In this document: positions 1 to 48,647 of the stretch, piece by piece | How positions within the stretch are numbered: the stretch's first letter is position 1 | How the letters are laid out: each line of letters opens with the position of its first letter | NCBI GenBank assembly: GCA_945900455.1 | Contig: CAMDJH010000009.1 | Span: forward strand, 1 to 48,647 | DNA: 48,647 nt | Direction: 5' to 3' | From: Akkermansia muciniphila | GTDB taxonomy: Bacteria > Verrucomicrobiota > Verrucomicrobiia > Limisphaerales > UBA9464 | Made by a program: the position numbers and the translations under genes | The notes under the pieces: model-generated | The model's input: only the letters and a program-made list of their open reading frames with translations | What the model was told of the DNA's origin: nothing | Database searches by the model: none

Positions 1-2
1 CC

Positions 3-515
3 TATTATTCCTGGGGCGGAAAGGCTGGAATTCAGGCGCCGGTGACCGGCAATCAGTTCCGATTGATCAATCCATACATTGTCAAGACGGGCGCCGTGAT
101 GACAAACGAAGGGGGAGCCGCCCTGGCGTTCCTGTGTCCGAGTGACAACGGGGCGAAGAAGGGTCACTGGCCCAAGGATTTGAAGCCCACAGTGTTCGAT
201 CAGGATGGCAGCAGCTATTTCTACAACTGCAGCGCCAACAATAACGATGGCAACAAAGGATTGTTTGGCAAGAGAACGTCCGACGTGCGGAATCCAAGCA
301 CGGTAATTCTGGTCAATGATTTTGCGTTCAACTGTTACTTTGAATGGGTGTCCCGGAAAGCCGTATTTCAGTATATGTACTGGCACGAGAAAAACCGGCT
401 GGGAAGCGGAAACGTGCTCTTTGTCGATGCGCATGTGAGTTATCAACAGGCGACCACCGACAAGCCCGACTTTCAGCACGGGCCATCGTGGTCGTTCGTG
501 TATAACGATCCGTAG
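3..515 (+). CDS. Prepilin-like (DUF1559/H-X9-DG type) protein, C-terminal part
   Basis: The reading frame is open from the left edge, so the N-terminal prepilin cleavage and methylation segment lies outside the window. About 170 residues are visible. The C-terminus has the pattern of verrucomicrobial and planctomycetal type II pseudopilin-like proteins, in which a His is followed by a Gly-Asn-Val-Leu-Phe stretch and an acidic turn: here HEKNRLGSGNVLFVDAHV. The usual DGH is DAH in this copy. Such proteins have an N-terminal signal helix and an extracytoplasmic beta domain; their exact role is unknown. No partner gene follows on this strand. Confidence 0.7.
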   Translation, partial: YYSWGGKAGIQAPVTGNQFRLINPYIVKTGAVMTNEGGAALAFLCPSDNGAKKGHWPKDLKPTVFDQDGSSYFYNCSANNNDGNKGLFGKRTSDVRNPSTVILVNDFAFNCYFEWVSRKAVFQYMYWHEKNRLGSGNVLFVDAHVSYQQATTDKPDFQHGPSWSFVYNDP

Positions 516-526
516 TTGATCGAATT

Positions 527-580
527 ATAAAAAGGTGGCGCCGGAAGGATGCATTGGAACATGCACTCCCTTCCGGCGCC
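527..580 (-). terminator. Intrinsic terminator of the EF-hand gene
   Basis: A 12-bp perfect inverted repeat (GGCGCCGGAAGG at 537-548 with its complement at 569-580) has an inner 5-bp stem (550-554 with 561-565). Read on the minus strand it is followed within three bases by TTTTT, which is the layout of a Rho-independent terminator. It sits 21 bp beyond the stop of the minus-strand EF-hand gene. On the plus strand there is no T-run after the stem, so it is probably one-directional. Confidence 0.75.
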
Positions 581-601
581 CTCGCCTGCTACAGCGCCCG
601 C

Positions 602-1459
602 TTACTCCGATCCGGGACGCGGTGGCCGATTCTCTTGGCCTTCGCCATGACCGCGAGGCCCACGACCGTCCGCACCGTGTTCTCCGGGTCCACCCGGGTG
701 TTGCGGGCGGTATTCGTCGTGCGTGATTCTTCGGTCGCCATTCTTATCGAGCATCTTCAGGGACTGGCTGGCCTTTCCGATTTCGTCGGCGTCAATCGTG
801 CCGTCGTGATTCAGATCGAGGGCCAGGAAGATGGGATTGATCGGGTGCGGACCCCTGGGGCCCCTCGGCCCGCCCGGTCCACCGTGTTCACGATCCGGCC
901 CGCCGGGCCCACCCCGCTCACCGGCCGGCCCAGCCCGTTCGCCCTCCGGTCCACCCGAACCGCCCCGGTCACCACGCGGCCCACCATGCCCGCCGCCGTC
1001 GCTCTCCCGGCCTCCGGGCCCACCACGGCCACCCTGCTCGGCGTCCGGCCTGCCAAGCCCACCGCGGTCACCGCGTTCCCCTCTCGGGCCCCGCTGACCG
1101 TCTCGCTCTCCCGGTCCACTCGGGCCGTCGGGTCCGCCGGCGCGCTGCGGACGTAATTCCTCGCGGCTAATTTTGCCGTCGCCGTTCATGTCGAGGCTTT
1201 TCAAGGACTCGCTGGCTTTTCCCATTTCTTCGGCGTCAATGACACCGTCGTGGTTGAGATCGAGTGCGAGGAGGAGTGGATTCATCGGGCGTTGCCTGCC
1301 GGGCTCACCGGGTCCGCCACGTTCCCTGTCGGGGCCGCCGCGGCGGCCTTCGTGACCGGGAGGGCGTTGTCCGCCCGGGGGGGGATTGCCATCTTGCGCC
1401 GAAACGAGACACGTCGAGACGCTCAGCGCCAACGTTAGAATGAGGACTTTTGTGTTCAT
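602..1459 (-). CDS. Secreted EF-hand protein with Gly-Pro-rich (collagen-like) linker
   Basis: The 285-residue product begins with a signal peptide (cleavage likely near residue 21, VSA-QD). It has two near-copies of an EF-hand pair: loops at 67-78 and 90-101, and at 215-226 and 238-249, each with the D-x-[NH]-x-D-G/R pattern and a closing Glu. The pairs share the phrase LALDLNHDG and are therefore an internal duplication. Between and around them lie Gly-Gly-Pro and Gly-x-x repeats rich in Arg, Asp and Glu. It probably binds calcium outside the cytoplasm; the repeat region may be flexible or bind polymers (inference). It is divergent from the two-component system at 1766, whose sensor has a similar Gly-Pro tract. 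The base skew of the repeat creates long meaningless frames on the other strand. Confidence 0.85.
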   Translation of the reverse strand: MNTKVLILTLALSVSTCLVSAQDGNPPPGGQRPPGHEGRRGGPDRERGGPGEPGRQRPMNPLLLALDLNHDGVIDAEEMGKASESLKSLDMNGDGKISREELRPQRAGGPDGPSGPGERDGQRGPRGERGDRGGLGRPDAEQGGRGGPGGRESDGGGHGGPRGDRGGSGGPEGERAGPAGERGGPGGPDREHGGPGGPRGPRGPHPINPIFLALDLNHDGTIDADEIGKASQSLKMLDKNGDRRITHDEYRPQHPGGPGEHGADGRGPRGHGEGQENRPPRPGSE

Positions 1460-1765
1460 GATGTTTAATTTTTGCTGTCAGTTCGCCGCACCGGCCGTCT
1501 GCATCACCTCGATGCAAAATAGTTTCCAGCCGGAGCGCAGAAAGAGTTGTCGGCCCGTGAGCGCAGAAGCAGCAGGCGGAGGCGACTCATCGTTTTCATG
1601 ACGCCACGTTACGCGAGGCAACCTTAAGAGAACGTGAAGCTGAAAAAAATTCTCTGCATGCCGATTTCAACCGGATTGAGTAATGCTCTTGTTCGTGAAG
1701 TGGCATGGTTTGCATCATCAAAAGGCCCCGAATGAAATCGTTCGAACGTTCGCCCACCCATTGGC
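1460..1765. promoter_or_regulatory. Divergent intergenic region, EF-hand gene / two-component system
   Basis: This 306-bp gap separates two divergent transcription units and must hold both promoters. It is more AT-rich than its surroundings near 1640-1700. A loose inverted repeat AGAGAA / TTCTCT lies around 1626-1655. No consensus promoter could be called with confidence. Confidence 0.4.
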
Positions 1766-2419
1766 ATGAGAATCCTGATCATCGAAGACGAGCCCGACCT
1801 GCTGCGAAGCCTGACGATGGCGTTGCGTGATGAAGGCTACGCCGTGGACACGGCGGCGAACGGTGAAGACGGCCTTTTCAGTGCCGAGAGCATTGCGTAT
1901 GACGTCATCCTGCTGGATGTGATGCTGCCGAAGCTCGACGGCTGGGGAGTGCTGCAGCGCTTGCGCAAGATCCGCAAGACACCCGTGCTCATGCTCACCG
2001 CACGCGACACCTCGCGTGACCGCGTGCGAGGCCTTGACTCGGGAGCGGATGACTACCTGGTGAAGCCGTTTGACCTCCCGGAACTACTAGCCCGCCTGCG
2101 TGCTTTGATCCGGCGGACGTCGGGTCAGACCACGACTCAGATTAAAATCGGGGAGGTGACGCTCGACACCGCGGCGCGCTCGGTGACCCGTGCGGGTGTA
2201 CCCGTCGAACTCACCGCCCGAGAATACGGACTGCTTGAATACCTCATGCTCCACCGCGGCCAAGTCGTCACTCGAACCGCGCTTTACGAACACTTATTCG
2301 ACGAGGACGACAGCACACTCTCGAATCTGCTCGATGTACATGTTTCCAACATGCGGAAGAAATTGGGGCACGATTTCATCACCACCCGGCGCGGCCACGG
2401 ATATTGCATTGAAGGCTGA
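1766..2419 (+). CDS. OmpR/PhoB-family response regulator
   Basis: The 217-residue protein has an N-terminal receiver domain with acidic pocket E7/D8, phospho-acceptor D51 in LLDVMLP, T78 and K100 in VKPF, followed by a winged-helix DNA-binding domain (about 125-217) ending with the usual RGxGY segment. It should be phosphorylated by the kinase encoded 2 bp downstream and regulate transcription. Length and motifs are normal for the family. The closest candidate target is the divergent EF-hand gene, with which it shares a 306-bp intergenic region (inference). Confidence 0.95.
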   Translation: MRILIIEDEPDLLRSLTMALRDEGYAVDTAANGEDGLFSAESIAYDVILLDVMLPKLDGWGVLQRLRKIRKTPVLMLTARDTSRDRVRGLDSGADDYLVKPFDLPELLARLRALIRRTSGQTTTQIKIGEVTLDTAARSVTRAGVPVELTAREYGLLEYLMLHRGQVVTRTALYEHLFDEDDSTLSNLLDVHVSNMRKKLGHDFITTRRGHGYCIEG

Positions 2420-2421
2420 CC

Positions 2422-3954
2422 ATGATTTTTCATTCCATCCGTTGGCGGTTGCAACTCTGGCACGGGCTGATCCTGCTGTCCGTGCTCGTTGGATTCGGCT
2501 TCACCGCCTACCGCCTCCAGTACGCGAATGAACTTCACCGCGTGGATCAGGATTTACAGCAACGACTGGGGCCGGTGCTGGAGGCTTTGCGTCGCCCGCC
2601 GACCGGCGACCGCGGAGGCCCCGGCGGGCCTGGCGGTCCAGACGGTCCGCGCGGCGGTCCAAACGGCGCGGGCGGCCCGCGCAGACCCGGTGGCCCGCGA
2701 CCGATTGAAGGTGGGCCGGACGACCGGGGACGTCGGGGGCCGCCGCCGCGTGAGGCAGGGGGAGAATTTCGAGCACCGCGAGAGTTCCGCCTCGGTCCCA
2801 ACCGTGCCGGGCTGTTCGAAGGCGACAGCAATCCATTCTATTATATCGTCTGGCTTCGTGACGGAAGCGAACTAAGCCGCTCCGCCAGTGCGGCGTCCGA
2901 CGTTTCGCGGCCCGATCCGATCAGCAGGCAGGTCCCGGCGGTGCGACTGCGCGGAACGAACCGCGAGTTCTACCAATTCACCCCGCCCGGCGAATGTATC
3001 CTCGTGGGTCGATCAATCGGGCCAGAACTTGCCAGCCTTCGACGGCTGGCTCTCGTGCTTTCGGCGTTGGGCAGCATCGTGATGGTCCTGGGACTTGCCG
3101 GCGGTTGGTGGCTCGCGACCCGTGCCATCCGTCCCATCGGCGACATCAGCGCCGCGGCCGCGACGATTGCCGGGGGCAATCTCTCCCATCGCATCAATAC
3201 GGAAAATACCGACAACGAACTTGGCGAACTGGCGACCGTTCTAAACTCGACCTTCGCTCGCCTGGAAGGCGCATTCGCCAGGCAACAACAATTCACGGCC
3301 GATGCTTCCCACGAACTGCGGACCCCGATCGCCGTGATTCTTTCCCAGACCCAGGCGACGCTTGCCCGCGAACGCAACTCCGCCGAATACCGCGAGACCT
3401 TGGAAGCCTGCCAGCGCGCCGCTCAACGGATGCGCCGGCTGACCGAGTCATTGCTCGCCCTTGCCCGGCTCGACGCCGGACAAGAGTCGTTGAAACGGGA
3501 GCGAATCGACCTGAGCCAGACGGTGCGAGAGAGCCTCGAATTGTTGCGCCCCCTGGCCGAAGATCGCCATATTCGGATCCACTCTGAACTCGCGACGACG
3601 GAATGCCTCGGCGACTCCGAACGTCTCGCGCAAGTTATCTCCAACCTGCTGTCGAACGCCATTCTCCACAACACGAGCGACGGGGAAGTTCGCGTGGTAA
3701 CCCGGCGGGAAAATGATTCTGCACTCCTGGTTGTTGCCGACACGGGGCCGGGAATTCCCGCGGAAGATCTCCCTCGAATCTTTGAACGTTTTTACCGCGC
3801 AGACAAATCCCGCACCGGCGCAACCGGCGGAACCGGTCTCGGCCTCGCAATCTGCAAAGCCATCGTCGCTGCGCATGGCGGCAGCATCGACGTCGCCTGC
3901 CCGGCCAGCGGCGGTGCCACCTTTACCGTCCGTCTCCCGTCAGGTCTCCGTTAA
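2422..3954 (+). CDS. Sensor histidine kinase with Gly-Pro-rich periplasmic tract
   Basis: The 510-residue protein has TM1 at about 12-30, a periplasmic region 31-207, TM2 at about 208-232, a HAMP linker (233-285), a HisKA domain with phospho-acceptor H297 in DASHELRTP, and a HATPase_c domain with an N-box (SNLLSNAILHN), GPGIP and GTGLGLAI. It starts 2 bp after the response regulator and is certainly its partner. Residues 61-119 of the sensor region are low complexity, with repeated GGPGGP, DGPRGGP and RRPGGP units very like those of the EF-hand protein encoded at 602-1459. The stop codon shares the palindrome TTAA with the stop of the convergent giant gene. Confidence 0.95.
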   Translation: MIFHSIRWRLQLWHGLILLSVLVGFGFTAYRLQYANELHRVDQDLQQRLGPVLEALRRPPTGDRGGPGGPGGPDGPRGGPNGAGGPRRPGGPRPIEGGPDDRGRRGPPPREAGGEFRAPREFRLGPNRAGLFEGDSNPFYYIVWLRDGSELSRSASAASDVSRPDPISRQVPAVRLRGTNREFYQFTPPGECILVGRSIGPELASLRRLALVLSALGSIVMVLGLAGGWWLATRAIRPIGDISAAAATIAGGNLSHRINTENTDNELGELATVLNSTFARLEGAFARQQQFTADASHELRTPIAVILSQTQATLARERNSAEYRETLEACQRAAQRMRRLTESLLALARLDAGQESLKRERIDLSQTVRESLELLRPLAEDRHIRIHSELATTECLGDSERLAQVISNLLSNAILHNTSDGEVRVVTRRENDSALLVVADTGPGIPAEDLPRIFERFYRADKSRTGATGGTGLGLAICKAIVAAHGGSIDVACPASGGATFTVRLPSGLR

Positions 3955-6900
3955 GCCGGCTGTCCTGCCCAACGGCGGGCCAGGCACAACAGCCCCATCG
4001 CGGCAGCCACGACGGTGAGAATCGCAAATCGTGCCGGAAGCGACACCGCCACCGCCTCGGCGGCCTGAAGGGTGACGCGAAGGCTTGTTTTGGTCTCCAC
4101 CTGCACCGATCGCGTGAAGATCAGGCTGCGCCCCAACTCGGGAACCGAGGCCCGGATGGTCGACGGATTCGCCACCGTGGCTTCCTGCTGTTGGATCAGG
4201 CGCTCGACCAGGCGCGTCTGCACGGCATTGTCCTCGGCGGAGTTCCGCTCGAACAACTGTTTCGCCTCCAGCTGGGTGTAGGCCGTTTCCCGTCCGTCGC
4301 GGAGACTCCGGGGTGTATTCGCCAGAGCGGAGGTTTCACCCGCGCCCCGTGCCTGGCGCACATTAAGCCCGACGAGAGCCTGCTGTGTCTTGAGATTGTG
4401 AAGTTGCACGCGGGCATCCTCATTGAACGCATTGTCATGCTGGGAAAGCCCGTAGGCGTTCTGAAATGCGCGGCGCGCCCGTTCGGGGTCACCTTTCTCC
4501 AGGAGCGAGTTTGCCATCGAGAGGAACTGCTCCGCCTCACGCGTCTTTTCCGTCTGCACTCCGGCCTCCGAGCGGACATAACTATCGAGATCGACTGCCA
4601 CGGGGCTCGCTTCACTCGATTGCTCCTGCAATTGCAACGATCCTCCCCAATTTTTCAGACGCCACTTTTCATTTAGAAATACACGCCACGAAATGTTCTC
4701 AAGCGGCAGGTCAAATTCCGGCCCCAGCAGGGACAAATCCAACGAACGCGACCGTTGTCCGCCAACGTTAGAGGCATAAAAAAGCTCCACTGCCAAAGGC
4801 TCGCCCGTCCTCGAGTGTTGATCGAGGGGGATCAGGATCTGGTCCGCCTCTCGCCACGGCCAGACGCTTTTCTGGCCGACGAAGGCAAACCAGAACCGCG
4901 AATGCTCGGGCAGCCGGAAGTGCAACTGCTGCTGGTCGCCCGGGATCATCGACAATTCAACACGGGTCAACACCGCACCGTCGTCCGACACGACCGACGT
5001 CAGCGAGATGCTGTTCACGCGAGCGGGAAGAAGCTTCGCGGCATCGTGCCGTTCGAGCGTGAGAGGCAATTGAAATGTCGGCTCGACCAGGCGAAACGTA
5101 TGATCCGCGGACGCCCCCGGCAGATCCTTCTGCAGAGTCCGTGGGATGGACTGCCATTCCGCGGGCTGCAAGGCTGCTGGCACACCGCCGAGATTCGCTT
5201 GAAGCCGGTTTCCAGCCTGCAGGGTGAGAAATCCCCGCTGCAGATTCACCTCCTGCGCCTCGATTCCCTGAACCAGGAATATCGGCGCCTTTTCCGCAAG
5301 AGGCTGCGTAAAGGTCACCTGGAGGAGGAGCTTTCCCGAGGTTCGCCGGGCTAGCCGAATTTCCCAGTCACGATAGGCCGCGTTCGTCTGAATTGAGCGC
5401 AGCAGGAAATCGGCGACCTGTTCGCCGCGGAACCGGACACCCTCCGCCGTGCCCGGGAGTCGCACGGACAGAGACTTCACGCCGGCATTTTCAATTTCAT
5501 AGAGCAGGTTGCCGGCCACGCGTACCTGCGCCTCGTCGATGACCAGATGCTGAAGACTGGACACCTGGGTCCAGGCGTCCACGCGCTCCAGGTCCAGCGT
5601 CAAAGACCAATCCGCCTGCAACAGTCGAAACGCGGCAACCCCCTTCTGCCGAACGCCCGCTTGAACCGGATCAAGTTGCGTTACGCCGTCGCGAGTCGCC
5701 ACCTGCAACCGCAGACCCTGCTCCGGAACCACCACCAGTTGTCCACGCTGCTTCGACGCCTCGCGCACAATCAACCGGGGAACCGCCCAACCTTTCGCCG
5801 AACGAAGTCCCGGTCCACTCAGGCTCAAATGAAACACCTGCGCCCCATCCGTCCGCCCCTTTAGATGCAGTGTAACGATCCGCTCCGAATCCGTCTTCAG
5901 CTCCGTCCAGTGGCTCAACAACGGACCACTGATCGACTCGACATCGAGTCCCGTCGGCAACGGGAAACTCAGCTTGAATACACCCGCGCGGGTGATCGAC
6001 ACATTAAACGTCGCCACCAAAAGGTTGCGATCTTCACCAAGCGAGAGCGTTTGTTGCGACTCAACCCGCACGTCCGACTCCACCGCCGACGCCTTGAGGA
6101 CCAACGGTAGTGCAGGGTTGGAATACCGGTAGGCGCGCCTCACGGTGAGTCCCGCAATCTGTGCCCGGAGGGGTTCCAAAATATCCACCGGAAAATCCTC
6201 CAGATTAATCGGAGACATCCCCTCCCCTCGCACGTCATCCAGTTGCACTTCCCCGCCCGTGGCCACACCCACTCGTCCCACCTGGCCGGCCGCTTCAGAA
6301 ACGGAAATGAGCCCCACGGGGTGTTCGAGTGGCAACGGACCCGTCGACGTCTGCGACTGGATCAACAGGGGAAAGGCGCGGGATTGCGCCGGGCTCAACC
6401 CGACCCGCAGCCGGCGAGCCACCGGATCATACCGCCAGAGCGAGACGACTGGCGCCACAACGTCGGTGATTGTCATTCCGCCAGGAATTTCAAAAACCAG
6501 TTCGCTCAATTCGCCTTGCGCGGGCCGGATCTGTGCCTGATGCAATCCCTCCACGACGCCGGCACCCGGGACATATAATTGAGATAACTCCGCATAGAAC
6601 ACCGCCTTCTCCCGCCGGGTGTCGCGACTCCGTGGCTTCCAGCCGATCCAGCAATCCGCCACGGGTGCGAGCACGAGATGAAACACGCTGTTGGTGGAAC
6701 CCGCACGATCGCCGGGAAGAACGGACACCGCATCCGGCGCATTGACGTCGGCCTCCAATCCCGCAAGCACGAGCGTCATCCGATTCACCAGCGCATGCTG
6801 AACCGGGAGCGCGAATCCGCGGTCCTGTTCGCGTGAAATCACGGGCAACTGATAGTCCAATTCGATGTCGATCATCCCGGATTTTTCGGCCATGACGCCG

Positions 6901-9900
6901 TGTCCGACTGCGTTTCCAAACGGCAATTGTACCAAGCGGCCCGCATCAGCCTTGCATTGCCAGCGGGTTAACACACCCGGCGGATGCAACAGCGGGAGCG
7001 TCTGGCCCTGGATCGCCTGCCAGCGGAGTCTTGAGGTGCCATAGACAAAACCATCCTGGACCCGGACATCCAGGATTGCCGAATCTGCCGTCACCGGTCG
7101 TTGCAGAACCCCATCGGTGGATCGGGGCAAAACCGGAATAGCGTCCAAGCCAAACGTAGTCGATGATGCCGCGAATCCCGAGAGAAGAAGCATCCAGGAC
7201 ACCGTGGCAGCGAGACCGGGGGACGGGTCGAGAGACCCGGCGCGTCGGGGCACTTGCCACCAGCGGCGCCCCAGCGGGAGAACGACTTCAATCAGAACGA
7301 ACGCCAGCGCCAGCACGAACAGTGTCGGTGCCCCATTGGGCGCGCGCAACGTCGACCAGAATACCAGGAACCACGCCACAAAGATGGCAAGGCGGCGCAA
7401 GCCTCCCTCGATGAAGACAAAGGCATAGGCACCCAGTATCAATGCGACCCACGCCGGCCAGTACATTCCGACGCGAGCCAGAAATCCGGGAACCAGAGTT
7501 GTGTTGAGGATATTGACAGACTGCAGACTGTTCGCCTGCTGGATCGCCGCGATAAAACGAAGAGGGGGCGGAACGGTGCTGCCGAAGGACGCGGCGATTG
7601 CCGACAACCGCGCCAGTGCGATCGCCATTCCGAGGAATCCGATCAGCCCCAATAGCCCTCCCAACACGTGACGCAGGCCAAACCGCGAGACGGTCCCACC
7701 GCTCGAATAACGCCATACGGAGATGCCCAGCAGCATCAGGGCAAGCCCCTTCCCCAGCCAGCGCAAGACCTCTCCCTGCCTCCCATCCTGAACCATCCGC
7801 AGCAATACGGCAAAACCCGACACGCTCGCCCCCGGTAATTCCGGTGTCAGCGTGCCTCCTCGATAGATTAGAGCTCGACCAGCATCGGGTTCCAATCGCC
7901 ATTCCGACAACAGAATTGGGGCTGAAATTGCCGGCGCGGCCACCGTCAATCGGCCCGGACTTTTTGAGTGGGACGCTATCTTGATTTCCAGATCCTGCAC
8001 CGCGTTCGGATCCCCCTGCGGCAGCAGTGGAACCAAGTTTGTCCGGCCGTCCGTCACGGGCACCACGGATTTCCCATTCACGGTCACGGACCAGAGTTCG
8101 GTGCCATCAGGCACCAGCAGTCGGATGTTCGGTGCGCCTTTGTTCTTCAGGAAATACCGGGCGTCGGTGATGACCTGACCTTCGCGCGACACGCGGGTCG
8201 TGAGGGCGGCGCGGTCGACCACCTGCCCGAGCGTTTCACCCTGCGTCAGCGGGAGGAGCTCCAGTTGGAGGTTGAACGGCCGGCTGGAATATCGGTAAGC
8301 CGCGAGGATCGGAGCATCGAAGAATAGCCGGTATTCCGCGGGTACTTCGCCGGGTTCGAGGGGCACCAGGCTGGACGACACATTCACTCGCTTGACCTGG
8401 AACTGGTACGTACTGACCACCAGGCTGTAGCCATGCTCGGATTGCACGTCGAGCGGCTCGGCACCATTGAAGCGCAAGGTCTCGCCCTGAGCCTTGAAGG
8501 GCCGTTCGTAGGTTGCTAGCAGCGTATAAGATCCGGAGACTGGCGTGTGCAACTGGACAACGTAACCGCCGTCCGCCCGTTGCCAGCTGCGGACATCCCG
8601 CCCGGTGAACTCGACATTCATATATTCGTTGGTCAATCCGATTCGGAATGCCGACACCGGTGCACCCGAGATAACGTAATTCACGAGCGTGCTGCCGAAC
8701 GCTATCCCTTCCCCAACGGTGAACAAATGCAACGCGTCCGCCTGAATTGACTGCGGCACGCGCTCCACCGCCAAGGTCGCCTGCCACGACGGATCGTTCA
8801 GCCGGAACGCTGCTTGCAGCCCGATCACTTTCTTCGGGAAAAAGCCCGTCGCGATCTCCGTCAAACCCGGGGTGCCCCCCGTGGAAAGACGAAAGCCGGC
8901 ATCCGCCGTAATCCCGATGTGCCCCCGCGTGGACCGGGCCTTCACCACTTCAACGCGTGGAAGAACCCACGTGCTCGCCCCGAGCGCCCCGTTCCGCTCA
9001 AGCCGCAGCTGCACCGTCTGTCGCCCCGCGACCGGCGTGCCATAGATAATTCGCAGAGGTGGATCCGTCGTGTTCGTAGGATCGGGCACAAAATAGTCAC
9101 TCATCCCCGACGCACTGAGCCGTGCCACCGCGTAACCAGCGGGTACCCGCAGGGCCAATTCCCGCAGCGGCGCCTCCCGTATATCGATCTCGATGTCCGC
9201 ATCAATCGCCAACTCCGTTTCCCCGAGGTGAAAAACAATAATTTGGGACACCGCAAGCTCCGGCAGGATGTTGTCGGCCTGAATGCGTAAATCGACGTCC
9301 CCTCCGGAAAAACGGTACGCAAATACCTGGGATGCCGGTTGCGAGAACAGCGAGCGCGTTGCATCGGCCGGTGGGAATTGCTCCGGTGAAATCTGGGAAA
9401 GGCCGCCGGCCTTCAACACCTCCAACCGCACGGCGCCGTCGTTGACGATTCGATAGTATCCTCCGAAGCGCGTTGCGCCCTCGGGACGAAGCTGCAAGAC
9501 ATTCGTCGCCTGCGGAAATGCTCCCAACGGTGTCTGGGTTTGAACCTGAAGTGGGAATTGATCTTTCTCTGCCTGGTTTAGTTGGATGTTCAACCGGCGA
9601 TCCACGGAACCCACGATCGGTTCCACCGCCCACGACAGGACATGCGCCCCTTGCACCCGCGTCACTTCCCCGTCCCCGTGCAGGATCAGACTCACGCGAT
9701 TCATTTCGCCCTGCATCACCTTGAAATCCAGCCAAGCCAACTCTCGCATCAGGCCGGGACCTACCGTGACCTGTGAGAGTTGTTCCACCGAGAAGAAGAG
9801 AGCTCCCTCGGCCTCGATGCGCTTTTCCTTCCAGTCCAGCAAAACGTGCCCATCCGGTGGCAGGTAGCCTGCAAACAGTTCACCCGAGCGCACCGGTCTG

Positions 9901-10997
9901 GCGGCATCCGCAAATCGGAACTGAGTGTCCGGACCCCATCCCGCAAGCGTCACGGCCGGGAGCGCGCTGGGTGCCACGGAAAAATCCAAGTGGCTCCATC
10001 CGTTCGTGAGCCGGACCGCCGCATTGAATTTAAGGCGGACTGCAAAGTCTCCTGCATGTTCAAAGACTCCCACGAAACGGCCCTCGCGATACTCGATGTG
10101 CCATCCGGGCTGAGCGCCAATCTCTGTCAAAGCAACGCCGCCGGTCAGCAAATCAATCGAAGCTCCGACTGGATTTTGCACCCGCGCTGTGGCGGTCAGG
10201 GTAAACGCCGCTCCATCCAATCCCAACTGACCGATCAGCCTGAAATTCTTCAATACCACGCGGCGCGCCTCGGGATCCACCGGCACTACTTCCAACGGAA
10301 TGGCATACGCCGTGCCAAGGAACCGGAAGGCGTGCAATATCATCGAATTCGACGATCCGACCGTTGGCGGATCGAGCAGGAATCGTGGTTCCACGGGAAC
10401 CAAGCCCTGAATCGGGCCGACTCTTACGTCGAGGCCGGCGTCGGCACTGATCCGGACCTGACCATTGCCTAACGAGGGTTGTTCCAGGGTTAAGCTCAGG
10501 GGTGTGACCCGTTTTTGCGCATCCACCACCGTCTCGGCGATCACTTCGGCCGAAAATGTGCCGACTGGATTCTTGCCCTTCTCTTGCTTGCGCAAATGTA
10601 ACACCAGCTGTCGGGCACCCGAACTCGCCTGTCGAACACTCCAATCCTCCAACCCCTGCCCTGTCACTCGCCGGATCTCGCCGTCTCCAGCAAGGACAAA
10701 CACCATTTCGCGAAGTCCGCCCTGGATCGAATCAACCTTGATCCGAAGGGTGTGTCGCAGCTTGTCCGACTCGGCATGCAACGAATGCTGAATCGTCGCG
10801 CCGTAAATGACCTTCTCGCGGGCCTCGCCCGCCTTGAAGTCGGCCTGGATGGCGAAGTGCGCCTGTTCCGCGTTCACGTCGGCCTCCACCGAAGCATTTT
10901 GTGGCACCCGGCCACCGGAGGATTCCGCCGCCTGCGGCCGAGGCCACGCGGAAAAGGCCACGATCAGGCCGATCGTATGGATTCCACGGGCAAACAT
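3951..10997 (-). CDS. Giant envelope-anchored protein of unknown function (about 2350 aa)
   Basis: I chose the ATG at 10997 because AGGAG lies seven bases upstream; an upstream ATG at 11021 has no such site and would spoil the signal peptide. The signal sequence covers about residues 1-23. Two very long extracytoplasmic parts rich in alternating beta pattern (about 25-1070 and 1290-2320) are separated by a cluster of about six hydrophobic helices (about 1075-1270; DNA about 7190-7780). A last hydrophobic helix lies close to the C-terminus, preceded by a helical, TPR-like segment at about 2145-2200. A module of about 280 residues appears at least twice (about 556-833 and 1619-1903). I recognise no enzyme motif. 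It is the last gene of the sigma/VWA operon, 75 bp after the VWA gene, so a large cell-surface or periplasmic scaffold controlled by that sigma factor is the simplest inference. Confidence 0.85.
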   Translation of the reverse strand: MFARGIHTIGLIVAFSAWPRPQAAESSGGRVPQNASVEADVNAEQAHFAIQADFKAGEAREKVIYGATIQHSLHAESDKLRHTLRIKVDSIQGGLREMVFVLAGDGEIRRVTGQGLEDWSVRQASSGARQLVLHLRKQEKGKNPVGTFSAEVIAETVVDAQKRVTPLSLTLEQPSLGNGQVRISADAGLDVRVGPIQGLVPVEPRFLLDPPTVGSSNSMILHAFRFLGTAYAIPLEVVPVDPEARRVVLKNFRLIGQLGLDGAAFTLTATARVQNPVGASIDLLTGGVALTEIGAQPGWHIEYREGRFVGVFEHAGDFAVRLKFNAAVRLTNGWSHLDFSVAPSALPAVTLAGWGPDTQFRFADAARPVRSGELFAGYLPPDGHVLLDWKEKRIEAEGALFFSVEQLSQVTVGPGLMRELAWLDFKVMQGEMNRVSLILHGDGEVTRVQGAHVLSWAVEPIVGSVDRRLNIQLNQAEKDQFPLQVQTQTPLGAFPQATNVLQLRPEGATRFGGYYRIVNDGAVRLEVLKAGGLSQISPEQFPPADATRSLFSQPASQVFAYRFSGGDVDLRIQADNILPELAVSQIIVFHLGETELAIDADIEIDIREAPLRELALRVPAGYAVARLSASGMSDYFVPDPTNTTDPPLRIIYGTPVAGRQTVQLRLERNGALGASTWVLPRVEVVKARSTRGHIGITADAGFRLSTGGTPGLTEIATGFFPKKVIGLQAAFRLNDPSWQATLAVERVPQSIQADALHLFTVGEGIAFGSTLVNYVISGAPVSAFRIGLTNEYMNVEFTGRDVRSWQRADGGYVVQLHTPVSGSYTLLATYERPFKAQGETLRFNGAEPLDVQSEHGYSLVVSTYQFQVKRVNVSSSLVPLEPGEVPAEYRLFFDAPILAAYRYSSRPFNLQLELLPLTQGETLGQVVDRAALTTRVSREGQVITDARYFLKNKGAPNIRLLVPDGTELWSVTVNGKSVVPVTDGRTNLVPLLPQGDPNAVQDLEIKIASHSKSPGRLTVAAPAISAPILLSEWRLEPDAGRALIYRGGTLTPELPGASVSGFAVLLRMVQDGRQGEVLRWLGKGLALMLLGISVWRYSSGGTVSRFGLRHVLGGLLGLIGFLGMAIALARLSAIAASFGSTVPPPLRFIAAIQQANSLQSVNILNTTLVPGFLARVGMYWPAWVALILGAYAFVFIEGGLRRLAIFVAWFLVFWSTLRAPNGAPTLFVLALAFVLIEVVLPLGRRWWQVPRRAGSLDPSPGLAATVSWMLLLSGFAASSTTFGLDAIPVLPRSTDGVLQRPVTADSAILDVRVQDGFVYGTSRLRWQAIQGQTLPLLHPPGVLTRWQCKADAGRLVQLPFGNAVGHGVMAEKSGMIDIELDYQLPVISREQDRGFALPVQHALVNRMTLVLAGLEADVNAPDAVSVLPGDRAGSTNSVFHLVLAPVADCWIGWKPRSRDTRREKAVFYAELSQLYVPGAGVVEGLHQAQIRPAQGELSELVFEIPGGMTITDVVAPVVSLWRYDPVARRLRVGLSPAQSRAFPLLIQSQTSTGPLPLEHPVGLISVSEAAGQVGRVGVATGGEVQLDDVRGEGMSPINLEDFPVDILEPLRAQIAGLTVRRAYRYSNPALPLVLKASAVESDVRVESQQTLSLGEDRNLLVATFNVSITRAGVFKLSFPLPTGLDVESISGPLLSHWTELKTDSERIVTLHLKGRTDGAQVFHLSLSGPGLRSAKGWAVPRLIVREASKQRGQLVVVPEQGLRLQVATRDGVTQLDPVQAGVRQKGVAAFRLLQADWSLTLDLERVDAWTQVSSLQHLVIDEAQVRVAGNLLYEIENAGVKSLSVRLPGTAEGVRFRGEQVADFLLRSIQTNAAYRDWEIRLARRTSGKLLLQVTFTQPLAEKAPIFLVQGIEAQEVNLQRGFLTLQAGNRLQANLGGVPAALQPAEWQSIPRTLQKDLPGASADHTFRLVEPTFQLPLTLERHDAAKLLPARVNSISLTSVVSDDGAVLTRVELSMIPGDQQQLHFRLPEHSRFWFAFVGQKSVWPWREADQILIPLDQHSRTGEPLAVELFYASNVGGQRSRSLDLSLLGPEFDLPLENISWRVFLNEKWRLKNWGGSLQLQEQSSEASPVAVDLDSYVRSEAGVQTEKTREAEQFLSMANSLLEKGDPERARRAFQNAYGLSQHDNAFNEDARVQLHNLKTQQALVGLNVRQARGAGETSALANTPRSLRDGRETAYTQLEAKQLFERNSAEDNAVQTRLVERLIQQQEATVANPSTIRASVPELGRSLIFTRSVQVETKTSLRVTLQAAEAVAVSLPARFAILTVVAAAMGLLCLARRWAGQPA

Positions 10998-11072
10998 TCT
11001 CCAACTCCTAGACGTGTTCATAAAGCGTGTGAGGGATCGACTCTTGATCCGTGAAGGGTTCGGTTCGTTGAA

Positions 11073-13508
11073 TCATTTCCTCGAAATCGACCGCGCCTGC
11101 CCCAGCATCGCTTCGAGCTTCAAGGGTGTTGGGTCGGGCGCATAAGCCTGCGGTATACCTTCCAGTTGCCGGATGAGGACGTCCGGGGTCGCCGCTGCCG
11201 CATAGGGACTCTGTGCGAGCCATTCCGAAAAGGCGGCGGCGCATGACGCCAGGCGCAACCCTACCGGTGCCCGTTCCATGGCAACCGCCGGACCGGTATA
11301 GGGCACCGGCCATTCTTGCTCCCGATAGATGCCAGTCACCGGGTCCCGATGCCTCACCCGGACGGTCGCGATCGGTCCGTTGCCCGCTGCATCCGTCTGG
11401 ACAACATAAAGGGCATTGCCTGATTCCGCCGCCGCCAACTCGGCGGCATCCACGGTGTTGTCCCGGAATTGCGCCTTCGTCAGTTGATGCCGGGCATAGC
11501 CGATTTGGCGCCAGACACTCACGCGCTGCGGATTAAATTCCACCTGCACCTTTACGTCGGCCGCCGCGACGCGCAGCGCTCCCGCCAATTGATCGGCAAA
11601 TCCCGTGGAAGCATCCTCGGCGCTGTTGATGAATCCGTACCGTCCATCGCCGTTTCGCGAAAGGACTTCCAATAAATCGTCATTCAGCCCCTCCCAGCCG
11701 ATTCCGAAGCAATCCAGCGCGATCCCGCGCCGACGCCACGCCTCGACCTTGGCCTTGAGGGTGCTGGCACGGACATCCCCGAGGTTGGCTGCGCCGTCGG
11801 TCAACAGGACCACTCGATTGCCGCCCCGGCTCAGAAAGTGACGTGACGCCGTCCTGTACCCCAATTCCAAGGCCTCCTCGAGGTTCGTGCCTCCTTCGGG
11901 TGTCAACGTGCCCACGCGATCCGCCAACTCCCCTGCATGATCCCCCGCCAAGCCGTCAATCCACAAACGGGGTGTCCGGGAAAACGTCACCACGCTGATC
12001 CGGTCCTGTGGATGCAACAGGCGTCCAAGAACCCCGACCGCCTCGCGCACAATCCGCACACGATCCGCCCGCTCCATTGAACCGGAATTGTCGAGCAAAA
12101 GGACAATGTTCAACGGGTGCCCAGCTTCGCGTCCTTCGGCCGCGGTCCGGACGGCAAAGCGGAGAATGTCACGATCCTGTGCAAAGGGATTCCGGGCTCG
12201 TTCCCAAGTGAAACCGACCGGCACACCCGGTACGGGTTCCGGATCGCGATAGTGAAACGCGTTGATGAATTCCTCGCTCCGAATCGACGCCAGCTCGGGC
12301 AGAATCCCCTTTTCCAAGCTCGCCGCCGCAAGCTTGAACGACACATCGCTGACATTGAGGGAGAATGTGGAGAACGCATTTTCGGCCGTGGAAATTTCTG
12401 GTTGAGGCTCGGTTGCTGGCGAGCGGGCGATTGGAGCGATTGGAGCGATTTCATCGACCGACTCGTTTAGTCTTTGAGGTTCCACATGAGGATCCGGTGC
12501 GGCCAATTGCCGCTTCGCACTCAGGCGACCTAACTTCGCCTCCGATGTGCGCCCACCCGCGGCGGTCTTGTCGCGGACCTGGCCAGCATTTTTCACATCG
12601 AAATTGGCGGCACTTTCCAATTCGATCTCCGCCAGCGGCGTCTTAGTCGGGAACCCATCGATTTCCCGGGATCGTTTTCTGGGAGCAGCCTCTGAGACAA
12701 ATGGGTCGGCTTGCCGAACCCGTGTCGGCGGGGTCTGTTCACGGAATTTTCTCAACGCCTCACCTTCTTTTTCAATCGAGTCCTTGGAATCAGAAACCGG
12801 TGCCAATTGTTCTCCTAATTGACGAAAAGCTGCCGCCGGTGCCGGTCCGACGGGAGCGACAAACCCGTCCGCTTGCTTGGATCTAGTGCGACCCAGGGGC
12901 AGCCCGGATCGATCGGCCTGAAAGAAATATCCGCGTGCCTCATGCGACGGCTCAGCGAGTGACAAAGCAACCGTCGCACCGTCGGCCGAAGCGGCTTCAC
13001 CCGACTGTCCAAAATCTTCGAGACTGTTTTCCAAGGGCGGTGCCGCCAGGGACTTTTCGTGATAGGTCCCAAGGGCTTCGCTCCTGGAATGGGTGCCTCC
13101 GGCTTCCCGCAGCAGCCCCTCGACTGACAACAATCCGATTACCAACGCCGCCAAGCTCATCGGCACGTACCACGGCATCCGCCAACGGTGAGCGGTATGT
13201 GACCGAAACTTCGGCGTCTCCCGCGATGTGACGGCAGGAGAAGCCTTGAAATGTCCCAAGAGCCTCTGTCGACGATCCTCCGATAGTCTCGGTACAGACA
13301 TCGAAACGGATCTATCCGTCGATGCCAGGGTCGCCTTTAGGATGCTCATCGTGAGTTGCAACCGATCGTGCAGTCGTTGCATCTCCGGATTTCGTCCAAT
13401 TTCGTTGCGGACTTGCGCTGACTCATCCGCCGACAGTTCACCCTGTAAGAGAGCCGTGATGCGCACTTCGTGCTCTTCGGGCGGATTGGGAGGGAAGGCG
13501 GTTTTCAT
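11073..13508 (-). CDS. Membrane VWA/YfbK-like protein with anti-sigma-like N-terminus
   Basis: The 811-residue protein has a cytosolic N-terminal segment resembling anti-sigma or zinc-finger-less regulators (ITALLQGELSADES, about 15-60), one transmembrane helix at about 112-131, a long low-complexity linker, then the YfbK arrangement: a vWF N-terminal region ending in NPFAQDRDILRFAV, a VWA domain (about 460-635) with a MIDAS motif DNSGSM, a conserved Thr in GGTNLEE and Asp in LLTDGAAN, and a DUF3520-like C-terminus. Its ATG overlaps the stop of the ECF sigma gene by 4 bp (ATGA), so the two are translationally coupled. The layout suggests a membrane sensor that holds the sigma factor through its N-terminus and binds a metal-dependent ligand outside (inference). 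Confidence 0.85.
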   Translation of the reverse strand: MKTAFPPNPPEEHEVRITALLQGELSADESAQVRNEIGRNPEMQRLHDRLQLTMSILKATLASTDRSVSMSVPRLSEDRRQRLLGHFKASPAVTSRETPKFRSHTAHRWRMPWYVPMSLAALVIGLLSVEGLLREAGGTHSRSEALGTYHEKSLAAPPLENSLEDFGQSGEAASADGATVALSLAEPSHEARGYFFQADRSGLPLGRTRSKQADGFVAPVGPAPAAAFRQLGEQLAPVSDSKDSIEKEGEALRKFREQTPPTRVRQADPFVSEAAPRKRSREIDGFPTKTPLAEIELESAANFDVKNAGQVRDKTAAGGRTSEAKLGRLSAKRQLAAPDPHVEPQRLNESVDEIAPIAPIARSPATEPQPEISTAENAFSTFSLNVSDVSFKLAAASLEKGILPELASIRSEEFINAFHYRDPEPVPGVPVGFTWERARNPFAQDRDILRFAVRTAAEGREAGHPLNIVLLLDNSGSMERADRVRIVREAVGVLGRLLHPQDRISVVTFSRTPRLWIDGLAGDHAGELADRVGTLTPEGGTNLEEALELGYRTASRHFLSRGGNRVVLLTDGAANLGDVRASTLKAKVEAWRRRGIALDCFGIGWEGLNDDLLEVLSRNGDGRYGFINSAEDASTGFADQLAGALRVAAADVKVQVEFNPQRVSVWRQIGYARHQLTKAQFRDNTVDAAELAAAESGNALYVVQTDAAGNGPIATVRVRHRDPVTGIYREQEWPVPYTGPAVAMERAPVGLRLASCAAAFSEWLAQSPYAAAATPDVLIRQLEGIPQAYAPDPTPLKLEAMLGQARSISRK

Positions 13509-14071
13509 GAAATAAGTCCGGCCCGCGCGAGCTCGGCGGCCAGGGATTTGATCAAGTGATGCAGCCGGTAACCCACATTCCCGAGGGACACCCCGGTTTG
13601 TTCCGAAATTTGTTGATACGAAAGGTTCTCGGTAAACCGGAGCCGGATCAGCTCCTGGCCGGACGCGTCCAGGTTCTTCAGGCTCTCCCGGACCAACCCG
13701 GCACCTTCGTCCCGCACGTACTGTTCATCGGGTCGAAGCCCAGGGTCCTGCAGATTGTCGTCTCCACCCTGGTCATCCCCTTGCGGTGTCATCGAAATGA
13801 TTTTCGAGGAGTCGCGCCGATGATTCAGGGCCAGGTTATGCACGGTGCGGTACAACCAACTCCGGGGCGCGCGCACGGCGGTCCTCTGCGCATGCAGCTT
13901 CATGAATGCTTCCTGGACGATGTCTTCCGCCACATGGGTGTCGGACAGCAAACGACGGGCATAACCCAGCAAGGGACCTTCCAGGGTTGCGAACAGTTCC
14001 TCGATCGATTCGATGCGTAGGACATCCGCGGGTTCTGCTGGCAGCGTCAAAGCCATGCGGTTGATTCCCAC
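13505..14071 (-). CDS. ECF-type RNA polymerase sigma factor
   Basis: The 188-residue protein has a region 2 with AEDIVQEAFMKL and a PRSWLYRTVHNLALNHRR helix, and a C-terminal region 4 (LSYQQISEQTGVSLGNVGYRLHHL) that would read the -35 element. It lacks the N-terminal and region 3 parts of housekeeping sigma factors. The first possible start is GTG at 14071; an ATG at 14056 is equally plausible. It is first in a three-gene operon with the VWA/anti-sigma-like gene and the giant envelope protein and probably directs transcription of that operon. Confidence 0.9.
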   Translation of the reverse strand: MGINRMALTLPAEPADVLRIESIEELFATLEGPLLGYARRLLSDTHVAEDIVQEAFMKLHAQRTAVRAPRSWLYRTVHNLALNHRRDSSKIISMTPQGDDQGGDDNLQDPGLRPDEQYVRDEGAGLVRESLKNLDASGQELIRLRFTENLSYQQISEQTGVSLGNVGYRLHHLIKSLAAELARAGLIS

Positions 14072-14459
14072 TGCAGGAAACTGCGTGTCGTCCCGATCCT
14101 TGCGATTGGATGGCTCGTCATTCTGTGCCTTCAGAGTTAAGACACAGGAGTCAGGATTTCCTTAGAAGATTTTCAATAAACCGATGACGACCCTCTCACC
14201 CATGCGGATCCGTGGCCAAATTCATGTGCCGCCCGGCGGGCCAGCCCATCCAAAAATAGCCGAACTCCTGGCGAGCATTCAGGTCCGCAGACGAAAACAA
14301 GAGTTTGGCTGACATCCTTAAGCACGGCCCCGTCCAATGGGTTCCTAGACATCTCGGGTCAAGAAAACAGCCTGTTTTTCAATGGAATCAGGTTTTTTTC
14401 CTACATTCTCAACGGTTTTCTGGTTGGACTTCGAACGGGATTTCATAGAGAAACGGGCT
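14072..14459. promoter_or_regulatory. Divergent intergenic region, sigma operon / DUF1501 gene
   Basis: About 390 bp separate the sigma gene from the DUF1501 gene encoded in the opposite direction. No small gene or clear hairpin was seen. It must contain the promoter of the sigma operon and that of the DUF1501 gene. Confidence 0.35.
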
Positions 14460-15938
14460 ATGGCCGACGACAATACACCAGCCCATAAGGCCGGGGAGTC
14501 CGTTCCTCTGCCGGAGTGGGACGCTCTTAATCGCCGCAGGTTCCTGTTTCAACTGGGCTCCGGCATCGGGTCCGTCGCCTTAAGCTCTCTCCTGGCTCGG
14601 GAGCAGGCCGTCGCTTCCGAATCGCTTGGAATCAACCCTGTGATCAATCCGCTGGTGCCTAAACTCCCGCATTTTCCGGGGCGCGCCAAGTCCTGCATTT
14701 TTCTGATGATGGAAGGGGGTCCTAGTCAGATGGATACGTTCGACCCGAAGCCCAAACTGAAGGAAATGGCAGGCAAGCTCTTCGAACGAAAGGATAAGCT
14801 GAAGTCGAACCAAAACGGCGGGGAGCGTTATTTGACCGCATCCCCATTCCAGTTTCAACGGTACGGCCAGTGCGGTCGGGATGTGAGCGAACTCTTCCCA
14901 AATGTGGGGGCCTGTGTTGACGACCTCGCCTTTGTCCGTTCCGTTTATGCCGATAGCGATAATCATCCGGCGGCCCTTTTCCAATTTCTGACCGGACAGG
15001 CCTTTCAAGGCAGCCCCTCCATCGGCTCGTGGATGGTGTACGGACTGGGAACAGAGAACCAAAACCTTCCGGCTTTTGTGGTCCTCCGTGACGGGCGTCC
15101 TTTTGGCGGCACCGCCACGTGGGGCAATGCGTACCTGCCCGCTTGCTACCAGGGGACCCAGCTCCGAAGCGGTGCGATTCCCATTCTCGACTTGCAACCG
15201 CCCGAGGATGTCAGCCCGCAACGCCAGCGGAGAAATCTCGACCTGTTGCAAATACTGAATCGCCAATATAGTCAGCGAAACCCGGCGCATCCGGATTTGG
15301 AAGCGCGGATTGCCAGTTACGAACTCGCCTTTCGGATGCAAGCGGAAGTGCCCGAGACTCTCTCCATCGAGGGCGAGCCGGAGTCCATTCGAAAGCTATA
15401 CGGGCTGGATCGGGAGAAGAGCAAGGATTTCGGGAGCCGTTGCCTGTTGGCCCGCCGCATGGTGGAACGGGGAGTGCGCTTCGTCCAGCTATGGTCCGGC
15501 GATTGGGATGCGCATGATAACATCCTCAGCCATCGCACTTCCGCCGATAAGGTGGATCTTCCCATCGCCGGACTCATTCAGGACCTCAAGCAACGGGGAT
15601 TGTTGGATGAAACACTCGTCGTTTGGGGCGGCGAATTTGGACGCACTCCCGATACCAACGCCGGCAATCATAAAAAGAACCGCTGCGGCCGCGACCACAA
15701 TCCGAGTGCCATGACGATGTGGTTCGCCGGCGGCGGGGTCGGCGGCGGCAAACTTATCGGGGCGACGGACGAGCTGGGATATAAGGTGACCGAAGCTCCG
15801 CACCATCTCCGGGATGTTCATGCGACGCTGCTTCACCTCTTCGGCCTCGATCAATCGAAGCTCACGTTTTACCACGCAGGCCGCTTCAAACAGCTTACCG
15901 ACACCGGCGGGACGGTCATTCGCGATCTCCTCGCCTGA
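14460..15938 (+). CDS. DUF1501 family protein, Tat-exported (copy 1)
   Basis: I chose the ATG at 14460, which puts the Tat signal motif (NRRRFLFQLGSG) about 30 residues from the N-terminus; an in-frame ATG at 14382 would add 26 residues unlike the family. The 492-residue product shows the sulfatase-like DUF1501 hallmarks: FLMMEGGPSQMDTFDPKP near the start, a central RRMVERGVRFVQLW and a late VVWGGEFGRTP with GRDHNP. These proteins have the alkaline phosphatase/sulfatase fold and in Planctomycetes and Verrucomicrobia usually sit beside a PSD1/PSCyt (DUF1549/DUF1553) gene. No such partner is adjacent here. Confidence 0.92.
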   Translation: MADDNTPAHKAGESVPLPEWDALNRRRFLFQLGSGIGSVALSSLLAREQAVASESLGINPVINPLVPKLPHFPGRAKSCIFLMMEGGPSQMDTFDPKPKLKEMAGKLFERKDKLKSNQNGGERYLTASPFQFQRYGQCGRDVSELFPNVGACVDDLAFVRSVYADSDNHPAALFQFLTGQAFQGSPSIGSWMVYGLGTENQNLPAFVVLRDGRPFGGTATWGNAYLPACYQGTQLRSGAIPILDLQPPEDVSPQRQRRNLDLLQILNRQYSQRNPAHPDLEARIASYELAFRMQAEVPETLSIEGEPESIRKLYGLDREKSKDFGSRCLLARRMVERGVRFVQLWSGDWDAHDNILSHRTSADKVDLPIAGLIQDLKQRGLLDETLVVWGGEFGRTPDTNAGNHKKNRCGRDHNPSAMTMWFAGGGVGGGKLIGATDELGYKVTEAPHHLRDVHATLLHLFGLDQSKLTFYHAGRFKQLTDTGGTVIRDLLA

Positions 15939-16118
15939 GCGCTCACAAATACGTGTTCGGACAATCATTTATCCAGCGATGGCTATGCGGCGATTGCGTG
16001 GTTTTCATTCCGGCTTCCGAGCCAGCCCAGCGCGATTGGCCCGACAACACGACACTGCCGAGAATAGTTCCTCGGCCCGCGTCGAGATCCCGCACAAACC
16101 ACTCGCTAGCGCGAAGCC

Positions 16119-17024
16119 ATGAAACCATTCCGGCTGCTTGTTTTTCTCCTGCTGATGGCATTGAGCGTTGTCCTGGCTCAGCGACGGGGCGGATTCGGAG
16201 GGGGGCCCTTCGGCGGAGGCGGCTTCGGCAGAGGGCGAGGTTATGATTACGAGTCTTTCCGAACTCCGCGGGAAATTCCCCAGGATCAGAACCCAACGCC
16301 CGTATGGACGAATGCGCCTGGCTTCGAGCGCGATGGGTTTACCTTTGTTCGCATCAAGCGCAGCCGCCGAGACGGCTCCAGGGGCTTCGGCGGCGGCTTT
16401 CCGTGGTCAACCGACACACCGGACAGCGACTTAAATCTTTCTTACCGTCTGCAGCAAATGACGTCGATGAAGGTGGACCCGAATGGACTTTTTCTCCACC
16501 TGACGGACAAGGAACTGTCGGACCACCCGTTCATCTACATGGTTGAGCCGGGCAGCCTTTACCTCAGTGATGAAGAAGTGGGCGCGCTCCGCAAATATCT
16601 CCTCAACGGCGGATTTCTCTGGTTGGACGATTTCTGGGGTGATTCCGCGTGGGTCAACGTGGAGCAGGTAATGAAAAAGGTTTTTTCCGACCGTGAGTTC
16701 GTCGAATTACCGCTGACGAACCAACTCTACCACTGCGTCTTCGACATCAAATCCAAAGGTCAGGTGCCCAACGTACGGACCGGCACTCAGAGCCAATATA
16801 CGGGTGCCACTTGGGAAACCTTTCACGACGGGGATACCCGAACGGTTCATCATAGGGCCATCTTCGATGACAACAACCGCCTGATGGTCTTTGCCACTCA
16901 CAATACGGACAACGGTGACGGCTGGGAGTGGGAGGGTGACAACCACTATTATTTTGAGAACTTCTCCGAGAAGATTTCCTACCCCCTGGCGGTGAACGTC
17001 CTCTTTTACGTGATGAGCCACTGA
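16119..17024 (+). CDS. DUF4159 domain protein, exported
   Basis: A 301-residue protein with a signal peptide (about 1-20, ending VVLAQ), a short Gly-Arg-rich stretch (22-40) and a DUF4159 domain characterised by FTFVRIKRS, LHLTDKELSDHPFIYM, LRKYLLNGGFLWLDDFWG and a C-terminal SYPLAVNVLFYVMSH. DUF4159 has a class-I glutamine-amidotransferase-like fold, and the genes often occur with MoxR, DUF58 and VWA membrane genes; none of those flank it here. It ends 58 bp before the convergent SYLF gene. The biochemical role is unknown. Confidence 0.9.
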   Translation: MKPFRLLVFLLLMALSVVLAQRRGGFGGGPFGGGGFGRGRGYDYESFRTPREIPQDQNPTPVWTNAPGFERDGFTFVRIKRSRRDGSRGFGGGFPWSTDTPDSDLNLSYRLQQMTSMKVDPNGLFLHLTDKELSDHPFIYMVEPGSLYLSDEEVGALRKYLLNGGFLWLDDFWGDSAWVNVEQVMKKVFSDREFVELPLTNQLYHCVFDIKSKGQVPNVRTGTQSQYTGATWETFHDGDTRTVHHRAIFDDNNRLMVFATHNTDNGDGWEWEGDNHYYFENFSEKISYPLAVNVLFYVMSH

Positions 17025-17082
17025 ACGAACGCGCGTCGAGAGATTTATTGCCAGAGCTGACCGATGGGATGGGCAATCGCGC

Positions 17083-17646
17083 CTACTTCACCGGTTCGAA
17101 CTTGAACTTTTGTCCACCCACAGCCGCCGCCACCATCGCGCCGCTCTTGGGCAGCGTGAACACCGCGATGCCCTGCTCATACTTCGCATTCGCCGCCGCG
17201 CCCGACGCGGCGACGTTCGCCTTGGCTTTCGCGCTCATCTCCCACTTGCTTCCCTTGAAGCCCTTGAGCGCCGCCTCCGTCTCAAAGAATATAACTTCCG
17301 CATACGACCCGCCGCCCACCTGGGCGCCGACGCTTACTTCCGACATAGTGGCGTTGCCGACGACCTTGCCTTTTTCGAACACCAATCCCTTGCCGCGCGC
17401 GCCGCCGAGAATGAATCCGCCTTCACCCACGCTGGGGAGAATCACGTAGCCCGCCGCCTTGGCGAAGAAGTTCGTGATCGTGGGGTCGGCGGTCTTGAAA
17501 TTCACGATGGCCTGATGCGATTCGGTTTCGATTTGTTTTGCCGCTTCCTGTTTCTTGGTCTCGGCGGCGGCGCGGGCGGTGAAAGTAGGCGTCAGCGCCA
17601 CGACCAACAGCGCGGCCACCATGGTGTGATAGAGTGTTCGTTTCAT
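17083..17646 (-). CDS. SYLF/Ysc84-family lipid-binding protein, exported
   Basis: The 187-residue product has a signal peptide (about 1-26) and the SYLF pattern: a helix with FKTADPTITNFFAKAAGYVILPSV, GGFILGGARGKGLVFEKGKV, SVGAQVGGGSYAEVIFFET, and a Lys-rich end. SYLF (DUF500/Ysc84) domains bind phosphoinositides in eukaryotes; bacterial exported members are of unknown function and are often induced under stress. It is alone, convergent with the DUF4159 gene. Confidence 0.92.
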   Translation of the reverse strand: MKRTLYHTMVAALLVVALTPTFTARAAAETKKQEAAKQIETESHQAIVNFKTADPTITNFFAKAAGYVILPSVGEGGFILGGARGKGLVFEKGKVVGNATMSEVSVGAQVGGGSYAEVIFFETEAALKGFKGSKWEMSAKAKANVAASGAAANAKYEQGIAVFTLPKSGAMVAAAVGGQKFKFEPVK

Positions 17647-17730
17647 AGTTATTGCTTTTTGTTATTACTGCCTGATTTTCCCGATTCTGGGAAAGGTTGC
17701 GCTCATTCTCGAAGCTACGGGTTCGTACGG

Positions 17731-18012
17731 TCAACAATCCATCGCTCCTACCAGATCAACACGCGTGTCTGGATGACGGAACTCGCGCGGAGCCTTGGTC
17801 GCCCGGCGACGCTGGAGGATGTTGCTGACGATCACCCGAGTCCGTGTTACGTCCGCCTTCCGTACCCCGACCTCCGAGGCCGAAGGTGGCGGCTGCGTGA
17901 TCTTCTGGACGAAGCTCAGTACCCGTATGATGGCAGTGACCTTCAATCCCGCGGGCTTTATCTGGATGTGCCTTCGTGGCAGTGCCACGTTTTTGAAATG
18001 ACGCCTGTTTAA
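17731..18012 (+). pseudogene. Collapsed GH13-type alpha-amylase remnant
   Basis: One frame reads YQINTRVWMTELARSLGRP followed shortly by CYVRLPYPDLRGRRWRLRDL and GLYLDVPSWQCHVFEMTP before a TAA at 18012. The first is typical of the extreme N-terminus and the second of the extreme C-terminus of a family of stand-alone GH13-like alpha-amylases; the whole catalytic barrel between them is missing. The join at about 17835-17845 keeps the frame. No good start codon precedes the first fragment. This is therefore a gene remnant after a large internal deletion, or an assembly collapse. The assignment rests on memory of the family termini. Confidence 0.65.
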
Positions 18013-18053
18013 TCATGCACGACGCAGATCCACGACTATACACGACGGGTTCC

Positions 18054-18965
18054 TTAAGGATTCGCTTCGAGACGGACAGCCGACCGATCTCCCCAACGAC
18101 TGGGGTTGATGCCCGAAGCTTCGGTTCTCATGCCGGGCGGCTTGTGCTGCTGTTCAAAGACAAAACCGGTCGTGTTCAAGCTCTTCAGGAAGGGCTTCGC
18201 AAGGTCCGGTGCGGCAGCGACCAACTGCGGGTCCCATTCCTCAACCGGCTGAATCGGCCCGGCCCAGGCGGGGCGGTAACCGAGTTGGAGCAGTTCCCGC
18301 GGCCGGGAATCTCGGTTAGGATGGCTCCCGTGGAATAGCAGAGACGGAATCACCACGGCTGAGCCGGCGGGAACGACCAACGTGATCTCTTCTGGATGCG
18401 ATTTGTAGCGGACATACGGACTCGCTTCCGCATGAAACGAAAGATGAGACCGCGGGATAAGTCGAAACGGCGCCCGGCTAAGGGTTAACTCGTCCAAATA
18501 GTAAAGCACGCGCAACAGCCGGGGACAACTTCCCTCGTAGCCGAACAGATTGGACCCGTGCGGCTGGCCGTCGGTGTGCATCGCAATCCCTGGCGATCCC
18601 GGCAGTGTGCGCTGGAAGAATCCGCGAGTGAACACAATCTCCGGACCCATCAGGTCGGTGAGGAATTCGATCATCGGCGGAAAACCGATCAGTTCGCAGG
18701 CCGCTCGACTCGTCCACTGCGGTTGTTGAACCGCCCGAGTCTGATTCACACTGTAGCTCGTGTGCCCCATGTCCGCCCCGGCGAGTTCCTGCTTTATGCG
18801 TGCGACGAAGTCGGGCGGGATGATCTGCGGGAGCACGACATAGCCCTCGACTTCCAGATGCCGGATTTGCTGGGGGCGCGTGAATGACGAGAAGTCCGTC
18901 CCGTCCACGTGCATAAAACCAATTTCATCGTCCGAGGCGATGGGAGGAGTGTTGGCAGGATTCAT
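18054..18965 (-). CDS. Phytanoyl-CoA dioxygenase (PhyH) family protein
   Basis: The 303-residue protein has the double-stranded beta-helix pattern of non-haem Fe(II)/2-oxoglutarate oxygenases of the PhyH group: an N-terminal HLEVEGYVVLPQIIPPDFV, the metal-binding H-x-D in AMHTDGQPHG, and the distal His in LLFHGSHPN followed by an Arg for 2-oxoglutarate (RPRELLQLGYRP). The substrate cannot be told; family members hydroxylate lipids, ectoine or secondary metabolites. It stands alone, with the 330-bp repeat upstream. Confidence 0.9.
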   Translation of the reverse strand: MNPANTPPIASDDEIGFMHVDGTDFSSFTRPQQIRHLEVEGYVVLPQIIPPDFVARIKQELAGADMGHTSYSVNQTRAVQQPQWTSRAACELIGFPPMIEFLTDLMGPEIVFTRGFFQRTLPGSPGIAMHTDGQPHGSNLFGYEGSCPRLLRVLYYLDELTLSRAPFRLIPRSHLSFHAEASPYVRYKSHPEEITLVVPAGSAVVIPSLLFHGSHPNRDSRPRELLQLGYRPAWAGPIQPVEEWDPQLVAAAPDLAKPFLKSLNTTGFVFEQQHKPPGMRTEASGINPSRWGDRSAVRLEANP

Positions 18966-19277
18966 GAATATTCCATGTCGTAATGGGGGTGATTTCTACT
19001 ATCTTCGCATCTCATCTCGACGGGCTTTTTTGACGGTCCCCGCATCGAATGCAGCGAGCAACAGTGTTGCAAAGCAAGGTAAATTTAAGCGGGCGGTAAT
19101 TCGGTGATTCGCATGACTGGATGTACGAACCGTTTCAACGATCAAAAACCGCGATGAATGCCCAACGCAATGCAATCCTGACTGCCGCCATCTTTCTTTC
19201 GTTCATTGGCCGCCCGCAACCCATCCCACCGGAAGTACTCGTCTCGTTCACCGGCGTCAACGGGGGGTGGTCATCCC
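18966..19277. other. Intergenic region with a possible truncated small ORF
   Basis: The gap holds the promoter of the PhyH gene. A plus-strand ORF of 45 codons at 19154-19291 (MNAQRNAILTAAIFLSFIG at its N-terminus, like a short membrane or signal helix) runs into the 330-bp repeat and stops inside its terminal repeat. It may be the 5' end of a gene cut by the repeat, or chance. Confidence 0.3.
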
Positions 19278-19606
19278 AAATCCGCGGATAAAGGAGAGGA
19301 GAACCCCGGATGAACACGGATTGACGCGGATAGAAAGGGCATGGAATCTGCGTCTATCGGCGTTTATCCGTGGTTCTCATTCCTCAATAGTCGGTGGCGA
19401 CAAATTCCATTCTCAAGGCAAGCATAGTCTACGCGGAAATAGCGCTGCGTGCCCGGGTTGGGAAGTGCCCCGAAGGCGGTCTTGGACTGGAGTGGTATGC
19501 GCGCGGCGCATTCGTGTTCGATACAGAATATATAACATATGCAAGCGAAAAAAGCACAGTAGAGAGCTTTTTCCCTCATTTTCAGATTCCTATCCGCGGA
19601 TCAGGG
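19278..19606 (+). repeat. Dispersed 330-bp repeat, copy A (TIR-bearing, MITE-like)
   Basis: This segment is nearly identical along its whole length to 34947-35274. Both ends carry the inverted sequence TCCGCGGATA / TATCCGCGGA. Just inside the left end is a long imperfect hairpin with arms beginning GAACCCCGGATGAACACGG and ending TTTATCCGTGGTTC. No reading frame is convincingly protein coding; frames that cross it read into the next gene. It fits a non-autonomous mobile or REP-like element. Confidence 0.8.
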
Positions 19607-19699
19607 TGGCGGGCCAGCCTTTGTTTTCTCGAATCGACGCGATTTTTGTCGCAAGGAATTCGGGACAAGGGCGATTATTCGCCCCCAGAAGCTGTTTTT

Positions 19700-20185
19700 A
19701 TGCCTACCCCTGCGAACATGCTAGCCAACTCCACCGGCAATCCAAGTCTGCCGAATTCGGTCGCTCCCGCAGCGCTCATCCAGAATCCGCTGACGTGCAT
19801 CATGCCCATCAAATCTCCCCAAGATTATCAGGCGCTGGTCAAGTTGCTGCCGTCGGCCCACGACCAGATCACCGCCGCGTTGGACGCCATCGGAACGGTT
19901 CATTTCGCCCGATTTATCTTCCTGCAAAACAACACGCAGCTGGGGATTATCACGGACTACGATGGGGACTTCGCGAAATACATTTCGGATTTTGCCACCT
20001 ACATTGGGCCGATTTTTGACGCGATGTTCGCGCACATCGCCGATGCCCCACCCCTCCCGGTGAAGAAAAATACGGAGGCGTTTATTGAATACGTGCGTCA
20101 GCACGATCTGCCGTCGGTTCGCTTCTACAGCGCGTACCCGAGTCTTTCGGTGATCGAAATCCGTCATTTATCGACTTCGGCCTGA
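19700..20185 (+). CDS. DyP-associated small ferredoxin-like protein
   Basis: I chose the ATG at 19700, beyond the repeat; a longer in-frame start at 19394 would lie inside repeat copy A. The 161-residue product contains AIGTVHFARFIFL and ITDYDGDFAKYISDFATYIG, a combination I associate with small alpha-beta (dimeric ferredoxin-like) proteins encoded beside DyP-type peroxidases or lipoxygenases. It has no signal peptide and no known catalytic residues. The stop is 21 bp from the DyP gene, so the two are probably one operon. Function unknown; a partner or fold-relative of the peroxidase is the likely reading. Confidence 0.7.
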   Translation: MPTPANMLANSTGNPSLPNSVAPAALIQNPLTCIMPIKSPQDYQALVKLLPSAHDQITAALDAIGTVHFARFIFLQNNTQLGIITDYDGDFAKYISDFATYIGPIFDAMFAHIADAPPLPVKKNTEAFIEYVRQHDLPSVRFYSAYPSLSVIEIRHLSTSA

Positions 20186-20206
20186 TCCTCTTGCTCACAC
20201 ACGGCA

Positions 20207-21580
20207 ATGCCTGCGCTAGACATGTCGGACATCCAAGGATTGGTGCTCCGTGGCTACCGGATGCCCTTGGTGCGATACTTCATTCTCGAGGTCCTGGATG
20301 CGACCCTGGCCCGCGCGGGCCTCGGCGCTACGGTTGCGGGTGGCGATACTTCCCGGATGCCCCAAGTTACCGACTCACGCGATTGGGGTGAAGCCAAGCC
20401 TCCCTATTGCCTCAACATCGGTGTGACGTGGACCGGACTCCAGGCGCTGGGCGTAACAAACGCCCCGGGCGTGTCCTTTGACTCCTTTCGGTCGTTTCGA
20501 CTTGGCGCTGCCGCCCGGGCAGCGGCGGTTGGGGATCACGGGAGCAGTGCACCAGACCACTGGGGTGGCGGGCTCGGCTCGGGACGCGACCACTTGCTCC
20601 TCTGCCTGTATGCGCGGGATGACGAAGCGCTGACGCTGGCCACCGACCAACTTCGCGGGGTCTTTGTCAATTCTGGCGCGTGTGCCGAACTGGGTCTGTA
20701 TGAAGGGCGGGCGCTGCCGGATTCGCGCGTTCATTTTGGATATCGCGACGGGATTTCACAACCCGCTGTCGAAGGGGCCGGTGGCGCGAATCCCGACGAC
20801 AACCAACCGGCGTCCGCCGCGTGGAACTTCGTTCTGGTGCCGGACGACAACTCCAACTACTACGTCCCAACGCCGCCCGCACTCGGGCTGAATGGCAGTT
20901 TCGCCGTTTTTCGCGTGATCGAACAGGACGTCGACGGGTTTGAGGAATTTCTCCAATCGCAAAAGGATCGCATCGATCCCGAATTGCTCGCCGCCAAACT
21001 GTGCGGACGATGGCGCAATGGGACGCCACTGGCGTTATCACCGGATACGGATGCGCCGTCGCCACCCCTCCATCCCAATCAACTGAATTCGTTCGACTAT
21101 GTGCCGTCGCCATTCAATCCGACGGGCATTGACGACACCCAGGGCGCTCGCTGTCCGATTGGTTCACACATCCGCCGTCTCAATCCGCGGGGCGAAACCG
21201 TCGCGGGGGGCGGGAACCGGCTCCATCGAATTATCCGTCGCGGCATGCCGTATGGGCCGCCCTACGATCCCAAGCATCCGCGGGACGGTCAGGCGCGGGG
21301 TTTGCTGGGCTTTTTCATCAACGCGAGCATCGAAAGCCAATTCGAATTTCTCATGATGTTGTGGACCAACGACGGGGGATTTGCGGGCGGGTTGGCCAAG
21401 GCCTCCAAGGACCCGCTGGTGGGGGACAATGATCCCTCAACCAGCATTTTTCAGATTCCCGGCGATACGCCCGCCACGACAAAAACGCTGACCGGATTGG
21501 GTCGTTTCATCGTCACTCGAGGCGCTGCGTACTGCTTTCTGCCCAGCCTGACCGCCATCCGCTTCATCGCTTCCTTGTAA
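20207..21580 (+). CDS. Dyp-type haem peroxidase
   Basis: The 457-residue protein has the DyP signature GYRDGISQP at 178-186 with distal Asp D181, the proximal haem ligand His H321 in CPIGSHIRRLNPR, distal Arg candidates R344/R345 in RRGMPYG, and a C-terminal GLLGFFINASIESQFEFLM. DyP enzymes use H2O2 to oxidise dyes, phenolics or other substrates. No Tat or Sec signal is visible, so it is probably cytosolic. It follows a small partner gene by 21 bp. Its stop overlaps by 17 bp the end of the convergent DUF2063 gene of the bufferin operon. Confidence 0.92.
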   Translation: MPALDMSDIQGLVLRGYRMPLVRYFILEVLDATLARAGLGATVAGGDTSRMPQVTDSRDWGEAKPPYCLNIGVTWTGLQALGVTNAPGVSFDSFRSFRLGAAARAAAVGDHGSSAPDHWGGGLGSGRDHLLLCLYARDDEALTLATDQLRGVFVNSGACAELGLYEGRALPDSRVHFGYRDGISQPAVEGAGGANPDDNQPASAAWNFVLVPDDNSNYYVPTPPALGLNGSFAVFRVIEQDVDGFEEFLQSQKDRIDPELLAAKLCGRWRNGTPLALSPDTDAPSPPLHPNQLNSFDYVPSPFNPTGIDDTQGARCPIGSHIRRLNPRGETVAGGGNRLHRIIRRGMPYGPPYDPKHPRDGQARGLLGFFINASIESQFEFLMMLWTNDGGFAGGLAKASKDPLVGDNDPSTSIFQIPGDTPATTKTLTGLGRFIVTRGAAYCFLPSLTAIRFIASL

Positions 21581-22553
21581 GGTTTGAGGGCCGCCTGATT
21601 CTCGTCGCCGCAACCTTGCAAAACCAACCGAGTGACGACCAGTTTCGGAACCACTTTGTAATCGTCGCGGGTGTGACTTTTTCCCCAGCGCAAGACACGA
21701 GCGCCTGCTCCAACGCCTGTTCCAGCGGACAATGTTGCTGCAAGGCAGATAGCAGAACGAATTGAGCCGGTGTGAGTCGCTTGTAAAAGACGGCATCTCG
21801 ATGCCGATGAACGGCAAGATGGATCGTACTGGATGGTCGAAAACTCCTCCAACGCATCGGTTGAAGTTTGCGCCGTTTCCCAACGGCATTGCTCGCCTCA
21901 TGACGGAGGCCCTGATGGCGCCGCACCGCGATCAAGAACTCGTCGAGCGGATGCTCCAATCGGAGCAACGTTAAATAAGGCTGCAATCTCAAGCGCACGT
22001 GTTGCGGATCAAAATTAGCCAGATCACTCAGGACCAACGGAACCTCGGCGGCATTGTCAAAGGCCTCGATGTGCGCCCATTCGAGCGTCGCCATCTCGAT
22101 CGCCAAAGGACCCCTGGGAGCAACGAGTTCGGAGTGTGATTCGATAAAGCCGACCAGCGATCGTCCCAGATTTCGCATGGTGAACGACTCCGAAGGGCAC
22201 TCCGCCAGATAGGCCTGGGCGAGATTGGAGAATGTCTTCCCCCCGAGGACGGCTCGTAAACCCGGATAATCCTCGCTCAAACACTCCAACAATCGAAACC
22301 AATACTGGCGATTGTAGAGTTCCAATCGCTCAAATGAAGTCATCCGATCATTCGGCCGAATAAAGCCCGCAACGACTTGAGCCGTCGAACCACCGTCGAT
22401 CCATCGCGGATTCGTTTTGTGAGCGCTTGTCAATCGACGCATCACGACTGCCGCGGTGAGCCGTTGAAGTTCGCGCAGTTCTGCGACGGTTTGCCGTCTA
22501 GGGGGCAACCGCTTCCGGTGGATGCAGGAACCGATTCGCTTTGAGGGCTTCAT
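21564..22553 (-). CDS. bufC: DUF2063 protein, MNIO partner (BufC/HvfC-like)
   Basis: The N-terminal part has the four-helix DUF2063 pattern: LRELQRLTAAVVMRRL, then FERLELYNRQYWFRLLECL, DYPGLRAVLG and FSNLAQAYLAECPSES. A C-terminal half contains a winged-helix-like segment. In known MNIO systems this partner recruits the RiPP precursor to the DUF692 enzyme. The start is uncertain: ATG at 22553 overlaps the end of bufB by 56 bp and keeps the first helix; a GTG/ATG pair near 22440 would lose it. The overlap implies translational coupling with bufB. Confidence 0.8.
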   Translation of the reverse strand: MKPSKRIGSCIHRKRLPPRRQTVAELRELQRLTAAVVMRRLTSAHKTNPRWIDGGSTAQVVAGFIRPNDRMTSFERLELYNRQYWFRLLECLSEDYPGLRAVLGGKTFSNLAQAYLAECPSESFTMRNLGRSLVGFIESHSELVAPRGPLAIEMATLEWAHIEAFDNAAEVPLVLSDLANFDPQHVRLRLQPYLTLLRLEHPLDEFLIAVRRHQGLRHEASNAVGKRRKLQPMRWRSFRPSSTIHLAVHRHRDAVFYKRLTPAQFVLLSALQQHCPLEQALEQALVSCAGEKVTPATITKWFRNWSSLGWFCKVAATRIRRPSNLTRKR

Positions 22554-23346
22554 CGTGGACTTCGTCAAACGTGGGAATGCGATCATCCCACTCCAAAAGG
22601 GTCGCAGTCGGGCCGGTGAGTTGAATTGCGCGCGCGTACAGTTTCCAGACGGGATCGACCACCGGGTGATCGTGGGTATCGAGAATGTACTTCCGATACT
22701 TGGAATGACCCGCGATGTGAATCTGTGCCACACGATCCGCCGGAATACTGTCGAGATATTCGACCGGATCGAAATGATGATTGAATGACGAGACAAAGAT
22801 ATTGTTCACGTCCAACAGAATTCCACAATCCGCACGTTCGACAACTTCCCGGAGGAATTCCCATTCCGTCATTTCAGAAACGTGAAATTCCGCGTAACTG
22901 CTCACATTTTCGACGGCAATTGGCACTTCCAAGTAGTCGCGCGCCTCCCTAATTTTTCGCGCAGTCACCTTGGCTGCCGCAAAGGTATACGGCATCGGCA
23001 GCAGATCATGCGTGTATCGGCCGTCCACACTGCCCCAGCAAAGATGATCGGAAAGCCACGGGGTCCGCGTCCGCCGGACGAGGCGTTTTAACTGCCGGAG
23101 ATGCTCCCGATTGACGGGTTCCGCCGATCCAAGATACAGGGAAACACCATGTTGCACCACTCGGTATTGCTCGAGGATCTTATCGAGCATCGCCAAAGGC
23201 CGGCCCCCCTCGCAAAGGAAGTTCTCGGAAATGATTTCAAACCAGTCGACGACCGGTTTATTCCGGAAGATATGCTTGTAATGCGGGATGCGAAGACCAA
23301 TGCCGATTCCGTATTCCGTGAAGCCATTGAAACGATTAGCCGGCAT
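22498..23346 (-). CDS. bufB: MNIO (DUF692) multinuclear iron oxygenase, BufB/HvfB-like
   Basis: The 282-residue protein shows the DUF692 TIM-barrel signatures: GIGIGLRIPHYKHI, WFEIISENFL, a His in VVQHGVSL, SDHLCWGS, the Glu in VENVSSY, LLDVNNIFVSSFNHHFDP and IHIAGH. These residues bind two or three iron atoms in MbnB and its relatives, which modify cysteines in peptide precursors. I chose ATG 23346; a GTG at 23376 would add ten residues. It lies 70 bp after the Cys-rich precursor gene and overlaps its DUF2063 partner, the classical bufferin order. Confidence 0.9.
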   Translation of the reverse strand: MPANRFNGFTEYGIGIGLRIPHYKHIFRNKPVVDWFEIISENFLCEGGRPLAMLDKILEQYRVVQHGVSLYLGSAEPVNREHLRQLKRLVRRTRTPWLSDHLCWGSVDGRYTHDLLPMPYTFAAAKVTARKIREARDYLEVPIAVENVSSYAEFHVSEMTEWEFLREVVERADCGILLDVNNIFVSSFNHHFDPVEYLDSIPADRVAQIHIAGHSKYRKYILDTHDHPVVDPVWKLYARAIQLTGPTATLLEWDDRIPTFDEVHDEALKANRFLHPPEAVAP

Positions 23347-23416
23347 AATGAATAACTGCGCCGGAGTGATCGGCACTCAGGCCAACCACTCCAGCCGCAG
23401 TGCCGCAGTCCCAAAC

Positions 23417-23656
23417 CTACATGCTGCAACCGCCCTGTCCCTTGCAGGCGTTCTGCCCCTTGCAGGCGTTCTTCGCAGTCTTGCAGCCGCCCAATCCCTT
23501 GCAGGCATTCTTGCCGGCACAATCATGCTTCTTCATCGAACTGCTGGAGTGTTTGCCCGCCTTGTCATGGGAACATCCGGTGGTACTCAGCATCGTCCCA
23601 CTGACGAGTCCAGTAACCGCCGCGGCAACAACTAACGATCGTGTCTTTCTATTCAT
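23417..23656 (-). CDS. bufA: Bufferin-like Cys-rich RiPP precursor
   Basis: The 79-residue product has an N-terminal Sec signal (about 1-25, ending before STTGC) and a Lys/Gly/Cys-rich core. Six core cysteines at 46, 52, 58, 65, 71 and 77 are spaced 6, 6, 7, 6, 6, within repeated CKG motifs (NACKGLGGC, NACKGQNAC, KGQGGC). Precursors of this kind are modified by MNIO enzymes to thioamide or thiooxazole forms that bind copper in the periplasm (bufferins). GAGG lies seven bases before the ATG. C28 sits in a weak lipobox-like setting. The two enzymes follow on the same strand. Confidence 0.85.
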   Translation of the reverse strand: MNRKTRSLVVAAAVTGLVSGTMLSTTGCSHDKAGKHSSSSMKKHDCAGKNACKGLGGCKTAKNACKGQNACKGQGGCSM

Positions 23657-24001
23657 AGTTTATCCTCGGTTGATGTTTGTGTACGAATTCCCCGTATCGT
23701 TCCCCTCCGGGGCCTACTCGTATTTCGCGAAAAACCACCGTAGATTCAGCTTCGCCTTTTGGAAAGTTGATTTGCACGCGGCTTCTCTAGGGTTCTCATC
23801 CGCTCAGGGACCTGTCTCCGACCGGTCGATCCCGAGCGCTCCGACTCCACGCGGGGCTATGCATGCACTCGACCCGTCTTCCACCCCATCGATTTAACCA
23901 CAATAAGAACGTCCGGGTTGACGGTCCGATGACTTGACGCTGGCCACGGGGGATTGAACATTACTCGCGTGAGCTCGACCGAAGCCAATCGCCTGCTGAT
24001 C
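23657..24001. promoter_or_regulatory. Divergent intergenic region, bufferin operon / STAS gene
   Basis: This gap must hold the promoter of the bufferin operon. A short GC hairpin (CCCCTCCGGGG at about 23702-23712) lies in its leader about 45 bp before the precursor gene. I could not find a copper or ECF-type promoter with confidence. No gene was seen in it. Confidence 0.35.
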
Positions 24002-24532
24002 ATGGAGGAGACTCCAATCGCCTTTCTCAAGGTGATCGGGCGGGCGACTGCCAGAGAGGCACCCGGGTTCGCCCAGGCGATCGAGGGTATGCAATCCCGC
24101 GGGGTCTGTCAGTTCATCGTCGATCTGTCGGAATGCCTGACCATGGACAGCACATTTTCCGGCAAGTTGGTTTTCTTTGCTCTCGCGGATCTGCCCCCGC
24201 AACTGTCTACGGAGAATGGGAGGCGCTTCGTTCTCGTCCGTCCCAATGCGGCCGTCATTGACCTGCTCGACACGCTATACGTAATTGAATTCTTCACCAT
24301 TACTCATGCCGATGCCAGGGAGGCTTTGCCCACTGGCGAGGTGCGGGAGCAACCCGCAACGGCCGTGGAGAAATCGGCGATCAACGAATGTTGCCTCGAT
24401 GCGCATCGGGTCCTCAGCCAGTTGCACCCTAAGAACGCGGAAAAATTCAAGGATGTCGTCCGATTTCTCGAAGAGGATCTCGCGTCCAAGGTGTCGTCGG
24501 CCATTCAAACCGCGGTCGGTATCAAAGCTTGA
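24002..24532 (+). CDS. STAS-domain protein (anti-sigma antagonist-like)
   Basis: The N-terminal 100 residues fit a STAS domain: IAFLKVIGRAT, a central FIVDLSECLTMDSTFSGKL with the Ser of DST in the place phosphorylated in SpoIIAA-like proteins, and a C-terminal helix. A further 60 residues form a Cys/Glu/Lys-containing helical tail (AHRVLSQLHPKNAEKFKDVV). Start codons TTG 23954 and GTG 23969 are also possible; ATG 24002 puts the first beta strand near the N-terminus. No anti-sigma kinase or sigma factor is adjacent. Its stop overlaps the end of ileS by 28 bp. Confidence 0.8.
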   Translation: MEETPIAFLKVIGRATAREAPGFAQAIEGMQSRGVCQFIVDLSECLTMDSTFSGKLVFFALADLPPQLSTENGRRFVLVRPNAAVIDLLDTLYVIEFFTITHADAREALPTGEVREQPATAVEKSAINECCLDAHRVLSQLHPKNAEKFKDVVRFLEEDLASKVSSAIQTAVGIKA

Positions 24533-27360
24533 ACGCATCGCGGGCAGAGCCCCGGGTGATTGCTATCTTGTCCAACTTCAGTCTCCCGGTGCCAGCAACG
24601 CTCGCACTTCAGACCCTGCGCCGGAGTGACCGTGATACCGGCCGTTTCTGTCCCCGAAATGTTGAGTTCTGAAACATTCAGCAATTCTTGAAAGTCGCGA
24701 AGTCGGGACTGGGCTGCGGAAAGAGCGTCACCCGCCGCCGAGATTTCAACCCGGGCTTCCAATGCCTTCCCGATCAATTTCGCCTGTCGCGCCTTTTCCA
24801 ACTCGGGAAGAACGCGGACGCGAAGTTCCAGCAGATGCCTCCAGTCCGCCTGCTCTTCCGCGGTCAGCGTAAACAACGACGGCTGCCATGTGCTCAGATG
24901 AACGGAGGTGACATCGGTCCCAGGGATGTGTTCCCACGCTTCGTCAGCGGTGAAAACCAAGATCGGGGACAGCATCTGGCATAGGCCTGTGACCAGTCGG
25001 TACAGCACCGTTTGTGTGCTCCGCCGTCTCGCCGATCCGGCGGCGTCGGTGTACAGCCGGTCTTTCACCACATCGTGGTAGAGGCCGCTCAATTCAATCG
25101 AGGCGAACTGCGCGATCTTCTGATAGACGACGTGGAATTCGAAGGCATCGTACGCCGCGGAAACCTCGCGTTCCAGACGGCTGTACTCGCCCAGAATCCA
25201 GCGATCCAGACCAGTCAGCGCGTCATCCGAAACGGTGTGCCGCACCGGGTCAAAATCGAAGAGATTTGAAAGCTCGTACCGGAGTGTGTTCCGAATCAGG
25301 CGATAGGTCTCTCCAACTTTCTTGATCCGTTCTTCGCTAACAACGATATCTCCTCGATAATCCTGGGACGCGACCCAAAGCCGGAGAACGTCGGCACCGT
25401 ATTCCTTGACGAATCGGTCGGCGGTCTGGGGCTTTTGGTATCCACCTTGACCTTGTTTTGATTTCGATATTTTTTCCCGATCCTCGTCGACCATGAAACC
25501 GTGGGTGAGCACGGTCTTAAAGGGTGCCACTCCATTTCCGGCAAGAGACAAAAGGAGGGACGACTGAAACCATCCACGGTGTTGATCGGATCCCTCGAGA
25601 TAAACATCAGCCCGCCAGGCGTCCGGGGTCCCGGGTTTCGCCGGCGTACCATGTTGCAATTCAAACCGACGCATCAACACGGCGCGCGAAGATGACCCGG
25701 AATCAATCCACACGTCCAGGGTGTCGTTCGATTTTGCGACCGGGTCGGGTCCGGCCCAATCGACCGGCCGGCACAACGGCCATAGTTCCGCGCACGTCTT
25801 GGCAAACCAGACATTGGACCCGTGTTGCTCAATCAGGTCGGCGGTACGCCGCACAATGGCGGTGTTTAGGATCGGCTCTCCCGCCCCGTCGTAGAATGCC
25901 GGAATGGGCACTCCCCACGTTCGTTGGCGCGAAATGCACCAGTCCGGACGCGACTCGACCGCCCCCGTAATACGGGTCTTCCCCCAGTCCGGCACCCAAT
26001 GCACCGAATTGGCAATCGCTTGCAGCGCGGTCTGGCGAAGCGGGGGTTCGCCCGACGGCGAATGATCGATGCGGATAAACCACTGATCCACCGCTCGGAA
26101 CACGATCGGAGTTTTCGAACGCCAACAGTGCGGATAACTGTGCGGGTAGTCTTCGCGATGGACCAACGCTTTGCTCTCGGTGAGCAGTGCGATGACCGCG
26201 TCGTTTGCCTCGCTCCGGTTGTTTTTCTCGAGCACTGATTTTCCCAGCAAGGAAGCGGGAATCTGGGCCTCCGCCGGCATGTCACTGGTATGCGTGAACC
26301 GACCGTCGTCGTCCACCGGACAAAAGACGGGCAAGCCAACACTCCGCCCGAGAATGTAGTCGTCGGTACCATGCCCGGGAGCGATGTGCACAAAGCCCGT
26401 GCCGGTCGAACTGTCCACAAATGCCGCCGCGAACAGTCTTCCAGTGCGATGGCAAAAGGGATGTTCGTATTCGATGGTGGACAATTCCTCCGCTCGCAGG
26501 GTTCGAATGATTTGGTAATTCTCCCAGCCAAGCTTGGTTCGGACCTGACTGATGAGATCGTTGGCCACCAGGAATGACTCCCCGTTGGCGAAGACGAGCG
26601 AATAGAGAAACGTTGGATTAAACGCAACCGCCAGATTTGCAGGCAAAGTCCACGGAGTCGTCGTCCAGATCAGGACCGATGTGTTCGGTTCCCCAACGAG
26701 GCGAAATTTCACGGTCACACTTTGGCTGATGTGGTCCCGGTACTCGACCTCGGCTTCGGCAAGGGCGGTCTTAAACGGAATACTCCAATAAACCGGCTTT
26801 TTCCCGCGGTAGACGAATCCTTTCTCAACAACATCCGCAAAGAGGCGTAGTTCGTCCGCCTCGTAGTGTCGGTCGAGCGTCAAATAAGGCTTTTGCCAGT
26901 CGGCAAGAATGCCAAGTCGCTGAAATTGGGTACGCTGAAGGTCGATGTACCTCCGGGCATATGCATCACAGGCCGACCGAATCGCAGCAGCGTCAACGCC
27001 GGTTTGGCCGGCCTCCCGAAGTTCCTGGGTCACCTTCGACTCGATCGGCAGACCGTGGCAGTCCCAACCTGGGACATAGGGGGTGCGAAACCCGCGGACG
27101 GTCTTATTCCGAAGAATAATGTCCTTCAAAATCTTATTGAGGGCAGTCCCGATATGAACGTCCCCATTAGCAAACGGCGGTCCATCGTGGAGAATGAATG
27201 TGGGAGCTGCCGCACGGGCATTCTGAATGAGCTCGTAGAGCCCGGCCGCACGCCATTTTTCGAGTCGCCGCGGTTCTTGTTCCACGAGGCCGGCCTGCAT
27301 CGGAAATGCAGTCCGCGGAAGATTCAGCGTCGTCTTGTAATCCATCGCCATGTCCTTCAA
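24505..27360 (-). CDS. ileS: Isoleucyl-tRNA synthetase
   Basis: The protein of about 950 residues charges tRNA-Ile. It carries the class I HIGH motif in PPFANGDVHIGTALNKIL (near residue 65), the KMSKS loop as KISKSKQGQGG (near 630), an editing domain between them, and a C-terminal zinc site with CERCWH and CPRC. This is the bacterial zinc-containing form of normal length. The first codons offer several starts (MKDMAMDYKTT); ATG 27360 is the first. The gene is monocistronic, with a long AT-rich leader containing palindromes. Confidence 0.97.
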   Translation of the reverse strand: MKDMAMDYKTTLNLPRTAFPMQAGLVEQEPRRLEKWRAAGLYELIQNARAAAPTFILHDGPPFANGDVHIGTALNKILKDIILRNKTVRGFRTPYVPGWDCHGLPIESKVTQELREAGQTGVDAAAIRSACDAYARRYIDLQRTQFQRLGILADWQKPYLTLDRHYEADELRLFADVVEKGFVYRGKKPVYWSIPFKTALAEAEVEYRDHISQSVTVKFRLVGEPNTSVLIWTTTPWTLPANLAVAFNPTFLYSLVFANGESFLVANDLISQVRTKLGWENYQIIRTLRAEELSTIEYEHPFCHRTGRLFAAAFVDSSTGTGFVHIAPGHGTDDYILGRSVGLPVFCPVDDDGRFTHTSDMPAEAQIPASLLGKSVLEKNNRSEANDAVIALLTESKALVHREDYPHSYPHCWRSKTPIVFRAVDQWFIRIDHSPSGEPPLRQTALQAIANSVHWVPDWGKTRITGAVESRPDWCISRQRTWGVPIPAFYDGAGEPILNTAIVRRTADLIEQHGSNVWFAKTCAELWPLCRPVDWAGPDPVAKSNDTLDVWIDSGSSSRAVLMRRFELQHGTPAKPGTPDAWRADVYLEGSDQHRGWFQSSLLLSLAGNGVAPFKTVLTHGFMVDEDREKISKSKQGQGGYQKPQTADRFVKEYGADVLRLWVASQDYRGDIVVSEERIKKVGETYRLIRNTLRYELSNLFDFDPVRHTVSDDALTGLDRWILGEYSRLEREVSAAYDAFEFHVVYQKIAQFASIELSGLYHDVVKDRLYTDAAGSARRRSTQTVLYRLVTGLCQMLSPILVFTADEAWEHIPGTDVTSVHLSTWQPSLFTLTAEEQADWRHLLELRVRVLPELEKARQAKLIGKALEARVEISAAGDALSAAQSRLRDFQELLNVSELNISGTETAGITVTPAQGLKCERCWHRETEVGQDSNHPGLCPRCVQALIPTAV

Positions 27361-27443
27361 AGGTCGCTTACGCTAGTCGGCAGCCTCAGGCTTGGAAAAT
27401 TAGAAATCGTGAGAAAACGCCCGGCCGGGTGTGGGACAAAACT

Positions 27444-27501
27444 CTGAAAAGATTCAGTTTTCAGCCTTTTTTTGATGAAATATGTCTATTTGCTAGACAT
27501 A
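27444..27501. promoter_or_regulatory. Two adjacent palindromes upstream of ileS
   Basis: A 7-bp stem CTGAAAA/TTTTCAG (27444-27464, 7-nt loop) is followed on the plus strand by CC and seven Ts, which is terminator-like. Next to it lies a perfect 8-bp inverted repeat TATGTCTA/TAGACATA with a 5-nt spacer (27481-27501). They lie 84-141 bp upstream of ileS, in the AT-richest part of the gap. Operator, leader hairpin or terminator of a lost plus-strand gene are all possible. Confidence 0.45.
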
Positions 27502-28154
27502 CATTCTCAATGAATGATTCGTTTTTCTCCTAACGCACCGCACTCCTTCAACAAATGGCCTCACCAGGCCCTCTGCCTGGATATTCCAGTAGTCGAATTA
27601 ACCCGAGTTTGGAACCACGGATGAACGCCGATAAACGCTGATTCCGGGCGCTCACTCAGAAGGTGAGAGGCAACGGCTTCCTCTTATCCGCGTCAATCCG
27701 TGTGAATCCGCGGTTCTTCCCCCCCGGTACTTTGCGTTTCGACTCGAATCTCTGCGGGATTCCGTGCCCTCCAGTGCCCGTTTCCCGGCGCCGATGCGCT
27801 CAGCCTGGAGATTGGCCATTGCTACACATAAAATGTCCCGGTCGGGACATGATATCCGTCAACGGATTCGGCACCCTGCGGCTGCCAGGCCTTGGAATCG
27901 CCCGTGCTCGACTGCCCAGCGGTGACAGCATCCGAATCGAGTCAGATCCATGCTGACGTTGTTGTCCGAGCTTGCTCTGCTTTGCTTCGCGGCTTCGCGT
28001 GCGAATCCTACCGCGTGGCTCCAGTCGGGAAGAGCCCGATCAAGGCATCGACTCGTTTGCAGGAGTAACGGGGGTGATGCGGGAACTCGTGAAGATTTTT
28101 GTCATACATCCCGCCCGGCCTTTGTCACTCGAGACAAAACCAACGGGATCCCCG
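27502..28154. other. Gene-free, repeat-bearing gap
   Basis: No convincing gene was found in this stretch of about 650 bp. It contains an inverted hairpin relative of the 330-bp repeat (27612-27718), an 18-bp palindrome ATGTCCCG-GT-CGGGACAT (27833-27850), and GC-rich filler. The phrase GGAGATTGG near 27818 recurs near 48430. Confidence 0.5.
27612..27718 (-). repeat. Hairpin repeat related to the 330-bp element (third locus)
   Basis: The left arm GAACCACGGATGAACGCCG is the complement of the right hairpin arm of copies A and B, and the right arm (ATCCGTGTGAATCCGCGG region) is the complement of their left arm. This locus therefore carries only the hairpin part of the element, in reverse orientation, with a different loop. 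Confidence 0.7.
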
Positions 28155-28970
28155 TCAGACTGGTTCAGACGCCAAGTTGAACTTCGGGCACTGACTGAGA
28201 AATCGGATCGGATTCTGGTAAATTACCCGATCCACCGCCTCCGCCGTCCAGCCCCGCCGGCGCATTTCCAGGGCGGTACGCGGAATCGCCAACGGAACAC
28301 TCTCCCCCCAGTCGCACGCTGAATTCATCCACAGCCGGTCTCCGCCACAAACATCCAGAATGTCCACCGCCCGCGCCGGACTGCATTTGCTCACCGGATA
28401 CAGAGTCATGCCCCCCCAATGGCCACGATCCAATACGAGCCGTACGGTGTGTTCCTCAACATGATCAATCAGGACCCGCCCGGGCTGGATGCGCGAATCA
28501 GACCGGATCACGTCCAGGATCAAACCCGTGCCCTTGAATTTATCTTCAAGATGCGGCGTATGCACCAGGATCAACTGTTGGTGCCGGGCAGCAAGATCCA
28601 CGTGCATCTCGAGCACTTTCATCTCGTTTCGGGAGTTCTTGTTGAGCCCGATTTCACCGATACCCAGCACGTTCGGTCGTGGAAGAAAACTCGGAATAAT
28701 GCCGATCACGTCCTCGGCGAGTTTGACGTCTTCCGATTCCTTCGGGTTGATGCACAACCAACTGAAATGGGGCAGACCGTAGCGGGCTGCCCGCTTCGGC
28801 TCGAAATCGGTGAGCTGGCAGAAATAATCATGAAATCCGTGTACCGTGCTTCGGTCGAATCCCGCCCAGAAGGCCGGCTCACACACCGCCGCACACCCGG
28901 CTGTGACCATGTCCTGATAGTCGTCGGTGGTCCGGCTCACCATGTGGCCGTGGGGTTCAATGTAACGCAT
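28155..28970 (-). CDS. TatD-family metal-dependent hydrolase (EboB-like)
   Basis: I chose ATG 28970, giving 271 residues that begin MRYIEPHGHMVSRTTDDYQ; a longer frame start would overlap the upstream gene. Metal-binding residues of the amidohydrolase superfamily are visible: HGH near the start, Glu in GIGEIGLNKN, His in ILVHTPH, His in LIDHVEE and Asp in NSACDWGES. The sequence closely matches my recollection of EboB, the TatD-like member of the ebo cluster, which moves or processes metabolites to the periplasm. No eboC, eboD, eboE or eboF lies nearby. It follows a 95-residue gene by 47 bp. Confidence 0.88.
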   Translation of the reverse strand: MRYIEPHGHMVSRTTDDYQDMVTAGCAAVCEPAFWAGFDRSTVHGFHDYFCQLTDFEPKRAARYGLPHFSWLCINPKESEDVKLAEDVIGIIPSFLPRPNVLGIGEIGLNKNSRNEMKVLEMHVDLAARHQQLILVHTPHLEDKFKGTGLILDVIRSDSRIQPGRVLIDHVEEHTVRLVLDRGHWGGMTLYPVSKCSPARAVDILDVCGGDRLWMNSACDWGESVPLAIPRTALEMRRRGWTAEAVDRVIYQNPIRFLSQCPKFNLASEPV

Positions 28971-29017
28971 GGAAGGAATTAGAAGTGAGAGAGTTGTGGG
29001 ATTGGCGAGCGCACTTT

Positions 29018-29305
29018 TCAGGGCACTATGGCCTTCGATACGTTCGCACCCGACCATGCCCCCACCGCCCCCTTGCCGAGAGCCTTCCCAATGGGATCAA
29101 CCGTCGGGTCGCTCAGCGCTAACAAGACCTTTTCCGCCCGAGATGGCTCCGATCCGGTGAGCGCCTTTAGTGAGTCCTGAAGGGCACCCAGGCGAAAATC
29201 CGCTTCGCCGGTGCCACGGTCGACACGATCCAGGAATGCGGCGAGGTCGATCAACTTGCATCGGGCGTCCATAAAGTAGAGGTCGAGCACTTGCTGACGG
29301 GTCAT
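29018..29305 (-). CDS. Small conserved protein upstream of the TatD gene
   Basis: The 95-residue product is predicted mostly helical and charged (MTRQQVLDLYFMDARCKLID, AAFLDRVDR, RAEKVLLALSDPTVDPIG) with no signal peptide, cysteine motif or membrane helix. I do not recognise a named family, but similar small proteins appear to precede EboB-like genes in related bacteria (from memory). Spacing of 47 bp to the hydrolase suggests one operon and a shared job. Confidence 0.75.
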   Translation of the reverse strand: MTRQQVLDLYFMDARCKLIDLAAFLDRVDRGTGEADFRLGALQDSLKALTGSEPSRAEKVLLALSDPTVDPIGKALGKGAVGAWSGANVSKAIVP

Positions 29306-29460
29306 GGGGATACCCTAGCTGGGTTGCAGCCTAGGACAACCGTTTGCTTTCTCGACCGTTGGCATGCCAAGAACCGAAATACTACAATACCATTGACCGA
29401 CCCCATATGAGATCTCGATTCCTGCTTGGTCGGCCAGCCTGAGTCGGTCAGCCTTGGCTG

Positions 29461-30999
29461 ATGAAAAAGTTGGGAATCGTCTACCTCGTCGGAGCCGGAC
29501 CGGGAGATATCGGGCTCTTGACGCTCCGTGGAGCGGAGCTGCTGGCGCGTGCCGACGTGGTGGTGCACGACGCCCTCGCGAACCTGGAGCTGCTCGTTCT
29601 GGCTCCCCCGGGTGCCGAGTTCATTGATGCCGGAAAGCGAGCGCGCGATCACACCATTCCGCAGGCCGAATTGAACCGGCTACTGATTGAAAAGGCACAG
29701 GCCGGGAATGTTGTGGTGCGCTTGAAGGGAGGAGACCCGTATGTGTTTGGGCGAGGAGGAGAGGAGGCGGAGGAACTCGCCGCGGCGGGAGTGCCTTTTG
29801 AGGTCGTCCCCGGTATTTCGTCGGTGGCGGCAGCTCCGAATTATGCAGGCATCCCGTTAACTCACCGGGATCACTGCGCAGTTGTCCAGGTGATTACCGG
29901 CCACGAGGATCCGTTGAAACCGGCGAGCCGAGTGGATTGGGCCGCCATCGCCCGGGTGCCCGGAACAAAAGTGATTCTGATGGGCGTTGAACGGATACGA
30001 ACGATTGCCCAGGAATTGATGACGCATGGATTGCCCGCGACGACACCGGTGGCGATGATTCGAAACGGGACAACGAATGACCAGGAAACTTTGGTCGGCA
30101 CGGTCGGGACGATTGCCGATCTGGCGGAGACGCGAAAATTCTCAGCGCCAGCCGTCACAATCATCGGGGATGTCGTTTCCCTACGGAAAAAACTAAATTG
30201 GTTTGAGGGACGCCCACTGTCCGGTCAACGGATCGTGGTAACGCGGACGCGGGCGCAGGCGAGCCAGCTATCGGAGGAGCTTCGCGAACGGGGCGCCGGC
30301 GTGTGGGAGATTCCAACCATCCAGATCGCGCCGCCGTTGGAGCACGTGGCGTTGGTCGAAGCAATCTCGGGAATCGGCTCGTATGACTGGCTGGTCTTCA
30401 CAAGTCCAAATGGGGTCACGGCATTCTTCGACTACTTCTTCAAAGCCTACGATGACATCCGGGCCCTCGGCGCATTGCGGATCGCGGCCATCGGACCGGC
30501 GACGGCGGCCAAGTTAAAAGAGCTTCACCTGCGAGTGGACGTAACGCCGGAGGAATACGTAGCCCGAAAAATTACGGATGCCATCAACCAGTACGAAACG
30601 GTCGAGAATTTGCGGTTCCTGCTGATGCGCGCGGAGGTGGCCAGTCCAGAGCTACCCAAGATGCTGGAGGAAAAGGGGGGCATTGTGGACGATGTGGCGT
30701 GCTACCGGACAATTCCCGAGACGGAGGATCGCGCGGGAGTGGCGGAACGGTTCCGGAAAGCAGGCGCCGATTGGCTCACGTTTACGAGCGCCTCGACCGT
30801 CGAGAATTTTCATGCGCGATTTGATCTGCCAAAGGTGGCGGCAGCATTTCCCCGCATGAAATTGGCCAGCATCGGCCCCGAAACCAGCCGAGCTCTAACG
30901 GCCCTCGGACTGAGTGCAACGGTCGAGGCAAAGCCGCACAACATTCATGGGTTGGTAGCCTCGATCGTTAAGTCGAGCCGAGCGGGCCGGACGGGTTGA
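29461..30999 (+). CDS. cobA-hemD: Fused uroporphyrinogen-III methyltransferase / uroporphyrinogen-III synthase
   Basis: The 512-residue protein joins two enzymes of tetrapyrrole synthesis. Residues 1-250 are a SUMT methyltransferase (VYLVGAGPGD, RLKGGDPYVFGRGGEE, VPGISS, GTTNDQETLVGT) that makes precorrin-2; residues about 258-505 are a HemD fold (IVVTRTRAQASQLSEEL, LVFTSPNGVTAFF, IAAIGPATA, LTFTSASTVENF) that closes the tetrapyrrole ring. Fusions of this type are common in several phyla. The gene is convergent with the second DUF1501 gene, 9 bp apart. Confidence 0.95.
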   Translation: MKKLGIVYLVGAGPGDIGLLTLRGAELLARADVVVHDALANLELLVLAPPGAEFIDAGKRARDHTIPQAELNRLLIEKAQAGNVVVRLKGGDPYVFGRGGEEAEELAAAGVPFEVVPGISSVAAAPNYAGIPLTHRDHCAVVQVITGHEDPLKPASRVDWAAIARVPGTKVILMGVERIRTIAQELMTHGLPATTPVAMIRNGTTNDQETLVGTVGTIADLAETRKFSAPAVTIIGDVVSLRKKLNWFEGRPLSGQRIVVTRTRAQASQLSEELRERGAGVWEIPTIQIAPPLEHVALVEAISGIGSYDWLVFTSPNGVTAFFDYFFKAYDDIRALGALRIAAIGPATAAKLKELHLRVDVTPEEYVARKITDAINQYETVENLRFLLMRAEVASPELPKMLEEKGGIVDDVACYRTIPETEDRAGVAERFRKAGADWLTFTSASTVENFHARFDLPKVAAAFPRMKLASIGPETSRALTALGLSATVEAKPHNIHGLVASIVKSSRAGRTG

Positions 31000-31008
31000 C
31001 AGCACAAC

Positions 31009-32370
31009 TCACCCCACCAACTCCCGCATCGGCTGATAGCCCTTATCCACCAGAAACTGCGGCCGGCCGTTTAGGTCCGGGATCGTCACCTTGTTCACGT
31101 CGAAGCCAAGATTGTGATAGAGCGTGGCGAAAACCTCACCGAACTGAACGGGCCGCTCGCTCGCCTCGCCGCCAAGTCGGTCGGTCGCGCCGATGATTTG
31201 GCCGTGCTTCATGCCGCCACCCGCTAGCAGAGCGCAGCTCACGCGCGGCCAGTGATCGCGGCCGCCGTCTTTATTGATCGTGGGGGTTCGGCCGAACTCA
31301 CCCCACACCACAACGCTCACGTCCTTCTCCATCCCACGGTCGTGCAGATCCTTAATCAGCGCGCTCAGGCCTTGGTCGAACAGGGGCAGATCCTGGCGGA
31401 GTGCGCCAAAATTGTCGCCGTGATGATCCCAGCGGCTGAACGCGAGCGTGACACATCGCGCGCCGGCTTCGACGAGGCGGCGCGCAATGAGAAATTGCTC
31501 CATTAACTTCGGCCCGCCGTCATCCCGGTTTTTCGGATCGCCCTTGCCGTAACGTTCCACGAGCTTCGGGTCCTCTTTCTTGATATCGAGCGCGTCGGCG
31601 AGTTTGCTGGACGTGAGGATGCCGAAGGCCTGCCGGTTAAAGGCGTCAAGACCGCTCATCGTGCCGCTCGAATCTACTTCCCGCCGGAACGTGTCGAGAC
31701 TCGCGAGCAACGAGCGGCGGTCCGCAAGGCGGTCGAGCGTGAGGCCCTTGAGCGTCATGTCCTCCGAGCCGCTCCCTTTGTTGGGTTGGAACGGCGCGTG
31801 GCCCACACCCAAGAAGCCGGCCCGGCCATTCTCGGACCATGGTTCGTGGCCCATCTTGGGCGCGAGGCCGACGTACGGCGGAATGGACGGATCCACTGCG
31901 CCCTCCAGTTTGGAGAGTACCGAACCCAAGGCCGGCCAGCCCCCCGACGGCATGTTCTTGTGGTCGCGGCCCGTGACGCACTGGACCGCGTAGTGGTCAC
32001 CGTTGCAGCCAACGATGGAGCGGATGATGGAGTACTTGTCCGCAAGCTGCGCCAAACGCGGCATGTGCTCACAGATCTGAATGCCCGGGACGTTGGTGCC
32101 GATCGGCTTGAACTCACCCCGCACTTCGGCCGGCGCATCCATTTTCAGGTCAAACATGTCCTGATGGGACGGCCCACCAGGCAGGAAAATCATGATGACC
32201 GCCTTATGCTGATTTCCGGCGGAACGGACGCCCGCGGCCGCCTCGGCTTGAAGTATCTGCGGCAGCGCAAGGCCGCCGAGGCTAAGCCCGCCGATACGCA
32301 AGAAATTGCGGCGCGAAACGCCGTCACAAAAACCGCAGTCGGCCGGTCTGGGTCCAAGAATTTTCAGCAT
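31009..32370 (-). CDS. DUF1501 family protein, Tat-exported (copy 2)
   Basis: The 453-residue protein begins with a Tat signal ([19 protein letters not shown]), preceded by a short CGFCDG stretch typical of one DUF1501 subgroup. It has [42 protein letters not shown] and [22 protein letters not shown]. It differs clearly from the copy at 14460 and is not a recent duplicate. No PSD1/PSCyt partner gene lies next to it. Confidence 0.92.
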
Positions 32371-32552
32371 AAGCGCTTAGTAGCTACGTTTTGGAGAGAT
32401 TAACTGCTCATCTTTACACCCCGGGCGGCCCGTCTGGCAAGTACCTAGAATGGGAAAACCGCAGGCGGGTACGTCCCGATGTTCTTGGTAGAGGTTGTCG
32501 CGCTCCCTCACGGCAAATGACCTGTCCCTTGATTCCGTCCTTAATCCCACGG

Positions 32553-32757
32553 GTTCTTTTGGGCCAACGGCCCGCAATTCCTCAGCCCAGGCCAACGGCC
32601 TGGGTAACGGGGAAATGACAACTGTACGCACCCCAACGGGGGGCGATGGATGGGGGACATCCGGCCAATTCTATCGCGGCCCTACAGGCCGCCGACCATT
32701 GCCATACCGATGCCCAGGCCGATGGCCTGGGCTAAGGGATGACGGCCCTTTGGGCCT
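32553..32757 (+). repeat. Composite palindromic repeat, copy 1
   Basis: Four imperfect palindromes are present: GGGCCAACGGCCC (32561-32573), CCCAGGCC-AAC-GGCCTGGG (32586-32604), CCCAGGCC-GAT-GGCCTGGG (32713-32731) and GGCCCTTTGGGCC (32744-32756). Shared connecting phrases (CACCCCAACGGGG-like, CTATCGCGGCCCT) occur in the same order in the reverse strand of 48462-48647. It is a REP-like dispersed element. Confidence 0.75.
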
Positions 32758-32775
32758 GAGGAGTGAGGAGAATGC

Positions 32776-32839
32776 AAATGGGCGAATGACCTGTCCCTTA
32801 CTCCCCTAAATGGGCGAATGACCTGTCCCTTACTCCCCT
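32776..32839 (+). repeat. Two tandem copies of a 32-bp unit
   Basis: The unit begins AAATGGGCGAATGACCTGTC and continues to CTCCCCT; two identical copies occupy 32776-32807 and 32808-32839. A partial copy (AAATGACCTGTCCCTT) lies near 32515. Confidence 0.85.
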
Positions 32840-32969
32840 CAAACTACCCTTCTGAGGTCAGCCGCCTTGCTCGGTCCAACCTGTCTCCCGCTTGGTCCAT
32901 TTTGCAGCAAGAGCACATCAGCAGGAGAATCAATGCAAGGAGGCGTATCATTTCGCATTGCCAGCCAAA

Positions 32970-33542
32970 TCACGCGAGCAGATGGTCGACGAGCGCCTCG
33001 AATTCGTGCTGCTGCACTGTGCGAAGCCACGCGGCCTCAGGATCTTCGACGGGTCTTCGGGCAACCCGCTCGCAGGCATCGACAAACGCGAAGGGATCCA
33101 GAGGTCCGGCGAGCGTCAGGTTCTTTAACCATCCGGCGGTTGTGGGATCTAGAGCGAGACCGTGGAGACGCTCGGGAAGATGTACGTAAACGGGATGCTC
33201 GGTTACTCGGCGGAACCAGTATTTGGCATTCCAATAGTCCGGTTCGCGCCGGTGCAGAATCCCATGGATGAAGGCGGCCTCGGGATCGACGAGTTCCTGC
33301 ACGAGGTCGTGGGCGGGGTCGTGCTGATCGTGGTACAGCAGCGCCGTGGCTCGCAGATGCACGGCCGCCGGGAGCGAAATACCGGTGGTTTGAATCCAGG
33401 CGTCCAGCCTTCGGTTCAGCACGGCGGAGGACGCAACGCCGTTGCGTGGACCCTGTCCGAGCTCGGGACGCTCGGGGGTGGCCACGATTTGCCAAAACGA
33501 TTGGGCGCGCGATTCAGTCATGGGGCGGAGAACCGCGACCAT
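32970..33542 (-). CDS. Conserved protein of unknown function (HRREPDYWNAKYWFRR family)
   Basis: I chose ATG 33542, which has GGGAG seven to eight bases upstream; ATG 33521 is also possible. The 190-residue product carries the striking motif ILHRREPDYWNAKYWFRRV preceded by LLYHDQHDPAHDLVQEL, rich in His, Trp and Tyr. I recall similar proteins in Planctomycetes, Verrucomicrobia and fungi but no function. It has no signal peptide or membrane helix. It is divergent from the N-acetylglutamate synthase gene, with about 120 bp between them. Confidence 0.8.
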   Translation of the reverse strand: MVAVLRPMTESRAQSFWQIVATPERPELGQGPRNGVASSAVLNRRLDAWIQTTGISLPAAVHLRATALLYHDQHDPAHDLVQELVDPEAAFIHGILHRREPDYWNAKYWFRRVTEHPVYVHLPERLHGLALDPTTAGWLKNLTLAGPLDPFAFVDACERVARRPVEDPEAAWLRTVQQHEFEALVDHLLA

Positions 33543-33661
33543 CGTTGAACTCCCCCGCCCCGTCAAACCTGTCATCGGTTTGTGTCGTGGTTTTGGATTG
33601 AATCCTTGGCGTCGCGGACTCATTCATGGGTGGCCCGTAGCAACGGGTTCTGAGTCTTGAA

Positions 33662-34942
33662 GTGAAACCAACCGATTTGCGGGGAATTCTCCGCTACATA
33701 CCCCGTTTCCGCGAACGCATTTTTGTCCTGGCGGTGGATGGCGCGGTCCTGACGGACGAGTACATCTCCAACCTGCTGCTCGACGTGGCCGTGTTGCGAT
33801 CGTTGAACATTCGCATTGTGCTGGTGCATGGTGCCGCGCAGCAAATCTCCCAGCTGGCGGCGGAGCAAGGCATCGCGGTGTCCAATCTGGATGGTACGGG
33901 AATCACCGACGCCGAGACATTGAAAGTCGCATTGACCGCCGCAAACCGCCTGACGCACGAAATTCTCGAAGGACTTTCCGCCAACGATCTGCGGGCCGCC
34001 TGCACCAATGCCATCATTGCTCATCCGTTGGGGATTCTGTCCGGTGTGGACCACCAGTTCACCGGCAAGGTCGAGCGGGTGGACACCGAACTGCTCCAGA
34101 CCCTGCTCGCTCAGGGGATCCTTCCGGTGGTGCCGCCGCTGGGATTCGACGGAGACGGAAAGACGTATCGAGTGAACTCCGATGCGATTGCGGCGGCCTT
34201 GGCGGATCAATTGAAGGCGATCAAATTGATCTTTGTGACATCCCAAGACGGACTGTCGCGGCAAGGGCGGTTGCTGCGGCAGGTGCCGGTCGAGGAATTG
34301 AAGCAAGTACTCGCACAAGCGGCCGGCGAACTCGCGCCCGAACTCGTCTCCAAGGCCCGGGCCGCGGTGCAGGCCTGCGAAGCGGGTGTGCCCCGCGTCC
34401 ACATCATCAACGGCCGGGTGGATGAATGCCTCCTGGCCGAGGTTTTTTCGAACGAGGGCATTGGGACGCTGGTATACGCCAACGAATACCAGCAGATCCG
34501 GCAGGCGAAGAAGAAGGACATTCGCTCGCTGCTAATCCTGACGAAGAATTCCGTGATTAATTCCGAACTCGTGAAACGGACGCGGACAACTATTGAAAAA
34601 CAGCTGGGAGATTACTACCTGTTCGAAATCGACAAGAACCCCGTGGCCTGCGTCGCCTTGCATGTTTATCCCGAGTTCAACAAGGGTGAACTTGCATTCT
34701 TGTTTGTCAGCCCGGCTCACGAAAACCAGGGCATCGGCCGCAAATTGGTCCAGTTTGCGGAGACGAAAGCGCGCGAGCTTGGGCTGGCCGAGGTGGTGAC
34801 CCTCTCGACCCAGGCCTTCACCTGGTTTCAAAGCAAGGCCGGATTTGTCGAAGGAACGGGGGACGATCTTCCGCCCGCGCGTCGCGAGAAATACGAGGCC
34901 AGTGGCCGCAATTCGAAAGTGCTGGTCAAGCGGTTGCGCTGA
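33662..34942 (+). CDS. argA: N-acetylglutamate synthase (amino-acid kinase + GNAT)
   Basis: The 426-residue protein uses a GTG start. Residues 1-285 form an amino-acid-kinase-like domain (FVLAVDGAVLTDEY, IVLVHGAAQQI, YRVNSDAIAAALADQLKA, VPRVHIINGRVDECLLAEVF), and residues about 290-426 a GNAT acetyltransferase domain with the acetyl-CoA loop ENQGIGRKLVQFAE. This is the ArgA layout, catalysing the first step of arginine synthesis from glutamate and acetyl-CoA. Other arg genes are not in the window. The 330-bp repeat lies right after its stop. Confidence 0.93.
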   Translation: MKPTDLRGILRYIPRFRERIFVLAVDGAVLTDEYISNLLLDVAVLRSLNIRIVLVHGAAQQISQLAAEQGIAVSNLDGTGITDAETLKVALTAANRLTHEILEGLSANDLRAACTNAIIAHPLGILSGVDHQFTGKVERVDTELLQTLLAQGILPVVPPLGFDGDGKTYRVNSDAIAAALADQLKAIKLIFVTSQDGLSRQGRLLRQVPVEELKQVLAQAAGELAPELVSKARAAVQACEAGVPRVHIINGRVDECLLAEVFSNEGIGTLVYANEYQQIRQAKKKDIRSLLILTKNSVINSELVKRTRTTIEKQLGDYYLFEIDKNPVACVALHVYPEFNKGELAFLFVSPAHENQGIGRKLVQFAETKARELGLAEVVTLSTQAFTWFQSKAGFVEGTGDDLPPARREKYEASGRNSKVLVKRLR

Positions 34943-34946
34943 CCCT

Positions 34947-35274
34947 AAATCCGCGGATAAGGAGAGGAGAACCGCGGATGAACACGGATTGACGCGGATA
35001 GAAAGGGCATGGAATCTGCGTCTATCGGCGTTTATCCGTGGTTCTCATTCCTCAATAGTCGGTGGCGACAAATTCAATTCTCAAGGCAAGCATAGTTTAC
35101 GCGGAAATAGGGCTGCGTGCCCGTGTTGGGAAGTGCCCCGAAGGCGGTCTTGGACTGGAGACGTATGCGCGCGGCGCATTCGTGTTCGATACAGCATACA
35201 TAACATATGCAATCGAAAAAAGCACGGTAGAGAGCTTTTTCTCTCATTTTCAGATTCCTATCCCCGGATCAGGG
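34947..35274 (+). repeat. Dispersed 330-bp repeat, copy B
   Basis: This copy is nearly identical to 19278-19606, in the same orientation, with only scattered single-base changes. It starts five bases after the argA stop and ends about 90 bp before lolC. Its ends carry the terminal inverted repeat TCCGCGGATA / TATCCCCGGA, the right end with one change relative to copy A. Confidence 0.85.
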
Positions 35275-35365
35275 CTGACGTCGCCAACAATTCCCCCCGT
35301 GGAGGGGGCGTTTTTTGGATATTCCGATTTTCCTTCACGGATGCCGCCTCTAAGTTGCCGCCCCG

Positions 35366-36643
35366 ATGTCACGATTGCCCTTCGAACTGGCCCTCGCTCT
35401 GAGGTATCTCCGGCCAAAAGGCACCCCTGTTTCGATCATCACCTTGATCTGCATCCTGGGCGTGATGCTCGGCGTGGCGATCCTGATTATCGTCATCGCG
35501 GTAATGACGGGTTTCGGGCATCAACTGCGGGATCGCGTGTTGGGATTCAATGCGCATGTCAAAGTGCTCCAGGCAAACGGGCCCATGCACGACTGGCGTG
35601 GCGTGATGAAGACGGTGGAGCGTCTACCGGGAATCAAGGGGGTCGCACCCTATGTACTCCTCCAGGTGCTCGCCGAAACCCAACCCGTCGACGGAAGTCC
35701 AGTCGCGTTGGCACCGTTCGTCCGCGGCATTGATGTCAAAGCGGAAGGACGCGTCAGTGTCCTGACCAACGCGGTGATCGCCGGCCGTTTTGATCTGCGC
35801 GGGGAGAGTGTCCTCATCGGCATGCAGCTCGCGCGAACATTGCGCCTGAGCGTCGGGGACTCGATCGCCATCTATTCGCTCAAGGATCTCAAGAAAATGC
35901 GGGATAGCCGCCAGCGGGGTGAAGACGAGCTGCGCGTTGCGGGTCATTTCACGGTAAACGGTATTTTTGACGTCGGCTACTACGAGTACAACTCATCCGT
36001 CCTCGTCATGTCCCTGCCAAATGCTCAGGACCTGTACGGACTTGAAGATCAGGCGCACGGGCTGACGGTGATGCTCGACGATGCGGATCCGGAGAACACG
36101 CGCCGGGTTGCGGATCAGCTTGTGACCCAGCTCGGACCGGACTTCGAGGTCATCACTTGGATGCAGGAATTCGGCGTGATCCTGGGAGCGGTCCAGGCTG
36201 AGAAGAGCATGATGTACTACCTGCTTTTCTTCATCACCATCGTGGCCGCGTTCTGCATCATCTGTGCGCAACTCGCCTTTGTGATGCAGAAGACACGGGA
36301 GATCGGCGTGTTGAAATCCCTCGGAGCAACCCGATCGCAAGTGGTGGCATTATTCCTAGCGCAAAGTTCCGTGGTCGGATTCACCGGAGTGCTGGCGGGC
36401 GTCGGCACCGGATTGCTGGCGGTTCACTATCGCAACGATTTCTTATTTGCCATGCGCCGATGGACGGGAAAGGAACTGTTTCCGGCCGAGATCTATAATT
36501 TCACCGAGCTTCCCGCACGCGTCGTGCCCGGTGATCTGATACTGATCTGCGGGGTGGCCCTGCTCATGTGCCTGCTGGCCGGCGTGGTACCCGCGTGGAT
36601 CGCTGCATCCATGCGCCCGGTGGAAGCGTTGCGAAATGAATAG
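35366..36643 (+). CDS. lolC: LolC/LolE-type lipoprotein-releasing ABC permease
   Basis: The 425-residue inner-membrane protein has the LolCE/MacB-type layout: an N-terminal LALRYLRPKGTPVSIIT, TM1 at about 22-45, a large periplasmic domain, and three C-terminal helices, with the coupling segment MQKTREIGVLKSLGATRSQV between TM2 and TM3. A single gene of this type with LolD would form the homodimeric Lol transporter common outside gamma-Proteobacteria, moving lipoproteins to the outer membrane. The next gene overlaps its stop by 8 bp. Confidence 0.93.
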   Translation: MSRLPFELALALRYLRPKGTPVSIITLICILGVMLGVAILIIVIAVMTGFGHQLRDRVLGFNAHVKVLQANGPMHDWRGVMKTVERLPGIKGVAPYVLLQVLAETQPVDGSPVALAPFVRGIDVKAEGRVSVLTNAVIAGRFDLRGESVLIGMQLARTLRLSVGDSIAIYSLKDLKKMRDSRQRGEDELRVAGHFTVNGIFDVGYYEYNSSVLVMSLPNAQDLYGLEDQAHGLTVMLDDADPENTRRVADQLVTQLGPDFEVITWMQEFGVILGAVQAEKSMMYYLLFFITIVAAFCIICAQLAFVMQKTREIGVLKSLGATRSQVVALFLAQSSVVGFTGVLAGVGTGLLAVHYRNDFLFAMRRWTGKELFPAEIYNFTELPARVVPGDLILICGVALLMCLLAGVVPAWIAASMRPVEALRNE

Positions 36644-37391
36644 TACTCAACGCCTCGATCCCGGGGCGCCCGGTGACTTGACTAACGAAACTTTACCGAT
36701 GAATCGCGCAGAAGAGGTGTTGAGGGTGGACGGTGTCGAAAAAAGATACCGCGTGGGGGACCGTTCCCTCGATGTCCTTCGCGGAGTGAGTTTGGCGGCC
36801 AACCGGGGCGAATATTTGGCGCTGCGCGGCTCCTCAGGTGCCGGGAAAAGCACGCTGCTCCACCTGTGCGGTGGCCTCGACACCGTCGACGCAGGAACGA
36901 TCATCGTTGCGGGAGAAAGGCTCACTTCAATGAACGGCGGAGCTCTCGCACAATTTCGAAATCGACGCATCGGTTTTGTTTTCCAGGCTTACCAGTTACT
37001 GCCCGAGCTGACGGCCTGGGAAAATGTGGCCCTGCCAGCCCGCATCGCCCGGATTGCCGCACCCATTGCCGCTAAAAAGGCGCGCGCCCTGTTGGACCGT
37101 GTCGGTCTCGCCGGCCGATTGGAGCACCGCCCGAATCAGCTCTCCGGGGGAGAACAGCAGCGAGTCGCCATTGCCCGCGCGTTGGTCAACGACCCCGAGG
37201 TCCTCCTCGCGGATGAACCCACCGGAAACCTCGATTCACGGACCGGAAGTGAAATCTTGCGACTCCTGCTGGAGCTGCGGGCCGAACACGGCACAACGCT
37301 CGTCATCGCTACGCATGACTCGCGAATTGCGGATCAGGCCGGCCGGACAATCGAACTGGTTGACGGCCGTATAGCGAGTGAGCAAGTGTAA
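36636..37391 (+). CDS. lolD: LolD-type ABC transporter ATPase
   Basis: The 251-residue ATPase has Walker [10 protein letters not shown], a Q-loop in [18 protein letters not shown], the signature [15 protein letters not shown], Walker [10 protein letters not shown] and the switch His in IATHDSR. It overlaps the permease gene by 8 bp and powers it. ATG 36636 is the first start; ATG 36699 would remove a 21-residue N-terminal extension not needed for the fold and may be the true start. Confidence 0.95.
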
Positions 37392-37431
37392 GATTAATGT
37401 GTTCCAGCCTACGCCTCGTCAGCCAGATCTT

Positions 37432-37887
37432 CTACCAAAGAAACGATCTCTGTTCGGCAAGCACCAACGATCCATCGACGAGCCGCGCCCGCCACGCAAT
37501 GACCTTTCCCGCCTTCTGATAGGCGTCGCCATCGAGTTGTACGTGAGTCCATCCGCCGTGCCGCCGAATCTTTGTGAGGTCGGATTCGAGGACGAGGGAA
37601 TTTGTCAACGCCCGCCCCGCGCAGCGCAATTCCATCTGGAGACGGCCATGGGTCTTGTTCACGTCCCCTTGCCGCCATTGGATGTCATATCGGATCCCGG
37701 AAACACGGCCCGGATGCTTCCTCAGTTCCGCCTGGTATGCGTCCCGTTCGTACAGGCTGGGCGAGAGGGAATGTCGCCCCTCCATATCCAGCAGATGCGG
37801 CAGCACCTTGATGATTCGATCCGGCGATGTCGCCGCAATCCCGACCAAAGCGAGAAGCAGGCTGACGATCGTTTGAACGCGTTTCAT
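37432..37887 (-). CDS. Secreted protein of unknown function (LLDxEGRHSLSPSLYERDAYQ family)
   Basis: The 151-residue product starts at ATG 37887 with a signal-like helix (VQTIVSLLLALVGIAATSP). The mature part contains HLLDMEGRHSLSPSLYERDA, then alternating beta strands (GIRYDIQWR, LQMELRCAG, GGWTHVQLDG, IAWRARLVDGSLVLAEQRSF). I recall this as a conserved verrucomicrobial family without function. It starts 7 bp after the stop of the Ser/Asp-rich protein encoded upstream, so the two are an operon. Longer frames upstream of the start are out-of-frame noise from that gene. Confidence 0.8.
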   Translation of the reverse strand: MKRVQTIVSLLLALVGIAATSPDRIIKVLPHLLDMEGRHSLSPSLYERDAYQAELRKHPGRVSGIRYDIQWRQGDVNKTHGRLQMELRCAGRALTNSLVLESDLTKIRRHGGWTHVQLDGDAYQKAGKVIAWRARLVDGSLVLAEQRSFLW

Positions 37888-37894
37888 CCGCAGT

Positions 37895-39103
37895 TTAAAA
37901 GAGCCGGCTCGGCACCGGCAGGGAAGCCGGCGGCGGACGAAAGGTGGGGCTCGGAAGGGAAGGCGCAGGAGTGCTAAACGGCACAAAAGAGCTCGGTGCC
38001 GCTCCCGACGCAGGAACGAAATCCTGTAAACTAGAACGTCCCGATGACGGCGGAGCCAACGAAGCCGCAGAAGGCAGTTCGAAACCTCGACCTCGCCCCG
38101 ACGTCGGCAGTAAGGCCGAGTTCCCGGCACCGCTCGAAGTCGGTGAACTGCCACTGAGTAAGCTTCGAAATTGTGCGGCCCGGTCGCCCGTAGGCTGACC
38201 AAAGTTGCCCACTCCGGATCCGGCAGGCTTGTCACTGGCATCGGGCCCCGACATGAGTCGCTGAAACCGCTGAGCCCGGGCCGACTCGTTGGCATTGTCC
38301 ATGACCGGTTTCTGGGAATCCAAATCCGTAAACGAACCGAAGGACCGCAGCCCAGTCGTCTTTCGAACCTCGGGCACAAACGGATCGTCCAGTTCAAGCT
38401 TGTCACCCCCAAACCCACTCCGCGCCGATTCTCGCGCCTTCTCGCGCTCATCCCGAAGTTGCTGGTCCGGACGGTACAGTCGCCGGGGACCATTCTCTTC
38501 GGTGGTCAACCCATCCGTGCGGGTGTCTGAATTCTCGCGACGCCGGTCGGTGGCATCCAGGAATCGCTTGCGATCCCGTTTCTCACGCTTGGTGCCCCCC
38601 GGTTCGCCGGTTCCGTCGTCGGCGGCATCGTCGCCCTCGATAGCCCGTTGAAAGAGCGTCTTGCGCTCATTTCCGAAGGGTTCGTTCTCCGCGTCAACCT
38701 CGCGATCCTTTTCAGACCGATCCGACTCGAAGCCCCGAGTGTCCGACTCCTTCCGAAAACTCCAGTTCTTGTCACGATCCATGGCGTCCAATAGTTTGCG
38801 CTGAGTGCGCGGATCGAGCGTCGGACTCTGGCTGGAAGGGCTCACCGACGGAGCATCCATCGCTCCACCCGTCGAACTGCGACGATCCAGGAACTCGAAT
38901 GGCGTGTCCCCCCGGCGCCGCTTCGTTCCACTCTCGGGCAAGTCGGGAAGATACGCCGATTTGTCCGGATTCGAGAGCTCCAGCTTGTCGCCACCCTGGA
39001 GAATTCCTGAAAGGAACCCTGACAGGAGAACCAAGGTGAGGCCGCAGTAGGTCGGAGACGCCCAAGCGGACCGCGCTGCAAGAAACCGGGGATGGGAGCT
39101 CAT
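37895..39103 (-). CDS. Low-complexity exported protein with repeated GGDKLEL motif
   Basis: From ATG 39103 the product has 402 residues; a TTG at 39163 is less likely. An N-terminal hydrophobic segment (about 17-34) is a signal or anchor. The rest is disordered-looking, rich in Ser, Pro, Arg, Asp and Glu. The motif GGDKLEL occurs twice (about 37-43 and 232-238), each followed by an Asp/Pro-containing stretch. Short phrases such as FLDRR/FLDATDRRR and RFQRLMSG/QFRSLLSG also recur. No family recognised. It is the first gene of an operon with the secreted protein at 37432. Confidence 0.7.
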   Translation of the reverse strand: MSSHPRFLAARSAWASPTYCGLTLVLLSGFLSGILQGGDKLELSNPDKSAYLPDLPESGTKRRRGDTPFEFLDRRSSTGGAMDAPSVSPSSQSPTLDPRTQRKLLDAMDRDKNWSFRKESDTRGFESDRSEKDREVDAENEPFGNERKTLFQRAIEGDDAADDGTGEPGGTKREKRDRKRFLDATDRRRENSDTRTDGLTTEENGPRRLYRPDQQLRDEREKARESARSGFGGDKLELDDPFVPEVRKTTGLRSFGSFTDLDSQKPVMDNANESARAQRFQRLMSGPDASDKPAGSGVGNFGQPTGDRAAQFRSLLSGSSPTSSGAGNSALLPTSGRGRGFELPSAASLAPPSSGRSSLQDFVPASGAAPSSFVPFSTPAPSLPSPTFRPPPASLPVPSRLF

Positions 39104-39245
39104 CGTAGTAGGGTGAACCGTGTGATCGACCTGTTGCTTACCTGAATTCCGCTCTGCCGTCAAAAGTCAAAATAAAGTCAAAACCAACCCGGGGGCCACA
39201 TTACCAACCGGCCAGCGGTGGGCGAGCGCGGCATATCCGAAATCG

Positions 39246-40328
39246 CTATACACTCTCAAACTTCGAGCGGATCGCCCGGGCAATGTTCAAAAACGCTTCG
39301 GCAGGAGGCGAATCCGCGGCCGAGACCACAATGGGAACCCCGCGGTCTCCCCCTTCCCGGATGGCTGTAAATAACGGAACTTCGCCTAGGAACGGAATAC
39401 CCTTCCGGGTGGCTTCAACTCGGCCGCCCCCATGTCCAAAGATCTCATGGCGGGAGCCGTCCGGGGCGATGAAGTAACTCATATTTTCCACCAATCCGAT
39501 GAGCGGAACATTCACTTTCTCGAACATCGCGATGCCCTTGCGGACCACTCCGAGCGAGGCTTCTTGCGGTGTGGTGACGATAACGCCGCCGTCGATCGGA
39601 ACCGTCTGGCAGAGAGACAATTGGGCGTCGCCCGTGCCAGGCGGCAAATCGACCACAAGATAATCCAGCGTTCCCCAGTCCACTTGATGAATGAACTGAT
39701 GAATCGTCTTCTGGATCATTGGCCCACGCCAAATCACCGGTTGTTCGTCGTTCAAGAGGAACCCCATGCTCATGAGCTTCACGCCATGGGCCACCGGCGG
39801 AATCAACTTGTCCGCATCACTCAGCATCGGTTTCTGATGAAACCCCATCATCAAGGGGATGCTCGGACCATAGATGTCGCAATCGAGTAACCCAACCGTC
39901 GCGCCCAGTTGACGCAGTCCACAGGCCAAATTTGCCGAGCAAGTAGACTTGCCGACACCCCCCTTTCCTGAAGCCACGGCGATAATCCGGCGAATCCCGG
40001 GAATCCGGTTCCGCTGCGCAACTCCCCCCGGCGCGGCCGCCGCGACCTGCGCGCTCGGAACCTGCACCTGAATGTGGGCGTCCGTAAGGCCGGGAATCTG
40101 TTCCCGGAGCGCCAAACGCGCCGCATCCGCGATCTGGTCGCCGATGCCGGGCTGATTGCCTGTCAGTTCAATCAATACACCGACCGCCGAGCCATCGATC
40201 TGAATCCCTTTGATGAGACCAAAGGAAACAATGTCCCGGCTATAGCCAGGGTACTTGACGGTGCGGAGAACGGCGAGGACATCGTCCTGGGTCAAAGTTT
40301 TCACGAGGGCGGAAATTGAGACAACCAT
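39246..40328 (-). CDS. mrp: Mrp/ApbC-type Fe-S cluster carrier ATPase
   Basis: The 360-residue protein has an N-terminal MIP18/DUF59 domain (1-95) and a P-loop ATPase of the Mrp/NBP35 family: deviant Walker A GKGGVGKST, DCDIYGPSIP, and YLVVDLPPGTGDAQLS. Such proteins hold and deliver Fe-S clusters. The usual CxxC near the C-terminus reads NMSYFIAPDGSRHEIFG, without cysteines, as in some other phyla, so cluster binding may differ. It lies 51 bp after the iscS-like gene and probably belongs to the isc operon. Confidence 0.92.
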   Translation of the reverse strand: MVVSISALVKTLTQDDVLAVLRTVKYPGYSRDIVSFGLIKGIQIDGSAVGVLIELTGNQPGIGDQIADAARLALREQIPGLTDAHIQVQVPSAQVAAAAPGGVAQRNRIPGIRRIIAVASGKGGVGKSTCSANLACGLRQLGATVGLLDCDIYGPSIPLMMGFHQKPMLSDADKLIPPVAHGVKLMSMGFLLNDEQPVIWRGPMIQKTIHQFIHQVDWGTLDYLVVDLPPGTGDAQLSLCQTVPIDGGVIVTTPQEASLGVVRKGIAMFEKVNVPLIGLVENMSYFIAPDGSRHEIFGHGGGRVEATRKGIPFLGEVPLFTAIREGGDRGVPIVVSAADSPPAEAFLNIARAIRSKFESV

Positions 40329-40379
40329 CGGCCCGGGTCAATCGTGCGGCTCAATCTTCCGGGTTTGAACGAAATCAGT

Positions 40380-41672
40380 TCAGTGAGCCGATTTGCCGGA
40401 TACCAACGCCGCGTGATCCGAAAACGACTTCCCGCGGCCCGTCGGCGCAATGACGGAATCAATGACCCCGCGCTCGAATTCATCCCACATGGGGGACATT
40501 CCGCGAAGTTTCGTGACGATCCGCGCAAATGATTCAATGACGTAATCGACATCCGCGTCGGTGTTATCTTTGCCGAGCGTCATGATGATATTACCCTGGG
40601 CAAGAGCATGATCCAGACCGATCGCAGCAAGGACGTGCGAAATTTTGAGGGACTTGCTGACGCAACTGGAACCGCTCGCCACGGCAATACCGTTGAGGTC
40701 ACACAGTAGCAACTGGCCTTCACCCTCGATAAATTCCGTGGAAAGGTTGAGATTCAGCGGCGATCGATTGGAGCCCGGAGCCGGGCCGTTGAACTTCAGA
40801 TATGGGATCGTCTGCTTGAGACCATCCCAAAGACGCTTTTGCAGCCGTGCGCAATGAGCGGTGCGGCTCGCCATCTCGCGCTGGGCAATATCCGCAGCCT
40901 TTCCTCCCCCCACAATGGCAGGGACGTTTTCCGTGCCCGCACGTCGCCCCCCTTCCTGCACCCCCCCGTGGAGAATGCTAACGATGCGCGCTTTCTTGTT
41001 CCGGTAAAGCACGCCGACCCCCTTGGGTCCATAGAACCGATGGGGTGAAAAAGAAATGAGGGCCGCGCCAAAGTCCTTCACGTTCACCGGAAGCCAGCCC
41101 GCGCTCGCTTCGCAATCGACGTAGAACGGAACTCCCTTCTCGGCACAGATCCGGCCGATATCCGCGATCGGTTGGATCGTTCCGATGTCGTGGTTCACGT
41201 GATGAACCGCCACCAAAACCGTTTGGCCGGTTATCGCCATCGCAACATCCGCCGCCCGGATCAATCCTTCGGGATCCACCGGCACCTTTGTGCAGGTCCA
41301 ACCCTGCTTCTCCAGAAACTCGACCGAGTTCAACACACTCGGATGTTCGGTGGCGGAAAGTACAATATGTTTGCCGCGCCGCTCGTTGGCGTAGGCCACG
41401 CCCTTTATCGCCAGATTCGAAGACTCCGTGCCGTCACTGGTAAAAAAAATCTCGTCCTCACTCTCCGCTCCGATCAGGGCCGCCATCTGCTGCCGGGCGG
41501 TCTTCATCGCCTCGCGCACCCGCAGGCCCTGCTGATGCAAGGAGGACGGATTGCCAAATACCTCCGTGAAATAAGGGCGCATTGCCTCGAAGACCTCAGG
41601 CAGGACGGGGGTGCTAGATTGATGATCGAGGAAAACGGAGCGCATCAGAGTGATGATCGAATCAGAACTCAT
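40380..41672 (-). CDS. iscS: IscS/NifS-family protein with PLP-lysine replaced by Arg
   Basis: The 430-residue protein is aligned by eye with cysteine desulfurase: DHQSSTPVLPEVFEAM, FTSDGTESSNLAIKG, SATEHPSVLNS (H110), VDCEASAG and the cysteine loop GSSCVSKSLKISHVL. At the PLP site the usual HK reads SPHRFYGPKG, so R212 stands where the Schiff-base lysine belongs, and the Gln of the DAxQ motif is Ala (A189). The codon is CGG, not one base from Lys by a trivial error. The catalytic Cys is kept. A C-terminal tail of about 40 residues is extra. ATG 41645 is an alternative start. Order in the operon: iscR, iscU, this gene, mrp. Confidence 0.9.
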   Translation of the reverse strand: MSSDSIITLMRSVFLDHQSSTPVLPEVFEAMRPYFTEVFGNPSSLHQQGLRVREAMKTARQQMAALIGAESEDEIFFTSDGTESSNLAIKGVAYANERRGKHIVLSATEHPSVLNSVEFLEKQGWTCTKVPVDPEGLIRAADVAMAITGQTVLVAVHHVNHDIGTIQPIADIGRICAEKGVPFYVDCEASAGWLPVNVKDFGAALISFSPHRFYGPKGVGVLYRNKKARIVSILHGGVQEGGRRAGTENVPAIVGGGKAADIAQREMASRTAHCARLQKRLWDGLKQTIPYLKFNGPAPGSNRSPLNLNLSTEFIEGEGQLLLCDLNGIAVASGSSCVSKSLKISHVLAAIGLDHALAQGNIIMTLGKDNTDADVDYVIESFARIVTKLRGMSPMWDEFERGVIDSVIAPTGRGKSFSDHAALVSGKSAH

Positions 41673-41699
41673 CCCGGGAACAGCATGGCACTGCCCCGG

Positions 41700-42143
41700 T
41701 TAGGTGGCGTGGGCAACCTGTGCGACCGGAGCGGCTTTCGTAGCCTGGGTGGCTTTTTCTGGATGTCTCTTGACATAGTCCTCGAGGGCCGCCTTGAGGG
41801 CTTCTTCGGCCAAAACCGAGCAATGTATCTTTACGGGTGGCAGCCCGCCCAACGCGTCCACGACCTCCTGGTTCGAAAAATTCATCGCTTCGTCAATACT
41901 GCGGCCCTTGATCAACTCCGTGGCCATGCTGGAACTGGCAATGGCCGAGCCGCACCCAAAGGTCTTAAACCGAGCGTCCTCGATGCGCCCATCTTTGATC
42001 TTCAGGCTGATCTTCATGATGTCACCGCAGGCGGCCGCGCCCACTTCACCCACACCATCCGCGTCCCGGATGTCGCCCATGTTGCGGGGGTTCATGAAGT
42101 GGTCCATCACAGTCGAATTATAGAGGGTGTAGGTATCGCTCAT
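41700..42143 (-). CDS. iscU: IscU/NifU-N Fe-S scaffold protein
   Basis: The 147-residue protein has the three scaffold cysteines in AACGD, FKTFGCGSA and KIHCSVLA, with the Asp after the first Cys, and the start STVMDHFMNPRNMGDI. It assembles a 2Fe-2S or 4Fe-4S cluster with sulfur from a desulfurase. The C-terminal 20 residues are Ala/Thr-rich and not conserved. It lies between iscR (90 bp upstream) and the iscS-like gene (27 bp downstream). Confidence 0.95.
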   Translation of the reverse strand: MSDTYTLYNSTVMDHFMNPRNMGDIRDADGVGEVGAAACGDIMKISLKIKDGRIEDARFKTFGCGSAIASSSMATELIKGRSIDEAMNFSNQEVVDALGGLPPVKIHCSVLAEEALKAALEDYVKRHPEKATQATKAAPVAQVAHAT

Positions 42144-42233
42144 AAGTTAATCGGGTTGGAAAAGGTTTCGTTGATCGTGTCTGGCTGTCGTGAACTTGCG
42201 GTAAATCCGGGGCAGAATTGCAAAATTGAAAAA

Positions 42234-42710
42234 TTAGCGGGCGGCGTGTTCCAAAGCGATGCGGTTCCCTTCCCGAAGGCGGGCGCTCTTGATCAATCCA
42301 CCGGGCAGATGCCGCCCGGAAAGCGCTGCCACCGTGGTACTGGCGAAGACTTGCTTTACCCGGTCCTGCGCCTCCGCAAATAAGCTGCACAGTGCGCATC
42401 CCGCAGCGTGTTCACAGTCGGGTTCTTCTTCCAGGCACCGCTGGAAAGTGATCGGCCCTTCGATCGATTCGATAACCTCGAGCACCGTGATCTCCGTTGC
42501 CGGTCGATTGAGGCAGAACCCGCCTCCCGAGCCCCGCGCCGACCGCACCAGCCCGGTCCGAGCTAAATTTTGGAAAATCTTTCCCAGAAAACTCACCGGA
42601 ACATCCTCCTCCCGGCTAATGACGTCCAGCATCACCACCTCGCCCAATGGGCGGCGCGCCAGGGCCAGCAACCCCAACATTCCATATTCTCCAGCGCGGG
42701 TAATTTGCAT
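42234..42710 (-). CDS. iscR: Rrf2-family regulator, IscR-like
   Basis: I chose the ATG at 42710, giving 158 residues that begin MQITRAGEYGMLGLL, as usual for Rrf2 proteins. The winged helix is followed by the cluster-binding cysteines RCLEEEPDCEHAAGCALC, with spacing C-x7-C-x5-C-x2-C close to IscR. It should sense Fe-S status and repress the isc operon that it heads. A palindrome lies between the predicted -10 box and the start codon, a good candidate for its own operator. Confidence 0.93.
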   Translation of the reverse strand: MQITRAGEYGMLGLLALARRPLGEVVMLDVISREEDVPVSFLGKIFQNLARTGLVRSARGSGGGFCLNRPATEITVLEVIESIEGPITFQRCLEEEPDCEHAAGCALCSLFAEAQDRVKQVFASTTVAALSGRHLPGGLIKSARLREGNRIALEHAAR

Positions 42711-42713
42711 TGT

Positions 42714-42773
42714 TTTGAACCAGACCATTTCAGTCTGCTTCAAACAGGTTACCCCGCAACTTCTCGATGTCAA
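42714..42773 (-). promoter_or_regulatory. Candidate promoter and palindromic operator of the isc operon
   Basis: On the minus strand TTGACA (42773-42768) is followed after 16 bp by TAACCT (42751-42746), a plausible sigma-70 promoter. Directly downstream is a 12-bp inverted repeat, TTTGAAGCAGAC and GTCTGGTTCAAA, with a 7-nt spacer (42744-42714) and one mismatch, ending 3 bp before the iscR start codon. This fits autoregulation by the Rrf2 protein. Confidence 0.65.
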
Positions 42774-42797
42774 ATGGGTTTGTTCAATGGAATCCCC

Positions 42798-44276
42798 TCA
42801 CTCTTCGCGCACGCGATAAAACTGGACCGTCTCTCCGGGACCCATTGTGTCCCGCACAAGCGAGCCTCCGGCAACCGCCAGGTTCGTTGAGATGCTCTGC
42901 CAGATCTTCAGTTCGCTCGAAACTTCCAGCACGCACGTATGACCCGCGTGGCCGTGCACCCGCACCCACCGTGCGCCGTCCTGATATCCTTCCAACCGGA
43001 CCAAGGGGAGCGTGTCGTTGGATAACAGAAAATTCGCGCTCACATAATCGCCGATGCGTTGGCCCGTGGCTTTGCCCTGCACATTGTCGAACATGAAATG
43101 GAATCCACCGTAAATACGGCTCATGCCCACCTCGTTCACACAGGCCGACAGACTGTCGAACTTACGGAACACTCCGGGCAGCGAATCGGATGATGCCGTG
43201 AATGAAATTGCGTCGGTTCCATAAAAATGGGTGAGAACCTGCCCGCTGGCCTTGCTAAAGGTGCTGTGGCCGCTGGTGTAGCCCGGAAACGGCGGAGACG
43301 GGAGATCTTGCTCCCAATTCGGATCCGCCTCGGTCAGCGGATTGTTGTCGGCCACCGCCTGCTGGATCGCGGTCACCGGCCGCCAAAAATTATACCGATA
43401 CTTGATCTCCCAGCACACAATCGCACCGTCCGCCTGCGCCAGGCCGATCAAGGCAAAGAGCCGGGCGTTCTCCGCGAGTGAATTGTTCCGATCCCGGGCA
43501 ATGGTGGCGGCAATTCTGTCCCAATGACCGGGAGGCATGGATGTGTAACTGAAATCCGACCAAAAAACGGCAATCTGGCTCTGTTCGAGGGTACGAACCG
43601 AGCTGGTCTTGCTCCCAATCGCCTTCACCTGATTGAAGGCCTCGGCGTATTCGGGACTGTCAAGAGCGGGCGGTGGCGGTGGAAGAAACGATTCGAGGTC
43701 CGGCAAGCAAAACGGGGTAACGTAACGCCACTGGGGCGTCAGCGGTGGACGAAAGAAGGGCGGCGTACGGCGCCACTGGCCCGGCGCGTCGCTCGGAATA
43801 TAAGGCACGTCCGTCTGAGACCCATCCGCCTCACGACTTTCGATCGTCTGCTGGGCAACTTGGATTCCGAGGGTCACGCCGTTCGTCAAAGATTCGCTGG
43901 ACCCCGTGCCAGCGACATAGGTCGAAAATAAATCGTCCGCGGGTGCGCCGAACGAAGGATACAGCGTCTTCATCACCACGTGGGCAGCCCCGACCGCCGC
44001 GGCCTCGGGCGAGGTGCCCGGTGGGGAGCTGAGTTGCCACCGATACGGCTGGTGCGTACGAAGCACCGAATTCACCGCGTCGTACATGGCGGTGTGGAGG
44101 ATTGCGAGGTTACGTGAGCTCAGAGTTGGGCCACTGTTATCGACGCGGATGGCATCGATCATCAGTGCATTCCAGTCAAGAATCGCGTCGGCATCCAACC
44201 TCGCTGCGACGAGATGCATCATCGCTGCCAGGACTGCCACCAACCCAAAACACCTGCCCTTGTAAGACGTTTTCAC
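42798..44276 (-). CDS. Vanadium haloperoxidase-like PAP2 protein, secreted
   Basis: The 492-residue protein (GTG start) has a signal peptide (about 1-27) and the vanadate/phosphate site of the PAP2/vanadium chloroperoxidase superfamily: K-x6-R-P in KYRYNFWRPVTAI, TSGHS in FPGYTSGHSTF, and S-R-x5-H-x3-D in MSRIYGGFHFMFDN. The last 70 residues form a beta segment ending QFYRVREE, like C-terminal domains frequent on verrucomicrobial secreted proteins. It may be a haloperoxidase or a phosphatase; sequence alone does not decide. The stop is 25 bp from the isc promoter. Confidence 0.9.
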   Translation of the reverse strand: MKTSYKGRCFGLVAVLAAMMHLVAARLDADAILDWNALMIDAIRVDNSGPTLSSRNLAILHTAMYDAVNSVLRTHQPYRWQLSSPPGTSPEAAAVGAAHVVMKTLYPSFGAPADDLFSTYVAGTGSSESLTNGVTLGIQVAQQTIESREADGSQTDVPYIPSDAPGQWRRTPPFFRPPLTPQWRYVTPFCLPDLESFLPPPPPALDSPEYAEAFNQVKAIGSKTSSVRTLEQSQIAVFWSDFSYTSMPPGHWDRIAATIARDRNNSLAENARLFALIGLAQADGAIVCWEIKYRYNFWRPVTAIQQAVADNNPLTEADPNWEQDLPSPPFPGYTSGHSTFSKASGQVLTHFYGTDAISFTASSDSLPGVFRKFDSLSACVNEVGMSRIYGGFHFMFDNVQGKATGQRIGDYVSANFLLSNDTLPLVRLEGYQDGARWVRVHGHAGHTCVLEVSSELKIWQSISTNLAVAGGSLVRDTMGPGETVQFYRVREE

Positions 44277-44318
44277 GATTGCCTTACGATGCCTGCGTTT
44301 CTCGAGTGCCGATTGAAT

Positions 44319-44759
44319 TCAGTGACGCACCGGTCGGTGGAGGGTAAACGTCCCCACGTCGTACTTTGAGTCATAGGTGGAGAAGAAATTCGTCCCGGAA
44401 GCCCATCCGTTGTACCGGTAGACGCCGCCCGCCATTTTGCCCAGATCCGATTCGCCGTGGAATCGAAAGCGGTCCGCCTCGCGTTGACCCGCCAATTCCA
44501 CGGTGTAGGCGAACGAAAAGATCCGCTTATATCGCGCGTGAAAATGAGCCTGATACGTTCCATTACCGGAATCCTTCAGCACCGCTCTCATGGTGTCGCT
44601 ATGGGTATTGTTCGTGTTTTGCCATGTGCCGATCCACTGGCCACTGATTCCTTCGGATGGCACGGGTTCGCGACCGGCAGCCCGCCACTCGCGGTTAAAA
44701 GACGAGCAGCCAGTGAGGAGTATCGCGACCGCAACGATGGCATTCCAAGTATGTTTCAT
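44319..44759 (-). CDS. Small lipoprotein of unknown function
   Basis: From ATG 44759 the 146-residue product has a lipoprotein signal (VAVAILLTGC at about residues 9-18) and a beta-rich mature domain (ISGQWIGTWQNTNN, YQAHFHARYKRIFSFAYTVE, RFRFHGESDLGKMAGGVYRY, YDVGTFTLHRP) like a small lipocalin-type barrel. I know similar proteins from Verrucomicrobiota without function. It lies 42 bp upstream of the haloperoxidase-like gene and may share its transcript. Confidence 0.85.
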   Translation of the reverse strand: MKHTWNAIVAVAILLTGCSSFNREWRAAGREPVPSEGISGQWIGTWQNTNNTHSDTMRAVLKDSGNGTYQAHFHARYKRIFSFAYTVELAGQREADRFRFHGESDLGKMAGGVYRYNGWASGTNFFSTYDSKYDVGTFTLHRPVRH

Positions 44760-44907
44760 GAGATTATGGGTATCGCATACCGCAGAATTACAAGCTTCCG
44801 GAGAGAAAGTCGACGAGATCGTGCCCAAAAATCGACTCCCAAGACAGCCGTGATCGCACCGTGACCAAGCGGTCTGCCTGACGCGCAGGAGATCCTGACA
44901 TTTTGAG

Positions 44908-46662
44908 TTACTGGATCCTCTGCGATGGGCATGTGAATTCCAAGCGAAGGCGGACCAGCGAACGAAGCGCCCGCGTCACGGTTTGTTCCAGAGATCCAGT
45001 TGTGCACACCGTCGCAAAACGGCGCCCTCTCAGTTCCAACGGTGGGTCGTAAAGGTTTGCCAACCGTTGAAAGTCTTCGAACCGGGCATCGGAGACCTCA
45101 TTGGACTTCAATTCGCGCGCCTTGAGACGCCGTTTTGCTGCAATGTCACTCGCTTGAGCTTCGACAAACACGACCGCGATACCTCGTGGCGAGAAATGAT
45201 CGCGCACGGCTGCACGGTGTTCGCGGCGCGCAAACGTCGCGTCAAGAATCACACTGCGGCCTGCATGCACTTCAACTTCCGCCGCAGCGAACAGACTCCT
45301 GTACGTCTGTCCGGTCCTGGCAGCGGAGTAAAGGCGGCGGCGTAAGACGGCGCGGGTGCGTTCGTAGAGTGGGACGCCCGCCAACTGTTTGCGCACGCTA
45401 TCAGAGGAGTAGATTGGCCAACCGAGTTTCGCAGCGAGAGCGCGGGCGAGAGTGCTCTTGCCGGAGGCGATGCGGCCCATGACCACCAGCACCCGTGGCT
45501 TGGATCCGGCGACGGTATATTGGAGAGCGAGCTTGAAGTAGCGGCGCGCCCGCTCCGCCGCCGCCAACCGTTCTTTCTCCGGCATGGCGCGGGCGATGCT
45601 CTGAAGGCTTTCGACTTTGCCCCGCACATAGGCGCGGTAACATTTGTAAAAATCCATCAGGCGCGGCATTCCGTCGTCCTGAAGTTCCGCAGCCATTCGT
45701 CGGGCAAAGTAACGACCAAGATCCGGCCGGCCTTTGTAGTCCAAATCCATCGCCAGGAAGGCGGCATCGCTGGCCACATCCACATAACGGAAGCGATCGT
45801 TGAATTCGATGCAATCGTATATACTGAGATCACCCGGCGTGAGATGAACGTGCTCAAGGTGCAAGTCACCGTGGCAATCGCGGATCCACTTTTCCCGCAC
45901 GCGCGACTCGAACAAACGGGCTTGGCGTTTGTAGAACTCGTTCGTGTAAAAGCGAATCGTTTCGAACGCGGGGCGAGAAATCGTCGGATTGACGGGACAG
46001 TCCTGCACCCCCTCAAAGGCAGATCCCTCACCCACCGGGGCATCGGTAGAAACTGCCGCCTCGCCAACGAACTTTTCCGTCTGCTGAAAGTTCTCATCGG
46101 TGCTGATACGCAGCCGTTCAATGCGGCCCCACGACTCAATCTCCTCGTTTGGGCGTTGCCCCTGGTAGAAGTCTTTCAGGGTCGCGGCAATGCGGTCAAT
46201 GTCACCGGGATCCACGCCATTTCGCCCAAGGAGCTTGTCGAGAAAATAACCATCGGTCATCCGGCGCATTTTCACCGTATATTCCACAACCGCCTCTCCC
46301 ATACCAAACGTGAGCCGTCCCTGGATTCTCGATATGGGCAAAACATCGAGGTAGATTTTGGGCGCCAGCCGGCGGTTCAACGCGACCTCACGCTCGCAGA
46401 AGTGGCGGCGTTTTTCCAGGCTGGAGAAGTCCAGGAAACCGAAGTTAACAGGCTTCTTCACTTTGAACACGAATGGCGGCGCGATGAAGACGAACGAGGC
46501 GTGCGTCTGTAGCAGGTGCACGCGCCTGGGCCGGTGCGGATAGGAGCGCGGATTGAGCAGGAACGCCACGAGTTCCTCGGAAGAGTCAACGGCCCCTGCG
46601 GAGCCTGCTCTGCGAGACGGAGGTGCCCGTCTGCGCACAGCCGTTGGCGGGATGGGATTCAT
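44908..46662 (-). CDS. Bifunctional APH-like / AAA (P-loop) kinase protein
   Basis: From ATG 46662 the product has 584 residues. The N-terminal two thirds resemble aminoglycoside phosphotransferase-fold kinases (FVFKVKKPVNFGFLDFSS for ATP binding, RDCHGDLHLEHVHL with catalytic Asp, IEFNDRFRYVDVASDAAFLA). The C-terminal third is a P-loop kinase (VVMGRIASGKSTLARALAAK, VILDATFARREHR). This fusion is widespread and of unknown substrate; it often sits with phosphoribosyltransferase or universal-stress genes. Here the upstream neighbour is a collapsed phosphoribosyltransferase gene, which fits that context. Confidence 0.9.
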   Translation of the reverse strand: MNPIPPTAVRRRAPPSRRAGSAGAVDSSEELVAFLLNPRSYPHRPRRVHLLQTHASFVFIAPPFVFKVKKPVNFGFLDFSSLEKRRHFCEREVALNRRLAPKIYLDVLPISRIQGRLTFGMGEAVVEYTVKMRRMTDGYFLDKLLGRNGVDPGDIDRIAATLKDFYQGQRPNEEIESWGRIERLRISTDENFQQTEKFVGEAAVSTDAPVGEGSAFEGVQDCPVNPTISRPAFETIRFYTNEFYKRQARLFESRVREKWIRDCHGDLHLEHVHLTPGDLSIYDCIEFNDRFRYVDVASDAAFLAMDLDYKGRPDLGRYFARRMAAELQDDGMPRLMDFYKCYRAYVRGKVESLQSIARAMPEKERLAAAERARRYFKLALQYTVAGSKPRVLVVMGRIASGKSTLARALAAKLGWPIYSSDSVRKQLAGVPLYERTRAVLRRRLYSAARTGQTYRSLFAAAEVEVHAGRSVILDATFARREHRAAVRDHFSPRGIAVVFVEAQASDIAAKRRLKARELKSNEVSDARFEDFQRLANLYDPPLELRGRRFATVCTTGSLEQTVTRALRSLVRLRLEFTCPSQRIQ

Positions 46663-46703
46663 CGTTGGGACATCTCGAGGAACGTGATTCAACCCCAGTC
46701 GTG

Positions 46704-47180
46704 TCAATTCCGTGTGGGAAACTGGCTGGCGCGTTCCAGCAATTCACACACTTCGTCGTCGGTCGTCTGCGAGAAATCCCGGTACCACTGACCGACCCCA
46801 TCAAATTCGGCCGGCGTCATGACAGCGACGAATTCGTCGAGCGGCGCATTGAGTGCCCGCGCAATCTCGTAACCCACGGGCACTCCTCCGCGAGGCAGCG
46901 CGAGTATCAAAACGTCAGGACGATCGGCATACGTCATCAGTCGCTTCGCCAATTGCCGGCCGGCTTCCACACGATCGCGAAATATCACAATAAAAGTATT
47001 CCTTTCATCGAGTATGCCTCCACCAATACTGCCGCCGCTCCCATGCGCGAAGAGGACGATGCCCCTCGCACCGGCAGGCACACGCAACTCGCCCCCCAGC
47101 GGGGCGGAACCCACCCGAATGCGCACGTCGCGCGAGGCGAACTCGGTCGCTGGCGTGAGGGATTTCGAGTTCATATTCAT
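46704..47180 (-). pseudogene. In-frame collapsed hydrolase / phosphoribosyltransferase gene
   Basis: The 158-codon frame joins three pieces without a stop. Residues 17-50 match the N-terminus of a dienelactone-hydrolase-like alpha/beta hydrolase ([19 protein letters not shown]). Residues about 62-120 match the N-terminus of a phosphoribosyltransferase ([33 protein letters not shown]). Residues about 121-152 match its C-terminus ([20 protein letters not shown]). The PRPP-binding VDDGxATG loop and the hydrolase catalytic residues are missing, so it cannot be active as either enzyme. Either two internal deletions kept the frame, or the assembly collapsed. Confidence 0.7.
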
Positions 47181-47198
47181 TCCCCGTGTGGCACCGGT

Positions 47199-47495
47199 CT
47201 AATGCCAGTTTTTCCAAAGCGTTGTCAGCGCGTGGAAAAAGCTGAATGCTCCGGCAATTTTCTGAGCCACTCCCGCCGGGGACCGATTCCGTCCCCGCCA
47301 CAATGATAGCACGGGTGCCAGCACACTCCAACCGGCCGACGCCTTGCGGCCGACGTCCAGGCCCAAATCCACCCACGCAACAACCGGGCTAAAGTTCTTC
47401 GCTTCCGTCACCAGTATCCGCCGGTGTGCAGCGCTTTGCTGGAACAGTTCCGTCTTGCGTTCCTGGCAACGAATCAATTGTCCGGTTTCAAACAT
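47199..47495 (-). CDS. YqjK-like small protein
   Basis: The 98-residue product (RCQERKTELFQQSAAHRRIL at about 9-28, and a hydrophobic C-terminal half) sits where YqjK is found in the yqjC-D-E-K clusters. It overlaps the end of the YqjE-like gene by 22 bp, so it is translationally coupled. It probably is a peripheral or single-pass membrane protein. The family assignment rests mainly on context. Confidence 0.65.
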   Translation of the reverse strand: MFETGQLIRCQERKTELFQQSAAHRRILVTEAKNFSPVVAWVDLGLDVGRKASAGWSVLAPVLSLWRGRNRSPAGVAQKIAGAFSFFHALTTLWKNWH

Positions 47496-47860
47496 GCAAG
47501 ATCCTTCTTCAACTCACTAATAGTGCCCGAAAAAGCACCGAGCGCCTTCAGACGCGATTGAAGAGCGCGCCACGCCAACACCGTGGCGATCATATACGAC
47601 ACGCTCAATCCAACGAGCGCCGGCAATCGGCCACTCTCCCAAAAAACGACAACCACCGTGAAGGTCACCAGCGAAAGCGTCATCATCCCGAATGCAGCCA
47701 CGGCAGCCGCCCAGAGGACCGCCTCCACCAGCCGGCACTTTTCCTCCCGCAACTCGACCGCGAACAATTCGACACGGTTCTGTGCTGTCGCCAAGAGCGC
47801 GTCAAGGATCCGCTTCAGCGACATCCAGACGCCCCCTTTCACTTCATACTCTTCGCTCAT
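47474..47860 (-). CDS. YqjE-like phage-holin-family membrane protein
   Basis: The 128-residue protein has an N-terminal amphipathic helix (LKRILDALLATAQNRVELFAVELREEK) and two transmembrane helices (about 48-72 and 80-100), the YqjE/Holin-X pattern. It begins 6 bp after the DUF883 gene. Such proteins are thought to anchor stationary-phase factors at the inner membrane; the exact role is unknown. Confidence 0.85.
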   Translation of the reverse strand: MSEEYEVKGGVWMSLKRILDALLATAQNRVELFAVELREEKCRLVEAVLWAAAVAAFGMMTLSLVTFTVVVVFWESGRLPALVGLSVSYMIATVLAWRALQSRLKALGAFSGTISELKKDLACLKPDN

Positions 47861-47866
47861 GCACGC

Positions 47867-48163
47867 CTACTTTCTGCTGACGAGTACACCCATGAGAATG
47901 CCCACGCCAAACGCGACACCGATCGACTGGTAAGGATGCTCCCGGATCGCCCTATCGGCGACTTCCGCACCTTCCGTGGCGTTCTCCTCCAGGCGGCGGC
48001 AGGAACGTTTGGCGGTGTCGAGTGCGTCCGCAAGGCGCTCACGGGCCTCGACGGCTTTGTCGCCCGCAGCGTCCTTGGTGGCGAGGAGCAACGCTTCAGA
48101 GTCCTGAACGATGCGCTTAAGTTCGGTCATAATTCTATCCGTGTTCACTTCGGTGGAGCTCAT
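47867..48163 (-). CDS. YqjD/ElaB-like DUF883 protein
   Basis: From ATG 48163 the product has 98 residues: a charged amphipathic helix (LKRIVQDSEALLLATKDAAG, EARERLADALDTAKRSCRRL) and a C-terminal membrane helix (IGVAFGVGILMGVLVSRK). Relatives in E. coli tether ribosomes to the membrane in stationary phase. It heads the three-gene cluster with YqjE- and YqjK-like genes. Confidence 0.88.
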   Translation of the reverse strand: MSSTEVNTDRIMTELKRIVQDSEALLLATKDAAGDKAVEARERLADALDTAKRSCRRLEENATEGAEVADRAIREHPYQSIGVAFGVGILMGVLVSRK

Positions 48164-48169
48164 ATTCAA

Positions 48170-48461
48170 TTCTTTCGTGATGGTTAATTCCTGCTCAATT
48201 TTTGTGCGACCCGCACTACACGGCGTCGCCTCACTGTATTAAGCTGCAACAACAGTGCGCATCGCGCTGACCGGAGATTGGCGAACGTTAGCCATAAATT
48301 GAACATTCTATCGATGGATTGGGAACCATATCACTGCTCATGACGGATCAGGCTGGTCCTCGCCGACGCATGAGGCTTCGCGGCGTTTGCCCAAGATCGG
48401 CTATTCCTTGCGGGCGCAAGCGCCCGGCTGGAGATTGGACATTTGGATCTGGAGTCATTTT
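48170..48461. promoter_or_regulatory. Upstream region of the yqjD-like operon
   Basis: About 290 bp without a gene hold the promoter of the minus-strand trio. No specific site can be named. A phrase GGAGATTGGACATTT near 48430 resembles one at about 27816. Confidence 0.35.
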
Positions 48462-48647
48462 TATTCTGCGGCCCAACGGGCTGCAATTCCTTAGCCCAGC
48501 CCAACGGGCTGGGAATTCGTGCCAATAAATCGGGCGACCTGAAGGGCCGCGATAGTCGGGTGTGCTCTTAGACGTTGACGATTATCGCGCCGCCGTTGGG
48601 GCGCATAAATGTGTCGGTTGCCGGTTACCCAGGCCGTTGGCCTGGGC
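48462..48647 (-). repeat. Composite palindromic repeat, copy 2 (cut by window edge)
   Basis: Read on the minus strand from the window end this copy has CCCAGGCC-AAC-GGCCTGGG (48646-48628), connecting phrases GCGCCCCAACGG and CTATCGCGGCCCTTCAGG, then CCCAGCCC-GTT-GGGCTGGG (48513-48495) and GCCCGTTGGGC (48481-48471), the same order as copy 1 at 32553-32757. The 48495-48513 palindrome has a compensating G/C swap in both arms relative to the others. Confidence 0.75.

Follow-up and report, generated by a model that had tools for sequence, protein, structure and literature searches.

A lysine-less IscS-like protein next to IscU in Verrucomicrobiota: a possible desulfurase-dead cysteine relay

Results

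The window analysed here, a stretch of 48,647 nucleotides of DNA, carries beside the gene for an IscU scaffold a gene for an IscS-like protein in which arginine stands in place of the Schiff-base lysine of cysteine desulfurases and the mobile-loop cysteine is kept. On comparisons of sequence we give about an even chance to the explanation that this protein is a desulfurase-dead partner of IscU, in which Cys337 would relay persulfide from another desulfurase to the scaffold. The gene and the residues concerned are listed below; equivalents in Escherichia coli IscS are from alignment, with the protein of NC_000913.3 as the reference for residue mapping.

40380..41672, (-) strand: IscS-like protein without the Schiff-base lysine, 430-aa ORF
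41190..41192, (-) strand: His161, aligned with E. coli Asn155
41106..41108, (-) strand: Ala189, aligned with E. coli Gln183
41037..41039, (-) strand: codon CGG, Arg212, aligned with E. coli IscS Lys206
40662..40664, (-) strand: Cys337, the mobile-loop cysteine, equivalent to E. coli Cys328 and kept in 131/131 of the family
40584..40586, (-) strand: Ile363, aligned with E. coli Arg354
40383..40466, (-) strand: C-terminal tail, residues 403-430

Four residues of the active site are replaced

An earlier reading of this DNA, made from the letters alone (the sequence-only reading), had noticed that the lysine of the SxHKxxGPKG motif is missing, the protein having SPHRFYGPKG with a CGG codon, that the glutamine near PLP has become alanine and that the substrate cysteine loop is kept. 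The alignments bear out all three observations: the motif occupies residues 209-218, codon 212 is CGG and falls on Lys206, Ala189 falls on Gln183, and the loop cysteine is common to all the non-redundant members of the family. Two further losses at the site were absent from that reading, those of Asn155 (His161) and Arg354 (Ile363); in E. coli IscS the carboxylate of the substrate is bound by Arg354, and the PLP ring is held in place by Asn155. Of the residues that define a type I desulfurase, the protein therefore has the loop cysteine and lacks the Schiff-base lysine, Asn155, Gln183 and Arg354. In the extract of PMC9978102 on E. coli IscS, the K206A and Q183E forms are inactive and R354K is active, isoleucine at 354 being absent from the set of mutants given there.

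The fold-type I aminotransferase class V domain is present (PF00266, Aminotran_5, 1.8e-65), and the structural matches of the protein include IscS and NFS1, with the IscS of Archaeoglobus fulgidus tied for best. The NCBIfam cut-offs for desulfurases are missed (NifS, 423.2 against 530.75; IscS, 370.2 against 643.2), a result that weighs little because a lysine-bearing homologue in the same genome, the third of those described below, misses all of them too. Databases mostly begin the protein at Met10, giving 421 aa.

The CGG codon lies two base changes away from a lysine codon. A sequencing error at about 41036-41039 is excluded, since among 145 related loci (a count which, like that of 199 sequences below, includes near-copies and some genomes counted twice, from two collections) the site is arginine in 135 and is written with five different codons (CGG 46, CGC 40, CGT 36, CGA 12 and AGG 1). 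The other loci have lysine (7), histidine (1), glycine (1) or glutamine (1) at this place.

The replacements are shared by a family of related proteins

Scanning GTDB contigs yielded 80 loci at 61-96% identity, 77 of them titled Verrucomicrobiota. Because His161 lies within one of the six peptide patterns employed (VHHVNHDI), the change of Asn155 to histidine is favoured among those 80 loci; the other searches were pattern-free. A protein search listed 119 further proteins beyond the window's own. In the resulting 199 sequences position 206 is arginine in 196, lysine in two (L071 and L086) and histidine in one (L089), position 155 is histidine in 198, position 183 is alanine in 186, and position 354 is isoleucine in 198, with one gap; Cys328, His104, Asp180 and His205 are kept in 199/199. 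The loci were cut to the aligned stretch in the residue alignments, where gaps at the C-terminus consequently prove nothing.

A search of 116 whole genomes, which are samples of the order, found members down to about 38-40% identity, and at least 62 of the genomes hold a family member as recognised by motif. The 270 family sequences were reduced at 90% identity, with those of fewer than 360 aligned residues dropped, to 131 non-redundant members, the window's included. Among these, position 206 is arginine in 122 and lysine in five, Asn155 and Gln183 are kept in none, Arg354 is kept in three, and the cysteine is present in all. When distant members served as queries in another protein search, 120 more proteins were listed (Arg in 115, Lys in 5, Cys in 120), and the combination of Asn155 with Lys206 was found in none of those listed. 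Three sequences, L081, L085 and P0010, are named as Betaproteobacteria, Bacteroidetes and Limnocylindria, respectively, and were taken as misplaced bins.

Some more degenerate homologues, belonging to other families of the same class, were also seen (L098, L099, L100, L118 and L192, from G008, G078, G265, G072 and G042). Their HK motif reads YR, HR, FR or NQ, the PLP cup is partly gone and the loop cysteine is present; no IscU lies inside the stretch fetched.

The family forms one clade and its pocket looks rebuilt

The family and canonical sets were separated by observed motifs, and the statement that 30/30 canonical sequences have the lysine is for that reason partly true by definition. A tree without the trait columns serves as the independent check. 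It combined 61 rows from the family with 32 canonical ones and was made by a quick method, with the four trait columns left out and the root not inferred. The family falls on one side of a branch with an SH-aLRT of 100, many of the inner forks being weak, and the clade of HR variants that had been suggested for checking thus exists as one branch of the tree. Lysine appears at four places within it (L071, L086, L137-L139 and L167), each time without Asn155, Gln183 or Arg354, and histidine appears once, while the loop cysteine is unchanged across the whole tree. Drift between arginine and lysine of this kind would not be expected if a Schiff base were needed; a role for the positive charge may fit.

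Of the alignment columns, 74 show no variation in 30 or more of the 31 canonical sequences. The family retains 41 of these in 90% or more of its members and 18 in fewer than 20%, among the latter Lys206, Asn155, Gln183, Arg354, Glu156, Thr12, His178, Thr179 and Lys187. Judging from where they fall within the cofactor motifs, the replaced columns probably line the pocket. The family has preferred residues of its own at several such places (n = 131): Lys187 has become Trp193 in 127 members, Arg274 Gln278 in 127 and Met151 His157 in 112, and Arg212 (122) and His161 (114) are further new conserved residues. The PLP cup is largely kept, with Asp180 in 130, His104 in 127, Thr76 in 122, His205 in 120, and Ser203 and Thr243 in 113 each; in the most distant rows of the same set His104 is glutamine or serine in four and His205 is replaced in 11, the cysteine being unchanged. 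Taken as a whole, the change looks like a rebuilding of the site and not like its decay. Seven pairwise comparisons gave dN/dS values of 0.05-0.10, which are rough because four of the dS values are above 2 or nearly so; the comparisons in which dS was unsaturated gave 0.067 (L013) and 0.055 (L014). By these estimates the clade is under purifying selection.

The gene holds the place of IscS next to IscU

The IscS-like gene is one of a group of four, of which the other members are as follows.

42234..42710, (-) strand: Rrf2-family regulator, at the head of the group
41700..42143, (-) strand: IscU scaffold that retains the cluster residues and those contacting IscS; no other proper IscU was found in this genome
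39246..40328, (-) strand: Mrp/ApbC P-loop protein, 51 bases downstream of the IscS-like gene, a likely iron-sulfur carrier

The order in the window is thus Rrf2 regulator, IscU, IscS-like gene and Mrp/ApbC, flanked by a PAP2-family gene on one side and, beyond Mrp, by a gene for a protein without a Pfam match. In E. coli iscA, hscB, hscA and fdx follow iscU (NC_000913.3), and none of these four is among the neighbours in the gene group of the window. The earlier description of the locus as an otherwise normal isc operon consequently holds for the linked Rrf2 and IscU genes, but not for the remainder, where Mrp is found instead. The order Rrf2-IscU-IscS-like recurs in 60/80 related loci, and IscU is present in 73/80. 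Mrp lies downstream in 61/97 near and 17/49 distant loci, and 7 and 6, respectively, of the loci without it have short flanks. In other Verrucomicrobiota a lysine-bearing IscS adjoins IscU (e.g. L103, L106, L107, L110 and L120); in the window, that position is occupied by the changed protein.

The neighbouring IscU keeps Tyr3, Cys37, Asp39, Cys63, Lys103, His105 and Cys106 in 92-94 of 94 sequences. The residues of E. coli IscS that contact IscU are given in the portion of PMC2854127 available; in the corresponding region E309-E311, R381 and W387 are kept in 86/86 near members, and E. coli Glu347, also an IscU contact, is alanine in 84/86. A conserved C-terminal tail is present in 87/92 loci with IscU as against 8/52 without, these loci being relatives and not independent events; whole ORFs were used for this count and 2/146 that reach a contig edge were dropped.

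Several other features of the neighbourhood were noted. A CxxC is found in some Mrp proteins, and cysteine-less Mrp variants occur in other bacteria too. The Mrp of the window (39246-40328) has ENMSYFIAPDGSRHEIFG at this place, and CxxC was present there in 0/72 readable sequences among 78 linked Mrp proteins. In four loci (L017, L028, L043 and L053) a gene for an exported protein of about 335-350 residues lies between the IscS-like gene and Mrp, and by eye this protein resembles a di-haem cytochrome c peroxidase. The Rrf2 regulator (42234-42710) reaches a score of 79.2, below the IscR cut-off of 207.55, and has a cysteine-rich stretch, RCLEEEPDCEHAAGCALC, presumably at the cluster-binding place of IscR-type regulators. 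The next gene upstream (42798-44276) encodes a PAP2-superfamily protein (28.3 bits against a cut-off of 27.2) with a weak match to vanadium chloroperoxidase.

Desulfurase homologues are found elsewhere in the genomes, and a proper IscU is often missing

The suggestion that the real desulfurase lies elsewhere is supported by the content of the genome, which is 90% complete and holds three other homologues, all of them lysine-bearing. The first, NifS, has its gene beside that of a sulfite reductase on contig C101 and passes its NCBIfam cut-off (571.9 against 530.75). SufS also passes its own (568 against 475.1); its gene belongs to a SUF operon on C235 that further encodes SufB, SufU, a rhodanese and a NifU-like protein. 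The third, an IscS-like protein on C71, passes none. The window protein and the NifS of the same genome are about 41% identical. The other two NifU_N proteins of the genome lie in the SUF operon.

The same questions were put to 60 genomes with a member checked by motif (G389 and G314 were left out). As candidate desulfurases, 53 have a NifS match at E <= 1e-120 and the other seven another match, of 41-44% and away from the member. Where the member shares 70% identity or more with the window protein (20 genomes), an IscU of at least 82% identity is found in 19, and the remaining one (G350) has only a 19-residue fragment. Distant members keep the cysteine in 45/45 cases. Forty genomes have more distant members (<66%); a proper IscU is found in four of these genomes (members 56-60% identical) and is absent in 36/40, where there are at most SUF-type matches of <=50%. 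With 36 of the 60 member genomes lacking a proper IscU, it follows that IscU is not the sole partner.

Discussion

Among the explanations put forward in the sequence-only reading, a sulfur carrier without PLP catalysis is the one we rank first, as something that we infer. The window protein would be unable to desulfurate cysteine and would bind IscU through the kept C-terminal helix together with the lineage-specific tail. Sulfur would come from the NifS or SufS of the cell or from the rhodanese of the SUF operon, Cys337 would take up the persulfide and present it to IscU, and Mrp would then move the cluster onward. Most genomes with distant members have no proper IscU, and there the cysteine would have a different acceptor, perhaps Mrp, which is a guess from linkage. 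Several points bear on how strongly this can be put: the IscU contact Glu347 is replaced by alanine in nearly all near members, Cys328 is also essential for desulfuration, so that conservation of the cysteine does not single out a relay, and the PLP cup that is kept, above all Asp180, His104, Thr76 and His205, amounts to more than a pure carrier needs.

The best surviving alternative, which we nevertheless consider unlikely, is that no sulfur is carried at all and that Cys337 is a temporary ligand of the IscU cluster, the sulfur arriving as sulfide. This has been proposed for A. fulgidus IscS (passages of PMC7585200 and PMC9769115), the nearest precedent for a desulfurase-dead IscS, which shows the same pairing with IscU and is the structure tied for best match; however, the cysteine is invariant in the distant members, most of whose genomes have no proper IscU, and because it is invariant where IscU is gone we rank a relay above cluster ligation. 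A donor of free sulfide would also be less expected outside sulfidic anaerobes.

Next comes the doubtful possibility that the PLP/PMP site has been rebuilt to bind the cofactor or another phosphate ligand non-covalently, with the retained cup and the new Arg212, His161, His157 and Trp193 keeping it in place, for a reaction other than cysteine desulfuration. The main argument for it is the conservation of the four cup residues just named, to which may be added the new conserved residues, Gln278 among them, and the lysine-less structure from A. fulgidus, shown with PLP according to a figure legend in PMC9769115. Nevertheless, His104 and His205 are replaced in some of the most distant members, but the cysteine never is.

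It seems improbable that the protein is still a cysteine desulfurase, acting through another lysine (K217, K340 or K343) or without a Schiff base. K340 and K343 do form part of the cysteine loop and are lineage-specific, being lysine in 114 and 112 of the 131 members, but they are arginine in 12 and 14, which disfavours either as the Schiff base. K217, which had been named as a possible substitute, was rejected because it is the lysine of GPKG and canonical sequences have it too (30/30), and it is therefore not a replacement; moreover, the protein has also lost Arg354, Asn155 and Gln183. Gene decay or an artefact of sequencing might be suspected from the loss of several catalytic residues, but is hardly credible given the five arginine codons, the low dN/dS, the size of the non-redundant family and the conserved gene order, and a pseudogene was rejected on these grounds.

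Source databases label these proteins as cysteine desulfurase, and anyone reconstructing pathways would assign them the role of sulfur donor to IscU. If they are dead as desulfurases, these bacteria must supply IscU with sulfur by a route that has yet to be described in them. The family also offers a natural test of the roles of IscS besides desulfuration, as its loop cysteine is invariant and its lysine has been given up. We would suggest, more tentatively than the relay itself, that the lineage split iron-sulfur assembly from desulfuration and rebuilt the site (Trp193, His157, His161, Arg212 and Gln278), and that a PLP-free cysteine relay of sulfur or cluster may have outlived IscU in many descendants and may now serve Mrp.

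Comparison with known systems

Like E. coli IscS and the NifS of Verrucomicrobiota, the window protein has the fold, the PF00266 domain, the loop cysteine, much of the PLP cup and the IscU-contact helix; unlike them, it has Lys206, Asn155, Gln183, Arg354 and 14 more canonical columns replaced. The minimal iron-sulfur (MIS) system consists of MisS and MisU, with MisS counted as a type I desulfurase in the section of PMC12442378 seen. The locus resembles it in that IscS and IscU are paired in the absence of the other genes of the E. coli isc operon, and differs in that the S partner has no lysine and that Rrf2 and Mrp are linked. For Helicobacter pylori, the available text of PMC8144621 reports a two-hybrid interaction between ApbC/Mrp and NifS, in some assays only, and states that cluster assembly on ApbC with IscS as the donor failed. 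As a separate observation, a series of PDB entries (9wep, 9wer, 9wew, 9wf8, 9wfb, 9wfe and 9wfy) contains closely related desulfurase chains that look engineered, one with leucine at the Schiff-base lysine and two with valine at the place of Arg354.

In the open-licence PMC literature, among the matches listed (titles and the starts of abstracts), there was no lysine-less desulfurase from Verrucomicrobia, and the comparable cases found in print are archaeal, namely A. fulgidus IscS and Methanosarcina acetivorans IscS1. As described in parts of PMC7585200 and PMC9769115, A. fulgidus IscS is without the lysine, has no desulfurase activity and ligates the [2Fe-2S] cluster of IscU through a cysteine. 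Its structures are PDB 4hvk, 4eb5 and 4r5f; the title of 4r5f gives Asp199, where the window protein has arginine, and a D199K form of the archaeal protein has been made. With the archaeal side taken from description, the two types share the replacement of the lysine and the pairing of the gene with an intact IscU; they differ in that the window protein belongs to a bacterial clade, has Asn155, Gln183 and Arg354 replaced in a changed pocket, and is accompanied by Rrf2 and Mrp.
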